In this document: positions 1 through 64,000 of the stretch, piece by piece
Layout: each line of letters starts with the position of its first letter
Position numbering within the stretch: position 1 is the stretch's first letter
From: Demequina sp. NBRC 110054
Lineage (GTDB): Bacteria > Actinomycetota > Actinomycetes > Actinomycetales > Demequinaceae
Assembly: GCF_002090115.1 (NCBI RefSeq)
Contig: NZ_BBRK01000005.1
Span: 62,001-126,000 of the forward strand
Length of the DNA stretch: 64,000 bases
Direction: 5' to 3'
Translations under genes and position numbers: made by a program
Notes under the pieces: model-generated
Database searches by the model: none
Seen by the model: only the letters and a program-made list of their open reading frames with translations
What the model was told of the DNA's origin: nothing

Positions 1-459
1 CGCGGACGCGCTCTCGGAGCTCACGAAGGTGGGCAGGGGTCGGGTGTGCGGCACATCCACGAGCAGCGCGCCGCACGTGATGAGAGTCGTCACCTCGAGG
101 TCCTCGGCATGGTCGAGCACCTCCTCGGCGAAGGAGCGCCAGCGCATCGACGGCTCGATGCCACGCACGAGGGCGATGTCCCGGCTGCCGCGCCACTCTC
201 CCTGCGCGAGGGAGATCACCGAGCCCGGCCACGACAGCACCTTGTCTCCCGAGGCGAGGCGCGTGATCGACGGCCTGCTCACCTGGAAGTCGTGGTACTC
301 CTCGGGATCCAGGATCGCGTGCTCGCGGGCCTCCCAGGACTCCGCGAGGTGATCGAGCGCGGCCGATGCGGCGGTGCCGGCATCGTTCCAGCCCTCGAAC
401 GCCGCGATCATCACGGACTCGTCCTCGGGGAGGTGCGGGGCGTCGGTCTCCTCGTTCAT
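1..459 (-). CDS. PAC2 family protein, partial (C-terminus outside window)
   Basis: The complement encodes 153 codons from an ATG at 459 and runs off the window start without a stop. The N-terminal part reads MIAAFEGWNDAGTAASAAL, the characteristic opening of PAC2 (proteasome-assembly-chaperone-like, former DUF75) proteins, followed by a typical VTTLITCGALLVDVPHTRP segment. Actinobacterial PAC2 proteins have no settled biochemical role; the family name comes from eukaryotic/archaeal proteasome assembly chaperones. It is the outermost gene of the pupylation neighbourhood, as in mycobacteria. A TAGGCT hexamer on the minus strand (471-466) lies 6 bp before the ATG, so the mRNA is probably leaderless. 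It diverges from the HAD hydrolase gene. Confidence 0.85.
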   Translation of the reverse strand, partial: MNEETDAPHLPEDESVMIAAFEGWNDAGTAASAALDHLAESWEAREHAILDPEEYHDFQVSRPSITRLASGDKVLSWPGSVISLAQGEWRGSRDIALVRGIEPSMRWRSFAEEVLDHAEDLEVTTLITCGALLVDVPHTRPLPTFVSSESASA

Positions 460-465
460 CCGGCC

Positions 466-475
466 AGCCTAGACT
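466..475. promoter_or_regulatory. overlapping divergent -10 elements
   Basis: On the plus strand TAGACT (470-475) lies 7 bp before the GTG of the HAD gene. On the minus strand TAGGCT (471-466) lies 6 bp before the ATG of the PAC2 gene. The two hexamers share the central CTAG, and only 23 bp separate the two start codons, so one melting site may serve both directions. This is inferred from sequence alone. Confidence 0.55.
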
Positions 476-482
476 GACGGCC

Positions 483-1166
483 GTGAATCCACACTCCTCC
501 GACCCGGCCGCAGTCCTGTGGGACATGGACGGCACCCTGATCGACTCCGAGCCCTACTGGATCGCCGCCGAGAAGGCACTCGCGACGCGGTATGGGGTGG
601 AGTGGACCGACGAGGACGGGCTCGAGCTCGTGGGGCAGGCGCTGCCGTACTCTGCGAGCGTGCTCGCCGCGCGGGGCGTGGACCTGCCCGAGGACGAGAT
701 CATCGACTTCCTCGTGTCCTCCGTCGCGGGGGACGTGACGGAGCGCGTCCCGTGGCAGGAGGACGCGCGATCGCTGCTCAACGAGGTCGTGTCGGCCGGC
801 ATCCCGTGCGCGCTCGTCACGATGTCCTATGCGCGGCTCGCGGCGGCCTTCCAGGCGCGTGCGCCAGAGGCGTTCCAGGTCGTGGTCTCCGGCGATGAGG
901 TCGAGCGTGGGAAGCCGGATCCTGAGGCCTACCTCCTCGCCGCGAGCCGGCTCGGTGTGGACATCAAGCGCTGCGTCGCGATCGAGGACTCGCGCTCGGG
1001 CGTGCGCTCCGCGGCGGCATCCGGCGCCAAGACCCTCGCGGTGAGGCGGCTCACCCCGGTCGAGAGGATCGAGGGCGTGAGCCGGGTGCGGTCGTTCGAC
1101 GGGGTCGGCCTCGGCACGATCCGGGAGATCGCGGCTGGACGAGTGATCGACGAGCTCGACGAGTAG
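483..1166 (+). CDS. HAD-superfamily hydrolase (beta-phosphoglucomutase/phosphatase-like)
   Basis: 227-residue protein of HAD subfamily IA type. Motif I is [14 protein letters not shown] near residues 12-25, with Asp nucleophile and acid/base Asp; motif II is the VTMSYARL region; motif III/IV is the [16 protein letters not shown]...[14 protein letters not shown] block. The helical cap between motifs I and II fits small phosphorylated metabolites; the substrate cannot be told. The GTG at 483 is chosen because the HAD motif starts shortly after it and a TAGACT -10 lies 7 bp upstream; a longer in-frame upstream extension is arginine-rich and lies antisense to the PAC2 gene. It sits at the edge of the pup cluster, but nothing ties it functionally to it. 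Confidence 0.85.
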
Positions 1167-1217
1167 CCGTTCTCGGCGGCCGCAGAGGTCGACACTCGTC
1201 GAGTAGTTGTTTTTGCC

Positions 1218-1244
1218 TCAAGGACTTTGGTCCCGGTCCGATGG
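1218..1244 (+). promoter_or_regulatory. sigma-28 (FliA/WhiG-type) promoter of the chemoreceptor gene
   Basis: TCAAGGAC (1218-1225), an 11-bp spacer, then TCCGATGG (1237-1244). The flagellar sigma-28 consensus is TAAAGTTT-N11-GCCGATAA, so the spacer length is exact and the CCGAT core is kept. The predicted start is about 1250, giving a leader of roughly 27 nt containing the GGAGGAG ribosome site at 1264-1270. Confidence 0.6.
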
Positions 1245-1276
1245 GTGGGTCACCAACCATCCCGGAGGAGAGCCAC

Positions 1277-2854
1277 ATGTCCCGCACGCTCCGCTCGATG
1301 TCCATCAAGGGCAGGATCCTGACCATCGGCGCGCTCACTGCAGTGGGCATCGTCGCGCTCATCGTCGTGAGCTCCGTCACGCTCGAGAACCGCCTCATGG
1401 GCGAGCGTCAGGACGCGACCAGGCAGGTGGTCGAGGTGGCCGCAGACATCATCGAGGGCTTCGTGGCCCAGGAGCAGTCGGGCGCCCTCACGACCGAGGA
1501 GGCGCAGGCGGGCGCGATCGCCGCGATCGGCGCACTGCGGTACTCCGAGTCCGAGTACTTCTGGATCAACGATCAGTCGCCCACGATGATCGTCCACCCG
1601 ATCAAGCCCGAGCTCGACGGCACGGACCTGAGCGGCATCACCGACTCGAACGGCACCGCGATCTTCGTGGAGTTCGTCGACGCGGTGCAGGCCGACGGCT
1701 CGGGCTTCGTCGACTACATGTGGCCCAAGCCCGACTCCGAGGTCGCGGCACCGAAGATCTCGTACGTCCAGGGGATCGACGAGTGGGGCTGGATCGTCGG
1801 CTCGGGCATCTACGTCGACGACGTTCGCGCCGCGGCGTGGGACGCGGCCGTCGGCATGGCCCTGTGGGGCCTGGGGATTCTCGTGGTGGTCGCCGGGGCC
1901 GCCTACGTCATCGGTCGTTCGATCATCCGCGCCGTGTCGTCCGCGACCGACGTCCTCGCCTCGGGCGATCTCGACACGAGGCTGCCGGAGGGTGGCGGGC
2001 GCACCGAGCTCGAGCGCCTCGCCGTCGCACTCAACGGGACGCTCGACCGCGCGGCCGCGGTGTCGCGCAACGTCAGCGCTGCGGTCGAGGAGCTCGACGG
2101 CGCGGCCACGTCGCTCGCGAGCAGTTCGCACGGCATGACCACCGACGTGGATGAGTCGAACGAGCGGACGTCCGCCGTGGTCGGCGCCGCCGCGGAGGTC
2201 AGCGTCGGCATCGACACGATCGCCTCCGCGACCACTCAGATGGGCGCATCGATCCGCGAGATCGCCGAGAACGCCCAGTCCGTCGCGCGAATGGCGGCCG
2301 AGGCGGTTGAGGCGTCCGAGGCGACGAGCCGCACCGTCGAGGAGCTCGGTTCGTCGAGCGAGGAGATCGGTGCGGTGGTGAACGTCATCACGGCGATCGC
2401 CGAGCAGACGAACCTGCTCGCCCTCAACGCGACGATCGAGGCGGCACGTGCAGGGGAGGCGGGTTCGGGCTTCGCCGTCGTCGCCGAGGAGGTCAAGGAC
2501 CTCGCCCAGGAGACCGCCCGAGCGACGGGTGGCATCTCGGAGCGCGTCACCGGCATCCAGACGACCGTCGAGCGCGCTTCCGAGGAGATCACGCGCATCG
2601 GCGAGATCATCCGCAACATCTCGGACTTCCAGGCGACGATCGCGGGAGCGGTCGAGGAGCAGACGGCGACGACCTCGGAGATGGCCGACAGCACCGAGCG
2701 CATCGCCGACAGCAGCCGCATGATCGCGGGCTCGCTCGAGCAGATCGGCGCGGCGTCGGCCCGCACCTCTGAGGGCGTCCGTCAGGTCAGCGCCGCGGCA
2801 TCGGCGCTCGCCGAGACCTCGAGCCGCCTCCGGGCGGCCGCGCTCGACAGCTAG
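1277..2854 (+). CDS. methyl-accepting chemotaxis protein with extracytoplasmic single-Cache sensor
   Basis: 525 residues. A transmembrane helix at about 14-36 is followed by an extracytoplasmic single-Cache domain ([19 protein letters not shown]... and [13 protein letters not shown]), a second helix at about 195-215 ([15 protein letters not shown]), a short HAMP linker and a long coiled-coil signalling domain. The conserved hairpin tip [19 protein letters not shown] begins near residue 376. It should form trimers of dimers that control CheA/CheW; the ligand is unknown but single-Cache receptors often sense small organic acids. The ATG at 1277 is preferred over an in-frame upstream codon because GGAGGAG (1264-1270) precedes it. 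There is no C-terminal CheR-docking pentapeptide. The stop overlaps the convergent nuclease gene by 3 bp. It implies a motile organism although no che or fla genes lie in the window. Confidence 0.93.
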
Positions 2855-3669
2855 GCGACGCCCAGCGCGGTCATCGCCTTGTCGGCGGTGAGCTCGGGAG
2901 GGGTACCGCCGAACTGCGGGCACAGCGCCTGGAAGCTGCACCAATCGCACAGCTTGCTCGGCCGGGCCCGGAACTCGGCGGTGCGGGCGCACGCGGCGAT
3001 CTCCGCCCACAGGTCGCGGATCTCCGCCTCGACGTTCGCGATGTCCTCGGCGGTCGGGCGCAGCATGAGCGTGCCGCCGTCCTTGAGGAACAGCAGCTGC
3101 AGGAGGGCCGGGCGCGTTCCCTTCAGGCGCTCGACAAGCAGCGCGTAGAACTTCATCTGGAAGCGCTCCTTGGTCCCGTAACGCGGGTGGGGAGTCTTCC
3201 CGGTCTTGTAGTCGGACAGGCGGATCGACCCGTCGGGCGCGGTCTCGACCCGGTCGATGATGCCGCGCAGCAGCGGTCCGTTCGGGAGCTGCAGCTCGAC
3301 GAACTCCTCGCGGCCCGTCGGTTCGAGCCGCGTGGGATTCTCGAGCGTGAAGTAGGTCCGCACCCGGGCACGACCGTCCTCGAGCCATGAGGCGAGGGCC
3401 GCATCGTCCTCGTGCAGGTCTGCGAGCTCCGGCTTCTTCGCGAGCATGCGCTCCCAGCCGGGCGCGACCGCGGCCGTGGCCGCCTCCTCGGTGCGTGCGT
3501 CGGCGGGCAGGTCGAACAGGTCCTCGAGCACCGAGTGGACGAGCGTGCCGAGCGTCGCGGCGGCCGACGGCGGTTCCGGGATCCGGTCGATCGTGCGCAG
3601 CCTGAACATGAGCGGGCACTGACGGAAGTCGCTCGCGCGCGAGGGGGAGAGTGCGGGTCGTCTGGCCAT
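2851..3669 (-). CDS. RecB-family PD-(D/E)XK exonuclease with Fe-S cysteines
   Basis: 272-residue stand-alone nuclease domain of the RecB/Cas4 type. It opens with [19 protein letters not shown], continues [13 protein letters not shown], and carries the catalytic [10 protein letters not shown] motif (Asp...Lys) and the [12 protein letters not shown] motif. The first Cys (DFRQC) plus three C-terminal cysteines ([10 protein letters not shown]) match the 4Fe-4S arrangement of AddB/Cas4 nucleases. A homologue next to trmI and the proteasome genes is typical of actinobacteria (Rv2119-like); its substrate is not established. There is no Cas context, so it is not a Cas4 of a CRISPR locus. TAGGGT on the minus strand (3681-3676) lies 6 bp before the ATG, indicating a leaderless mRNA. 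It converges with the chemoreceptor gene. Confidence 0.88.
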
Positions 3670-3699
3670 GCGGACACCCTACGCGCGGGCTCCGACAGA

Positions 3700-3770
3700 G
3701 CGACGGTCGCGAGGCCCGACGCCCAGTGGTCCCCCCCCGGGCCAGTGCGACGGTCGCGAGGCCTGACGCC
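3700..3770. repeat. 24-bp direct duplication in the recB/protease intergenic region
   Basis: Two copies of a 24-bp sequence beginning GCGACGGTCGCGAGGCC (3700-3723 and 3747-3770) differ at one base and are spaced 47 bp apart. The spacer contains an eight-C run (3731-3738 region). The function is unknown; it lies upstream of two divergent genes. Confidence 0.7.
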
Positions 3771-3883
3771 GGGTCGTCGCCCCCGGGAAAGGCGCGAGCG
3801 GCACGGTGATCCCCAAGCACGCGGGGGAGAGGGGCCAGGGGCCGATGGCGCTTGACCCCGCTGGGACCGCCTACGGTGGTGGC

Positions 3884-4993
3884 ATGCCCCCGCAGCCCCG
3901 CCCCACCAAGGGCTTCTCCCTCGGAACCCTCGTCGGCGCGAGAATCATCGTGCAGCCCTCGACGCTCGTGATGCTCGCGGTGCTCGCGTTCATCTTCGCG
4001 TCCGGCTCGGGCGAGGTCTCGAGCCGCACGTTCATCCTCGGCCTGTCGCTCGCGGTGATCCTGTTCGCCTCCGTGTTCCTGCACGAGGCGTCGCACGCGC
4101 TCGTCGTGCGCGCCTTCGGCCGTCGGGTCGACGAGATCGTGCTCACGCTGTGGGGAGGCCACACGTCGTTCGACGCGAGGAACCTCACCCCGGCGGTGGC
4201 GGGAGTCACGGCACTCGCGGGCCCCGCAGCGAACCTCGTGCTCGGGCTCGGCATCATGGGCGCGGCCGGGCTCGGCCTGCTCACGGGCCTGCCGGGCCAG
4301 ATCCTCGCGTGGGCGGGGTACGCGAACCTGCTGCTCGCGGCCTTCAACGCGCTCCCCGGCATCCCCATGGACGGCGGCCGCGTCCTCGAGTCGCTCGTAT
4401 GGGCGATGACCGGCAAGCGCCACACCGGCATGCTCGTGGCCGCGTGGGGCGGCCGTGTGGTGGCGATCGGGCTCGTGCTGTGGGCGGTCGGCACACCGCT
4501 GCTGCAGGGCCAGCAGCCCGATCTGTTCTCGCTCGTGTGGGCCGTGCTGCTGTTCTCGATCCTGTGGCCCGCCGCGTCGGCCGCGCTCAAGCACTCGCAG
4601 ACCGTGGGCCGTCGCATCGGGGTCACCGCCGGGACCCTCATGTCGCCAGCGGCCCCGGTGCCGTACGACGTCACCGTCGCCGATGCGCTCGTGACCGCGG
4701 AGTCCTACGGCGCGACCGAGATCGTGGTGCTGTCCGCCGATGGAGCCCCCGCGGGCAGGTTCGACGTCGGGATCGCGCGCAGCGTCCCCGAGGAGCGACG
4801 TCCGGCTACGGGGCTCGACGCCGTCGCGATGCCGTTGCCGCGCGGGGCCTCCGTCGAGCTCGACGATGACGCGGAGAGGCTCGTCGAGCGCCTGCGCGAG
4901 TGGTGGGGCAAGACCGATGCGTGGGTGGTCCTGCGCGACGGGGAGCCGGTCGGCGTCCTCAGGCTCCTCGATGCCATGAACGCCCTGCGGTAG
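3884..4993 (+). CDS. site-2 protease family membrane metalloprotease (M50) with C-terminal CBS-like region
   Basis: 369 residues. Several membrane segments surround the zinc motif FLHEASHALVVRAFG (HExxH, near residues 66-70) and the second motif NALPGIPMDGGRVLE containing the conserved Asp that completes the zinc site. A soluble C-terminal region from about residue 240 (LMSPAAPVPYDVTVADAL...AWVVLRDGEPVGVLRLLDA) resembles a CBS pair. This layout matches SpoIVFB/Rip3-type intramembrane proteases that cut membrane-bound regulators; the substrate is unknown. The ATG at 3884 is chosen because TACGGT lies 6 bp upstream (3872-3877); longer in-frame starts lack a ribosome site. It is next to trmI and may share its transcript only weakly, since trmI has its own -10. 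Confidence 0.9.
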   Translation: MPPQPRPTKGFSLGTLVGARIIVQPSTLVMLAVLAFIFASGSGEVSSRTFILGLSLAVILFASVFLHEASHALVVRAFGRRVDEIVLTLWGGHTSFDARNLTPAVAGVTALAGPAANLVLGLGIMGAAGLGLLTGLPGQILAWAGYANLLLAAFNALPGIPMDGGRVLESLVWAMTGKRHTGMLVAAWGGRVVAIGLVLWAVGTPLLQGQQPDLFSLVWAVLLFSILWPAASAALKHSQTVGRRIGVTAGTLMSPAAPVPYDVTVADALVTAESYGATEIVVLSADGAPAGRFDVGIARSVPEERRPATGLDAVAMPLPRGASVELDDDAERLVERLREWWGKTDAWVVLRDGEPVGVLRLLDAMNALR

Positions 4994-5000
4994 CGCCGCC

Positions 5001-5006
5001 TAGGAT
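5001..5006 (+). promoter_or_regulatory. -10 element of trmI (leaderless)
   Basis: TAGGAT followed by 7 bp and the ATG at 5014. No Shine-Dalgarno sequence is present in the gap after the protease stop. Confidence 0.55.
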
Positions 5007-5013
5007 TGACGGC

Positions 5014-6081
5014 ATGACCCCTGACACCTCCGAGCCCGTCGGCGCGCCCGAGCGGCGCGGCCCGCTGCGCGACGGCGACCGCGTCCAGCTCACCGACCCC
5101 AAGGGTCGGCACCACACCATCGTCCTGAGCGCGGGCAAGGTGTTCCACACTCACCGCGGACACTTCAAGCACGACGACCTCATCGGCCAGCCCGAGGGCA
5201 CCGTCGTGAGCACGAGCGCGGGCACCGCGTATCTGGCCCTCCGGCCGCTGCTGAGCGACTTCGTGCTGTCGATGCCCCGTGGCGCCGCCGTGGTGTACCC
5301 CAAGGACGCCGGCCAGATCGTGCAGTACGCCGACATCTACCCGGGCGCGCGAGTCGTCGAGGCCGGCGTGGGCTCCGGAGCGCTCACGATGTCCCTGCTG
5401 CGCGCCGTGGGCGACGGGGGATCGCTGACGTCGATCGAGCGGCGCGAGGACTTCGCCGACATCGCGCGCGCGAACGTCGAGTCCTTCTTCGGGGGACCCC
5501 ACCCGGCCTGGCGGCTCGAGATCGGCGACTTCGCCGACCGCATCGCTGAGGTCGCGGAGCCCGGCACCGTGGACCGCATCGTCCTCGACATGCTCGCGCC
5601 CTGGGAGAACATCGAGGCCGCCGCGCAGGCGCTCGCCCCCGGCGGCCTGCTCATCGCCTACGTCGCCACGACCACGCAGCTGTCCCGTCTGGCTGAGGAC
5701 CTGCGCGAGCACGGCGGCTACACCGAGCCGCAGGCCTGGGAGACGATGGTCCGCACGTGGCACCTCGAGGGCCTGTCGGTGCGCCCCGACCACCGCATGA
5801 TCGGCCACACCGGCTTCCTGCTGACCACGCGGCGTATGGCGCCTGGCGTCGATGCGCCGCTGCGCCACCGTCGTCCCGCGAAGGGCGCCTACCCCGTGGA
5901 CGAGGAGTGGACGCCCGAGGACCTCGGCGAGCGCGCCGTCTCCGACAAGAAGGTCCGCAAGGTGCGCCGCGACGCGGTGAAGGCCGCGCCCGGGGGAGCG
6001 GAGGACGCCGCCTCCCCGGAAGGCGCCGCCGTCGACGGCGCACCGACCCCCATCGACAACGGCCCCACCGAGGAGGACTGA
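5014..6081 (+). CDS. trmI: tRNA (adenine-58-N1)-methyltransferase TrmI
   Basis: 355 residues. The N-terminal beta domain (GDRVQLTDPKGRHHTIVL...GKVFHTHRGHFKHDDLIG) is followed by VYPKDAGQIVQYADIYPGARVVEAGVGSGALTMSLLRAVG, the SAM-binding motif I near residue 113, and VDRIVLDMLAPWENIEAAAQALAPGG. These are diagnostic for the tetrameric m1A58 tRNA methylase characterised in mycobacteria (Rv2118c). The C-terminal tail beyond about 300 is charged, extended and probably disordered. Its stop overlaps the arc start (ATGA at 6079-6083), so the two are translationally coupled, an arrangement seen around the mycobacterial proteasome genes. A leaderless start is suggested by TAGGAT 7 bp upstream. Confidence 0.93.
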   Translation: MTPDTSEPVGAPERRGPLRDGDRVQLTDPKGRHHTIVLSAGKVFHTHRGHFKHDDLIGQPEGTVVSTSAGTAYLALRPLLSDFVLSMPRGAAVVYPKDAGQIVQYADIYPGARVVEAGVGSGALTMSLLRAVGDGGSLTSIERREDFADIARANVESFFGGPHPAWRLEIGDFADRIAEVAEPGTVDRIVLDMLAPWENIEAAAQALAPGGLLIAYVATTTQLSRLAEDLREHGGYTEPQAWETMVRTWHLEGLSVRPDHRMIGHTGFLLTTRRMAPGVDAPLRHRRPAKGAYPVDEEWTPEDLGERAVSDKKVRKVRRDAVKAAPGGAEDAASPEGAAVDGAPTPIDNGPTEED

Positions 6082-7484
6082 TGGTGCTGGACGCCCAGGA
6101 CCGCATGGCGGCGCTCGAGCGCCGCAACGCCGAGCTGCAGCGGCTGCTCGAGCTCGCGCGCGAGCAGCTCGGCGAGATGAAGGAGAAGCTCGCGGAGGCG
6201 TCGGCCCCGCCGCAGACCTTCGCGACCTTCGTCCAGTGGGTCGACGGCCACGCGGACATCGTGTCTCAGGGACGACGCATGCGCGTCGCGGTCCTGCCGA
6301 GCGCGGAGCTCAGCCTCGTCGCGGGCGACGAGGTGCTGCTCAACGGCATGAGCGTCGTGGTGGGCAAGGCCGAGCCCGAGCGCACAGGCCAGGCGGCGAT
6401 CGTCCGCGAGGTCATCGACGACGAGCGCATCCTCGTGGTCTCCCGCGGTGAGGATGAGCGCGTCGCGGTGCTCATCGGCGCCGACGCCCGCGCCCGCGTG
6501 CACGAGGGCGACACTGTGATCATCGACCCGCGCACGGGCTTCGCGTCCGAGAGGGTCGAGCGCACCGGTGTCGAGGCCCTCCTGCTCGAGGAGGTGCCGG
6601 ACGTCGACTACGCCGCGATCGGCGGTCTCACCGGCCAGATCGAGCGGATCCGGGACGCGATCGAGCTTCCGATCGTGCATCCCGAGCTCTACCGCGAGCA
6701 CCACCTCCAGCCGCCGCGCGGCATGCTGCTGTACGGCCCTCCCGGCTGCGGCAAGACGCTCATCGCCAAGGCGGTCGCGCACTCGCTCGCCGACGCCGTG
6801 GGCGCGGACCGCAGCTACTTCCTTTCCGTCAAGGGGCCGGAGCTGCTCAACAAGTACGTGGGCGAGACCGAGCGCTACATCCGCACGATCTTCGAGCGCG
6901 CCCGTGCGAAGGCGCACTCGGGCGCCCCCGTGGTCGTGTTCTTCGACGAGATGGACGCGCTCTTCCGTACCCGTGGCTCGGGCGTGAGCTCCGACATGGA
7001 GACGACGATCGTGCCCCAGCTGCTCACCGAGCTCGACGGCGTCGAGTCACTCAGCAACGTCATCGTGATCGGCGCCTCGAACCGCGAGGACATGATCGAC
7101 CCCGCGATCCTCCGCCCCGGACGTCTCGACGTGAAGATCTCTATCTCGCGGCCCGACGAGCGGTCGGCGGCCGACATCTTCTCGAAGTACCTCACCCCGG
7201 CGCTGCCGCTCGCGCCCGCCGAGGTCGAGGCCCACGGAGGGGACGTCCACGCGACGCTTCAGGACATGATCGCCGCGGCCGTCGCGAGGCTGTTCGGCCA
7301 CGGAGACATCGACCAGCACGCGTCGGGCGCGATGGTGCGCAACATCGTGGACCGGGCCAAGACCGCCGCGATCAAGGCGGTGATCTCCGGGGGCGAGAAG
7401 GGGATCTCGACCGCGCACCTCGAGGCCGCCGCCGATCAGGAGATCGCGGAGGCGCGCGCGGTCGCGGCGCGGGAGCTCGGCTGA
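6081..7484 (+). CDS. arc: proteasome-associated AAA+ ATPase ARC/Mpa, without the proteasome-docking tail
   Basis: 467 residues. An N-terminal coiled coil (1-45) that should bind Pup is followed by two OB-fold segments (about 52-115 and 116-185) and one AAA+ module with Walker A GPPGCGKTLIAKAV, Walker B VVFFDEMDAL, arginine finger region and the ILRPGRLDVKI box. Mycobacterial Mpa is longer and ends in GQYL, which docks into the 20S core; this protein ends in VAARELG with no such motif. That agrees with the absence of prcBA nearby. In Corynebacterium an ARC of this kind unfolds pupylated proteins such as ferritin without degrading them; the same role is inferred here. It overlaps trmI and is followed 1 bp later by dop. 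Confidence 0.92.
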   Translation: MVLDAQDRMAALERRNAELQRLLELAREQLGEMKEKLAEASAPPQTFATFVQWVDGHADIVSQGRRMRVAVLPSAELSLVAGDEVLLNGMSVVVGKAEPERTGQAAIVREVIDDERILVVSRGEDERVAVLIGADARARVHEGDTVIIDPRTGFASERVERTGVEALLLEEVPDVDYAAIGGLTGQIERIRDAIELPIVHPELYREHHLQPPRGMLLYGPPGCGKTLIAKAVAHSLADAVGADRSYFLSVKGPELLNKYVGETERYIRTIFERARAKAHSGAPVVVFFDEMDALFRTRGSGVSSDMETTIVPQLLTELDGVESLSNVIVIGASNREDMIDPAILRPGRLDVKISISRPDERSAADIFSKYLTPALPLAPAEVEAHGGDVHATLQDMIAAAVARLFGHGDIDQHASGAMVRNIVDRAKTAAIKAVISGGEKGISTAHLEAAADQEIAEARAVAARELG

Positions 7485-7485
7485 C

Positions 7486-8997
7486 GTGCGCATCGTCGGA
7501 CTGGAGACCGAGTACGGCATCACCGACCCCGACCGCCCGGGAGCGAACCCCATCCTGCTGGCCTCTCGGCTCGTGAGCGCGTGCCGCGAGGCGCTCGGCG
7601 GGCTCACCGCGCGCTGGGACTACGGAGGCGAGGACCCCCTTCAGGACCAGCGCGGCATGCGGCGCGAGCGCCGCTACGCGACCGCCGACCTGCTCACGGA
7701 CGCGCCCGAGTACGACGAGGCCACGCGCGGCGTGACGCTCCGTCGGCGACGCGGCTCGTGGGAGGACCCCGCGCATCTCAACGCGGTGCTGCCCAACGGC
7801 GCGCGCTTCTACGTGGACCACGCGCACCCCGAGTACTCGGGACCCGAGGTCCGCACCGCGCGCGACGCGGTGCGGTGGGATGCCGCGGGAGACGCGATCG
7901 TGCTCGAGGCCGCCAAGCGCTACGAGGAGATCGAGGGCGAGCGGGTCGCGCTGTACAAGAACAACGTCGACGGCAAGGGCGCGAGCTACGGCACGCACGA
8001 GAACTACCTGATCCCTCGCGACGTGGACTTCGACGCCCTCGCGGTCGCGCTCACCCCTCACCTCGTGACGCGCCAGGTGTACACGGGCGCCGGCCGCGTG
8101 GGGCTCGGGATGTACGGGGACGATGCGGGATTCCAGATGTCGCAGCGCGCGGACTACATGGAGACCGAGGTCGCGCTCGAGACGACGCTCCGGCGCCCCA
8201 TCGTGAACTCCCGCGACGAGCCCCACGCGACCCGCGGCCGATGGCGCCGACTGCACCTGATCATCGGCGACGCGAACTGCCTCGAGGTCCCCAACCTGCT
8301 CAAGCTGGGCACGACCTCGCTGGTCCTGTCCGCGATCGAGGCGGGCGACGAGCGGCTCGAGGAGCTCGAGCTCGCGACGCCCGTCGAGGACGTGCGCACC
8401 GTGTCGCGCGACCTGTCGCTCACCGCGCGGCTCACGCTCAAGTCCGGGGAGACCGCCACGGCGCTGGACCTTCAGCGCGCGCTGCTCGAGATCGCGCGCA
8501 GCTACGCGGACGATGCGGCGGACGCCGAGGTCATCGCGCGCTGGGAGGGCGTGCTTGATCGCCTCGGCCGCGATGTCATGGAGGCCGCGCGCGAGGTGGA
8601 GTGGGTCGCCAAGCTCCAGCTCATGGGCAGGCTGCGCGCCAAGCACGAGGCGGCGCACGGCACGCCGATGCTGTGGGACGACGCGCGCCTGGCCGCGATG
8701 GACCTCCAGTGGTCGAGGCTCGGCGACGGTCTCGCGTGGCGCCTCGCGCGGGCCGGCGCGGTCGAGCGGCTCACGACCGACGCCGAGGTCGCGGAGGCCG
8801 CTTCCCAGGCTCCGGTGGACACCCGAGCGCGCCTCCGCGGCGCGGCGGTGGTCGGGCTGCGCGACCTCGTCGACGCGGCCGGCTGGTCCACGGTGGTCAT
8901 CGACCGCGACACCAGGCATGGGAACCTCGAGGTGGTCCACCTGGACGACCCGCATGAGGCCAGCAACGCACTGCTGGACTCCCTGCTCGCCGGATAG
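7486..8997 (+). CDS. dop: Pup deamidase/depupylase Dop
   Basis: 503 residues starting with GTG one base after the arc stop. It has the glutamine-synthetase-like fold shared with PafA: RIVGLETEYGITDP at the N-terminus, RFYVDHAHPEYS with the catalytic Asp, LYKNNVDGKGASYGTHENYL, and INSRDEPHA-like NSRDEPHATRGRWRRLHLI. The insertion following residue 45 (GGEDPLQDQRGMRRERR...) corresponds to the Dop loop that distinguishes Dop from PafA. Dop removes Pup from lysines and, where Pup ends in Gln, deamidates it. The local Pup already ends in Glu, so only depupylation should be needed. Its stop codon TAG is also the first half of the pup -10 element. Confidence 0.94.
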   Translation: MRIVGLETEYGITDPDRPGANPILLASRLVSACREALGGLTARWDYGGEDPLQDQRGMRRERRYATADLLTDAPEYDEATRGVTLRRRRGSWEDPAHLNAVLPNGARFYVDHAHPEYSGPEVRTARDAVRWDAAGDAIVLEAAKRYEEIEGERVALYKNNVDGKGASYGTHENYLIPRDVDFDALAVALTPHLVTRQVYTGAGRVGLGMYGDDAGFQMSQRADYMETEVALETTLRRPIVNSRDEPHATRGRWRRLHLIIGDANCLEVPNLLKLGTTSLVLSAIEAGDERLEELELATPVEDVRTVSRDLSLTARLTLKSGETATALDLQRALLEIARSYADDAADAEVIARWEGVLDRLGRDVMEAAREVEWVAKLQLMGRLRAKHEAAHGTPMLWDDARLAAMDLQWSRLGDGLAWRLARAGAVERLTTDAEVAEAASQAPVDTRARLRGAAVVGLRDLVDAAGWSTVVIDRDTRHGNLEVVHLDDPHEASNALLDSLLAG

Positions 8998-9000
8998 ACT
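8995..9000 (+). promoter_or_regulatory. -10 element of pup, overlapping the dop stop codon
   Basis: TAGACT begins with the TAG stop of dop (8995-8997) and ends 6 bp before the pup ATG at 9007. This predicts a separate leaderless pup transcript, giving pup more copies than its enzymes. Confidence 0.55.
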
Positions 9001-9006
9001 GACGGC

Positions 9007-9186
9007 ATGCCTCAGGTCAACGCTTCCGGTCAGCCCTACGAGGACGACGCGCCCGAGCCCGCACCGGCTCCCGCGGCGCAGGCGTCCACCGACGCGCTCG
9101 ACGACCTGCTCGACGAGATCGACGGCTCGCTTCAGACGAATGCGGAGCAGTTCGTGCGCTCGTTCGTGCAGAAGGGCGGCGAGTAG
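9007..9186 (+). CDS. pup: prokaryotic ubiquitin-like protein Pup (GGE-ending form)
   Basis: 59 residues: an acidic, Pro/Ala-rich disordered N-terminal half ([18 protein letters not shown]...) followed by the helix-forming segment [14 protein letters not shown] and the conserved end [13 protein letters not shown]. The C-terminal Glu is the residue joined to target lysines by PafA. Many Pups end in GGQ and need Dop to deamidate them; this one is encoded ready for conjugation. The DDLLDEID region should form the helix that pairs with the ARC coiled coil. It lies between dop and pafA with only 34 bp to the pafA start, leaving no room for prcB/prcA. Confidence 0.95.
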
Positions 9187-9220
9187 CCCGGCCCGCGGCC
9201 GGCCCGCTCGCCCGCTCACG

Positions 9221-10627
9221 ATGCAGATCGCCGAGGTCCCCCCGCCGCTCGAGGTCGAGGACTCCCGTCGGATCTTCGGGCTCGAGACCGAGTTCGGGCT
9301 CCACGTCGTCGCGCCTGGCTCTCGCCCCGTGACGCCCGAGGAGGTGGCGGGCCACCTGTTCCACTCGGTCGTGCAGTGGGGCCGCTCGTCCAACGTCTTC
9401 CTCACCAACGGCTCGCGTCTGTACATCGACGTAGGCGCGCACCCCGAGTACGCGACCGCCGAGTGCGACACGATCGAGGACCTCATCGCGCTCGACAAGG
9501 CGGGGGAGCGCATCGTCCAGGACCTGGTCGCCGAGGGCGAGCAGCGGCTCCGCGAGGCGGGCGTCGACGGCGAGATCCACCTGTACAAGAACAACACCGA
9601 CTCGGCGGGCAACAGCTACGGCTGCCACGAGAACTACCTGCTGCGTCGGCGCGCTGACTTCGCAGGCTTCGCACGAGGCCTGTTGCCGTTCCTCGTGACG
9701 CGCCAGATCGTCACCGGTGCCGGATGCATCACGCGCACTCCCGAGGGCGCGCACTTCAGCTTCTCTCCGCGCGCCGACCACATGTGGGAGGGCATGAGCT
9801 CGGCGACGACCCGCTCGCGCCCCATGATCAACACGCGCGACGAGCCGCACGCCAACGCTGAGCTCTACCGGCGGATGCACGTGATCGTCGGAGACTCGAC
9901 CATGGCGCAGCCCACGACGCTGCTCAAGATCGGCTCGACCGACCTGGTGCTGAGGCTGCTCGAGGCACGCGTCCCGATGCCCGACCTGGCGCTCGCGAAG
10001 GAGATGCAGGCGATCAGGGACGTCGCCCACGATCTCACGGGCACCGCGACCGTCGAGCTCGCGGACGGCCGTCGCCTCACCGCGGTCGAGATCCAGCAGT
10101 CGTTCCTCGACATGGTCGTCTCCCACCTCGGTGGGCTGATCGAGCGCACCGAGGAGGTCGACCGGATCCTCGACCTGTGGCAGCGCGGCATCGACGCGGT
10201 GCGCACGCAGGACCTGTCGGGCATCGACACCGAGCTCGACTGGGCGATCAAGCTCAAGCTCGTGCAGCGCTACCGGGACAAGCTGCAGTGCGAGCTTGAC
10301 GACCCGCGTCTCGCGAGGCTCGAGCTCGCATTCCACGATGTGTCGCCCACCCGCGGACTCGCGAACCGCATGGAGCGTGAGGGCCTGATCCGCACGGTCG
10401 TGTCGGACGAGGCGATCGAGCGCGCGAAGACGGTCGCGCCCGCGACGACGAGGGCCCACCTGAGGGGCCGCTTCGTGCGGGAGGCGCTCGCCTCTGGCCG
10501 CGACTTCACGGTGGACTGGGTGCACCTCAAGTTCACGGGCCAGGAGAGCAGGACGGTCCTTCTCAAGGACCCGTTCCGGCATGAGGATGAGCGCGTGGAC
10601 ATGCTGCTCGAGACGGTCACGGGCTGA
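9221..10627 (+). CDS. pafA: Pup-protein ligase PafA
   Basis: 468 residues from ATG 9221. The glutamine-synthetase-like catalytic domain begins RRIFGLETEFGLHVV and includes the nucleotide/metal-site region RLYIDVGAHPEYATAECDT, YKNNTDSAGNSYGCHENYLLRR and MINTRDEPHANAELYRRMHVI. A smaller C-terminal domain contains the VHLKFTGQES stretch. PafA phosphorylates the C-terminal Glu of Pup and links it to substrate lysines. It lacks the Dop-loop insertion after the first motif, which separates it from the upstream paralogue. A longer in-frame extension over dop and pup is not real because those genes occupy it in other frames. It sits 34 bp after pup. Confidence 0.94.
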   Translation: MQIAEVPPPLEVEDSRRIFGLETEFGLHVVAPGSRPVTPEEVAGHLFHSVVQWGRSSNVFLTNGSRLYIDVGAHPEYATAECDTIEDLIALDKAGERIVQDLVAEGEQRLREAGVDGEIHLYKNNTDSAGNSYGCHENYLLRRRADFAGFARGLLPFLVTRQIVTGAGCITRTPEGAHFSFSPRADHMWEGMSSATTRSRPMINTRDEPHANAELYRRMHVIVGDSTMAQPTTLLKIGSTDLVLRLLEARVPMPDLALAKEMQAIRDVAHDLTGTATVELADGRRLTAVEIQQSFLDMVVSHLGGLIERTEEVDRILDLWQRGIDAVRTQDLSGIDTELDWAIKLKLVQRYRDKLQCELDDPRLARLELAFHDVSPTRGLANRMEREGLIRTVVSDEAIERAKTVAPATTRAHLRGRFVREALASGRDFTVDWVHLKFTGQESRTVLLKDPFRHEDERVDMLLETVTG

Positions 10628-10677
10628 GCCTCGGCCCGTACACTTGTCTGGCCGACCAACCCCTCAGGAGTGAATTG

Positions 10678-11568
10678 ATGCGTCGCATCGCTGCCCTTGC
10701 GCTGGCAGGGTCGCTCGCGCTGACCGGCTGTGTCAGCGGACCGCCCGACAGCTCCGCGTCCGCGTCTCCGAGCGGCTCCGTCGATGCCCTCACCGTCGGC
10801 ATCGACGAGGACATGTCGCCGACGATCGACTTCCAGCAGGGCCTCGCGTGGGAGGACGCCGAGACGACGGTCGTGTGGGACGGCGACGGCGATCACCTCG
10901 AGGCCGGTCAGCCCCTCCTGCTCGACATGTACGGCGTGTCCCTCGAGGACGGTACCGAGGTCATCGACACGTACGACGGCTTCGCGCAGTCCTACGTGCT
11001 CGCGCCTGAGCTGCTCGGCGAGGATCTCTACAACGCGCTCCTCGGCGTCCGCGTCGGTGCGCGCATCCTGCACGTGTCGCCTGCCCCCGAGGACAACCCC
11101 GACGGTGAGCCGCCGATTGCGATCGTCGTGGACGTGCTCCCCACGCGCGCGGTGGGAAACGAGGTCGAGATCAGCGCGGATCTCCCGAGGATCCGGCTCG
11201 CCGAGGACGGCACTCCCACCGTGACGATTCCGGACGGCCTCGAGAAGCCCGCTGATCTGCAGGTCGTCACGACCATCCAGGGCACAGGAACGCAGGTGCG
11301 CGACGGCGACTTCGTCAAGGTCAACTTCACCATGGTGAACTGGAAGGGCAAGGAGCTCGACTCCTCGTGGCCCGAGGAGATCGCCCCGCTCGAGGTCGAG
11401 GTCGGCTCGGGCGACAGCATCACCGCGATCGAGGAGGGCCTGCTCGACCAGACGGTGGGCTCCCAGGTGATGATCCTGTCGCCAGCGACGCTCGCCTATC
11501 CCGACAAGGGTCCCGTCGTCATCGTCGTCGACATCCTTGATGCCTTCACCCCGCAGGAGTCCGAATGA
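10678..11568 (+). CDS. FKBP-type peptidyl-prolyl isomerase lipoprotein, two FKBP-like domains
   Basis: 296 residues. A lipoprotein signal ends LALTGC, with the lipidated Cys at 18, followed by a Ser-rich linker. Two FKBP-like halves follow (about 50-150 and 175-290); the second is more typical, with [22 protein letters not shown] and [20 protein letters not shown]. Many active-site aromatics of FKBP12 are not evident, so isomerase activity is uncertain and a chaperone role is possible. Export and membrane anchoring place it outside the membrane. CAGGAG lies upstream of the ATG, with TACACT (10639-10644) as a likely -10, so this gene has a leader. The stop overlaps hisF (ATGA). A homologue after pafA occurs in other actinobacteria. 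Confidence 0.82.
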
Positions 11569-12335
11569 CCGTGTCAGTGCGCGTGATCCCTTGCCTCGAC
11601 GTCGACGCGGGACGCGTCGTCAAGGGCGTGAACTTCGAGAATCTGCGGGACGCCGGCGACCCCGTCGAGCTCGCGCGCGTGTACGGGGACTCCGGCGCCG
11701 ACGAGCTCACGTTCCTGGACGTCACCGCGTCGTCAGGCAACCGTGAGACCACGTACGACGTGGTCCGCCGCACGGCCGAGCAGGTCTTCATCCCGCTCAC
11801 GGTGGGTGGCGGCGTGCGCGCGCCCGAGGATGTGGACCGCCTCCTTCGCGCGGGCGCGGACAAGGTCGGCGTGAACACCGCCGCGATCGCGCGCCCCGAG
11901 CTCATCACTGAGATCGCGCGGCGCTTCGGCAATCAGGTGCTCGTGCTGTCCGCGGACGCCCGCCGGTGCCGCGACGGCGCGGAGACCCCGTCGGGCTTCG
12001 AGGTGACTACCCACGGGGGTCGTCGAGGCACGGGAATCGACGCGCTCGAGTGGATCAGGCGGGCCGAGGAGCTCGGCGCGGGCGAGATCTTGCTGAACTC
12101 GATGGACGCGGACGGCACGAATGATGGATTCGATCTTGAGATGATCCGCGAAGCGCGTAATGTGGTCTCGGTGCCGCTCATCGCCTCGGGTGGCGCGGGC
12201 ACCGCGGAGCACTTCGTGGAGGCCGCCAACGCCGGCGCCGACGCGGTGCTCGCCGCGAGCGTGTTCCACTTCGGCGCGCTCACGCTCAGTGACGTCAAGG
12301 AGCACATGCGTGCCGCAGGGATCGAGGTCAGATAG
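11565..12335 (+). CDS. hisF: imidazole glycerol phosphate synthase subunit HisF
   Basis: 256-residue (beta-alpha)8 barrel. [28 protein letters not shown] carries the first catalytic Asp, and the second half repeats it (LSADARR, then [20 protein letters not shown] with the second Asp region). [15 protein letters not shown] and [15 protein letters not shown] are the phosphate-binding loops. With HisH it makes IGP and AICAR from PRFAR. The ATG overlaps the FKBP stop by 4 bp. hisI lies about 3.7 kb downstream, beyond an ABC transporter pair; the other his genes are not in the window. Confidence 0.95.
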
Positions 12336-14204
12336 GTGAACGGCCCAGCAAGGCCGGGGGAGTACACGCTCGACGGGTCGTTCATCCGCCAGTCTCGGCA
12401 GCTCCTCTGGCATGGTGTTCGTCAGGGTCCCTGGTACTTCGGCGGCTCGATCGTCGCCGCTTCGGTCTTCTCGATCATGACCATCCTCTTCGGCACGCTC
12501 CTGGGAGACATCACGGACGATGTCGTGGTCCCCGGGGTCGCGGGCGACCCGCTCGGCGGTCGCTGGGGTGAGATGACCGACGACCCGATGACCGCGATCC
12601 TGTACGCGGGAGGGGCCTTCGCCGCGATCGGCATCGTGATCGCGCTCGCGCAGGCGGCTCGCCAGGCGCTCACCCGCGCGGGCGTCGCGCGCATGAGCGG
12701 TCGTCACCGGCATGTCCTGTCCGACTCCCTCGCGAGGCTCCCGATGGGGTGGCACCGCACGCAGTCGTCGGGCAGGATCCTGTCGGCCATGTCGTCAGAC
12801 GCGGACCTGACCACCGGTCCGTTGCACCCGCTCGCCTTCACCGTCGGCTCCGTCGTCATGATGGTGGCCGCCGCCGTGCAGATGTGGCGCGCCGATCCGT
12901 GGCTCGCGGTGACGGGCATGGCCGTCATCCCGGCGATCCTCGCGGTCAACTACTTCTTCCAGCGGATCATCACGCCGCTGTGGAGGAGAGGCCAGAGGCT
13001 CCGCGCGGGCGTGTCCACGATCGCGCACGAGAGCTTCGACGGCGGCACCGTGGTCAAGGCGCTCGGCGTGGAGGAGCGCGAAGGGCGTCGCTTCGCGCAG
13101 GCGGCGCGAGACCTCGCTGAGGCCGACGTCCGGGTGGGCAGGGTCCGCGCGTGGTTCGAGCCGCTCATGGACCTCATGGCACCGCTGGGCGCCGTCGCGC
13201 TCATGGCAGTCGGATCGTGGCGCGCCTCGACCGGGTACGTCTCGGTGGGCGACGTGATCTCCGCGATGTACTTCGTGACCCTTCTCGCGGTGCCGATCCG
13301 CGGCATCGGCTGGATCCTGGGCCAGATGCCGCAGGCGCTCGTGTGCTTCCGCCGCGTCGGTGAGATCGTCGAGGCCGCGCGCGAGATCGACGAGCCGGGC
13401 CACATCGAGATCGAGGGCTGTGGTGCGGGCACCGTGAGCTTCGTGGGCGCGTCCATCGGCGCGGACGACGGGCATGACGAGCTGACCGTGCTCGTGGAGG
13501 GTGCCTCGATCGAGCTCCACGCGGGCACCGTGACCGCGCTCGTCGGCCCGACGGGCTCGGGCAAGTCGACGATCGCCCTCGCCGCCTCGCGGCTCACGCT
13601 GCCGGCCTCGGGCCAGGTGCTCCTTGACGGAGTGCCGCTGTCCGACGTGAAGAACCTTGAGAGCCACGTCGCGCTCGTGCCGCAGACGGCGTTCGTGTTC
13701 GCCGGCACGGTGAGGGAGAACGTCACCCTGGGCGACGACTACGACGACAACGCGGTGTGGGACGCGCTCGAGCGCGCCTCGATCCATCGCGTGGTCCGCA
13801 ACCTCGTGGAGCCAGGAGCCGATCCGCTGTCCGCAGTGCTCGACGAGCGCGGCTCCAACCTGTCCGGCGGCCAGCGGCAGCGTCTCGCGCTCGCCCGTGC
13901 GCTCGTGCGCCGACCCCGCGTGCTGATCCTGGACGATGCGACCTCCGCGGTCGACCCCGTGGTCGAGCGCGAGATCCTCACGGGCCTGTCGGCGTCGGAC
14001 GACGCGCCGACGGTTCTGCTGGTGGCCTACCGCCTCGCCTCCATCATGATGGCCGACAGCGTCGTGCACATGGACTCCGGTCGTGTGGTCGACGCGGGCT
14101 CGCACGACGAGCTGTTCTCCCGTGACGAGGGCTACCGCGACATCGTGCTCGCCTACAAGCGTGACGCCGAACGCGCAGCGAACGAGATCGGGGGAGCGAA
14201 GTGA
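12336..14204 (+). CDS. ABC exporter half-transporter with degenerate catalytic residues
   Basis: 622 residues: an exporter-type six-helix membrane domain (about 40-340) fused to an ATPase domain. Walker A is GPTGSGKST, the Q-loop VPQTAFVF, the signature LSGGQRQRLALARAL (canonical). The residue after Walker B is Asp instead of Glu (LILDDATSAVD) and the switch His is Tyr (LLVAYRLASI). The protein therefore cannot supply a normal catalytic site but does supply a good signature loop. The downstream gene has the opposite defects, so they form an asymmetric heterodimer. GTG starts right after the hisF stop. The substrate is unknown. Lipid, peptide or drug export is typical of the class, and actinobacterial CydDC is another possible relative, but no cyd oxidase genes are present. 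Confidence 0.9.
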   Translation: MNGPARPGEYTLDGSFIRQSRQLLWHGVRQGPWYFGGSIVAASVFSIMTILFGTLLGDITDDVVVPGVAGDPLGGRWGEMTDDPMTAILYAGGAFAAIGIVIALAQAARQALTRAGVARMSGRHRHVLSDSLARLPMGWHRTQSSGRILSAMSSDADLTTGPLHPLAFTVGSVVMMVAAAVQMWRADPWLAVTGMAVIPAILAVNYFFQRIITPLWRRGQRLRAGVSTIAHESFDGGTVVKALGVEEREGRRFAQAARDLAEADVRVGRVRAWFEPLMDLMAPLGAVALMAVGSWRASTGYVSVGDVISAMYFVTLLAVPIRGIGWILGQMPQALVCFRRVGEIVEAAREIDEPGHIEIEGCGAGTVSFVGASIGADDGHDELTVLVEGASIELHAGTVTALVGPTGSGKSTIALAASRLTLPASGQVLLDGVPLSDVKNLESHVALVPQTAFVFAGTVRENVTLGDDYDDNAVWDALERASIHRVVRNLVEPGADPLSAVLDERGSNLSGGQRQRLALARALVRRPRVLILDDATSAVDPVVEREILTGLSASDDAPTVLLVAYRLASIMMADSVVHMDSGRVVDAGSHDELFSRDEGYRDIVLAYKRDAERAANEIGGAK

Positions 14205-15976
14205 GCGAGCCGACCACCATCAGGCAGACCTTCGTGCGCGGCTTCGCCGTCAGCCCTGAGCTCCGCGACGGCCTGGGCGTCACGCTGTCGCTCGCGATGG
14301 TCGCGGCGGCGGGCATGATGGCCGTGCCGTTCGTGACTCAGCAGGTGACCGACAAGGGCCTGCTCGCCGAGGGCGGCGTCGACCTTCAGGTCGCGTTCAC
14401 CTACTCGGGCATCGGCGCGGTGATGCTGATCATCTCGACGTTCATCAACCGCACCGTCCGGATCCGGATGGTCACTCAGGCAGAGCGCGGCATGGCGACC
14501 CTGCGCATCAAGGGCTTCGACACCGTTCACGACCTGTCAGTGCTGACGCAGAACGCGGACACCCGCGGGGGCTACGTGTCGCGCGTCACCGGTGACGTCG
14601 ACACCGTGCGCAACCTCATGCAGTGGACCGGTGCCGCGATGATCACCGCGGCATTCCAGTCGTTCATCATGCTCATCGTCATGGCGGTCTACTCGTGGCA
14701 GCTCGCACTCGTGGTGGTGGCCTGCTACATCCCGACGGTCATCATCGTGAAGTACATGCAGCCGTCGATCATCCGCGCGTTCGCGCGGGTGAGGGCGGGC
14801 GTCGCGGAGATGCTAGGGATCACCGGCGAGCAGCTCGTCGGCATCTCGACCATCCGGGCCTACGGCGTCCAGGGGCACATGCGGGACGACCTCCGCGCCC
14901 CCAACAAGCAGATCATCGACGACGACACGCGCGCGGGCTGGCTCGCCTCGGGCCTGTTCTCCGCGAACGCCGCCGCCCAGTCGATCGCGACGGGGCTCGC
15001 GCTCATCGTCGGCATGAGGCTCGCGCTCGACGGGAACCTGAGCGTCGGCACGGTCGTCGCCTTCGCCTTCCTCGTGTACCAGTTCGCGGGCCCGATCGGC
15101 TGGATCATCGAGATGCTCGCCGAGATGCAGCGCGCCCTCGTCGGCTGGAGGCGCGTGATCGGGCTCGTCGACACGCCCGTGACCGTCGCCGACCCCGGCG
15201 CGGCGGGCACCCCGGTGCCGCGAGGCCAGGGCGGCGTCTCGATCTCCGGCGTGCGTCTGACCTACCCGAGCGGACCCGAGGTGCTCAAGGGCATCGACCT
15301 CGAGGTGCCCGCGGGTCGGCGGGTCGCGCTCGTGGGCGAGACCGGCTCGGGAAAGACCTCGCTCGTGCGACTGCTCGCACGCTTCATCGACCCCACGCAG
15401 GGCACGATCGAGGTGGGCGGCGTGGACCTCAGGGACGTGCCGATGCACGACCTGCGACGTACGGTCGCGATCGTGCCGCAGGAGGGCTTTCTGTTCGACG
15501 GCACGATCCGCAGCAACCTCGCCTACGCGCTCCCCGAGGACACCTCGGCGGAGGAGATCGAGCGTCAGTCGCTCGCTGTGTTCGAGTCCCTCGGCCTTGA
15601 CGGCTGGCTCGTGGCGCAGCCCCACGGCCTCGACACGCACGTGGGCCCGCGCGGTGAGCTGCTGAGCACGGGGGAGAGGCAGCTTGTCGCGATCGCGCGC
15701 GCCTACCTGCGCGATCCCGATGTGCTGATCCTCGACGAGGCGACGTCCGCGGTCGACCCCGCGACCGAGGTGCGCATCTCGCGCGCGCTCGAGTCGCTCA
15801 TGCGGGGCCGCACGTCCGTGGTCATCGCGCACCGGCTGTCGACGTCGGAGCGCGCGGACGCAGTCGCGGTGATGGATGCGGGCGAGATCGTGGAGTTCGG
15901 CTCGCATGCCGACCTGGTCGCACAGGGCGGGGTCTACGCGCGCATGCATGAGGCGTGGGTGGCGCAGACGCGCTGA
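14201..15976 (+). CDS. ABC exporter half-transporter with intact Walker B/His and degenerate signature
   Basis: 591 residues with six membrane helices (about 20-310) and an ATPase domain. Walker A is GETGSGKTS, the Q-loop VPQEGFLFDG, Walker B VLILDEATSAVD (catalytic Glu intact) and the switch is VIAHRLST (His intact). The signature loop reads LSTGERQLVAIARA, not LSGGQ. Paired with the upstream subunit, one composite ATP site is complete (this Walker A/B plus the partner LSGGQ) and the other is degenerate, as in TM287/288- or BmrCD-type heterodimers. The GTG overlaps the upstream stop by 4 bp, so the subunits are made together. It sits inside a his/trp gene run without an obvious metabolic link. 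Confidence 0.9.
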   Translation: MSEPTTIRQTFVRGFAVSPELRDGLGVTLSLAMVAAAGMMAVPFVTQQVTDKGLLAEGGVDLQVAFTYSGIGAVMLIISTFINRTVRIRMVTQAERGMATLRIKGFDTVHDLSVLTQNADTRGGYVSRVTGDVDTVRNLMQWTGAAMITAAFQSFIMLIVMAVYSWQLALVVVACYIPTVIIVKYMQPSIIRAFARVRAGVAEMLGITGEQLVGISTIRAYGVQGHMRDDLRAPNKQIIDDDTRAGWLASGLFSANAAAQSIATGLALIVGMRLALDGNLSVGTVVAFAFLVYQFAGPIGWIIEMLAEMQRALVGWRRVIGLVDTPVTVADPGAAGTPVPRGQGGVSISGVRLTYPSGPEVLKGIDLEVPAGRRVALVGETGSGKTSLVRLLARFIDPTQGTIEVGGVDLRDVPMHDLRRTVAIVPQEGFLFDGTIRSNLAYALPEDTSAEEIERQSLAVFESLGLDGWLVAQPHGLDTHVGPRGELLSTGERQLVAIARAYLRDPDVLILDEATSAVDPATEVRISRALESLMRGRTSVVIAHRLSTSERADAVAVMDAGEIVEFGSHADLVAQGGVYARMHEAWVAQTR

Positions 15977-16006
15977 CACCGTGTCCCGTCGTGGAAGGAT
16001 GGGCGC

Positions 16007-16375
16007 ATGCCTCTGGATCCCTCGATCGCCGACCGACTCAAGCGCAACGACGACGGCCTGGTCTGTGCCGTCGTGCAGCAGCACGACACGCGTGAGGTCC
16101 TCATGGTCGCCTGGATGAACGACGACGCTCTCCACGAGACCCTCACGTCCGGCCGCGCCGTGTACTGGAGCCGCTCGCGGCAGGAGCTGTGGCGCAAGGG
16201 TGACACCTCGGGCCACGCGCAGCGCGTCGTCCGCGCCTCGCTCGACTGCGACGGAGACGCGATCCTGCTCGAGGTCGACCAGGTGGGCGCGGCCTGCCAC
16301 ACGGGCGAGCGCACGTGCTTCCTCACCGGCGGCGACCTCGGCGCCGTGAACGGTCTGGAGGGCAGCGATGACTGA
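16007..16375 (+). CDS. hisI: phosphoribosyl-AMP cyclohydrolase HisI
   Basis: 122 residues. It has [35 protein letters not shown] and the zinc/magnesium ligands [25 protein letters not shown], the two blocks that define the PR-AMP cyclohydrolase. The third step of histidine synthesis opens the adenine ring of PR-AMP. There is no fused HisE pyrophosphatase domain, as usual in actinobacteria. The start ATG follows AAGGAT (15995-16000) by 6 bp, a weaker version of the leaderless pattern. Its 3' end overlaps trpE by 8 bp. Confidence 0.94.
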
Positions 16376-17915
16376 CGCGCCCGTGGCCGTCGGTTGGGGC
16401 GAGACCTGGCCCGCGCTCGACCGCTTCAAGGAGCTCGGAGCCAGCCACCGCGTCGTCCCGGTGGTGCGACGCGTGCTCGCCGACTCGACCACGCCGGTGT
16501 CGGTCTACCGCGCGCTCGCGCAGTCGCGGCCGAACACGTTCATCCTCGAGTCGGCCGAGCCCGACGGGACCCTGGGCCGCTTCTCCTTCATCGGCGTGCG
16601 GTCGCGCGCGGCGCTCACGATCGACGGGGACGAGGCACGCTGGACCGGCGATGTGCCCGTCGGACTGCAGGGCGGCGCGCCGCTCACCGCGATCCGACAG
16701 GTGCTGTCCGAGCTCGCGTCCGAGGCGATCCCCGGCCTGCCGCCGCTCACAGGCGGCATGGTGGGCGTGCTCGGCTGGGACATCATCCGCCAGTGGGAGC
16801 CGACCCTGCCCAAGAAGGCTCCCGCCGAGATCGACGTGCCCGACGTGCTGCTCCTGCTCGCGACGGACATCGCCGTGGTCGACCACCTCGACGGCTCGGT
16901 GTGGCTCATCGCGAACGCCGTGAACGCCGACGCGCAGGCCTCGGGCATCGAGGCCGCCTACGCCGACGCGGTCGCCAGGGTCGACGCGATGGAGAAGGCG
17001 CTCGCCGAGGCACCGAGCGGCGAGGTGTCCGGCCTCGGCGAGACTGCCGAGCCCGAGATCCGCCAGCGGTCGGCGATGGGCGAGTACGAGCACACCGTCG
17101 AGTTCGCCAAGGAGGCGATCCGCGACGGCGAGGTCTTCCAGGTGGTGCCGTCGCAGCGTTTCGACGTGCCGTGCGAGGCAACCCCGATCGACGTCTACCG
17201 GGTGCTCAGGACCGTGAACCCGAGCCCGTACATGTACTGCTTCCAGCTCGAGGACGCCGACGGGCGCTCCTTCGCGGTCGTGGGGTCGAGCCCCGAGTCG
17301 CTCGTGCGCGTCGAGCGCGGCGCGGTGTCGACCTTCCCGATCGCCGGCTCGCGTCCGCGCGGCGCGACCCCTGACGAGGACAAGCGTCTCGAGGAGGAGC
17401 TGCGCGCCGATCCCAAGGAGATCGCGGAGCACGTGATGCTCGTGGACCTCGCCCGCAACGACCTCGTCAAGGTGTGCGAGCCCACGTCGGTCGAGGTCGC
17501 GGACTTCATGTCGCTCAACCGCTACAGCCACATCATGCACCTGTGCTCGACGGTGATCGGCACGCTCGAGGACGGGCACACCGCGTTCGACGCGTTCACC
17601 GCGACGTTCCCCGCCGGGACGCTCTCTGGCGCGCCGAAGCCCCGCGCGATCGCGCTCATCGATGAGGTCGAGCCGGCCAGGCGCGCGCTCTACGGCGGTG
17701 CGGTCGGCTACTTCGATTTCGCGGGCAACACCGACACCGCGATCGCGATCCGCACCGCGCTCATCAAGGACGGCATCGCGTACATCCAGGCCGGCGCGGG
17801 CATCGTCGCGGACTCGGTTCCCGAGACCGAGGCGGCCGAGACCAGGAGCAAGGCGGCGGCGATGATCCGCGCCGTGTCGCTCGCCTCCCGCCTCTCGCCG
17901 CGGGGTCGTGGCTAG
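16368..17915 (+). CDS. trpE: anthranilate synthase component I TrpE
   Basis: 515 residues. The N-terminal regulatory half carries [20 protein letters not shown], with the LES tryptophan-feedback motif. The chorismate-binding half has [20 protein letters not shown] [46 protein letters not shown] and [20 protein letters not shown]. It converts chorismate to anthranilate with the TrpG glutaminase, which is not in the window; neither is trpD. GGAG precedes the ATG, which lies within the hisI end. Its TAG stop (17913-17915) begins a TAGACT hexamer that may promote the next gene. Confidence 0.95.
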
Positions 17916-17953
17916 ACTGTCGCCATCCCCGGATCCTCACGAAGGAGCATGAA

Positions 17954-18193
17954 GTGTCGAGCAGCGTGAAGCTCAACCCCCAGGACCTCCCCGAGGCGGC
18001 CCCGCACAACCACGGCCGCACCCTCGCGGCATGGGTCACGAACGTGGGCCTGGTCGTGGCAGCGGTCATCGCCGCGCTGGGCATCGGGATCCCTCAGATG
18101 ACCCTGGTGTGGGTCGGAACAGCCGTCGCCGTCGTGTCGCTTGCGGCCGGCGGGGCGCTCAAGGCTCTCGGCCACGGCCAGACCTCGAGCTGA
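17954..18193 (+). CDS. HGxxPAAW-type small membrane protein
   Basis: 79 residues. An N-terminal HNHGRTLAAWVTNVG, matching the HGxxPAAW signature of a small actinobacterial family, precedes two membrane helices (about 27-48 and 50-70). The role is unknown; relatives are found beside trp genes in many actinobacteria. GTG at 17954 is chosen because GAAGGAG (17941-17947) stands 6 bp before it. An out-of-frame ATG at 17949 leads to an early stop. TAGACT at 17913-17918, reusing the trpE stop, is a likely -10 about 35 bp upstream. Confidence 0.75.
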   Translation: MSSSVKLNPQDLPEAAPHNHGRTLAAWVTNVGLVVAAVIAALGIGIPQMTLVWVGTAVAVVSLAAGGALKALGHGQTSS

Positions 18194-18244
18194 TCTCGGC
18201 GCTGGCAGGCGCCGTGCCGTCGCAGGAACAAAGGAGAAGATCGC

Positions 18245-18574
18245 ATGACTGACATCCCGCCGCCCCCGATGCCGCCCCAGCCGCCGATGCCGGGCCAGCC
18301 CGCTTACGGCGCAGGCCCGTCGGACGCGAAGAACAGCCTCGGCACCTGGGCGCTCGTGCTCGGCATCCTCAGCATCGTCTGCTGCGGACTCTTCGCCGGC
18401 ATCCCGGCCATCATCGTCGGCCAGAAGTCGAAGGAGGCCGCGGCCCAGGGCCTCGCCACCAACGGCAACCTCGGCCAGGTCGGCTTCATCCTCGGCATCA
18501 TCGGCTCTGCGCTGTCGGTGCTCGGTGGTGTCTTCTACGGCATCGCCGCCGCGACCGGCTCGTACTCGTACTGA
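18245..18574 (+). CDS. DUF4190-type small membrane protein
   Basis: 109 residues. A Pro-rich cytoplasmic N-terminus (PPPPMPPQPPMPGQP-like) precedes two hydrophobic helices: LGTWALVLGILSIVCCGLFAGIPAIIVG, and GQVGFILGIIGSALSVLGGVFYGIA. The intervening loop KSKEAAAQGLATNGNLGQ is typical of DUF4190 proteins. The function is unknown. The ribosome site AAAGGAGAA lies directly upstream of the ATG. It lies between the HGxxPAAW gene and a DUF2752 gene, a trio of small membrane proteins inside the trp run. Confidence 0.78.
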   Translation: MTDIPPPPMPPQPPMPGQPAYGAGPSDAKNSLGTWALVLGILSIVCCGLFAGIPAIIVGQKSKEAAAQGLATNGNLGQVGFILGIIGSALSVLGGVFYGIAAATGSYSY

Positions 18575-18581
18575 CCAGGCT

Positions 18582-19010
18582 GTGACCACAGACGCCGCCG
18601 TCGCGCGCTCGACCCCGCATCGTCTTGCGGGTCCTGCCGTCGCGACGGCGGCGCTGCTGTGCGGGACCGCCTACACGGGTCTTCAGGACCCGACCGGCTC
18701 GGGGGTCTTCCCCTCCTGCATCTTCTACGCCGCCACCGGGCACTGGTGCCCGGGATGCGGCGGCCTGCGGGCGGTCCACTCGCTCCTCCAGGGCGACCTG
18801 GCGCTCGCGCTGCAGTACAACATCGTCGTGGTGCTGCTCATCCTCCCGCTCGGCATCGCGGCCGTCGGCCTGTGGTGGTGGCGCACGTGGTCTCGCCAGG
18901 GCACGGTGAGGATCCCGATGTGGTTCGCGATCGGCATGCCCGCGTTCCTCGGTCTGTTCTGGATCGTGCGGAACCTCCCACCGTTCGCGCCCTACCTCAC
19001 CGTGCAGTGA
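18582..19010 (+). CDS. DUF2752 membrane protein
   Basis: 142 residues with about three membrane helices. The DUF2752 hallmark CPGCGGLRAVHSLLQGDLALALQYN is clear at about 53-78, preceded by FPSCIFYAATGHW. The three cysteines near the membrane surface suggest metal or disulfide chemistry, but no function is established. GTG at 18582 begins 7 bp after the DUF4190 stop; no strong ribosome site is visible, so translational coupling is likely. Confidence 0.75.
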   Translation: MTTDAAVARSTPHRLAGPAVATAALLCGTAYTGLQDPTGSGVFPSCIFYAATGHWCPGCGGLRAVHSLLQGDLALALQYNIVVVLLILPLGIAAVGLWWWRTWSRQGTVRIPMWFAIGMPAFLGLFWIVRNLPPFAPYLTVQ

Positions 19011-19110
19011 GCCTCCCGTTGACGGTGCGCTGACCGGTCGGTGCCGCATCTGGCGGTCATTCGACCCTTTCGTCCGGCGCTACCATTGACGGCAGGGAGG
19101 TGGACCGACC

Positions 19111-19920
19111 ATGAGCGTCCTGCAGAGCATCGTGGCCGGAGTCCGGGAGGACCTGGCAGTACGCGAGGAAGCGACATCGATGGCCGCGCTCAAGGAGCGC
19201 GCCGCGAGGCTGCCGGGGGCGATCGACGCCTACCAGAAGCTCGCATCCGACGAGATCTCGGTGATCGCCGAGGTCAAGCGGTCGAGCCCCTCCAAGGGCG
19301 ATCTGGCCGACATCACCGACCCCGCCTCGCTCGCGACCGAGTACGCCGCCGGGGGAGCGACGGTCATCTCGGTCCTCACCGAGCAGCGCCGTTTCGGCGG
19401 CTCACTCGCCGACCTGGATGCGGTGCGCGCCAAGGTCGACACCCCGATCCTCCGCAAGGACTTCATCGTCACGCCGTACCAGGTGTGGGAGGCCCGCGCC
19501 CATGGAGCCGACATGGTGCTCCTCATCGTGGCGGCACTCGAGCAGAACGCGCTCGAGGGCCTGATCGAGCGCGTCCACTCGCTCGGCATGACCGCGCTCG
19601 TCGAGGTGCACGACGCGGAGGAGGTGACCCGCGCCGTCGACGCGGGGGCTCGCGTGGTCGGCGTCAACGCGCGCAACCTCAAGACCCTCGAGGTCGACCG
19701 CCACACGTTCGCGCGAGTCGCGCCGACCATCCCCTCGGGGATCCTGCGCGTCGCCGAGTCCGGCATCCGCGACAGCCACGACGTGGTCGAGTACGCCCGC
19801 CTCGGTGCGGACGCGGTGCTCGTCGGCGAGGCGCTCGTGAAGGATCGCGACCCGCGCACCGCCGTCGCCGAGATGGTGGCCGCCGGCGCGCACCCCGCCC
19901 TGCGGTCGGTGCGTCCGTGA
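19111..19920 (+). CDS. trpC: indole-3-glycerol phosphate synthase TrpC
   Basis: 269-residue TIM barrel. [15 protein letters not shown] carries the catalytic Lys, and [48 protein letters not shown] and [12 protein letters not shown] are the remaining active-site strands. It closes the indole ring of CdRP. GGGAGG precedes the ATG and TACCAT (19081-19086) is a likely -10, so trpCBA-lgt may have its own promoter separate from trpE. No leader peptide rich in Trp codons or attenuator is visible in the 100 bp upstream. It overlaps trpB by 4 bp. Confidence 0.95.
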
Positions 19921-21125
19921 CCGAATCGCTGCAGGCCGCGCCCGGGCCGTTCTTCGGAGAGTTCGGCGGACGCTTCCTTCCCGAGGCGCTCATGGCCGCC
20001 CTCGACGAGCTCACCGACGCGTACGACAAGGCACGCGTGGACCCGTCCTTCACCGCGGAGCTCGACCGCCTCGCCCGTGACTACACAGGGCGTCCCTCGA
20101 TCGTCACCGAGATCCCGCGCTTCGCGGAGCACGCCGGCGGAGCGCGCATCCTTCTCAAGCGCGAGGACCTCAACCACACGGGCTCGCACAAGATCAACAA
20201 CGTCCTCGGCCAGGCTCTCCTCACCAAGCGGCTCGGCAAGACGCGCGTGATCGCGGAGACGGGCGCGGGCCAGCACGGAGTCGCGACCGCGACCGCCGCG
20301 GCGCTCATGGACCTCGACTGCGTGATCTACATGGGCGAGGAGGACACCGAGCGGCAGGCCCTCAACGTCGCACGCATGCGTCTGCTCGGCGCCGAGGTCG
20401 TGCCGGTCACGACCGGATCGCGCACGCTCCGCGACGCGATCAACGAGACGTTCCGCGACTGGGTCGCGAACGTCGAGAGCACCAACTACATCTTCGGCAC
20501 CGCCGCGGGACCCCACCCGTTCCCCGCGATGGTGCGCGACTTCCAGCGCGTGATCGGCGTTGAGGCGCGCGAGCAGATGCTCGCGCTCGGCGGTCTCCCG
20601 GACGCGGTCCTTGCGTGCGTGGGCGGCGGCTCGAACGCGATCGGCTCCTTCGACGCCTTCCTTGACGACGCGGACGTCCGCCTCATCGGCTGCGAGGCCG
20701 CCGGCGACGGGGTCGAGACCGGACGTCACGCCTCGACCATCACCGGTGGTCGCCCCGGAGTGCTCCACGGCTCGCGCTCGTACATTCTCCAGGACGAGGA
20801 CGGGCAGACGCTGCCCTCGCACTCGATCTCCGCGGGTCTCGACTACCCGGGCGTCGGCCCTCAGCACTCGTGGCTCGCGGACATGGGCCGCGCCGAGTAC
20901 TGGCCCATCACGGACGCCGAGGCCATGGACGCCTTCCGGCTGCTGTGCCGCACCGAGGGCATCATGCCGGCCATCGAGTCGTCGCATGCGCTCGCCGGTG
21001 CGATCAAGCTCGGCAAGGAGCTCGGTCCCGACGCGACCCTGCTGGTCACCCTCTCGGGACGCGGTGACAAGGACGTGGAGCAGGCGGCCCAGTGGTTCGC
21101 GATGATGCCGGGGGAGGACGCGTGA
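19917..21125 (+). CDS. trpB: tryptophan synthase beta chain TrpB
   Basis: 402 residues. [20 protein letters not shown] is the family start, [22 protein letters not shown] holds the PLP lysine, [20 protein letters not shown] and [12 protein letters not shown] the phosphate-binding loop. It condenses indole, channelled from TrpA, with serine. GTG 19917 overlaps the trpC stop and its own stop overlaps the trpA start, giving coupled synthesis in equimolar amounts. An in-frame extension across trpC is spurious. Confidence 0.96.
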
Positions 21126-21925
21126 CCGCTCTGGGAGACCGCCTCGATCAGATCAAGGCGGAGGGGCGTTCCGCGCTCATCGGCTACCTTCCCGTCGGGT
21201 TCCCCTCGGTCGAGGGCTCTGCTCGCGCGATGCGCGAGATGGTCGAGGCCGGAGTCGACATCGTCGAGGTCGGCCTGCCGTACTCGGACCCCGTCATGGA
21301 CGGCGAGACCATCCAGCTCGCGGCTGAGGCCGCTCTCGCGCGCGGTACCCGCGTCGGCGACGTCTTCGAGGGCGTCCGCGCGGTCGTCGAGGCCGGTGCG
21401 GTGGCCGTCGTGATGAGCTACTGGAACCCGATCCTGCAGTATGGGCCCGCGCGATTCGCCGATGATCTTCTCGCTGCGGGCGGCTCTGGCGTCATCCTCC
21501 CCGACATCACGCCCGACGCGGGCTCCGGCTGGGCCGAGGTCGCCGCGTCGAGGGATCTCGACACGATCCACCTCGTCGCGCTCACGACCACGACCGAGCG
21601 CATGCACCTCACGTGCCAGGCATCGTCGGGCTTCGTCTACGCCGCGGCGCTCATGGGCGTCACCGGTGAGCGCTCGTCGATCGGTGGCGGCGTCGAGGAG
21701 CTCGTGGGCCGCGCACGCGACGCCGGCGCTCCCCGCGTGTGCGTCGGACTCGGCGTGAAGACGGGCGAGCACGCGGCGCAGGTCGCGAGCTACGCGGACG
21801 GTGTCATCGTCGGCTCGGCGCTCGTGCGCTGCCTCGCCGACCACCCGGACGACCTCGACGCCGGCATCGCGGCGCTCCGGGCCAAGACCGAAGAGCTTGC
21901 TGCCGGTGTGAGAGGACACGCGTGA
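21122..21925 (+). CDS. trpA: tryptophan synthase alpha chain TrpA
   Basis: 267 residues. [42 protein letters not shown] (catalytic Glu and Asp region), [32 protein letters not shown] and [27 protein letters not shown] are the alpha-subunit barrel motifs. It cleaves indole-3-glycerol phosphate to indole. GTG 21122 overlaps the trpB stop (GTGA), and its own TGA overlaps the lgt GTG start in the same way. Confidence 0.95.
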
Positions 21926-23076
21926 GGGCTTCGATCCCCAGCCCACCACTCGAATGGTCGAGCTTCTCGATCGGCCCGCTGACCATCCACGCCTACGCGC
22001 TGTGGATCCTGCTCGGCATCTTCATCGCGCTGTGGCTCACGCGCAAGCGCTGGATCGCACGCGGCGGGGACCCCGAGGTCGTCGAGACGATCGCCTTCTG
22101 GGCGATCCCCTTCGGCATCATCGGCGGCCGCATCTATCACGTCATCTCGAGTCCCGCCGCGTACTTCGGCGAGGACGGCAACCCGATCGACGCCCTGAAG
22201 ATCTGGGAGGGTGGGCTCGGCATCTGGGGCGCGGTCGCGCTGGGCGCGCTCGGCGCCTGGATCGGTGCGCGGCGCGCGGGCGTGTCGTTCACCGCCTTCG
22301 CCGACGCCGTCGCTCCCGGCGTGCTGCTTGCCCAGGCGATCGGTCGCATGGGCAACTACTTCAACCAGGAGCTGTTCGGCGGTCCGACGGACCTTCCCTG
22401 GGCCCTGCAGATCGACGAGGCCTTCCGCCCCGCCGGCTACGAGTCGTTCGCGACCTTCCACCCGACCTTCCTGTACGAGATGGTGTGGAACCTGGCCGGC
22501 GTCGCGGTGCTGCTGTGGGCGGACCGGCGCTTCAAGCTGTGGGGCGGGCGCGTCTTCTGGCTCTACGTCGCCGTGTACACCTCGGGCCGACTCTGGATCG
22601 AGATGGTGCGGATCGACACCGCCGTCCACATCCTCGGCGTCCGTGTGAACACGTGGGTGTCGGCCCTCGTCCTGCTGACGGCGATCCTCGCCTTCGTGTG
22701 GCTGGGTGTCAGGCAGCGACGCCTCGCCGAGGTGCCGGCGCGCGACACGCTCGCCGCGAGACCGGTGGCCGCCGCGGCAGTCGTTGAGGACGGCGAAGCC
22801 GACGACTCGGACGCCGCCGCCGATGCGGACACGGACGATGCTTCGGTCGCGGGCGACGAGGACGCCACGGACGATGCTTCGTCCTCAGGTTCGAGTGCCG
22901 ACGTCGACGCTGCCGAGGGCGACGAGGCGGACGCCCCGGGCGCCGACGCGCCCGACTCCGACGGCGAGGGGACGGATCCCGAGGCCGAGCGAACGCGGGA
23001 GACCGCGGAAGGTGCCGGTACGCTGGGCGATGCGGACAGTGCCGGAGACCCTGGCGAGACGCCCCGCGCGCAGTAA
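21922..23076 (+). CDS. lgt: prolipoprotein diacylglyceryl transferase Lgt with long acidic tail
   Basis: 384 residues. The membrane enzyme (1-275, about seven helices) has HAYALWILLGIFIALWL, FGIIGGRIYHVISS, and the Lgt signature GRMGNYFNQELFGGPTDLPW. It transfers diacylglycerol from phosphatidylglycerol to the lipobox Cys of exported lipoproteins, such as the FKBP and LivK proteins encoded here. From about residue 276 a tail of roughly 110 residues, very rich in Asp, Glu, Ala and Ser, extends into the cytoplasm; it is probably disordered. Such tails vary in actinobacterial Lgt. Location between trpA and gltB/pyk resembles mycobacteria. GTG start coupled to trpA. Confidence 0.94.
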   Translation: MRASIPSPPLEWSSFSIGPLTIHAYALWILLGIFIALWLTRKRWIARGGDPEVVETIAFWAIPFGIIGGRIYHVISSPAAYFGEDGNPIDALKIWEGGLGIWGAVALGALGAWIGARRAGVSFTAFADAVAPGVLLAQAIGRMGNYFNQELFGGPTDLPWALQIDEAFRPAGYESFATFHPTFLYEMVWNLAGVAVLLWADRRFKLWGGRVFWLYVAVYTSGRLWIEMVRIDTAVHILGVRVNTWVSALVLLTAILAFVWLGVRQRRLAEVPARDTLAARPVAAAAVVEDGEADDSDAAADADTDDASVAGDEDATDDASSSGSSADVDAAEGDEADAPGADAPDSDGEGTDPEAERTRETAEGAGTLGDADSAGDPGETPRAQ

Positions 23077-23194
23077 AGAGTTCCAAAAGGGCTTGTCCTG
23101 CGCGGTACGCTGGACACCCATGCTCCCCTAGGGTCGACGGCGCCCATCAACCATGAGGACCCGCCACGTGCGAGGTCCTGCGAAGGACGGTTCA

Positions 23195-27722
<4,528 letters not shown>

Positions 27723-27730
<8 letters not shown>

Positions 27731-29189
27731 TCCGCGCGGATTCCTGAAGGTGCGGGAGCGCGAGCTCCCCGCGAACCGACCCGTCCCGGTGCGCCTGCGC
27801 GACTGGAGCGAGGTCAAGGACGAGCTGTCCAAGGACTCGGCTCAGCTCGAGCGCCAGGCGGGCCGCTGCATGGACTGCGGCATCCCGTTCTGCCATCAGG
27901 GCTGCCCGCTGGGCAACCTGATCCCCGAGTGGAACGACCTCGTGTGGCGCGGCCAGTGGGAGGACGCGATCGAGCGTCTCCACGCGACCAACAACTTCCC
28001 CGAGTTCACCGGACGCATCTGCCCGGCGCCGTGCGAGACCTCGTGCGTGCTCGGCATCAACCAGCCCGCCGTGACCATCAAGAACGTCGAGGTGTCGATC
28101 ATCGACGAGGCGTTCAAGCGCGGGCTGGTGCGGCCTCACGTCGCCCAGCGCCACACGGGACGCACCGTCGCGGTGGTCGGTTCGGGCCCCGCGGGTCTCG
28201 CGGCGGCGCAGCAGCTCACGCGCGTCGGCCACACGGTCGCGGTGTTCGAGAAGGACGACCGCATCGGCGGCCTGCTTCGGTACGGCGTCCCGGACTTCAA
28301 GCTCGAGAAGCGCCACATCGATCTGCGCGTCTCGCAGATGGAGGCCGAGGGCACCCGCTTCCGCACGGGCGTCGAGATCGGCAAGGACATGACGTGGGCG
28401 GAGCTGCGCGCCCGCTACGACGCGGTCCTCATCGCCTCGGGCGCCCCTGTGCCGCGTGACCTGCCGCTTCCCGGTCGTGACCTCGACGGCATCCACTTCG
28501 CGATGCCCTACCTTCACCAGGGCAACCAGGCCGCCGCCGGCGACGAGGTCGCTGAGCAGATCACGGCCGAGGGCAAGCACGTCATCGTCATCGGTGGCGG
28601 CGACACCGGCTCGGACTGCATCGGCACCGCGCTGCGCCAGGGCGCGGCCTCCGTGACGACCCTCGCGATCGGCAAGAAGCCGCCGCTCGGACGCACCGAG
28701 TCGATGCCGTGGCCCACCGACCCCCGCGTGTTCGAGGTCTCGACCAGCCACGCCGAGGGCGGCACGCGCGAGTACCTCGCCTCGACCGTCGAGTTCGTCT
28801 CCGATGACGCAGGGCACGTGAAGGCGCTGCGCGTCGCCGAGACCCAGAACAACGCCGATGGCTCGCGCACCCCGACACCGGGCACCGAGCGCGATGTGCC
28901 CGCGGACCTGGTATTGATTGCTATGGGGTTCACTGGGCCTGAGGTCACGTTGCTGCAGGACCAGTCCCGAGTAGCGTTGACGTCGCGTGGTCAGATCGAC
29001 CGCGCCGAGAACTTCTCGACGTCCGCCGACGGCGTCTACGTCGCCGGCGACGCGGGTCGAGGCGCCTCGCTCGTGGTCTGGGCGATCGCCGAGGGCCGCG
29101 CTGCCGCGGCGGCCATCGATGAATACTTGACCGGGAGCACAGAGCTCCCGGCGCCAGTGACGGCGCGCACCACAGCGCTCCGTGCATAA
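27723..29189 (+). CDS. gltD: glutamate synthase small subunit GltD
   Basis: 488 residues. N-terminal Fe-S cysteines ([22 protein letters not shown] and [12 protein letters not shown]) are followed by the FAD motif [17 protein letters not shown], the NADPH motif [17 protein letters not shown] and the second FAD motif [23 protein letters not shown]. It delivers electrons from NADPH to GltB. GTG 27723 lies inside the gltB end. A stretch of about 85 bp (28905-28990) uses AT-ending and rare codons unlike the rest of the gene; a -35/-10-like pair inside it may promote pyk. Confidence 0.95.
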
Positions 29190-29205
29190 CGCAAGGTTGG
29201 AGAAC

Positions 29206-30633
29206 ATGCGAAACGCGAAGATTGTCTGCACGATCGGCCCGGCCACCGCGCCGCTCGACCGGATGCGAGAGCTCGTCAACGCCGGAATGGACGTGGCCCG
29301 CATCAACCGCAGCCACGGCAGCGCCGAGGAGCACGAGCAGGTCTACCGCAACGTCCGTCAGGCCGCGGCCGAGTCGGGACGCAACGTCGCCGTCCTCGTC
29401 GACCTTCAGGGCCCCAAGATCCGCCTCGAGAAGTTCGCGAACGGACCCCACGAGCTCGCCGTCGGCGACGTCTTCACGATCACCACGCGCGACGTCGAGG
29501 GCACCAAGGACATCTGCGGCACGACCTTCAAGGGCCTGCCTGGTGACTGCAACCCCGGCGACACGCTGCTCATCGACGACGGCAAGGTCCGTCTTGAGGT
29601 GACCGACGTGACCGAGACCGACGTCGTGACCAAGTGCGTCGTCCCCGGTCCCGTGTCCAACAACAAGGGCATCAACCTCCCGGGCGTCGCGGTCTCCGTG
29701 CCGGCGCTGTCCGAGAAGGACGAGGACGACCTGCGCTGGGGTCTGAAGCTCGGCGCGGACTTCATCGCGCTGTCGTTCGTGCGCTCCGCGCAGGACTACG
29801 AGGACGTCGCCCGCATCATGGCCGAGGAGGGCCGCACGGTCCCCGTCGTCGCCAAGGTCGAGAAGCCGCAGGCGGTCGACAACCTCGAGGAGATCGTCGA
29901 CGCGTTCGACGGCGTCATGGTCGCCCGCGGTGACCTCGGCGTCGAGCTCCCGCTCGAGGAGGTGCCGCTCGTCCAGAAGCGCGCCATCGAGCTGTGCCGC
30001 GCGAAGGCCAAGCCGGTCATCGTCGCGACCCAGGTGCTCGAGTCCATGACCCACGCGCCCGTCCCGACGCGCGCCGAGACCTCCGACTGCGCCAACGCCA
30101 TCCTCGATGGCACCGACGCCGTCATGCTCTCCGGCGAGACCTCCGTCGGCGACTTCCCGATCATCACGGTCCAGACCATGGCTCGCATCGTCGAGAACAC
30201 CGAGCGCAAGGGCCACAGCCGCATCGCCGCGTTCCCGTCGGTCCCCAAGACCCGTGGTGGCGCGATCACCCTCGCCGCGGCCGAGGTCGCCGAGAAGCTC
30301 GACGTGAAGTACATCTGCACCTTCACGCAGTCCGGTGACTCGGCGCGTCGCATGTCGCGTCTGCGTCCGGAGACCCCGATGCTCGCCTTCACTCCCGACG
30401 CCGGCACGCAGCGCAAGCTCGCGCTCTCGTGGGGCATCACGACCGAGCTCGTCGACCACGTGAGCTCGACCGACGAGATGGTCAAGGTCGTCGACTCCTA
30501 CCTCAAGGACAAGGGTCTCGCCTCGGACGGCGAGTATGTGATCGTCGTGTCGGGTGCCCCGGTCGGCATCCCCGGCACCACGAACTCGATCCTGGTGCAC
30601 AAGGTCGGTCAGCTGCCCGCGACCGTCGCCTGA
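29206..30633 (+). CDS. pyk: pyruvate kinase
   Basis: 475 residues. KIVCTIGPATAPLDRMRELVNAGMDVARINRSHG is the N-terminal barrel start; VDLQGPKIRLEKF, VAKVEKPQAVDNLEEIVDAFDGVMVARGDLGVELPLEEVPLVQK (catalytic Lys and magnesium Glu/Asp) and the NAILDGTDAVMLSGETSVGDFP region complete the active site; a C-terminal allosteric domain follows. It makes ATP and pyruvate from PEP. The position after VARxN is Arg (NRSHG) instead of the enterobacterial Phe, as in other actinobacteria. ATG 29206 follows GGAG and sits 16 bp after gltD. A strong hairpin follows the stop. Confidence 0.96.
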   Translation: MRNAKIVCTIGPATAPLDRMRELVNAGMDVARINRSHGSAEEHEQVYRNVRQAAAESGRNVAVLVDLQGPKIRLEKFANGPHELAVGDVFTITTRDVEGTKDICGTTFKGLPGDCNPGDTLLIDDGKVRLEVTDVTETDVVTKCVVPGPVSNNKGINLPGVAVSVPALSEKDEDDLRWGLKLGADFIALSFVRSAQDYEDVARIMAEEGRTVPVVAKVEKPQAVDNLEEIVDAFDGVMVARGDLGVELPLEEVPLVQKRAIELCRAKAKPVIVATQVLESMTHAPVPTRAETSDCANAILDGTDAVMLSGETSVGDFPIITVQTMARIVENTERKGHSRIAAFPSVPKTRGGAITLAAAEVAEKLDVKYICTFTQSGDSARRMSRLRPETPMLAFTPDAGTQRKLALSWGITTELVDHVSSTDEMVKVVDSYLKDKGLASDGEYVIVVSGAPVGIPGTTNSILVHKVGQLPATVA

Positions 30634-30645
30634 TAGCTGCCTGAA

Positions 30646-30680
30646 CGAAGGGCCCCGGCCGCATCGGCTGGGGCCCTTCG
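30646..30680 (+). terminator. transcription terminator after pyk
   Basis: A 16-bp stem (30646-30661 with 30665-30680, one G-U pair) closed by the loop CAT, of the GAAGGGCCCC class seen after several genes here. It is followed by TCATG, with no long T run. Confidence 0.8.
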
Positions 30681-30858
30681 TCATGCACGGCGCGAATCGT
30701 CGGCGAGCCAGGGATCGATGGTCCTGGCGATTCCGCGACCGCGCATTCCGGTGTCGCCACCGCCCGCCGATCCTGCGCCCGCGCCGCTGCGTTGAGGGAT
30801 CGTGGGAAGGCTCACACAAGGGTTCAATGCGCGACGGATCCTCTCTATGCTCCCGGGC

Positions 30859-32139
30859 ATGGCCTCCTCGACGCGCACCCTCCTTGCCAAGGCGACCAGC
30901 ACGGCGCTTGCCGCCGTCGCCCTGCTCGGGATCGGGGCAGTGCCCGCGACCGCGACGGAGGAGGGGTTCACGATCGGGTCGACCTCGCTGGCCACACCGG
31001 CGTCCGGGGGGCGGTACATCTACGTCTCCACCTCAGGCAGCGACACCGTCGACGCGCCGAACAAGACATTCTCGAACGGCGATCCTTACCCCGACATCAA
31101 GCGCCTGAACTGCCTGACCAAGGACCTCTACCCGGGCTGGGTGGAGAAGGAGGGGTGGTCTGACGAGAAGGCGTGCCCCGAGCCGACGGCGGCCAACCCG
31201 CTCGCCACGATCAAGATCGCGATGCAGGTCGCCGAGGCGGGCGACGTGATCGTCGTCCGCGGCGGTACGTACTACGAGCGCCTCGGCTACGGCATCGCGC
31301 GCGGCACGGAGGCTCGCCCCATCGTGCTTCAGAACAAGCCCGGTGAGCGCGTCGTGGTGAAGGGCCGGATGGTTCTCAAGGGCGCGGACTACTGGACGAT
31401 CGACGGCCTGCGCTGGCGATGGGACAAGGACGCGACCGGCTCGGCCATGGCGCTGGTGCGCTTCTTCGGCGGTACGGGCTGGACGTTCACGCACAACGAC
31501 ATCCGGTACACGCGCGGCGCGAACCTCTTCGTGTCAGCGAAGCGCGGCGCGGATACCGAGGCGGAGCGGATCGCCTACGCCCCGCACGACTACACGATCT
31601 CCAGCAACTTCATCGGATACAACCTCGGAACGCGGGCGCACAGGGACCACAACATCTATCTGATGGCAAGCATCTGGTCCTCGGGCGGCCTCATCACGCA
31701 CAACCTGCTCGTGAGCGCCCCGAACGGTTCCAACATCAAGGTCGCTGGTTCCCATCAGGCGAACGAGTCGCCAGTCGACGTGAAGATCACGTACAACACG
31801 ATGCTCGGCGGCCAGACCGGTGTGGTGATCGGGCTCAAGGCACGGAAGATCGTCCTCGCCCACAACGTCATCGGGCTCCAGGTCGATCCCGATCGGGCCA
31901 GCGGTGCGGTGAAGACCTACCGTCTGCGCTATCCGAAGAGCATCACTGTCCGGGACAACGTGATCAGCGGATACAACTACAAGGTCCGCGAGGTAGGCAA
32001 CGTGGCGGACGACATGCATATCTCCGTGGAAGATACCCGGCACTGGGCGGTCAAGTACACCGGCAAGCTCAAGGGAGCGAGCATCCACTTCACGTGGGGA
32101 GTGGTCGAACGCAACTACGGGCACAACGCCGGCTGGTGA
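30859..32139 (+). CDS. secreted right-handed parallel beta-helix protein
   Basis: 426 residues. A signal peptide (SSTRTLLAKATSTALAAVALLGIGAVPATA) is followed by PLATIKIAMQVAEAGDVIVVRGGTYYERLG, the standard first turns of pectate-lyase-like beta helices. Regular turns rich in Asn, Ile and Val follow (FTHNDIRYTRGANLFV, ISSNFIGYNLG, ITHNLLVSAPNGSNIKV, ITYNTMLGGQTGVVIG, VRDNVISGYNY). It may bind or cleave a polysaccharide, but no catalytic residues can be assigned and no other carbohydrate genes are nearby. The start ATG 30859 fits TATGCT 7 bp upstream (30846-30851) and the signal peptide; longer in-frame starts put charged residues before it. It lies alone between pyk and mgsA. Confidence 0.8.
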   Translation: MASSTRTLLAKATSTALAAVALLGIGAVPATATEEGFTIGSTSLATPASGGRYIYVSTSGSDTVDAPNKTFSNGDPYPDIKRLNCLTKDLYPGWVEKEGWSDEKACPEPTAANPLATIKIAMQVAEAGDVIVVRGGTYYERLGYGIARGTEARPIVLQNKPGERVVVKGRMVLKGADYWTIDGLRWRWDKDATGSAMALVRFFGGTGWTFTHNDIRYTRGANLFVSAKRGADTEAERIAYAPHDYTISSNFIGYNLGTRAHRDHNIYLMASIWSSGGLITHNLLVSAPNGSNIKVAGSHQANESPVDVKITYNTMLGGQTGVVIGLKARKIVLAHNVIGLQVDPDRASGAVKTYRLRYPKSITVRDNVISGYNYKVREVGNVADDMHISVEDTRHWAVKYTGKLKGASIHFTWGVVERNYGHNAGW

Positions 32140-32211
32140 CTCGGCGGCCGAACGGCCATCCGCGCTCGAACCGTCGTTGGCTCTCTCTGCCGAGCACGAG
32201 CGCTCCGCGGC

Positions 32212-32673
32212 TCAGCCCTGGTCGTCGGCCTTCGGACGCAGGTCCTCCCAGTTGCGCGGCCCCAGGTCGGGGATGGCGCGGTCGTACTCCGATTCGAACA
32301 GCTCCGAGGAGATGATGAAGTCGGCGGTCGCGACGTTCGAGGCCATGGGGATGTTCCACAGCGCGCCGAGGCGGAGAAGGGCCTTCACGTCGGGGTCGTG
32401 CGGCTGGGGCTCGAGCGGGTCCCAGAAGAAGATCAGCATGTCGATCGCGCCCTCGGCGATCCGTCCGCCGATCTGCTGGTCGCCGCCGACAGGGCCCGAG
32501 AGGAAGCGGTGGACGGGAAGACCGAGCTCGTGCTCGAGCATCGTCCCCGTAGTGCCCGTCGCGAACAGGTGATGGGGAGCGAGCCGCACCTTGTTGAAGC
32601 TGGCCCACTCGAGCAGCTCGACCTTCTTGTTGTCGTGCGCGACCAGGGCGATGTGACGCTTGACTCGGGGCAC
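32212..32673 (-). CDS. mgsA: methylglyoxal synthase
   Basis: 153 residues. IALVAHDNKKVELLEWASFNKVRL, LFATGTTGTMLEHELGLPVHRFLSGPVGGDQQIGGRIAEGAIDMLIFFWDPLEPQPHDPDVKALLRL and WNIPMASNVATADFII span the whole MgsA family, including the phosphate-binding TGTTG and the catalytic Asp/His region. It converts dihydroxyacetone phosphate to methylglyoxal and phosphate, bypassing lower glycolysis when sugar phosphates accumulate. The GTG start has GGAGGT 5 bp upstream on the minus strand. About 265 bp without genes separate it from the tRNA. Confidence 0.94.
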   Translation of the reverse strand: MPRVKRHIALVAHDNKKVELLEWASFNKVRLAPHHLFATGTTGTMLEHELGLPVHRFLSGPVGGDQQIGGRIAEGAIDMLIFFWDPLEPQPHDPDVKALLRLGALWNIPMASNVATADFIISSELFESEYDRAIPDLGPRNWEDLRPKADDQG

Positions 32674-32796
32674 CGAGGACCTCCGTGCTGCTTGGGCCGC
32701 GGTAGGCGGCGATCATGTCGAGGGACCTGATCCAGCATGCCATGGACTGCGGTGGTGGCAGCACGCCGGAACGGGGCTGCGGGGCCGCACGTGTGC

Positions 32797-32820
32797 GTGT
32801 CGGTGTCGGTGTCGGCGTCG
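32797..32820. repeat. six-base microsatellite
   Basis: Three GTGTCG units followed by one GCGTCG, in the non-coding gap between mgsA and the tRNA gene (32674-32938). Nothing else is recognisable in that gap apart from the mgsA ribosome site. Confidence 0.75.
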
Positions 32821-32938
32821 GGGGAGAGCCAGTGTGCGGCGGCGTCCCTCGGGGCGAGCGCCTATCGGGCGCTCCGCCAGGCAAGCGCCTTGAGGCGACG
32901 CACCAGCGGCGATCCGCGCCTCTCTGTCCGGGGCTGAG

Positions 32939-33012
32939 TGCCCCGAGTGGGATTCGAACCCACACTTGTGCGGGTTTGAGCCGCATGCCTCTGCCAGTTG
33001 GGCTATCGGGGC
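32939..33012 (-). tRNA. tRNA-Leu (anticodon CAA) with short variable loop
   Basis: The minus strand folds as a complete cloverleaf: acceptor GCCCCGA/TCGGGGC, D-arm with GG, anticodon stem TGCGG/CCGCA around CTCAAAC, T-arm GTGGG-TTCGAAT-CCCAC and discriminator A73. The anticodon is CAA, which reads the rare leucine codon UUG. The variable loop is only 5 nt (CAAGT), whereas bacterial tRNA-Leu normally has a long variable arm. CCA is not encoded. It diverges from pdtaR across a 21-bp gap. Total length 74 nt. Confidence 0.88.
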
Positions 33013-33020
33013 CCGACGAC

Positions 33021-33027
33021 TAGGCTA
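33021..33027. promoter_or_regulatory. overlapping divergent -10 elements for tRNA-Leu and pdtaR
   Basis: CTAGGCTAG at 33020-33028 is a palindrome. It contains TAGGCT on the plus strand (33021-33026), 7 bp before the pdtaR GTG, and TAGCCT on the minus strand (33027-33022), about 9 bp before the tRNA 5' end. Confidence 0.55.
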
Positions 33028-33033
33028 GCGGCT

Positions 33034-33660
33034 GTGACAGCTGACAACGACACGACGCAGGCGAGCGGAGCCGCGTCCCCGAAGTCTCGTCGGGCCCTTG
33101 TGGTCGAGGACGAGGCACTCATCCGCATGGACATCGTCGAGACCCTCACCGAGGGCGGCTACGACGTCGTCGGCGAGGCCGGTGACGGCGAGGAGGCGAT
33201 CGCCAAGGCCAAGGAGCTCAAGCCCGACATCGTCGTGATGGACGTCAAGATGCCGGTGATGGACGGCATCACCGCCGCCGAGCACATCGCGAAGGACAGG
33301 GTCGCGCCGGTCGTGCTGCTGACCGCGTTCTCGCAGAAGGAGCTCGTCGAGCGCGCGCGCGATGCGGGCGCGATGGCGTACGTCGTCAAGCCCTTCACCC
33401 CGGGCGACCTGCTGCCCGCCGTCGAGATCGCCGCTTCGCGCTATCAGGAGATCCGCGCGCTCGAGTCGGAGATCGCCGACATCAACGAGCGCATGGAGAC
33501 GCGCAAGAAGGTGGAGCGCGCCAAGGGCCTTCTCATGGAGAAGATGAAGCTCAACGAGCCCGAGTCGTTCCGTTGGATCCAGAAGACCTCGATGGACCGC
33601 CGTCTGACGATGCGCGAGGTCGCCGAGGCCGTCATCGACCAGATGGGCGGCGGCAAGTAG
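33034..33660 (+). CDS. pdtaR: two-component response regulator with ANTAR RNA-binding output (PdtaR-like)
   Basis: 208 residues. The receiver domain (about 22-135) has the acidic pair in VVEDEALIRMD, phosphoacceptor Asp in IVVMDVKMPVMDG and Lys in YVVKPF. A coiled coil leads into an ANTAR domain (about 150-205: KKVERAKGLLMEKMKLNEPESFRWIQKTSMDRRLTMREVAEAVI). ANTAR regulators bind paired hairpins near terminators in mRNA; in mycobacteria PdtaR is phosphorylated by PdtaS and controls ethanolamine-type or copper/NO-linked genes. The cognate kinase is not in the window. GTG 33034 is leaderless by the TAGGCT 7 bp upstream. The gene lies just before the liv locus. Confidence 0.92.
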   Translation: MTADNDTTQASGAASPKSRRALVVEDEALIRMDIVETLTEGGYDVVGEAGDGEEAIAKAKELKPDIVVMDVKMPVMDGITAAEHIAKDRVAPVVLLTAFSQKELVERARDAGAMAYVVKPFTPGDLLPAVEIAASRYQEIRALESEIADINERMETRKKVERAKGLLMEKMKLNEPESFRWIQKTSMDRRLTMREVAEAVIDQMGGGK

Positions 33661-33805
33661 CAGCCCGGCCATCACCACGTTCCGAGAGGCGCGGCACCCG
33701 TGTGGGGCCGCGTCTCTCGTCTGCCTGGGACTTTGGTCACCCAATGACGAAAAACGCGGTGAATTGTGTGTGACGTGCGTGTTTCCTCTCGTGATTCCTG
33801 GCGCA

Positions 33806-33832
33806 GGTCACGAAATCGTGATGATCGTGACC
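33806..33832 (+). promoter_or_regulatory. candidate operator upstream of livK
   Basis: GGTCACGA (33806-33813) and TCGTGACC (33825-33832) form a perfect inverted repeat, with a second nested one, TCACGA-AA-TCGTGA (33808-33821). The three half-sites lie about 25-50 bp upstream of the presumed -10 at 33855, fitting a dimeric transcription factor site. The regulator is unknown. Confidence 0.5.
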
Positions 33833-33854
33833 CATGAGAGAAACAAACGGTCGC

Positions 33855-33917
33855 TAGTTTGGCGGCATCGAGTAGGGACCGTCCCTACACCGATGCGCTG
33901 ACGGTGGCTCCCGTCAG
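33855..33917 (+). promoter_or_regulatory. livK -10 and structured leader
   Basis: TAGTTT (33855-33860) is a likely -10; the livHMGF promoter has the same hexamer in the context GCTAGTTTG. The leader then holds GTAGGGAC-C-GTCCCTAC (33872-33888) and a hairpin CTGACGG-TGGCTC-CCGTCAG (33898-33917), immediately followed by GGAGGA before the ATG. Confidence 0.5.
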
Positions 33918-33932
33918 TTTGGAGGAAAAAAC

Positions 33933-35210
33933 ATGGCACGATGGAACACCATCGCGCGTGGCGCGGCCGTGGCGGCCGTCGCAACGCTGGCCCTTGCGGC
34001 CTGCTCGGTTGAGGGTGACGCGGACTCGAGCAGCTCGGCGGAGGGCAGCGACAGCGCTGCCTCGGGCGACGCTCTGAAGATCGGCACGCTGCTTCCGATC
34101 ACCGGCTCGCTGGCCTTCCTGGGCCCGCCCGAGATCGCCGGTGTCGACCTCGCGATCCAGGAGATCAACGAGGCCGGCGGCGTCAACGGTCAGGACGTCG
34201 AGGTCATCCACGCTGACTCGTCCGACACCGCCAACCCGCAGATCGCCTCGCAGTCGGTCTCGGACCTCATCGCTGAGAACGTCGGAGGCATCATCGGTGC
34301 CGCGTCGTCCTCCGTGTCGCTGAACGTCGTCGACGACATCGCCGCGGCTTCCGTGGTCCAGATCTCGCCCGCGAACACCTCGACCGCGCTGTCGGGCTAC
34401 TCGGACTTCTACTTCCGCGTGGCGCCGCCGGACACCGTCCAGGGCAACGCGCTCGCCAACGTCATCATGGACGACGGCATCGAGAGCCTCGGCATCCTGG
34501 TGTTCGAGGACGACTACGGCACGTCGCTGCGCGACGTCGTGGTCGACACCCTCGGTGACACCGTCGACGTGACCTACGGCGAGACCGAGACGTTCGACCC
34601 GACCGCGACGAACTTCTCCGCTGAGGCGCAGGCCGTCATGGCGACCGACCCCGAGGCGATCCTGATCATCGCCTTCGAGCAGACCGTCCAGGTCATCAAG
34701 GCGCTGCAGACCGCCGGCTGGGACGACTTCTCGATGACGTACTACACGGACGGAAACACCGCCGACTACTCGGAGGACCTCGACGCGGGTCTGCTCGAGG
34801 GCGCGAAGGGCACCATCCCCGGTGCGAACCCGACCGAGGAGTTCCAGGCGCTGCTGAACAGCGTTGCGGACGAGGAGCTCGACTCCTTCGCCTACGGCGC
34901 TGAGTCCTACGACTCGGCCATGCTGCTCGCGCTCGCCGCGGTCGCCGGTGGCGGCGTCGACGGTGCGACGATCCAGGCCAACATGGCTGCGGTCTCCGGT
35001 TCCACCGGTGGCACGGAGTGCTCCGGCTTCGCCGAGTGCGCCGAGCTGCTCGAGGCCGGCGAGTCGATCGCCTACACCGCGGTCTCCGGTTCGGGTGCGT
35101 TCAACGACGCCAACGACCCCTCGTCCGCCTACATCGGCGTGTACGAGTTCGATGGCTCGAACGTCCCGGTGTGGACCGAGGCCGTCTACGGTGAGGTTCC
35201 CGCCGCGTAA
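33933..35210 (+). CDS. livK: branched-chain amino acid ABC transporter substrate-binding lipoprotein
   Basis: 425 residues. The lipoprotein signal ends LALAAC with Cys24 lipidated, followed by a Ser/Asp/Ala linker. The type I periplasmic-binding fold begins KIGTLLPITGSLAFLGPPEIAGVDLAIQEINEAGGVNG and continues with SSSVSLNVVDDI, ISPANTSTALSGY, GILVFEDDYGTSL and FAYGAESYDSAMLLALA. These are typical of Leu/Ile/Val or amide-binding proteins; ligand choice cannot be read. It should serve the LivHMGF permease encoded on the opposite strand 0.8 kb downstream. GGAGGA precedes the ATG. A TTCG-loop terminator follows. Confidence 0.92.
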   Translation: MARWNTIARGAAVAAVATLALAACSVEGDADSSSSAEGSDSAASGDALKIGTLLPITGSLAFLGPPEIAGVDLAIQEINEAGGVNGQDVEVIHADSSDTANPQIASQSVSDLIAENVGGIIGAASSSVSLNVVDDIAAASVVQISPANTSTALSGYSDFYFRVAPPDTVQGNALANVIMDDGIESLGILVFEDDYGTSLRDVVVDTLGDTVDVTYGETETFDPTATNFSAEAQAVMATDPEAILIIAFEQTVQVIKALQTAGWDDFSMTYYTDGNTADYSEDLDAGLLEGAKGTIPGANPTEEFQALLNSVADEELDSFAYGAESYDSAMLLALAAVAGGGVDGATIQANMAAVSGSTGGTECSGFAECAELLEAGESIAYTAVSGSGAFNDANDPSSAYIGVYEFDGSNVPVWTEAVYGEVPAA

Positions 35211-35243
35211 TTCCCGCACTGCGGTGATTGCGTAGCAACACAC

Positions 35244-35280
35244 GCGAAGGGCCCCTGGCTTCGGCCAGGGGCCCTTTCGC
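35244..35280 (+). terminator. terminator after livK
   Basis: Hairpin of 13 or more base pairs (AAGGGCCCCTGGC with GCCAGGGGCCCTT) closed by a TTCG tetraloop, with flanking GCG/CGC pairing around one bulged T. It belongs to the GAAGGGCC class. Confidence 0.85.
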
Positions 35281-35368
35281 ATGCCCTGGAGGGGTCGGCC
35301 TGGCGTGCCAGGCACGCCGCCGGGCCCACCTCACCCACCCGCGCGCCCTCGTCGTCCCCACCCCGCAT

Positions 35369-35534
35369 CCGCATCGTCCACACCACGGATCCGCACCCAG
35401 CCGCCCCAGCATCGTTCCCGCCCAGACCCACCAGCAGCGTCCACAACGTCGCCCCCTCCGGCACCCACCCGCATCGTCCACACCACGACCCACCAGCAGC
35501 GTCCACAACGTCGCCCCCTCCGGCACCCACCCGC
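35369..35534. repeat. GC-rich tandem repeat tract between livK and livF
   Basis: A 48-bp sequence is present twice without change (35425-35472 and 35487-35534), period 62 bp. It starts GACCCACCAGCAGCGTCCAC. GCATCGTCC-type motifs recur at 35369, 35409 (with an extra T) and 35471. An open reading frame across it is proline/arginine-rich, has no ribosome site and is rejected. The same GCATCGTCC motif, inverted, makes up the tract at 62317-62424. Confidence 0.8.
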
Positions 35535-35793
35535 GCGCCGGTGGACACTCATTGTCGGTTTCCGCCGTCGCGGGCGTCCTAGTGGACGGATTCCTACCGG
35601 TCTCCTATGAGGGTCGCGACGCGAGGGGCGGCTACCAGACGCCGAACGGCGAAGGCGCGAGGCCGGATGGCCCGGCGCCGCATCTTCCCGGTACCGCATC
35701 GCCTGGGAACCGCTGGCAGCCCTGAGCGGTACAGGAATGTCCACCAGGGCACAGACGACGTCCAGAAACGACCTTGAGCGTCCACTAGGGCGC
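35533..35793. repeat. palindromic repeat element, copy 1 (41-bp units in inverted arms)
   Basis: A 14-bp core of the form GYGCCCYAGTGGAC occurs at 35533 and 35574 on the plus strand and, inverted, at 35739 and 35780. Spacing within each arm is exactly 41 bp. Outer units continue ACTCATTGTCGGTTTC-like, inner units GATTCCTACC-like. The arms (about 70 bp each) enclose about 150 bp with no recognisable gene. It lies in the 35211-36013 gap between convergent livK and livF. From 35794 to 35960 I see nothing recognisable. It could be a MITE-type remnant of an insertion sequence with repeated transposase sites, or a structured intergenic element. Confidence 0.75.
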
Positions 35794-35960
35794 AGACCGC
35801 GACTCGCGACCCCGCAGGCGTCCTCTCTGGAGCAGGACCGAGTACGGCGCCGGAGCGACGCCGGCCGGCCCTGGGCCGAGGAGGCGCACCGGAGGTGCAC
35901 CCGGGGCAGCGGGGGCGTTCCACACCGCCATGGGCCGAGGGAGCGGCCTGGCGGGGACGC

Positions 35961-35999
35961 AGAAGCGCCCCGCCACCTTGAGGGTGACGGGGCGCTTCT
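35961..35999 (-). terminator. terminator after livF (bidirectional shape)
   Basis: 17-bp stem (35961-35977 with 35983-35999, one mismatch) and a 5-nt loop, beginning AGAAGCGCCCC. It lies 14 bp beyond the livF stop on the minus strand. Confidence 0.8.
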
Positions 36000-36013
36000 C
36001 GCGGGCTGGAGGC

Positions 36014-36742
<729 letters not shown>

Positions 36743-37603
36743 TTAGCGCTCCTCGGACAGGTCGGTGTCGTGGTGCGCGCCCAGGTAGGCATCCTGCACC
36801 GCCTTGTTGGCCATGACGGTCCCGGGAGGGCCCTCGGCGATGATCTTGCCCTCGGCCATCACCACGACCCAGTCGGAGATGCGGCGGACCATGTGCATGT
36901 CGTGCTCGACGAACAGGACGGTGACGCCCTGGTTCTTGAGCTCGATGATGTGGTCCAGGAGCGACTCCGTGAGCGCCGGGTTCACGCCGGCCATGGGCTC
37001 GTCGAGCATGACGATCTCGGGGTCGGACATGAGGGCACGGGCCATCTCGAGCAGCTTGCGCTGACCGCCGGAGAGCTCTCCGGCGTAGTCGTCACGCTTC
37101 TTGTCGAGCTTGAAGCGGACGAGCAGCTCCTCCGCCTTGGCGGTGATCTCCTCCTCCTGCTTCTTCCAGAGCCCGGGGAACATCGCCCGCATGAGGCTCT
37201 CGCCGACCTGCTCCGACGCACCGAGACGCATGTTCTCGATCACCGTCATGCGCGAGAGCGCCTTGGTGAGCTGGAACGTGCGCACCATGCCCGACCGCGC
37301 GACTGCGGCAGGGGACTTGGAGTGCAGGGAGAACCCGTTGAACGACCACTCGCCCGTCTGAGGCTTGTCGAAGCCGGTCAGCAGGTTGAAGAAGGTCGAC
37401 TTGCCGGCACCGTTCGGTCCAATCAGCGCGGTGATCGCGTTGCGCTGGACCTCGAAGTGCTCGACGTCGACCGCGGTCAGACCACCGAAGTGACGGTGGA
37501 TGTGGTCCGCGACGATGATCTTGTCCATCTTCGGCGCGCCGGGCTCGTGGGGCACCAGGGCGAACGGATCCGCCGAGGTGGGCGTGGGCTTCTCGTCAGC
37601 CAT
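36743..37603 (-). CDS. livG: branched-chain amino acid ABC transporter ATPase LivG
   Basis: 286 residues. Walker A GPNGAGKSTFFNLLTGF, signature LSGGQRKLLEMARALMSDP, Walker B VMLDEPMAGVNP and switch FVEHDMHMV. The RHFGGLTAVD start and the insertion after Walker A are typical of LivG. The ATG at 37603 is preferred; an upstream in-frame TTG at 37630 is possible but AGGGAG stands about 12 bp before the ATG. An N-terminal tail of about 34 residues rich in Pro and Thr is longer than in E. coli. It overlaps livM by 8 bp. Confidence 0.94.
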   Translation of the reverse strand: MADEKPTPTSADPFALVPHEPGAPKMDKIIVADHIHRHFGGLTAVDVEHFEVQRNAITALIGPNGAGKSTFFNLLTGFDKPQTGEWSFNGFSLHSKSPAAVARSGMVRTFQLTKALSRMTVIENMRLGASEQVGESLMRAMFPGLWKKQEEEITAKAEELLVRFKLDKKRDDYAGELSGGQRKLLEMARALMSDPEIVMLDEPMAGVNPALTESLLDHIIELKNQGVTVLFVEHDMHMVRRISDWVVVMAEGKIIAEGPPGTVMANKAVQDAYLGAHHDTDLSEER

Positions 37604-38570
37604 TGATCGCCAGCTCCCTTCTGTTTCCAAGGATGCCCTGTGGTCTGAAGATGACCAGCAGCATCAGCGTGACACCGACCAGGATCAGCGCGAAGGGCTC
37701 GCGGGCGGTCGTCGACATGATGGCCTCGGGGATCAGCGCAGCGGAGAGCTGCTTGACCAGCACGATCGCGGCCCAGAAGATCACCGAGCCGAGGATCGGG
37801 CCGAACACGGTGGCGGCACCACCGAGGAGCAGCAGCGTCCAGATCCAGAACGTGGTGGGGCGACCCATGGAGTCGGGGGACACCGCGTTTCCGAACGACC
37901 AGAAGATGCCGCCGAGCGCGCCGAGCACGCCACCGATGACGAGCGCCTGCATCTTGTACGCATAGACGTTCTTGCCGAGCGAGCGGACAGCGTCCTCGTC
38001 CTCGCGGATGCCCTTGAGCACACGGCCCCAGGGCGACTTCGCGAGCATCCAGAAGACCCACGCGAAGAGTGCGACCGAAGACCATGAGACGACCACGAGC
38101 CACCACGAGGTCGAGGCGGAGCCGTGGAGCTGCCACGGGCCGATCGTGATGAGAGCGTCGGGGAACGGCGAGAGCGACTCGAACGGCTCCTTGTAGTCCG
38201 TGCCGCGGATTCCGGTCGAACCACCCGTGATGTTCTTCATCACCGAGGATCTGCCGAGGAACCTGACGAACTCCGCCGCAGCGATCGTCACGATCGCCAG
38301 ATAGTCGCCGCGCAGCTTGAGCGTGGGCCAGCCGAGCAGGAGGCCGAAGGCGACCGCGAGCAGGATGGCGACCGCGAAGCCGAGCAGCATGCCGCCGCCC
38401 TCGCGCACCGTGATGGCGTAGCCGTACATGCCCAGCAGCATGAAGCCGGCGTGGCCCATGTTGAGCAGGCCGGTGAGGCCGAAGTGGAAGTTGAGGCCGA
38501 TCGCCGCGAGCGCGAACGCCGCAGTGGTCGGCGCGAACATCTCGCGGGTGACCGCGATGAGGATATCCAT
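37596..38570 (-). CDS. livM: branched-chain amino acid ABC transporter permease LivM
   Basis: 324 residues with about eight to nine membrane helices. LNFHFGLTGLLNMGHAGFMLLGMYGYA is the conserved BPD_transp_2 region, followed by LLLGWPTLKLRGDYLAIVTIAAAEFVR and the cytoplasmic EAA-like loop SPWGRVLKGIREDEDAVRSLGKN that contacts LivG/LivF. The end LVIFRPQGILGNRREL is typical of LivM. It starts 3 bp after the livH stop. Confidence 0.94.
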   Translation of the reverse strand: MDILIAVTREMFAPTTAAFALAAIGLNFHFGLTGLLNMGHAGFMLLGMYGYAITVREGGGMLLGFAVAILLAVAFGLLLGWPTLKLRGDYLAIVTIAAAEFVRFLGRSSVMKNITGGSTGIRGTDYKEPFESLSPFPDALITIGPWQLHGSASTSWWLVVVSWSSVALFAWVFWMLAKSPWGRVLKGIREDEDAVRSLGKNVYAYKMQALVIGGVLGALGGIFWSFGNAVSPDSMGRPTTFWIWTLLLLGGAATVFGPILGSVIFWAAIVLVKQLSAALIPEAIMSTTAREPFALILVGVTLMLLVIFRPQGILGNRRELAING

Positions 38571-38573
38571 GGC

Positions 38574-39686
38574 TTAGCCCACCCTTTCCGCACGGCCGAG
38601 GATTCCCTGGGGCCTCACGAGGAGCACCAGGATGAGGACGATCAGCGCGACGGCGATCTTGAGGTCGGCGGGAAGCACGAGCGTCGACATCTCGACGACG
38701 ACTCCGATGACGAGCGAGCCGACAAGGGCGCCGAAGGCCTGTCCGAGACCGCCGAGCGTGACAGCCGCGAACATCAGCATCAGCAGACGCGCGCCAGCGT
38801 CGAAGGCGGTGCCGCCCTCGTACAGGGCGAGCAGCACACCGCCGAGGCCGGCGAGGCCCGCCGAGAGCACCCACACGAGGCGGATGATCTGCGAGACCTG
38901 GATGCCGGACGCCGAGGCGAGAGCCGGGTTGTCGGACACCGCACGGGTCGCACGGCCGAGTCGGGTCTTGAGCAGGAACCACGAGACGCCGCCGAGGCAG
39001 ATCAGCGCGATCGCGACGGAGATGATGGTCGTGTCGGTGATGGTCACCGGGCCCAGGTCGATCGCGTTGCCAGCAGACGTGGTCAGGCCGATGCGCCCAC
39101 CGCCGATCCACCACTGGATGAAGTTCAGCAGCGCGAGCGACAGACCGATCGAGACGATCATCTGCTGCACGGTGCCGACGCCCTTGCGGCGCAGCGGCGA
39201 CCACAGGAACTTGTCCTGCAGCCAACCGGTGCCGGCCGACACGGCGATGCCGATCGCGGCACCGACGAGCAGCGGCAGCCCTATGTTGAACGACACCGGG
39301 ATGAGCGGGATGGACACGTCCTGCGGGGTCACCAGGAAGTAGGTGAGCACGGCACCGAACGAGACCTGCTCGCCGTGTGCGAAGTTGCTCAGCCCCGTGG
39401 TGCCGTAGATGAGGGAGAGGCCCACGGACGCAAGTGCCAGAAGCGTTCCGAAGGCGAGTCCGTTGACAAGCGACTGCAGCCACAGGATGTTGTCTGCAGT
39501 CGAGCTGGTTGCGGTCGTGGTGGCATCGTCGCTCGACGTATCGGCGGCGACCGCATGGGTCGCCACGTCTGTCGCCTGCGCGCTATCGGACATCAGCATC
39601 ACTGAGACAAGGGTGATGGCTGTGGCCGCGAGCAGGAAAACGACGATCGCACGCACGATGACGCGGCGATCGATGGTCGTCGTCAC
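38574..39686 (-). CDS. livH: branched-chain amino acid ABC transporter permease LivH with N-terminal extension
   Basis: 370 residues, about 75 longer than enterobacterial LivH. An extra N-terminal hydrophobic segment (AIVVFLLAATAITLVSVML) and a Thr/Ser/Ala/Asp-rich stretch up to about 65 precede the standard permease (LQSLVNGLAFGTLLALASVGLSLIYGTTGLSNFAHGE). LGRATRAVSDNPALASASGI is the ATPase-contact loop. The added segment could be a cleaved signal peptide or an additional helix with an extracytoplasmic linker. AGGAGG lies 7 bp before the GTG, and TAGTTT upstream is shared with livK. Confidence 0.92.
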   Translation of the reverse strand: MTTTIDRRVIVRAIVVFLLAATAITLVSVMLMSDSAQATDVATHAVAADTSSDDATTTATSSTADNILWLQSLVNGLAFGTLLALASVGLSLIYGTTGLSNFAHGEQVSFGAVLTYFLVTPQDVSIPLIPVSFNIGLPLLVGAAIGIAVSAGTGWLQDKFLWSPLRRKGVGTVQQMIVSIGLSLALLNFIQWWIGGGRIGLTTSAGNAIDLGPVTITDTTIISVAIALICLGGVSWFLLKTRLGRATRAVSDNPALASASGIQVSQIIRLVWVLSAGLAGLGGVLLALYEGGTAFDAGARLLMLMFAAVTLGGLGQAFGALVGSLVIGVVVEMSTLVLPADLKIAVALIVLILVLLVRPQGILGRAERVG

Positions 39687-39713
39687 TGTTTCCTCCTGTT
39701 AGGGATGTCACTC

Positions 39714-39719
39714 AAACTA
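39714..39719 (-). promoter_or_regulatory. -10 element of livHMGF
   Basis: On the minus strand GCTAGTTTGAG gives TAGTTT at 39719-39714, about 27 bp before the livH GTG. The nine bases GCTAGTTTG are identical in the livK promoter (33853-33861), and AAAC motifs precede both. Confidence 0.5.
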
Positions 39720-39789
39720 GCGGAGGGATGTTTCGTTTGTGTAGCGCGACGATAACGTGGCGGCCTCGGCAGGAATCCTGCGCGAACCG

Positions 39790-40203
39790 CTAAGAATCCT
39801 GCGAATGGGCGATCAACATGCAGGTAAGCCGCGCAGAAGCGACCTTTCGGTCCTTGTCGTCGACGACATCGATGCTGTAAGAGCAGACCCGTCCGCCGAG
39901 GTGCAGGGCGGTCGCTGTGGCGGTCACGAGACCCTCGCGCACGGCGCGGTGATGGGTGATCGACAGGTCGACGCCGACCGCGGTGCGTTCCGGTCCGGCG
40001 TGCACGTAGGCGGCGTAGGAGCCGAGCGTCTCGGCGAGCGCCGCGGTGGCGCCGCCGTGGAGCAGCCGCAGCGGCTGCGTGTTGCCGTGCACGGGCATCG
40101 TCCCCACGGCACGCTCGGCGGACACCTCCAGGATCGAGATGCCGAGTCGCTCCATGAGCGAGCCCGGCACCACGGCGGTGAGATCGTCATCGATGTCAGT
40201 CAT
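39790..40203 (-). CDS. hotdog-fold thioesterase (PaaI/MenI-like)
   Basis: 137-residue single hotdog domain. LRLLHGGATAALAETLGSYAAYV is the PaaI/YdiI-type active-site block with Gly-Gly after the His and a helix Glu; GVDLSITHHRAVREGLVTATATALHLGGRVCSYSIDVVDD completes the fold. Relatives hydrolyse 1,4-dihydroxy-2-naphthoyl-CoA or phenylacetyl-type CoA esters; the substrate is undetermined. It diverges from polA with only 18 bp between the start codons. Confidence 0.88.
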   Translation of the reverse strand: MTDIDDDLTAVVPGSLMERLGISILEVSAERAVGTMPVHGNTQPLRLLHGGATAALAETLGSYAAYVHAGPERTAVGVDLSITHHRAVREGLVTATATALHLGGRVCSYSIDVVDDKDRKVASARLTCMLIAHSQDS

Positions 40204-40208
40204 GGCGA

Positions 40209-40214
40209 TAGGTT
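40209..40214 (+). promoter_or_regulatory. -10 element of polA (leaderless)
   Basis: TAGGTT, 7 bp before the GTG at 40222. The upstream promoter half must lie inside the divergent thioesterase gene. Confidence 0.5.
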
Positions 40215-40221
40215 GTCATGT

Positions 40222-42876
40222 GTGAGCACCACTCCCCAAGGAACTCTTCTGCTCGTGGACGGACTGTCGATGGCATTCCGGGCGTTCTTCGGCCTTCCGG
40301 TCGAGAACTTCGCCACGTCGACGGGCACCCCGACCAACGCCGTGTACGGCTTCACGACGATGCTGGCGTCGCTGATGAAGGACCGCGAGCCGACTCACGT
40401 GGCCGTCGCCTTCGATCTCCCGGGCGGCACGTTCCGCACCGAGCGCCTGCCCTCCTACAAGGGCACCCGCGACGCGACGCCGCCCGAGTTCGAGCCTCAG
40501 GTCCCGCTCATCCGCGAGATGCTCGCGGCGCTCGGCGTGGCCGCGGTCGACAAGGAGCGCTACGAGGCCGACGATCTCCTCGCGACGTATGCGAGGCTCG
40601 GACGAGAGGCCGGCATGCGCGTCCTCGTCGTCTCGGGTGACCGCGACACCATCCAGCTCGTCAACGAGGACGTGACGCTGCTGTATCCGCGCAAGGGCGT
40701 CTCCGACCTCGTCGAGTTCACGCCGGACGCGGTGCGTGAGAAGTACGGCGTCGACCCTGGCCAGTATCCAGACCTGGCCGCGCTCGTCGGCGAGACCTCG
40801 GACAACCTCCCCGGTGTGCCCGGCGTCGGACCCAAGACCGCCGCCAAGTGGATCGGGACGTACGGGGGGCTCGAGGAGATCCTCACGCAGGCCGACGACG
40901 TCCCCGGCAAGGCGGGACAGAGCCTGCGGGACCACCTCGACCAGGTGCGCCTCAACCGCGAGCTCAACCACCTGCTCACCGACCTCGAGGTGCCTTTCGC
41001 GGTCACCGACCTCGAGTACGAGGGCGCCGATGCGCAGGGCATCCACGAGATGTGCGATGCGCTCCAGTTCCGGACGCTGCGCGATCGCCTCATGCCGTTC
41101 GTCTCGGGCGACGCCGCGCAGGACGCGGAGCCCGAGCCGGAGCTCGAGGTCGTCGTCGAGGGCGCGGTCGATGCCGTGGTCGCCCTCGCCGGCGAGGTCG
41201 CGGTCCACGTGGATGGCAGGGGAGGCGCCGATGCGGACGCGTGGGCTGTGGGCGTTGCGCAGGGAGGCAACGCCTGGGGCATCGATCTGGCGGAGCTGTC
41301 TGCCGCCGACGAGAAGCGCCTCGCCGCGTGGCTAAGCGATCCTGGCGTCCCCAAGGTGCTCCACGGGGCGAAGGACGCGTGGCACTCGCTCGCCTCTCGC
41401 GGAATGAGCTTGGAAGGACTCGTGGGCGACACCCAGATCGCGGCGTTCCTCGTGAACCCCGACCAGCGGGGCTTCGATCTCGACTCGGTGCTGCAGCGCT
41501 ACCTGGGCGTGTCGTCCGCCACGTCGGCGGGAGGAGATGAGCTCGACCTCGGGCTCGGTGCGTCGGTCGGGATCGCGGCGGGGGAGCGCGCGGCGCGAGT
41601 CGCAGCGCTGGCGGACGTGCTCGCCCCTGAGCTGGCCGACCGCGGGATGACCGACCTGTACCGCGACCTCGAGATCCCGCTGATCGCGGTGCTGGCGCGC
41701 ATGGAGGACGCGGGTGTCGCGGTCGACTCCGCTCATCTCGGTGGCCTGTCGGACGAGGCCCTCGGCCGCGCCGCGCTCGCCGCGCAGGACGCGTACGACG
41801 CGATCGGCGGAGACCAGGTGAACCTGGGCAGCCCCAAGCAGCTCCAGGAAGTGCTCTTCGAACGGCTCGGCATGCCCAAGACCCGCAAGATCAAGACCGG
41901 GTACTCGACCGATGCAGGCTCCCTTCAGGAGCTCTACACGAAGCGGCCCCACCCGTTCCTCGAGGCGCTGCTCGCGCACCGGGATGCCACCAAGCTCGCG
42001 CAGATCATCAAGGGGCTCGCGACGGAGGTGCGCGCCGATGGGCGCATCCACACGACGTTCTCGCAGACCGTGGCAGCGACGGGACGCCTGAGCTCGCGCG
42101 ACCCGAACCTGCAGAACATCCCGATCCGGACGGATGAGGGACATCGGATCCGCGAGGCCTTCGTCGTCGGAGACGCCTTCGACACTCTCGTGACGGCGGA
42201 CTACAGCCAGATCGAGATGCGGATCATGGCGCACCTGTCGGGCGACGAGGAGCTCATCTCGGCCTTCCGTGCGGGGGAGGACCTGCACCGTTTCGTCGGC
42301 TCGCGAGTGTTCGGCGTCGAGCCGGAGGACGTCACGGCGCAGATGCGCTCGCAGGTCAAGGCGATGTCCTACGGGCTCGCCTATGGGCTGTCGAGCTTCG
42401 GGCTGTCGAAGCAGCTCGGCCTCGAGGTGGGCCAGGCGCAGGCGCTCATGGACGACTACTTCGCGCGGTTCGGCGCGGTGAGGGAGTACCTCCACGGCGT
42501 CGTCGTGCAGGCCCGCACGGACGGATACACGGAGACGATCTTCGGCCGCCGGCGGTACATCCCGGACCTGAACTCGTCCAACCGGCAGAGGCGGGACATC
42601 GCGGAGCGGGCGGCGCTCAACGCACCGATCCAGGGCTCCGCGGCCGATCTCATCAAACGTGCCATGCTTGGGGTGGATCGTCGGCTGCAGGACGAACGTC
42701 TGTCATCCAGGCAGGTACTTCAAGTGCATGATGAACTCGTGGTCGAGACGGCCCCCGGAGAGCGGGATGCGGTCGAGTCGATCCTTCGGGAGGAGATGGG
42801 TGGCGCGGCTGACCTCGCCGTGCCGCTCGACGTGAACGTCGGAGCGGGCGCCAGCTGGCGCGCCGCAGGACACTAG
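40222..42876 (+). CDS. polA: DNA polymerase I
   Basis: 884 residues. The 5'-3' exonuclease (1 to about 290) has LLLVDGLSMAFRAFFGL, AFDLPGGTFRTERLPSYKGTR, YEADDLLATYA and VGETSDNLPGVPGVGPKTAAKW. The middle 3'-5' exonuclease-like domain lacks the DE/D metal ligands I would expect, so proofreading is probably absent, as in other actinobacteria. The polymerase domain (about 500-884) has motif A DYSQIEMRIMAHLSGD, O-helix RSQVKAMSYGLAYGLSSFGL and motif C QVHDELVVE. GTG 40222 is set by homology of the first strand. TAG stop begins TAGGGAT upstream of pfkA. Confidence 0.95.
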   Translation: MSTTPQGTLLLVDGLSMAFRAFFGLPVENFATSTGTPTNAVYGFTTMLASLMKDREPTHVAVAFDLPGGTFRTERLPSYKGTRDATPPEFEPQVPLIREMLAALGVAAVDKERYEADDLLATYARLGREAGMRVLVVSGDRDTIQLVNEDVTLLYPRKGVSDLVEFTPDAVREKYGVDPGQYPDLAALVGETSDNLPGVPGVGPKTAAKWIGTYGGLEEILTQADDVPGKAGQSLRDHLDQVRLNRELNHLLTDLEVPFAVTDLEYEGADAQGIHEMCDALQFRTLRDRLMPFVSGDAAQDAEPEPELEVVVEGAVDAVVALAGEVAVHVDGRGGADADAWAVGVAQGGNAWGIDLAELSAADEKRLAAWLSDPGVPKVLHGAKDAWHSLASRGMSLEGLVGDTQIAAFLVNPDQRGFDLDSVLQRYLGVSSATSAGGDELDLGLGASVGIAAGERAARVAALADVLAPELADRGMTDLYRDLEIPLIAVLARMEDAGVAVDSAHLGGLSDEALGRAALAAQDAYDAIGGDQVNLGSPKQLQEVLFERLGMPKTRKIKTGYSTDAGSLQELYTKRPHPFLEALLAHRDATKLAQIIKGLATEVRADGRIHTTFSQTVAATGRLSSRDPNLQNIPIRTDEGHRIREAFVVGDAFDTLVTADYSQIEMRIMAHLSGDEELISAFRAGEDLHRFVGSRVFGVEPEDVTAQMRSQVKAMSYGLAYGLSSFGLSKQLGLEVGQAQALMDDYFARFGAVREYLHGVVVQARTDGYTETIFGRRRYIPDLNSSNRQRRDIAERAALNAPIQGSAADLIKRAMLGVDRRLQDERLSSRQVLQVHDELVVETAPGERDAVESILREEMGGAADLAVPLDVNVGAGASWRAAGH

Positions 42877-42886
42877 GGATGGTGGC

Positions 42887-43909
42887 ATGCGCATCGGAAT
42901 CCTCACGGGCGGCGGAGACTGCCCGGGGCTCAACGCAGCGATCAGGGCGGTGGTGAAGCGCGGCACCGCGCAGCACGGCTGCTCGATCGTCGGCTTCATG
43001 AACGGCTGGCAGGGCGTGATCGACGGGGACGCGAAGCCGCTCACCCGCGACGACGTGTCCGGGAAGCTCGTGGAGGGCGGCACGATGCTCGGCACGGCCC
43101 GCTGCCACCCTCACAAGGTGAAGGGCGGCATGGAGGCCGTCAAGGACACGGTCCAGAATGAGAAGCTCGACGGCCTCATCTGCATCGGCGGCGACGGCAC
43201 GCTCAAGGCTGCCGGCAAGGTGTCGGACGCGATCGGCATCCCGGTGATCGGGATCCCGAAGACGATCGACAACGACGTCGTCGGCACCGACGCGGCGATC
43301 GGATTCGACACGGCCGTCACCGTCGCCACCGAGGCGATCGACCGTCTGCACTCCACGGCGGAGTCGCACAACCGCGTCATGGTCGTCGAGCTGATGGGCC
43401 GCCACAGCGGCTGGATCGCCGTCACCGCTGGTATCGCCGGCGGTGCTGACATCATCCTCGCCCCTGAGGAGCCGTTCGACATCGACAAGATCGCGAAGCG
43501 GATCAAGCACCGTCACCGCTACAAGAACTTCTCGATCGTCGCGGTCGCCGAGGGCGCCATCCCTGCCGAGGAGAGCTCGTGGGACGGCAAGCCGACCATC
43601 GATGCGAAGGGCAACCCGATCGCCGGCTCGATCGGGCACGAGGTCACGAAGGCGATCGAGGCGCGCACCGGGTTCCCGACGCGCCTCACCGTCCTGGGCT
43701 ACGTCCAGCGCGGAGGAATCCCGACGGCGGCCGACCGACTTCTCGGCACCCGCTTCGGCGTCGCCGCGATCGACGGGATCGTCGCCGGCGAGAGCCACAA
43801 GTTCACCGCGATCCAGGGCGAGCACGTCGTGCTTGAGGACTTCGCGGTGATGTCCGGCAAGACCAAGTGGGTTCCCGAGAACCTCCTGCAGGCGGCACGC
43901 GAGCTCTGA
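42887..43909 (+). CDS. pfkA: 6-phosphofructokinase (ATP-type, Gly/Lys mixed signature)
   Basis: 340 residues. GILTGGGDCPGLNAAIRAVV is the nucleotide loop, CIGGDGTLKAA and IGIPKTIDND the active site, and MVVELMGRHSGWIAV and LGYVQRGGIPTAADR the sugar-phosphate contacts. The Gly in GGDGT indicates ATP use; the Lys in PKTIDND is usually a pyrophosphate-enzyme feature. This Gly/Lys combination is known from actinobacterial ATP-dependent enzymes (group III), so ATP is the likely donor. The ATG is 10 bp after the polA stop, with TAGGGAT (42874-42880) upstream. A perfect hairpin with a T-rich tail follows. Confidence 0.93.
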   Translation: MRIGILTGGGDCPGLNAAIRAVVKRGTAQHGCSIVGFMNGWQGVIDGDAKPLTRDDVSGKLVEGGTMLGTARCHPHKVKGGMEAVKDTVQNEKLDGLICIGGDGTLKAAGKVSDAIGIPVIGIPKTIDNDVVGTDAAIGFDTAVTVATEAIDRLHSTAESHNRVMVVELMGRHSGWIAVTAGIAGGADIILAPEEPFDIDKIAKRIKHRHRYKNFSIVAVAEGAIPAEESSWDGKPTIDAKGNPIAGSIGHEVTKAIEARTGFPTRLTVLGYVQRGGIPTAADRLLGTRFGVAAIDGIVAGESHKFTAIQGEHVVLEDFAVMSGKTKWVPENLLQAAREL

Positions 43910-43923
43910 GCCGCGCGACAGTG

Positions 43924-43960
43924 GGGTCACCGTCCGGACATCGTGACCGGACGGTGACCC
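43924..43960 (+). terminator. intrinsic terminator after pfkA
   Basis: Perfect 14-bp stem (43924-43937 with 43947-43960), 9-nt loop, followed by TTGCTGCTTTG, the most T-rich tail of any terminator in the window. Confidence 0.88.
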
Positions 43961-43968
43961 TTGCTGCT

Positions 43969-44087
43969 TTGTGCAAGGCGCTCGCAAGGGAGTAGCATGG
44001 TCAGCGGCCTTCTGTGCGCGTTCGCGCGCGCAAACGAGGACCTGTCCATATTCATACGAATTCCCTGTCCACCGGAGCTACTCCTTA
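43969..44087 (+). promoter_or_regulatory. rpsA promoter and 5' leader
   Basis: TTGTGC (43969-43974), an 18-bp spacer and TAGCAT (43993-43998) form a recognisable housekeeping promoter. The transcript should start near 44006, leaving an 80-nt leader with a GC hairpin (TGTGCGCG/CGCGCGCA, about 44015-44032), then an AT-rich stretch and a weak GGAG 11 bp before the ATG. S1 leaders often mediate autoregulation; this is not shown here. Confidence 0.6.
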
Positions 44088-45578
44088 ATGTCCGTTTCCT
44101 CCCCCGAGTCCACCCCGATCGCCGTCAACGACATCGGCACCGCTGAGGATTTCCTCGCTGCCATCGACGCGACCATCAAGAACTTCGACGACGGCGACCT
44201 CGTCGAGGGCACCATCGTCAAGGTCGACCGTGACGAGGTCCTCCTCGACATCGGTTACAAGACCGAAGGCGTCATCCCCGCCCGCGAGCTCTCCATCCGT
44301 CACGACGCCGACCCCGACGATGTCGTCAACGTCGGCGACACGATCGAGGCCCTCGTTCTCACCAAGGAGGACAAGGAAGGCCGTCTGATCCTGTCCAAGA
44401 AGCGTGCGCAGTACGAGCGCGCCTGGGGCTCGATCGAGAAGGTCAAGGAGGAGGACGGCGTCGTCACCGGTACCGTCATCGAGGTCGTCAAGGGCGGCCT
44501 GATCGTGGACATCGGTCTGCGCGGCTTCCTGCCCGCCTCGCTCGTCGAGATGCGTCGCGTCCGCGACCTGGGCCCCTACATCGGTCAGCAGATCGAGGCG
44601 AAGATCATCGAGCTCGACAAGAACCGCAACAACGTGGTCCTGTCGCGCCGTGCCTTCCTCGAGCAGACGCAGTCCGAGGTGCGCTCGTCGTTCCTCACCG
44701 CGCTCAAGCCGGGCCAGGTCCGCAAGGGTGTCGTCTCGTCGATCGTCAACTTCGGTGCGTTCGTCGACCTCGGCGGCGTGGACGGCCTCGTGCACGTCTC
44801 CGAGCTGTCGTGGAAGCACATCGACCACCCGAACGAGGTCGTCTCGGTCGGCCAGGAGGTCGAGGTCGAGGTTCTCGACATCGACATGGACCGCGAGCGC
44901 GTCTCGCTGTCGCTCAAGGCGACCCAGGAGGACCCGTGGGCGGTCTACGCCCGCACCCACGCGATCGGCCAGATCGTCCCGGGCAAGGTCACGAAGCTCG
45001 TCCCGTTCGGCGCGTTCGTCCGCGTCTTCGAGGGCATCGAGGGCCTGGTGCACATCTCGGAGCTCGCCGTCCGCCACGTCGAGCTGCCCGAGCAGGTCGT
45101 CCAGGCCGACGAGGAGGTCTTCGTCAAGATCATCGACATCGACCTCGAGCGTCGCCGCATCTCGCTGTCCATCAAGCAGGCGAACGAGGGCGTCGACCCC
45201 GCGGGCGAGGACTTCGACCCCGCGCTCTACGGCATGACGGCCGAGTACGACGAGCAGGGCAACTACAAGTACCCCGAGGGCTTCGACCCGGAGACCCAGG
45301 AGTGGCGCGAGGGCTACGAGGAGCAGCGCGAGGCGTGGGAGGCGGAGTACGCCGAGGCCCACGAGCGCTGGGAGGCCCACAAGTCGTTCGTCGCCAAGCA
45401 GGACGAGCAGGCTGCCGTCGCCGAGGCGGAGGCCCCGGCTGCCGCGCCGCGCAAGCGCGCGGGCGCCAAGGGTGGCCCGACCTCGTACAGCTCGCAGGAC
45501 GAGGACTCCGCCGACGCCGGCACGCTGGCCTCGGACGAGCGTCTCGCCGCTCTGCGTGAGAAGCTGACGGGCAACTAA
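44088..45578 (+). CDS. rpsA: 30S ribosomal protein S1
   Basis: 496 residues with four S1 RNA-binding domains: DLVEGTIVKVDRDEVLLDIGYKTEGVIPARELS, DGVVTGTVIEVVKGGLIVDIGLRGFLPASLVE, GQVRKGVVSSIVNFGAFVDLGGVDGLVHVSELSW and GQIVPGKVTKLVPFGAFVRVFEGIEGLVHISELA. An acidic aromatic segment (about 370-440, EWREGYEEQREAWEAEYAEAHERWEAHKS) and a Lys/Ala-rich tail follow. Four domains, not six, is the usual actinobacterial form. It helps mRNA binding, especially to leadered mRNAs without strong ribosome sites. Terminator with GCAA loop follows. Confidence 0.96.
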   Translation: MSVSSPESTPIAVNDIGTAEDFLAAIDATIKNFDDGDLVEGTIVKVDRDEVLLDIGYKTEGVIPARELSIRHDADPDDVVNVGDTIEALVLTKEDKEGRLILSKKRAQYERAWGSIEKVKEEDGVVTGTVIEVVKGGLIVDIGLRGFLPASLVEMRRVRDLGPYIGQQIEAKIIELDKNRNNVVLSRRAFLEQTQSEVRSSFLTALKPGQVRKGVVSSIVNFGAFVDLGGVDGLVHVSELSWKHIDHPNEVVSVGQEVEVEVLDIDMDRERVSLSLKATQEDPWAVYARTHAIGQIVPGKVTKLVPFGAFVRVFEGIEGLVHISELAVRHVELPEQVVQADEEVFVKIIDIDLERRRISLSIKQANEGVDPAGEDFDPALYGMTAEYDEQGNYKYPEGFDPETQEWREGYEEQREAWEAEYAEAHERWEAHKSFVAKQDEQAAVAEAEAPAAAPRKRAGAKGGPTSYSSQDEDSADAGTLASDERLAALREKLTGN

Positions 45579-45589
45579 GCATCACCCGT

Positions 45590-45625
45590 CGAAGGGCCGC
45601 GATCCGCAAGGGTCGCGGCCCTTCG
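45590..45625 (+). terminator. terminator after rpsA
   Basis: Stem of 16 bp (CGAAGGGCCGCGATCC with GGGTCGCGGCCCTTCG, one G-U pair) closed by a GCAA tetraloop. GAAGGGCC class. Confidence 0.88.
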
Positions 45626-45670
45626 TGCTTCCCGCCGACATGCAGTGTGGCGCGCGTCTCTTCCTGTTGC

Positions 45671-45684
45671 GGAGGCATGCCTCC
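45671..45684. promoter_or_regulatory. 14-bp palindrome upstream of coaE
   Basis: GGAGGCATGCCTCC is a perfect palindrome 18 bp before the coaE ATG. It could be an operator or a translation-blocking structure, as it contains the only GGAGG near the start. Role unknown. Confidence 0.45.
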
Positions 45685-45702
45685 CGGTGGTTGACTCCCG
45701 GG

Positions 45703-46305
45703 ATGCTGCGAATTGGCCTGACCGGCGGCATCGGTGCCGGGAAGTCGACTGCCGCCGCGCGCTTCGAGGAGCTCGGCGCGCGGCTCGTGGATCATGACGA
45801 GCTCGCCCGGCGCGCCGTCGAGCCCGGCTCGGCCGCGCTCGTCGACATCGTGCGGGAGTTCGGCGACCGCGTCCTGCGCGATGGCCAGCTCGACCGCAAG
45901 GCGCTGGCCGGCATCGTCTTCAACGACCCGGCGGCGCTCGCGCGGCTCAACGGCATCGTCCACCCGACAGTGTTCGCCATGAGCCAGGCGGAGGACCGCA
46001 AGGCGCGCAACGACGGCGTGCCCGTCGTCGTGCACGACATCCCGCTCCTGTTCGAGACCGGCTACGGCGACGGGTTCGACATGGTGATCGCGATCCAGGC
46101 CGACCACGCGGTGAGGGTCAAGCGACTCATCGACGGCCGGGGGATGCCGCACGCCGAGGCCGTGGCGCGGATGGCCTCACAGGCCACCGATGCGCAACGC
46201 GCCACGATCGCCGATGTCGTCCTGGACGGGAACGGCTCTCCCGAGCATCTGCGGGCGCAGGTCGACGAGCTGTGGGGCCGTGTGGTGCCGGGGGCCTCCC
46301 GCTAG
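45703..46305 (+). CDS. coaE: dephospho-CoA kinase
   Basis: 200 residues. [42 protein letters not shown] carries the P-loop and substrate Asp; [21 protein letters not shown] is the CoaE lid/ligand motif; [21 protein letters not shown] follows. It performs the last step of coenzyme A synthesis. Some actinobacterial CoaE proteins carry a C-terminal GrpB-like domain, absent here. ATG 45703 is chosen because the P-loop begins within ten residues; an in-frame extension upstream covers the palindrome and is not family-like. Confidence 0.94.
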
Positions 46306-46430
46306 CCACGCCCCCTTGCGCTCCCTGGGCTGACGCGTGCTCGTGCCAGGTCTCCACGCCCTCGAATGCCTCGTGCAGACGTGCGGATCGGGGCCTGGGG
46401 GAGCGGGACGGCGATGTCAGAGCCTCGGCG

Positions 46431-46436
46431 TACCGT
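46431..46436 (+). promoter_or_regulatory. -10 element of uvrB (leaderless)
   Basis: TACCGT, 6 bp before the ATG at 46443. No SOS box was found in the 137-bp gap after coaE. Confidence 0.5.
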
Positions 46437-46442
46437 AGTGCC

Positions 46443-48500
46443 ATGACCCCGGACCTGCGCAGAGCCGACCACCCCTTCCAGGTGGTCTCCGAGTACAAGC
46501 CGTCGGGCGACCAGCCCAAGGCGATCGACGATCTCGCCCGCCGGATCGATGCGGGCGAGCGGGACGTCGTGCTGCTCGGTGCGACCGGAACGGGAAAGTC
46601 CGCGACCACCGCTTGGCTCGTCGAGAGGCTGCAGCGGCCGACGCTTGTGATGGCGCACAACAAGACGCTCGCGGCGCAGCTCGCGAACGAGTTCCGCGAG
46701 CTCCTCCCGCACAACGCCGTCGAGTACTTCGTGAGCTACTACGACTACTACCAGCCCGAGGCCTATGTCCCGCAGACGGACACCTTCATCGAGAAGGACT
46801 CGTCGATCAACGAGGAGGTCGAGCGGCTGCGCTACTCCGCGACCAACTCACTGCTGACGCGACGCGACGTCGTCGTCGTCTCGTCGGTGTCGTGCATCTA
46901 CGGTCTCGGCACTCCCGAGGAGTACATCCAGGGCATGGTGACGCTCGCGGTGGGCGATGTCGTGGATCGTGACTCGCTACTGCGGGAGTTCGTGCAGATG
47001 CAGTACGCGCGCAACGACCTCGCGTTCACCCGCGGCACGTTCCGCGTGCGTGGCGACACCGTGGAGATCATCCCGGTGTACGAGGAGCTCGCGATCCGCA
47101 TCGAGATGTTCGGCGACGAGGTCGAGGCGCTCTACACGCTGCATCCGCTCACGGGCGACGTGGTCGAGAAGCGCGAGCAGGTGCACCTGTTCCCGGCCTC
47201 GCACTATGTCGCGAGCGAGGAGCGCATGAACGCGGCGATCCGGACCATCGAGCTCGAGCTCGAGGAGCGGCTTCAGGAGCTCGAGCGGCAGAACAAGCTG
47301 CTCGAGGCGCAGCGGCTCAAGATGCGCACGACGTTCGACCTCGAGATGATGCGGTCGGTCGGCACCTGCTCGGGCATCGAGAACTACTCGAGGCACATCG
47401 AGCAGCGCGAGCAGGGGACGCCCCCTCACACGCTCCTCGACTACTTCCCGGACGACTTCCTGCTCGTGATCGACGAGTCGCACGTGACGGTGCCGCAGAT
47501 CGGCGCGATGTACGAGGGCGACGCGTCGCGCAAGCGCACCCTGGTCGACCACGGCTTCAGGCTCCCGTCCGCGCTCGACAACCGGCCGCTGAAGTTCCCC
47601 GAGTTCCAGGAGCGGATCGGCCAGACCGTGTACCTCTCGGCGACCCCAGGGCAGTACGAGCTCGAGCGCTCCGACGGAGTGGTCGAGCAGATCATCCGCC
47701 CGACGGGCCTCGTCGACCCCAAGATCGTCGTCAAGCCGACCGAGGGGCAGATCGACGACCTCCTCGAGGAGATCCGGCTGCGCGTCGAGCGCGACGAGCG
47801 CGTGCTCGTGACGACCCTGACCAAGAAGATGGCGGAGGATCTCACCGAGTACCTGTCCGATCGAGAGGTCCGCGTCGAGTACCTCCACTCGGACGTGGAC
47901 ACGCTGCGCCGGGTGGAGCTGCTCCGCGAGCTGCGGCGGGGACGCTTCGACGTGCTCGTGGGCATCAACCTGCTGCGCGAGGGCCTCGACCTTCCGGAGG
48001 TCTCTCTCGTGTCGATCCTCGACGCGGACAAGGAGGGGTTCCTCCGCTCGGGGACCTCGCTGATCCAGACGATCGGCCGCGCGGCGCGCAACGTCTCCGG
48101 TGAGGTCCACATGTATGCGGACACGATCACGGACTCCATGGCATCCGCGATCGACGAGACCAATCGCCGTCGCGAGATCCAGGTCGCGTACAACACCGAG
48201 CACGGCATCGACCCCACGCCGCTGCGCAAGCGCATCGGCGACATCACCGAGATGCTCGCGCGCGAGGAGGCCGACACCGCACAGACCCTCGAGGAGGCGC
48301 GCGCGAAGGCCCCGACGCCGAGCACGGTCGACCCGCAGCAGCGCGAGCGGCCCGCCGAGGAGCTCTCCGACCTGATCGAGGAGCTGTCCGCGCAGATGCG
48401 CGAGGCCGCCTCCGAGCTGCAGTTCGAGCTCGCGGCGCGGCTGCGCGATGAGATCGGCGAGCTCAAGAAGGAGCTCAGGGGCATGCTCGCCGCGGGCTGA
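46443..48500 (+). CDS. uvrB: excinuclease ABC subunit B
   Basis: 685 residues. [20 protein letters not shown] leads into Walker [15 protein letters not shown]; the damage-probing beta-hairpin [22 protein letters not shown], the DESH box [19 protein letters not shown], helicase motif [34 protein letters not shown] and QTIGRAARN are all present. The C-terminal UVR motif ([26 protein letters not shown]) binds UvrC. It receives damaged DNA from UvrA in nucleotide excision repair. uvrA and uvrC follow within 7 kb. An upstream in-frame extension is not UvrB-like. Confidence 0.97.
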
Positions 48501-48516
48501 CCCCTCGTGCCGCCTC

Positions 48517-48522
48517 TAGGAT
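48517..48522 (+). promoter_or_regulatory. -10 element of terC (leaderless)
   Basis: TAGGAT, 6 bp before the GTG at 48529. Confidence 0.5.
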
Positions 48523-48528
48523 GATCGG

Positions 48529-49569
48529 GTGGAATCACCCCTCGTCTGGACGATCACGCTCGCGGTCATCGTCGGCATGTTCGCCTTCGACTTCTTCGTG
48601 GTCGTGGGCCGCCCGCACGTGCCCTCCTTCAAGGAGTCGATGTGGTGGTCCGTGTTCTACATCGGCATCTCGCTCCTGTTCGGAGCGAGCTTCTGGTGGT
48701 GGTCCACGCCGGACAAGGGCGCGGAGTTCCTCGCCGGATACGTGACGGAGAAGTCGCTGTCGGTCGACAACCTGTTCGTGTTCCTCGTGATCCTCACGCG
48801 CTTCGCGGTGCCGCCCAAGCTGAGGGAGCGGGTGCTTCTCATCGGAATCGCCCTCGCGCTCGTGTTCCGAGGCTTCTTCATCGCCGCCGGCGCCGCGGCG
48901 CTCAACGCCTTCCACTGGGTGTTCTTCCTGTTCGGGCTCTTCCTCATCTACACCGCGATCATGGTCGGTCGGGAGGGCGGCGCCGAGGAGGGGGAGACCG
49001 AGTACAAGGAGAACGCCTTCATCCGCGCGGTGCGTCGAGCCATGCCGGTGACGGACGGCTACCGCGGCACCCACATGCTCGTCCACGAGCACGGCAAGCG
49101 CATGGTGACGCCGCTGCTGCTCGTGGTCGTCGCGCTGGGATCGACCGACGTGATGTTCGCGCTCGACTCGATCCCGGCCATCTTCGGGCTCACGCAGGAT
49201 CCGTACATCGTCTTCACCGCGAACGCCCTCGCCCTGCTGGGGCTGCGCCAGCTCTTCTTCGTGGTCGATGGCCTGCTCAGCCGCCTCATCTACCTGTCCT
49301 ACGGCCTTGCAGTCGTGCTCGGGTTCATCGGCGTCAAGATGATCCTCGAGGCCCTGCACGGCAACACGCTGCCGTTCCTCAACGACGGTCAGCCCTTCGA
49401 GAGCGTGCCCGTCCCGTCCACGTGGGTGTCGCTCGGGGTGATCGTCGGCGTGCTCGGCACGGCAGCGATCGCCTCGCTGATCGTCTCGCGGCGCACGGGG
49501 GAGCATCTGCACGACCCGCGCGAGGATGTCGAACCCGAGCCTCGCACCGACGAGAACGAGCAGGTCTAG
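48529..49569 (+). CDS. TerC family integral membrane protein
   Basis: 346 residues with about nine membrane helices. FAFDFFVVVGRPHVPSFKESMWWSVFYIGISLLFGA, GYVTEKSLSVDNLFVFLVILTRF and LLLVVVALGSTDVMFALDSIPAIFGLTQDPYIVFTANALALLGLRQLFFVV are the TerC core, with the membrane acidic residues thought to bind metal. TerC/Alx proteins export manganese or assist metal loading of secreted proteins; tellurite resistance is not implied without other ter genes. The C-terminal tail is acidic and cytoplasmic. It lies alone between uvrB and yciI. Confidence 0.92.
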   Translation: MESPLVWTITLAVIVGMFAFDFFVVVGRPHVPSFKESMWWSVFYIGISLLFGASFWWWSTPDKGAEFLAGYVTEKSLSVDNLFVFLVILTRFAVPPKLRERVLLIGIALALVFRGFFIAAGAAALNAFHWVFFLFGLFLIYTAIMVGREGGAEEGETEYKENAFIRAVRRAMPVTDGYRGTHMLVHEHGKRMVTPLLLVVVALGSTDVMFALDSIPAIFGLTQDPYIVFTANALALLGLRQLFFVVDGLLSRLIYLSYGLAVVLGFIGVKMILEALHGNTLPFLNDGQPFESVPVPSTWVSLGVIVGVLGTAAIASLIVSRRTGEHLHDPREDVEPEPRTDENEQV

Positions 49570-49595
49570 CGAGGCCGGCTACCGGCCGTTCGGGC

Positions 49596-49895
49596 TCAGG
49601 CGGGGAAGTCGCGCCCGGGCCACGCGCCGAATGCGGGCCACTCGCGGATGACCCGCTCGGGAACGAGGCCCGCGAGCACGTAGGGATCGTTCGCCACGAT
49701 GGTCTCCGCCTCGTCGAGCGAGTCGACGTCGAGCACGATGAGCGCACCGGGCTCGAGCTCGTCGCCGTAGCGGCCGATGACGGGCACCTTCCCCTCCGCG
49801 GCGAGCGCGCGGAAGTGGCCAAGGTGCTCAGGGCGCCTGGCTGCGCGCTCCTCGGCGCGCTCGTCGTACGTGTAGTGCACTGCGTAGAGGCTCAT
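49596..49895 (-). CDS. YciI family protein
   Basis: 99 residues: MSLYAVHYTYDERAEERAARRPEHLGHFRALAAEGKVPVIG and PGALIVLDVDSLDEAETIVANDPYVLAGLVPERVIREW. This is the whole YciI alpha/beta barrel, with the conserved His (RPEHLGH) and a later Asp that suggest a catalytic His-Asp pair. The family is mostly uncharacterised, with dehalogenase/hydrolase-like members. The rest of the long minus-strand frame is antisense to uvrA and not coding. It diverges from uvrA. Confidence 0.85.
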   Translation of the reverse strand: MSLYAVHYTYDERAEERAARRPEHLGHFRALAAEGKVPVIGRYGDELEPGALIVLDVDSLDEAETIVANDPYVLAGLVPERVIREWPAFGAWPGRDFPA

Positions 49896-49999
49896 GGACC
49901 CATCCTGTACCACCGGGCGTGCTCCGCGCCCGTGGCGCTCCGCGGCCGCGGCACGCCAGATCCTCTCGGGTGGCACCGGGACGCGACACGCGAACGGCA

Positions 50000-50015
50000 T
50001 CGAACAGGTGTTCGA
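50000..50015 (+). promoter_or_regulatory. SOS (LexA) box upstream of uvrA
   Basis: TCGAAC-AGGT-GTTCGA is a perfect copy of the actinobacterial/Bacillus-type SOS box (CGAAC-N4-GTTCG). It ends 12 bp before the uvrA -10 and would block the -35 region of uvrA. It also lies about 105 bp upstream of the divergent yciI start. Confidence 0.85.
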
Positions 50016-50027
50016 AGCGGGAGCGCG

Positions 50028-50033
50028 TAGCAT
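50028..50033 (+). promoter_or_regulatory. -10 element of uvrA (leaderless)
   Basis: TAGCAT, 6 bp before the GTG at 50040, directly downstream of the SOS box. Confidence 0.6.
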
Positions 50034-50039
50034 TGCCGT

Positions 50040-52880
50040 GTGAACGACCGGATCCTGGTGCGCGGAGCGCGCGAGCACAACCTCAAGGGCGTCGATCTGG
50101 ACCTTCCCCGGGACTCTCTCATCGTGTTCTCGGGGCTGTCCGGATCCGGCAAGTCCTCCCTGGCCTTCGACACGATCTTCGCGGAGGGGCAGCGCCGCTA
50201 CGTCGAGTCGCTGAGCGCGTACGCGCGCCAGTTCCTCGGGCAGATGGACAAGCCCGACGTCGACTTCATCGAGGGCCTGTCGCCGGCGGTGTCCATCGAT
50301 CAGAAGTCGACGAACCGCAACCCGCGCTCGACCGTGGGCACGATCACCGAGGTCTACGACTACCTGCGCCTGCTCTACGCGCGCGTCGGCACGCCGCATT
50401 GCCCCGTGTGCGGCGAGGAGATCCGCTCGCAGACTCCGCAGCAGATCGTCGACTCGGTGCTCGCGCTTCCCGAGGGCACGCGCTACCAGGTGCTCGCGCC
50501 GGTGGTGCGCGGCCGCAAGGGCGAGTACCAGGACCTCTTCGAGGAGCTCCAGCAGCAGGGCTTCGCCCGCGCCCGCGTCGACGGCGAGACGGTGCAGCTC
50601 ACCGAGCCTCCGCAGCTCGAGAAGAAGCTCAAGCACGACATCGAGGTCGTCGTCGATCGCCTCGTCGCCCGCGACGGCGTCCGGCAGCGCCTTGCCGACT
50701 CGGTCGAGACCGCGTTGCGGATCGCGGACGGCCTCGTCGTGATCGACCCCGTCGACGGCGAGCTCCCGCAGCGCCGCTACAGCGAGAAGCGCGCGTGCCC
50801 CAACGATCACGTGCTGACGCTCGAGGAGATGGAGCCTCGCACGTTCTCGTTCAACGCCCCGTACGGCGCCTGCCCCGAGTGCACGGGCATCGGCGTGCGC
50901 CTCGAGGTCGACCCCGAGCTCGTCATCCCGGACCCGCAGAGGACGCTCAACGAGGGCGCGGTCGCGCCGTGGGCCCAGACGTCCTCGGAGTACTTCGGGC
51001 GCACGGTCGCGGCGCTGGCCGACGAGCTCGACTTCTCGCTCGACGAGCCGTGGGAGAACCTGCCGAAGGCCGCGAGGAACGCGATCCTCAACGGCAAGGA
51101 CTACAAGGTCCACGTGCGCTTCAAGAACCGCTTCGGCCGTGAGCGCCAGTACACGACGGGCTTCGAGGGCGTCGTGACGTGGCTCGAGCGCCTCCACGAG
51201 CAGACGGAGTCGGACTTCTCGCGAGAGAAGTACGAGGCCTACATGCGCGAGGTCGACTGCCCCGTGTGCAAGGGTTCGCGCCTCAAGCCCGAGGTGCTCG
51301 CGGTGACGATCGGCGGCCGGTCGATCGCGGAGGTCTGCGATCTGTCGATCGCCGACGCTCGGGACTTCCTCGCGACCGCCGAGCTCGACGAGCGCGGCCG
51401 CTCGATCGCTGTCCAGGTGCTCAAGGAGATCGACGCGCGGCTGGGCTTCCTGCTCGACGTCGGCCTCGACTACCTCACGATGTCGCGCGCGGCCGGCACC
51501 CTCTCGGGCGGCGAGGCGCAGCGCATCCGGCTCGCGACCCAGATCGGCTCCGGCCTGGTCGGCGTGCTCTACGTGCTCGACGAGCCGAGCATCGGCCTGC
51601 ATCAGCGCGACAACCGGCGCCTGATCGACACGCTCACGAGGCTTCGCGACCTGGGCAACACGCTCATCGTCGTCGAGCACGACGAGGACACGATCCGCAC
51701 CGCCGACTGGGTCGTCGACGTGGGCCCCGGCGCGGGGGAGCACGGCGGCGAGGTCGTCCACTCGGGATCGTACGAGGACCTGCTCGCCAACGAGCGGTCG
51801 GTCACGGGCGCCTACGTGTCGGGACGCCGGTCCATCGAGGCGCCCGCCGAGAGGCGCGAGCTGACCAAGGGACGCGAGCTCGTCGTGGTCGGTGCCCGCG
51901 AGAACAACCTGCGGAACATCGACGTGACGTTCCCGCTCGGCGTCCTCACCGCGGTCACGGGAGTCTCGGGCTCCGGCAAGTCGACCCTCGTGAACTCGAT
52001 CCTCTACACGAGCCTCGCGAACACGCTCAACCACGCGCGTCAGGTCGCGGGTCGGCACACGCGCATCACCGGCACCGACCACCTGGACAAGATCGTCCAC
52101 GTGGATCAGGGGCCGATCGGCCGCACTCCGCGCTCCAACCCGGCGACGTACACGGGCGTGTGGGACAAGGTCCGCAAGCTCTTCGCCGACACCACCGAGG
52201 CGAAGGTGCGCGGCTACGGCCCCGGACGATTCTCCTTCAACGTCAAGGGCGGACGATGCGAGTCTTGCTCGGGTGACGGCACGCTCAAGATCGAGATGAA
52301 CTTCCTTCCCGACGTCTACGTGCCGTGCGAGGTGTGCAAGGGCGCGCGGTACAACCGGGAGACGCTCGAGGTGCACTTCAAGGGCAAGACCGTCGCCGAC
52401 GTGCTCGACATGCCGATCGAGGAGGCCGCGGAGTTCTTCGAGGCGATTCCCTCGATCTCAAGACATCTGCGCACGCTCGTCGACGTCGGTCTCGGCTACG
52501 TGCGCCTGGGGCAGCCGGCGCCGACCCTGTCCGGCGGCGAGGCGCAGCGCGTGAAGCTCGCGGCCGAGCTCCAGCGCCGCTCGACGGGCCGGACGGTCTA
52601 CGTCCTCGACGAGCCGACCACCGGACTGCACTTCGAGGACGTCCGCAAGCTGCTGCTTGTGCTCCAGGGCCTCGTCGAGAAGGGCAACACGGTCATCGTG
52701 ATCGAGCACAACCTCGACGTCATCAAGTCCGCCGACTGGGTCATCGACATGGGGCCCGAGGGCGGTTCCGGCGGCGGCATCGTCGTCGCGGAGGGCACGC
52801 CCGAGGAGGTCGCGGACGTCGAGGCGAGCCACACGGGTCGGTTCCTCGCGGAGATCCTCGGCGTCGGTGCCCCCGCGTAG
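50040..52880 (+). CDS. uvrA: excinuclease ABC subunit A
   Basis: 946 residues with two ABC modules. The first Walker A is [16 protein letters not shown] and the second [16 protein letters not shown]; signatures are [19 protein letters not shown] and [19 protein letters not shown]; Walker B regions are [13 protein letters not shown] and [13 protein letters not shown]. Zinc fingers include CPVCGEEI and CPECTG in the first half, and CESCSGDG with CEVCKGARY in the second. It scans DNA for damage and loads UvrB. Expression is predicted to be LexA-controlled through the SOS box. The TAG stop starts the uvrC -10. Confidence 0.97.
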
Positions 52881-52883
52881 GCT
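52878..52883 (+). promoter_or_regulatory. -10 element of uvrC, overlapping the uvrA stop codon
   Basis: TAGGCT uses the uvrA TAG (52878-52880) and lies 6 bp before the uvrC GTG at 52890. Confidence 0.5.
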
Positions 52884-52889
52884 GGCGCG

Positions 52890-54773
52890 GTGACGAACCC
52901 CGCCGACTACAGGCCCGCGACCGGGACGATCCCGGCGCGCCCGGGCGTCTACCGCTTCAGGGACCCCCACGGCCGCGTCGTGTACGTGGGGAAGGCCAAG
53001 AGCCTGCGCGCGCGCCTGCAGAACTACTTCCAGCCGCTCGAGCGACTGCACCCGCGCACCCGCGCGATGGTGACGACCGCATCGTCCGTGGAATGGACCG
53101 TGGTCCGCAACGAGGTCGAGGCCCTGATCCTCGAGCACACGTGGATCAAGGAGTACGACCCGCGGTTCAACGTGGTCTTCCGCGACGACAAGTCGTACCC
53201 GTTCCTCGCCGTCACCATGAACGAGCAGTTCCCCCGCATGCAGGTCATGCGCGGTGACCGCCGCAAGGGCGTGCGGTACTTCGGTCCGTACGCGAAGGCG
53301 TGGGCCATCCGGGAGACCGTCGACACGCTGCTCACGGTGCTGCCGATGCGCACGTGCGCCGCCGCGGTCTTCCGCAAGGCCGAGCGCCAGGGCCGTCCCT
53401 GCCTGCTCGGCTACATCGACAAGTGCGCGGCGCCGTGCGTGGGCAAGATCTCGCCCGAGGACCACCGTGACCTCGCCGACCGGGTCTGCCAGGTCCTCGG
53501 CGGCGACGCGAAGCCGCTGATCCGCGACCTTGCGAGGCAGATGGAGGACGCGGCGGCGCGTGAGGAGTTCGAGGTGGCGGCGCGCGCACGCGACAGGCTC
53601 GAGGCGCTGCGCAGCGTGCTCGAGCGCAACGCGATCGTGCTGTCGCAGGGCACCGACGTGGACGTGTTCAGCCTGATCGACGAGGACCTCGAGGCGTCGG
53701 CACACGTGTTCCGCGTGCGCGACGGCCGCATCGCGGGGGAGCGCGGCTGGGTCGTCGACAAGCCCGAGCCGCTGAACTCGGCGCAGATGATCACCCAGCT
53801 GGTCCAGGAGGCGTACGCGTCGGTCGAGTCGGGGGACATCCCGCCCGAGGTGCTCGTGCCGGTGCTTCCGGACGATGCGGCGCCGCTCGCCGACTGGCTC
53901 GCCGGGGTGCGCGGTGCGAAGGTCTCGCTCCGCACCCCCGAGCGAGGCAAGAAAGCCGAGCTCGCGGCCACGGGACGACAGAATGCGCAGCAGGTGCTCG
54001 ACCAGCATCGCCTCAAGCGCGCCTCCGATCTCACGAGCAGGTCCCAGGCGCTCCAGGAGCTCCAGGAGGCGCTCGGCATGTCCGAGGCGCCGCTGCGGAT
54101 CGAGTGCTACGACATCTCCCACACCCAGGGCACGAACATGGTGGGCTCGATGGTCGTCTTCGAGGACGCGCTTCCGCGCAAGGCCGAGTATCGGCAGTTC
54201 ACCGTGCGGGACGCGGCCGACGACACCGCCGCGATGGACGAGGTGCTCACGCGGCGCTTCCAGCGCCTGCTCGCCGATCGGGAGCTGCCTCCCGAGGAGC
54301 GCGAGTCGTCGCGCTTCGCGTATCCGCCACAGCTCGTGGTGGTCGACGGAGGGCTGCCTCAGGTCGAGGCCGCACGGCGCGTCCTTGAGCGGCTGGGCAT
54401 CGACGACGTCGCGCTGGTCGGTCTCGCGAAGCGCCTCGAGGAGGTGTGGGTGCCGGGGGAGGAGTTCCCCGTGATCCTGCCGCGCGGCTCCGAGCCTCTG
54501 TACCTCCTCCAGCGCGTGCGCGACGAGGCCCACCGCTTCGCGATCACCGCGCACCGCAGGAAGCGGGGCAAGGCGATGAAGGCCTCCGCGCTCGACGAGA
54601 TCCCCGGGGTCGGGCCGGCGCGGGCCAAGTCGCTCGTGACGCACTTCGGCTCCGTGGCGCGCCTGAAGGAGGCGAGCATCGACCAGATCGCGATGGTGCC
54701 AGGCGTCGGCCAGCAGCTCGCCGCGGCGATTCACGCCGCTCTGCACGGCACGGGTGGCATGCTGGAGGCATGA
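52890..54773 (+). CDS. uvrC: excinuclease ABC subunit C
   Basis: 627 residues. The GIY-YIG nuclease domain starts [50 protein letters not shown] holds the Fe-S-type cysteines; a UVR motif ([27 protein letters not shown]) binds UvrB. The RNase H-like second nuclease ([34 protein letters not shown] and [12 protein letters not shown]) and the C-terminal HhH pair ([36 protein letters not shown]) follow. It makes both incisions. The stop overlaps the rapZ ATG. Confidence 0.97.
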
Positions 54774-55687
54774 CGGACGACCCGGCGCCCGAGACCTATC
54801 CGTCGGGCCTGCCCCGCCCCGACCTCACAGGGATGCACCCGGACTCCCAGGTGCTCATCGTCACCGGCATGTCCGGCGCGGGGCGCACCCGCGCCGCGGC
54901 GGTGCTGAGCGATCTGGGCTGGTACGTCGTGGACAACCTGCCGCCGCAGATGCTCGGCTCTCTCGTCGCCATGGTGGCGACGGATCCCGAGCGCAGGCTC
55001 GCGACCGTCGTGGATGTCCGAGGCGGCGGCTACTTCGCGGATCTCGAGTCCGTGGTCGACGACCTCGAGCATCGTGGCGTCGACGTGCGGGTGCTGTTCC
55101 TCGACGCGTCCGACGAGACGCTCGTGCGGCGCTTCGAGGAGGCGCGTCGGCCGCATCCCCTGCAGGGTGACGCCACGATCCACGAGGGCATCGTGCGTGA
55201 GCGACAGGCCGTCGCCGCGGTACGGGCGCGCGCGGACCTCGTGATCGACACGTCCTCGCTCAACGTCCATCAGCTGCGCGACGCGATCACCGAGGAGTTC
55301 TCGGATGAGGTCCCGACGCTGCACGTGAACGTGATGTCCTTCGGGTTCAAGAACGGCGCCCCGGTGGACGCGGACTACGTCGCCGACGTGCGCTTCCTGC
55401 CCAACCCCCACTGGGTTCCCGAGCTGCGGCCCCTCACGGGGATCGATCCCGCCGTGCGCGATCACGTGATGAGCTCCGAGGACGCCCAGGCGTTCCTCGC
55501 GGGATACGTGGACGTGCTCGAGATCGCGCTGTCGGGGTACCGCGCCCACGACAAGCACTCGGTCACGATCGCCGTGGGCTGCACCGGTGGCAAGCACCGG
55601 TCCGTGGCGATGGCGGAGGAGCTGTCCGCGCGCCTGAGGGAGCGCGGTCACGAGGTGAGGACGACGCATCGTGACAAGGACCGATGA
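54770..55687 (+). CDS. rapZ: RNase adapter / nucleotide-binding protein RapZ
   Basis: 305 residues. A P-loop-like [31 protein letters not shown] lies near residue 33. The usual P-loop Lys is Arg, as in other actinobacterial members. The family blocks [62 protein letters not shown] and [27 protein letters not shown] follow. In E. coli RapZ steers RNase E to GlmZ; in Gram-positives the role is unclear. It forms the conserved rapZ-yvcK-whiA block and overlaps both neighbours. Confidence 0.95.
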
Positions 55688-56639
55688 GTCGACCGGCCCC
55701 CACGTCGTCGCTCTGGGCGGGGGCCATGGGCTCTACACGTCCCTCACCGCGCTGAGAAGGTTCGCCCAGAGCATCACGGCCGTGGTGACGGTGGGGGACG
55801 ACGGAGGATCGTCGGGTCGCCTGCGCGCCGAGATGGACGTCGTGCCCCCTGGCGACCTGCGCATGGCGCTCAGCGCGCTGTGCGAGGACACTCCCTGGGG
55901 GCTCACGTGGCGTGACGTGCTCCAGACTCGCTTCGACACCTCCGGCCCGCTCCACGGTCACGCGGTGGGCAACCTCCTCATCGCCGGGCTGTGGCAGCAC
56001 ACCGGCGACATCGTCGAGGGGCTCGACTGGGTCGCGCGGCTGCTGAGGGCCGAGGGCAGGGTGCTTCCCGTGGCGCTCGACCCCCTCGAGATCGTCGCGC
56101 AGGTCGAGCGGGACGGCGAGGTGCGCGAGGTGCGCGGCCAGGTGGCCGTCGCGACGGCCGAGGGCCGGGTCGTGGACCTCAGGAACGAGCCCCGTCAGCC
56201 CCGGGTGCCCGCGGCGACCCTCGAGGCCGTCGCGGGCGCAGACACGGTGGTCCTCGGCCCGGGCAGCTGGTACACCTCGGTGATCCCGCACTTCCTGGTC
56301 GGGCCCGTGTCCGAGGCGCTGCACGCCGCCGCGAGCCGCACCGTGCTGACGCTGAACATCGGCTACGAGGATGTCGAGACGGTCGGCATGGGTCGCGCGG
56401 ACGACGTCCGTGCCCTGCGTCGCGTCGCGCCCGGCTTCGTGCCGCGTGCGGTGGTCGTCGACCAGGATCACGCGGCGGAGCCCGAGCTGCGCGAGGAGCT
56501 CGAGGACTGGGGCGTGCGCGTGGTCGCGCGTCCCCTGCGGCTCGAGGGGAGCATCGACCGCCACGATCCCGCGCGTCTCGCGGAGGCGCTGCGGTTCGCG
56601 GTCCAGATCACGGCCCCGGGGTCGCACCGGGTCCCGTGA
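55671..56639 (+). CDS. yvcK: YvcK/CuvA-type regulator of cell envelope and carbon metabolism
   Basis: 322 residues. [59 protein letters not shown] and [24 protein letters not shown] define the CofD-like fold that binds UDP-sugars. [19 protein letters not shown] is also typical. YvcK homologues are needed for growth on gluconeogenic carbon and for cell shape. GTG 55671 lies within the last 17 bp of rapZ; whiA begins 20 bp after the stop. Confidence 0.94.
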
Positions 56640-56659
56640 GGCATGGCACGATTGTCCCC

Positions 56660-57643
56660 ATGGCTCTGACGGCGAAGGTGAAGGACGAACTTGCACGCGT
56701 GCAGGTCGACAAGGTCTCGGCTCGCAAGGCGGAGGTGGCGACGATGCTGCGCTTCGCCGGGGGGCTCCACATCGTCTCCGGGCGGATCGTGATCGAGGCC
56801 GAGCTCGACACCGCGATCGGGGCCCGTCGCCTCAGGGCGTTCATCCAGGAGGTCCACAACCTCGCCTCGGAGATCATCGTCGTGTCGGGCGGTGCGCTGC
56901 GCAAGGGCAACCGCTACGTCGTGCGCGTCGTCAAGGACGGCGAGTCGCTCGCCCGCCAGACCGGGCTGCTCGACCACCGTGGCCGCCCGGTGCGAGGACT
57001 CCCGCCGCACGTGGTCGGCGGCTCGATCGAGGACACCGTCGCCGCCTGGCGAGGCGCGTTCATCGCGCACGGCTCGCTCACCGAGCCCGGACGGTCGGCG
57101 GCCCTCGAGGTCACCGCACCCGGGCCCGAGGCAGCCCTCGCGCTCGTGGGCGCCGCGCGACGCCTCGGCGTCACGGCGAAGTCGCGTGAGGTGCGCGGCG
57201 TGGACCGCGTGGTCATCCGCGACGGCGAGGCGATCGCACAGATGCTCGCGCGCCTCGGCGCGCACGACGCGATGCTCGAGTGGGAGGAGAAGCGGACCCG
57301 GCGCGAGGTGCGCGGCACCGCGAACCGGCTCGCGAACTTCGACGACGCGAACCTCCGACGCTCGGCGCAGGCCGCGGTCGCCGCCTCGGCCCGCGTCGCC
57401 CGGGCCTTCGAGATCCTCGCCGACGACGTGCCCGAGCACCTGCGAGAGGCGGGCGAGCTGAGGCTCGCGCACCGAGACGCGTCGCTCGAGGAGCTGGGAC
57501 GGCTCGCCGACCCGCAGCTCACGAAGGACGCCGTCGCGGGGCGCATCCGCCGCCTGCTCGCGACCGCCGACAAGCGGGCCGAGGAGCTGGGCATCCCCGA
57601 CACCGAGGCGGGCATCGGACCCGACCTCATCGAGGTTGACTGA
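56660..57643 (+). CDS. whiA: WhiA family DNA-binding protein
   Basis: 327 residues. The N-terminal LAGLIDADG-endonuclease-like domain ([37 protein letters not shown]... and [24 protein letters not shown]) has lost the catalytic acidic residues. The C-terminal helix-turn-helix is [33 protein letters not shown]. In Streptomyces WhiA with WhiB switches on division genes; in non-sporulating actinobacteria it has growth and division roles. The long upstream in-frame extension is antiparallel noise over yvcK. Confidence 0.95.
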
Positions 57644-57709
57644 TCCGTCAACTTCCCTGCATTGCGTCGGGACCTTCGTCGCGCGGACGGCTTCCCCGAA
57701 TGGTTGTAG

Positions 57710-58822
<1,113 letters not shown>

Positions 58823-58848
58823 CGGCATTCGCCTGAAGTGACTCACGG

Positions 58849-58884
58849 CGACGCCCGCGCACGCTCCGGCGTTCGCGGGCGTCG
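58849..58884 (+). terminator. hairpin between gap and pgk
   Basis: GACGCCCGCG (58850-58859) pairs perfectly with CGCGGGCGTC (58874-58883), with one further pair outside and a 14-nt loop. There is no T tail, so it may be a partial terminator or an RNA-processing site that lets gap outnumber pgk. Confidence 0.6.
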
Positions 58885-58928
58885 TCATGTCACGGCCACC
58901 ACCCACACTCGAACCTCCAAGGACTGAG

Positions 58929-60119
58929 ATGAAGACCATCGACACCCTCGGCGACCTCAGCGGCAAGAAGGTGCTGCTGCGCGCCGACCTCAACGTTCCG
59001 CTTGACGGCACCACCATCACCGACGACGGCCGCGTGCGCGCGTCCGTCCCCACCATCGAGAAGCTGCTCGGCGCGGGCGCCTCGGTCATCGTGATGGCCC
59101 ACCTCGGACGCCCCAAGGGCACCCCGGACCCCGCCTTCTCGCTCGCCCCCGCCGCCGCGCGCCTGTCCGAGCTGCTCGGCAAGCCCGTGACGCTCGCCGC
59201 CGACCTGGTCGGCGACGACGCCAAGGCCAAGGCCGCCGCGCTCGAGGCAGGCCAGGTCCTGATGCTCGAGAACGTCCGCTTCGACGCGCGCGAGACCTCG
59301 AAGGTCGACGAGGAGCGCCAGGCGCTCGCCGCCGAGCTCGCCGAGCTCGCCGACGTCTTCGTGTCCGACGGCTTCGGCGTCGTGCACCGCAAGCAGGCGT
59401 CGGTCTACGACGTCGCGAAGCTCCTGCCGGCCGCCGGCGGTCTCCTCGTCCAGAAGGAGGTCGAGTCGCTCGGCAAGGCCGTCACCGACCCCGCGCGTCC
59501 CTACGCCGTCGTGCTCGGTGGCTCCAAGGTCTCCGACAAGCTCGGCGTCATCGCGAACCTGCTCACCAAGGCCGACCGCCTCCTCATCGGTGGCGGCATG
59601 GTCTTCACCTTCCTCGCCGCGAAGGGCTACGGCGTTGGCAAGTCGCTCCTCGAGGAGGACCAGCTCGACACCGTCAAGGGCTACCTCGCCACCGCCGAGG
59701 AGAACGGCGTGGAGATCGTCCTCCCGACCGACATCGTCGCCGCCGAGGCCTTCGCCGCCGACGCCGCGTTCGAGGTCGTCGCGGCCGACGCGATCCCGGC
59801 CGAGAGCATGGGCCTCGACATCGGCCCGGAGTCGAGCAAGCTCTTCGCAGCGAAGCTCGCCGACGCCAAGACCATCGTCTGGAACGGCCCCATGGGCGTG
59901 TTCGAGTTCGAGAACTTCGCCGGCGGCACCAAGGCCGTCGCGCAGGCCATGATCGACGCCGACGGCTTCTCTGTCGTCGGTGGTGGCGACTCCGCCGCCG
60001 CGGTCCGCCGCCTCGGCTTCGACGAGGCCGGCTTCGGCCACATCTCGACGGGTGGCGGCGCCTCCCTCGAGCTGCTCGAGGGCAAGGTGCTCCCGGGCCT
60101 TGACGTCCTGGAGGGCTGA
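58929..60119 (+). CDS. pgk: phosphoglycerate kinase
   Basis: 396 residues. [98 protein letters not shown] [44 protein letters not shown] and [15 protein letters not shown] make a complete enzyme. The usual FGxxHR motif reads [16 protein letters not shown] precedes the ATG at 58929; an upstream in-frame ATG lacks a ribosome site and is inside the hairpin region. tpiA starts 3 bp after the stop. Confidence 0.96.
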
Positions 60120-60122
60120 GAC

Positions 60123-60911
60123 ATGGCACGTACCCCGCTGATCGCCGGCAACTGGAAGCTCAACCTCGACCACCTCGAGGGCACGCACACCGTGCAGAAG
60201 CTCGCCTGGCTGCTCCGCGACGCCAAGCACGACTACTCGTCCGTCGAGGTCGCCGTGCTCCCGTCGTTCACGTCGCTGCGCTCCGTGCAGACGCTCGTGG
60301 ACGCCGACCAGCTCGAGATCAAGTACGGCGCGCAGGACATCTCGCAGCACGAGTCCGGCGCGTACACCGGTGAGGTCTCCGGCGTGCAGCTCGCGAAGCT
60401 CGGCGTGAGCTTCGTGGCCGTCGGCCACTCGGAGCGTCGCCAGTACCACGGCGAGACCGACGAGATCGTCGCGGCGAAGACCAAGGCGGCGTTCGCCCAC
60501 GGCATCGTCCCGATCGTGTGCGTCGGCGAGGGCCTCGACATCCGCAAGGAGGGCCGCCAGGTCGAGTACACGCTCGCCCAGGTCGACGGCGCCCTCAAGG
60601 ACCTCCCGGCCGAGCAGGCCAAGGACGTCGTCATCGCCTACGAGCCCGTCTGGGCCATCGGCACCGGCGAGGTCGCGACCCCTGCCGACGCGCAGGAGGT
60701 CTGCGGAGCGATCCGTGCGCGCCTCGCGGAGCTGTACGACGCGGAGCTCGCCGATGGCGTGCGCGTGCTCTACGGCGGCTCGGTGAAGTCCTCGTCCATC
60801 GCTCAGCTCATGGCTGAGGAGGACGTCGACGGCGGTCTGGTCGGCGGCGCGAGCCTCGACCCCGAGGAGTTCTCTAAGATCGCTCGCTTCAAGGAGCACC
60901 AGGTCGGCTGA
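60123..60911 (+). CDS. tpiA: triosephosphate isomerase
   Basis: 262 residues. [25 protein letters not shown] has the substrate Asn-Lys pair, [27 protein letters not shown] the catalytic His, [33 protein letters not shown] the catalytic Glu and loop 6, and [13 protein letters not shown] the phosphate site. It interconverts DHAP and GAP; DHAP is also the substrate of the MgsA encoded at 32.2 kb. A very strong hairpin follows the stop. Confidence 0.96.
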
Positions 60912-60920
60912 CCCCCTGTT

Positions 60921-60962
60921 GACGACGGCGCGGCCCGGGTTGTTCCGGGTCGCGCCGTCGTC
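60921..60962 (+). terminator. terminator after tpiA
   Basis: An 18-bp stem (60921-60938 with 60945-60962, one G-U pair) and a 6-nt loop. No T tail follows. It separates the glycolytic run from secG. Confidence 0.85.
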
Positions 60963-61001
60963 GCGTAAACTTGACCCGACAAACGACGTCCTGGGAGTAC
61001 C

Positions 61002-61247
61002 GTGGCAATTCTGGAAAACATCCTCTGGGTGTTGCTCGTCCTGCTGAGCATCGCGATCATCGGCCTGGTGCTCATGCACCGCGGACGCGGCGGCGGCATC
61101 ACCGACATGTTCGGCGGCGGCATCGCCTCCGGCATCCAGTCCTCCTCGGTGGGCGAGCGCAACCTGTCCCGACTCACGTGGGGAGCCGCCATCACCTGGT
61201 TCCTCGTGATCGTGCTTCTTGGCCTCATCCAGCGCTTCGCGCTGTGA
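61002..61247 (+). CDS. secG: preprotein translocase subunit SecG
   Basis: 81 residues with two membrane helices: ILENILWVLLVLLSIAIIGLVLMHRGRGGGITDMFGGGIASGIQSSSVGERNLSRLTWGAAITWFLVIVLLGLI. The RGRGGGxxDMFGG loop is diagnostic. It assists SecYE during protein export. GGGAG precedes the GTG start. Location after tpiA is standard in actinobacteria. Confidence 0.94.
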   Translation: MAILENILWVLLVLLSIAIIGLVLMHRGRGGGITDMFGGGIASGIQSSSVGERNLSRLTWGAAITWFLVIVLLGLIQRFAL

Positions 61248-61277
61248 CCTACCGATCCTGAGGGGGAGAACAACTCG

Positions 61278-61655
61278 ATGGCTGGTGGAAACGCTATCCG
61301 CGGCTCGCGCGTCGGCGCGGGCCCCATGGGCGAGAACGAGCGCGGCGAGTCCGCGCCGCGCAAGACGGTCAGCTACTACTGCGCGAAGGGCCACGTCACG
61401 TCGCCCTCCTTCGCGCTGAGCGAGGAGCTCGAGGACCCGGAGATCCCGCTTGAGTGGGACTGCCCCCGCTGCGGTCTTCCCGGAGGCCTCGACCCGGACA
61501 ACCCCCCGGAGCCGATGCGCAACGAGCCGTACAAGACGCACCTCGCCTACGTGAAGGAGCGCCGCTCGGACGAGGAGGGCGAGGCCCTGCTCAACGAGGC
61601 GCTCGCCGGCCTGCGCGAGCGTCGCGGCGACGTCGAGGTCGCGGTCGCTGACTGA
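61278..61655 (+). CDS. rbpA: RNA polymerase-binding protein RbpA
   Basis: 125 residues. VSYYCAKGHVTSPSFALSEE and WDCPRCGLPGGLDPDNPPEPMRNEPYKTHLAYVKERRSDEEGEALLNEAL match the RbpA core and sigma-interaction domains, including the zinc-type cysteines. RbpA binds RNA polymerase with the principal sigma factor and helps form open complexes, relevant to the many weak -35 promoters seen here. GGGGGAGA precedes the ATG. The stop overlaps the next start (TGATG). Confidence 0.95.
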   Translation: MAGGNAIRGSRVGAGPMGENERGESAPRKTVSYYCAKGHVTSPSFALSEELEDPEIPLEWDCPRCGLPGGLDPDNPPEPMRNEPYKTHLAYVKERRSDEEGEALLNEALAGLRERRGDVEVAVAD

Positions 61656-61936
61656 TGCAGATCACGATCGAGTACTGCGTCCCGTGCGGCTACCTGCCGC
61701 GCGCCACCGAGGCGCAGACGCGCCTGCTCGACGAGTTCGGCAACGCGCTCGAGGGCGTGACCCTGAAGACCGGCCGCAAGGGCGTCTTCACGTTCACGGC
61801 CGACGGCGAGGAGATCTACTCCAAGCCCGCGGAGTTCGACATCGATGCGATCGTCGCGACGGTGCGTGAGAAGCTCGGCCCGGCCGAGGGCGTGCAGCCC
61901 GAGGGCCGCGACCTGCTGATGGGCAAGAAGCACTGA
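61655..61936 (+). CDS. SelT/SelW/SelH-type (Rdx) CxxC protein
   Basis: 93 residues. MQITIEYCVPCGYLPRATEAQTRLLDEFGNALEGVTLKTGRKGVFTFTADGEEIYSKPAEFDIDAIVATVREKL is a full Rdx thioredoxin-like domain with the CVPC redox motif at the end of the first strand. Cys occupies the position that is selenocysteine in animal SelW. Bacterial members are uncharacterised and presumed redox proteins. It is translationally coupled to rbpA, an association worth noting. A terminator lies 33 bp after the stop. Confidence 0.85.
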   Translation: MQITIEYCVPCGYLPRATEAQTRLLDEFGNALEGVTLKTGRKGVFTFTADGEEIYSKPAEFDIDAIVATVREKLGPAEGVQPEGRDLLMGKKH

Positions 61937-61969
61937 CCGCTGCGCCGACCACGCTGTCCCGCTGATGTG

Positions 61970-62003
61970 AGAAGCGCCCCCGCCGCGAGGTGGGGGCGCT
62001 TCT
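61970..62003 (+). terminator. terminator after the Rdx gene
   Basis: Perfect 12-bp stem AGAAGCGCCCCC / GGGGGCGCTTCT with a 10-nt loop; same AGAAGCGCC class as the livF terminator. Confidence 0.85.
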
Positions 62004-62054
62004 GCGTGTCCGGGCGCTTGCCGGCCGCGGGCCGGGCCATACGTAGGGGCGCCG

Positions 62055-62312
62055 GTGCCCCAGTGGACACTCACTGTCGTTTCACGCCGCTGATTGTGCC
62101 CCAGTGGGCATTTTTGTACTGCGCGGGGCGCATGGGCGATGTGCGGGGTGGTGTGCGGGCCACGCCGCGGTGGATGGCGACGGGAGGAGCCTTCTCAGTC
62201 GGGACGGTACAGAATCGTCGACTGGCGTACGACGAGCGCCCACAAACGACCATGAGCGTCCACTGGCGCGCAGTGCGGGGTCAGAACCCACAATGAGCGC
62301 CCACTGGCGCGC
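62055..62312. repeat. palindromic repeat element, copy 2 (41-bp units in inverted arms)
   Basis: The core GTGCCCCAGTGGAC and variants lie at 62055 and 62096 on the plus strand, and inverted cores (GTCCACTGGCGCGC type) at 62217, 62258 and 62299. All spacings within an arm are exactly 41 bp. The inner right unit CGGTACAGAATCGTCGAC matches the corresponding part of copy 1 (CGGTACAGGAATGTCCAC). This copy has one more unit on its right arm and a shorter centre (about 107 bp between inner cores). No protein gene is visible from 61937 to 62520. Confidence 0.75.
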
Positions 62313-62316
62313 GAGC

Positions 62317-62424
62317 GGGACGATGCGGGTGCCGGGACGATGCTGGGGCCGGGCGCGGACGATGCTTGGGTCCGGGACGATGCGGTGGGCCGGGACCGGG
62401 ACGATGCGGGTGCCGGGACGATGC
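62317..62424. repeat. GGGACGATGC tandem tract
   Basis: (G)GGACGATGC occurs six times, beginning at 62317, 62334, 62357, 62374, 62398 and 62415, with spacing alternating 17, 23, 17, 24 and 17 bp. Read on the minus strand it is GCATCGTCC, the motif of the tract beside copy 1 of the palindromic element. It lies between copy 2 and the pgl terminator. Confidence 0.8.
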
Positions 62425-62464
62425 CGGACCCGGACCGGGCCTGGACCGGGCAGTGGCGCAGACG

Positions 62465-62496
62465 AGAAGGGCCCCGCCGTCCGGCGGGGCCCTTCT
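62465..62496 (-). terminator. terminator after pgl
   Basis: Perfect 15-bp stem AGAAGGGCCCCGCCG / CGGCGGGGCCCTTCT with a minimal loop, 25 bp beyond the pgl stop on the minus strand. GAAGGGCC class. Confidence 0.85.
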
Positions 62497-62520
62497 GAGC
62501 GCATCAGCGAAAGCGTCGCG

Positions 62521-63237
62521 TCAGATGCCCGTCGCCGCCGCGGCGTCGATCATCCACAGCGTCTCGTCGGTGCCCTTGGCGGTCGCGCCGGGCAGCGACT
62601 CGTCGCCGTGCACGCATGCGGCGACCTTCTCCGCCTTCTCCGCACCGGCGGCGACGACCCACACGCGCCTGGCGCGCTGGATCGTCTCGCGCGACAGCGT
62701 CACGCGCGTGGGCGGGGGCTTGGGGGAGTCGTGCACCGCATACGCGGAGGGACCGCCCTCGGTGAAGCTCGCGTGACCAGGGAACAGCGATGCGACGTGT
62801 CCGTCGGGCCCGAGGCCGAGCATGAGGACGTCCCACGCGGGATCGCCGGCGGCTGACATCTCGGCGCGGTACGCCTCCGCGGCGTCCTCGGCGGACGCGA
62901 AGTCGCTGCTGGATCCCATGCGGTGGATGTTGTCCTCGGGGAGCGGGAGCGCGCCGAGCATGGCCTCCTGCGCCTGACCCTCGTTGCGGTCGCCGTCACC
63001 GGTCGCGACGAAGCGCTCGTCGCCCCACCACACGTGCACCGACGTCCAGTCGACGTCTCCGGCCAGAGGGGACCGTGCGACCTCGGCGAGGGTGCCGATG
63101 CCGACGGTCCCGCCGGTCACCACGAGGTGGGCGACAGGCTGCGCGGCGAGCGTGTCCTGGATCGCGACGAGCAGTCGCGAGGCAGCGGTGCGCGCGACGG
63201 CGTCCCTGTCGGGCATCACGAGGATGCGGCGGTTCAT
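62521..63237 (-). CDS. pgl: 6-phosphogluconolactonase
   Basis: 238 residues. VTGGTVGIGTLAEV, WTSVHVWWGDERFVATGDGDRNEGQAQEAML and WDVLMLGLGPDGHVASLFPGHASFTEG are the phosphate site and catalytic GDERFV/His region of the DevB/Pgl family; VTLSRETIQRARRVWVVAAGAEKAE follows. It hydrolyses 6-phosphogluconolactone in the pentose phosphate pathway. The ATG overlaps the opcA stop by 3 bp, matching the zwf-opcA-pgl order of actinobacteria; zwf should lie just beyond the window. Confidence 0.94.
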   Translation of the reverse strand: MNRRILVMPDRDAVARTAASRLLVAIQDTLAAQPVAHLVVTGGTVGIGTLAEVARSPLAGDVDWTSVHVWWGDERFVATGDGDRNEGQAQEAMLGALPLPEDNIHRMGSSSDFASAEDAAEAYRAEMSAAGDPAWDVLMLGLGPDGHVASLFPGHASFTEGGPSAYAVHDSPKPPPTRVTLSRETIQRARRVWVVAAGAEKAEKVAACVHGDESLPGATAKGTDETLWMIDAAAATGI

Positions 63238-64000
63238 GACAGACCTCCAAAGGTGGCGAGCGTCTCGCCGTAGACGGCGTCATCGTCGAGCCTGCGCAGC
63301 TCCTCCGCGAGGCACTCGTCGAGGGTGCGGGCGGGCAGCGCGATGACATGGTCGGGCTGCCCCGGCTGGGACAGCGTCGCGTGGTGTCCGTCGGGGCGGC
63401 TGATGCCGATCTCGCCGGACGGCGTCTCGAGGACGATGTGCTGCAGGGCGGAGACCGAGGCGTCGTACGTGGCCTCGATCTCGCAGCCGAGCACGTTCTT
63501 GAGCCATGCGCCGAGCAGCAGGATCGACGGGCTGTTCATGTCGCCGTGGATGCGCGCGCGGGTCACGACGGGATCGGGCACCTGCTCGAGGGCCGAGGCG
63601 AGCAGCGCACGCCAGCGGGTGAGGCGGGTCCACGCGAGGTCCGTGTCGCCCTTGCGGTGATCATGTGCGAGGCAGCGCAGCACGAAGGCGGGGTCCGCGC
63701 TGCCCTTCGCGTCGGTGATGCGGCGCTGGGCCATCTTGCCCAGCCCGGTGACCGAGCACTCCTGCGGCACATCGGCGGGCCACCATGCGACGATCGGCGC
63801 ATCGGGCAGCAGCAGGGGGGTGATGAGCGTGTCGTCGTGGCCCACCTGGGCGCCGGACGGCCGCAGCACGACCACCTCGGACGCACCGGCGTCTCCGCCC
63901 ACGCGGATCTCGGCGTCGAGCCGGGCCTCGGGACCGTCCTGCGGAGCGATGACGATGATGCGGCACGGGTGCTCGCGCGAGGCCACGTTGGCGGTCTCGA
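63234..64000 (-). CDS. opcA: glucose-6-phosphate dehydrogenase assembly protein OpcA, partial (N-terminus outside window)
   Basis: The minus-strand frame is open to the window end, so the 5' end is missing; a GTG at 63986 is internal (ETANVASREHPCRIIVIAPQDG). Visible motifs are SREHPCRIIVI, LLPDAPIVAWWPADVP, LGKMAQRRITDAKGSADP, DLAWTRLTRWRALLASALEQ and EIGISRPDGHHATLSQPGQPDHVIALP, which identify OpcA. In actinobacteria OpcA is needed for G6PDH (Zwf) assembly or redox control. About 255 residues are visible, roughly three quarters of the protein. Confidence 0.93.
   Translation of the reverse strand, partial: ETANVASREHPCRIIVIAPQDGPEARLDAEIRVGGDAGASEVVVLRPSGAQVGHDDTLITPLLLPDAPIVAWWPADVPQECSVTGLGKMAQRRITDAKGSADPAFVLRCLAHDHRKGDTDLAWTRLTRWRALLASALEQVPDPVVTRARIHGDMNSPSILLLGAWLKNVLGCEIEATYDASVSALQHIVLETPSGEIGISRPDGHHATLSQPGQPDHVIALPARTLDECLAEELRRLDDDAVYGETLATFGGLS

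Follow-up and report, generated by a model that had tools for sequence, protein, structure and literature searches.

The palindromic element at positions 35533 to 35793 of the 64,000-nucleotide stretch of Demequina sp. NBRC 110054 analyzed here (the window) is probably one of the gene-less copies of a dispersed repeat family whose partner is an AbiEi-Vsr nuclease of about 310 aa encoded elsewhere in the genome. The AbiEi part of one nuclease molecule would bind each footprint of the element, a complex would assemble on footprints spaced at 41 bp together with the inverted arm opposite, and nicking or cutting at the arrays, followed by repair copying, may spread the arrays into intergenic spaces. 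AbiEi itself recognizes a pair of 23-bp inverted repeats, and the related Rv2827c binds four at once (PMC7319586). The simplest reading would place a single nuclease on every footprint and couple these molecules over the 41 bp and between the two arms; we infer binding, cutting, and copying by the nuclease from the sequences compared below.

Structure of the array and its copies in the host genome

The original prediction placed four cores at 35533 and 35574 on the forward strand and at 35739 and 35780 on the reverse strand, with a 41-bp step in both arms, and the sequence bears this out. The core at 35533 differs from the proposed core consensus at 2 positions. Each arm consists of an outer footprint, A, and an inner footprint, B (Table 1), and convergent genes (Peripla_BP_6 and ABC_tran) flank the array on both sides. 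Both strands of the window were scanned with a weight matrix trained on other loci, the window arms being excluded. The two arms score 65.2 and 74.6 bits; a second array alone comes close in the window (73.8 and 72.9 bits, with 40.8 bits for an extra unit), and the next listed place after these two arrays scores −13.8 bits. When spacings of 37 to 45 bp were tried on the four window arms, the B score was positive solely at 41. The plain 14-mer count is weaker evidence than the weight matrix, with 7 matches at up to 1 mismatch versus 1.67 expected, a number that 1 of 100 shuffles reached.

Table 1. Coordinates and consensus of the arrays and of the genes around the first array. Positions are those of the window unless a contig is given.
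Feature	Position or length	Strand	Remarks
Upstream gene, periplasmic binding protein	33933..35210	+	Pfam Peripla_BP_6
Terminator-like hairpin 3′ of upstream gene	35247..35277	+	Read from sequence
Left arm, outer footprint A (29 bp)	35533..35561	+	Weight matrix, alignment
Left arm, inner footprint B (27 bp)	35574..35600	+	41 bp from A
Spacer separating the two arms	35601..35725	.	No called gene
Right arm, inner footprint B	35726..35752	-	Inverted
Right arm, outer footprint A	35765..35793	-	Inverted
Terminator-like hairpin 3′ of opposing gene	35961..35999	-	Inverted repeat I1
Opposing gene, ABC transporter ATPase	36014..36742	-	Pfam ABC_tran
Second array, left arm A	62055..62083	+	
Second array, left arm B	62096..62122	+	
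Second array, right arm B	62204..62230	-	
Second array, right arm A	62243..62271	-	
Second array, extra third unit	62284..62312	-	GTGGGC type, 41 bp further out on right arm
Convergent loci	35533; 62055; C4:1414601; C4:1569327; C6:374031		The first is the window array; GNAT gene inside C4:1569327, nuclease gene inside C6:374031
Outer footprint A	29 bp		Consensus GCGCCCCAGTGGACRCTCATTGTCGTTTC
Linker A-B	12 bp		No clear conservation
Inner footprint B	27 bp		About GYGYCCCAGTGGACRNTTCTGTACCGC

The host genome (G000; 3.35 Mb in 6 contigs) contains at least 13 array loci, two of them inside the window, and the element thus has the further copies that the original prediction called for. The 41-bp period persists when these copies are aligned: the difference between outer and inner units and the 41-bp step are both kept in 25 of the 26 arms at the 13 loci, the remaining arm being a single B-type unit (C4:1866753 locus). 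Plain BLAST with the window element already recovered most of the 13 loci, and a model trained on 23 arms detects 25 arms with both footprints, plus one extra unit, at E below 2e-8, the two arms outside the training set being those at C6:364091-364239. Five loci have the convergent layout (A B ... B′ A′). Gene-less convergent arrays have gaps of 81-125 bp and coexist with gene-bearing ones, the position of the window spacer being held by a nuclease gene or a GNAT gene in two other convergent host arrays. The divergent layout (B′ A′, 14-15 bp, A B) is found at 8 of the 13 loci, with the two innermost cores starting 28-29 bp apart. In one divergent array (L013 3253-3349), one side is a single B-type unit, a pattern that deletion of A by one 41-bp step would give.

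Footprints and linkers were compared in 12 arrays, the array without one A being left out. A footprints agree at 23.7 of 29 positions between arrays (~82%) and linkers at 4.7 of 12 (~40%). Because the linkers are constant in length and random in sequence beside conserved footprints, constant spacing and footprint conservation point to selection on each site, probably for protein binding. Random linkers next to conserved footprints are not what a recent wave of copying would produce. Nor is there a visible sign that whole arrays were copied recently, since the A footprints in the two arms of one array agree at 23.3 of 29 positions, no closer than between arrays (permutation p 0.87). Of 47 genomes of the family, only 2 contain a 23-base A pattern when up to 1 mismatch is allowed: the host, with 12 sites, and its sister species G021, with 1. 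G021 also has arrays composed of the GTGGGC-type unit, and G000 and G021 share a place where a GNAT gene lies between arms (L010 3328-4059 and L074 680-1370, respectively); in the G000 copy, the two A footprints are identical and the linkers agree at 11 of 12 positions.

The AbiEi-Vsr nuclease and its bracketing repeats

The nuclease gene of the host (G000:C6:374142-375080) sits between two inverted A-B arms of the window-array type, and its orthologues in G021 and G027 are likewise inside arms of the same kind. The original prediction of a site array for a DNA-binding protein therefore looks right in part, the same arms elsewhere in the genome bracketing a nuclease gene. The host protein, of up to 321 aa, consists of an AbiEi-like part (PADLOC AbiEi, E 1e-9) fused to a PD-(D/E)XK part of the Vsr/MTES_1575 type. 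Among 24 orthologues, Pfam AbiEi_4 is matched in 5 and AbiEi_1 in 2, while PF18741 is matched in all 24 and PF04480 in 23 (E up to 0.1), the host protein itself falling under the curated Pfam cut-offs of both nuclease families. E205, H225, D237, D240, E248, D250, H255, D264, and D268 are invariant, and we infer a catalytic role for these acidic and histidine residues. MTES_1575 has been named as a novel Vsr-REase (PMC3710099). One structure model of the D. silvatica orthologue has a mean pLDDT of 69 and a pTM of 0.43, residues 74-133 being unreliable, and a sequence search of the PDB returned two abortive-infection proteins, 6y8q and 9hlo, at E 0.34.

Matches to the nuclease protein occur in 46 of 47 family genomes, 2 to 7 in each. 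Wider samples, which include the host's own relatives, gave matches in 5 of 149 genomes at phylum level and in 42 of 297 at order level. At the 30 best hits whose loci were examined, clpX adjoins the nuclease gene in 27 and the same tRNA ligase in 23. Between G027 and G000, the nuclease gene shares 65% DNA identity, versus 82-88% for its flanks. At a second host paralogue (C4:808620-809471), the arms are its own, again with a 41-bp step, and there is one dispersed relative, at C4:1103451.

Bracketing repeats were sought around 70 nuclease genes, namely the best hit of each of 30 genomes and 40 further genes of 13 genomes; these 40 were picked by genome, and for seven of the 13 genomes they include the best hit. 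The threshold for bracketing was that an inverted repeat matching at 20/24 or more spanned the gene, with 400 bp taken per side. Such a repeat brackets 47 of the 70 genes (20 of the 30 best hits and 27 of the 40 others), and 23 fall under the threshold. The same score is reached by 250 of 3,000 cross-locus control pairs, some of them from related loci, and 1 of 36 control genes (other genes, all of the host window) is bracketed. Among spacings from 25 to 80, direct repeats of at least 18/24 favor 41, seen on 31 of 140 flank sides, and then 42, seen on 9, with at most 6 sides for any of the rest; the 72 sides of control genes have one case each of 41 and 42. The bracketing motifs are many and diverse, with close species pairs having a common motif. 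No target-site duplication of at least 5 bp was found at 49 bracketed nuclease genes (mean length 1.33, versus 1.24 in cross pairs). One paralogue (L152) has a palindrome on each side. Outside the family, with one locus at a contig end (L225) left out, repeats pass at 3 of 9 usable loci (L210, L222, and L223); three of the other six are partial matches, which makes the comparison a weak one. At L210 (1051-2543), a related gene has four copies of one unit on its left and three inverted copies on its right, 67-74 bp apart.

Motifs, gain, and persistence of gene-less arrays

Gene-less arrays tend to carry the motif of a nuclease gene of their own genome. Positions 21-25 of the A site read TGTCG or GGTCG in all 24 G000 sites and in 17 of 21 G021 sites, and TGACG in 10 of 11 G027 sites. 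The difference holds at an orthologous array (L017 in G000, L081 in G027); the signature thus goes no further than setting G027 apart from the G000-G021 pair. We also compared 24 dispersed arrays of 8 genomes, leaving out L091 and L102, which lie at nuclease genes, with 85 nuclease-gene flanks. For 10 of the 24, a flank from the own genome is the best match, where the number of own-genome genes leads one to expect about 1, and for 13 it is in the top three, ties included; this test is biased in that the search for the relatives' arrays used a model trained on G000. The own-genome flank comes first in none of 6 G041 arrays and not in the 1 G016 array, the flanks compared being those of part of the paralogues. 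These arrays (L084-L089 and L106) are possible orphans.

Some arrays persist between species. Six of the 7 G021 array loci compared are at G000 array places (L010, L011, L012, L014, L015, and L017), the nuclease locus included, as are 2 of 6 G027 array loci (L015 and L017). L017 and its G021 counterpart have flanks that are 92% identical and arrays of different types. The 13 G000 loci lie between convergent genes in 10 cases, codirectional genes in 3, and divergent genes in none, with gene calls made by codon-position GC and four loci settled by eye; 4 of 41 neighbor pairs in the window are convergent. This context and the shared places could also be explained by a domesticated nuclease whose arrays are working sites that serve the host, for example where convergent transcription meets, and are kept by selection and not by copying. 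The conserved footprints and the randomized linkers of constant length would suit such a role as well. We nevertheless consider it unlikely, as an array would also land most safely in a gap between convergent genes, and copies come and go at some loci. At the place of the G000 array L016, no site of this type is found in any of the 6 relatives read (best, 8.1 bits); in 5 of them there is little beyond a terminator between the genes, and G021 has another inverted repeat (by eye). None of the 29 orthologous stretches read for the window locus has a site of this type (best, 8.6 bits), in a scan that motifs of other species could escape. The locus carries other repeats in G009, G019, and G024 (by eye), and CCTGCATGCAGG-type palindromes are found in the gap before the ABC ATPase gene in G024 and G019 (L185 and L188).

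A further nuclease paralogue lies at the window locus in G021. Vsr-like homing enzymes exist, and an element of that kind, in which the nuclease cuts a gene-less array and its own gene is copied in by repair, would account for this paralogue and for the coexistence of gene-less and gene-bearing convergent arrays in G000. It is very unlikely all the same, given that the best hit stays next to clpX in nearly all of the loci examined and that most host arrays are of the divergent layout, with merely 14-15 bp between the innermost cores.

Comparison with known systems

The proposed system of nuclease and dispersed arrays resembles the AbiE type IV toxin-antitoxin system in the AbiEi-like part of its protein, and AbiEi binds inverted repeats (PMC7319586). 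In AbiE, antitoxins repress through inverted 23-bp repeats (PMC7319586), and the arms might by analogy be operators of the nuclease gene, with the dispersed arrays as its regulon. We regard such autoregulation as very improbable: the arms are on both sides of the gene, sites lie elsewhere too, and no G000 array is between divergent genes. AbiE also differs in that the nuclease part is fused here and that the neighbors of the G000 nuclease gene encode a class I tRNA ligase and ClpX, not AbiEii.

The IS21 family has multiple sites in its inverted ends. The original prediction of a MITE-like remnant stands as to dispersed gene-less copies, but its IS21 part is unsupported and, despite the likeness of repeated sites within inverted ends, can practically be dismissed: the host genome has no full-length IstB match (PF01695 gives three partial matches, two of them above the cut-off and covering 101 and 30 of 238 positions), the two stretches around rve matches contain no A site (best, −7.0 and −8.1 bits), target-site duplications are missing at the bracketed nuclease genes, and the A-B arms bracket a different enzyme. 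A structured RNA, also put forward originally, finds no backing in Rfam (no match at the gathering threshold) or in the arm alignment, where covariation is next to none and 1 of 10 predicted pairs has a two-sided change. A plasmid or phage origin was rejected, with two plasmid matches at E 0.5 and no phage match.

The closest parallel to the nuclease and its arrays that we considered is the REPtron, a fast-evolving RAYT (TnpA-REP) gene flanked by inverted REPs with which it co-evolves and of which there are dispersed copies (PMC2817692, PMC3116915, PMC8266576). Like REPtrons and REPINs, the family described here places a nuclease gene between inverted repeats that are also dispersed, and it has gene-less intergenic copies, species-specific repeats, and a gene that evolves faster than its neighbors. 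The enzyme, however, is an AbiEi-Vsr PD-(D/E)XK protein, whereas that of REPtrons is of the Y1/HUH type. The sites are two separate footprints of 27-29 bp placed 41 bp apart, in contrast to a GTAG-tagged hairpin of 20-50 nt, and the arm consensus is without a GTAG tag. There are at least 13 loci, compared with hundreds. The Y1 transposase (PF01797) was rejected as the agent, with matches in 0 of 5 genomes (G000, G021, G027, G023, and G024) and a positive control in 5 of 14. By this comparison, the array system appears to work like a REPtron, and REPtron membership fails because no Y1 transposase was found in the 5 genomes. TIRtrons, tyrosine transposase genes with long TIRs on either side, are similar in that the inverted repeats around the gene can make up a dispersed family as well, and differ in their enzyme, again a tyrosine transposase (PMC3733652).

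That the window array is one of at least 13 dispersed copies of a repeat which also surrounds a nuclease gene suggests a previously undescribed dispersed-repeat system tied to a DNA-cutting enzyme unrelated to known repeat transposases. In the open-access literature, as surveyed by titles, starts of abstracts, and word counts, we recognized no link of DUF559, MTES_1575, or Demequina to bracketing or dispersed repeats. The broader proposal, that actinobacterial AbiEi-Vsr nucleases run their own REPtron-like system, in which a sequence-specific nuclease rather than a transposase writes and maintains its double-stranded site arrays throughout the chromosome and enzyme and site specificity shift jointly between species, seems to us evenly balanced between right and wrong. 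If true, it would provide a DNA target and a role for uncharacterized nucleases of the DUF559/MTES_1575 type with AbiEi-like parts and would mean that the REPtron way of life arose a second time and independently, on a PD-(D/E)XK nuclease. Paralogues with different motifs would form a natural series of protein-site pairs in which to follow specificity change across dozens of sites, and the AbiEi-Vsr case may point to agents of repeat families that have no known transposase.

The window also contains repeats of another type. GGACGATGC was tried as a repeat of nuclease paralogues and not established as one, the 9-mer being within 500 bp of 8 of 85 nuclease genes; judged by eye, the arms of the G021 L145 gene seem to be different ones. 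GGGACGATGC occurs 10 times in the window, versus 0.6 expected. The GCATCGTCC (GGACGATGC) repeat has 24 copies scattered over the window, for example at 35371-35479 and 62317-62424, and is also present between genes in several other Demequina genomes.
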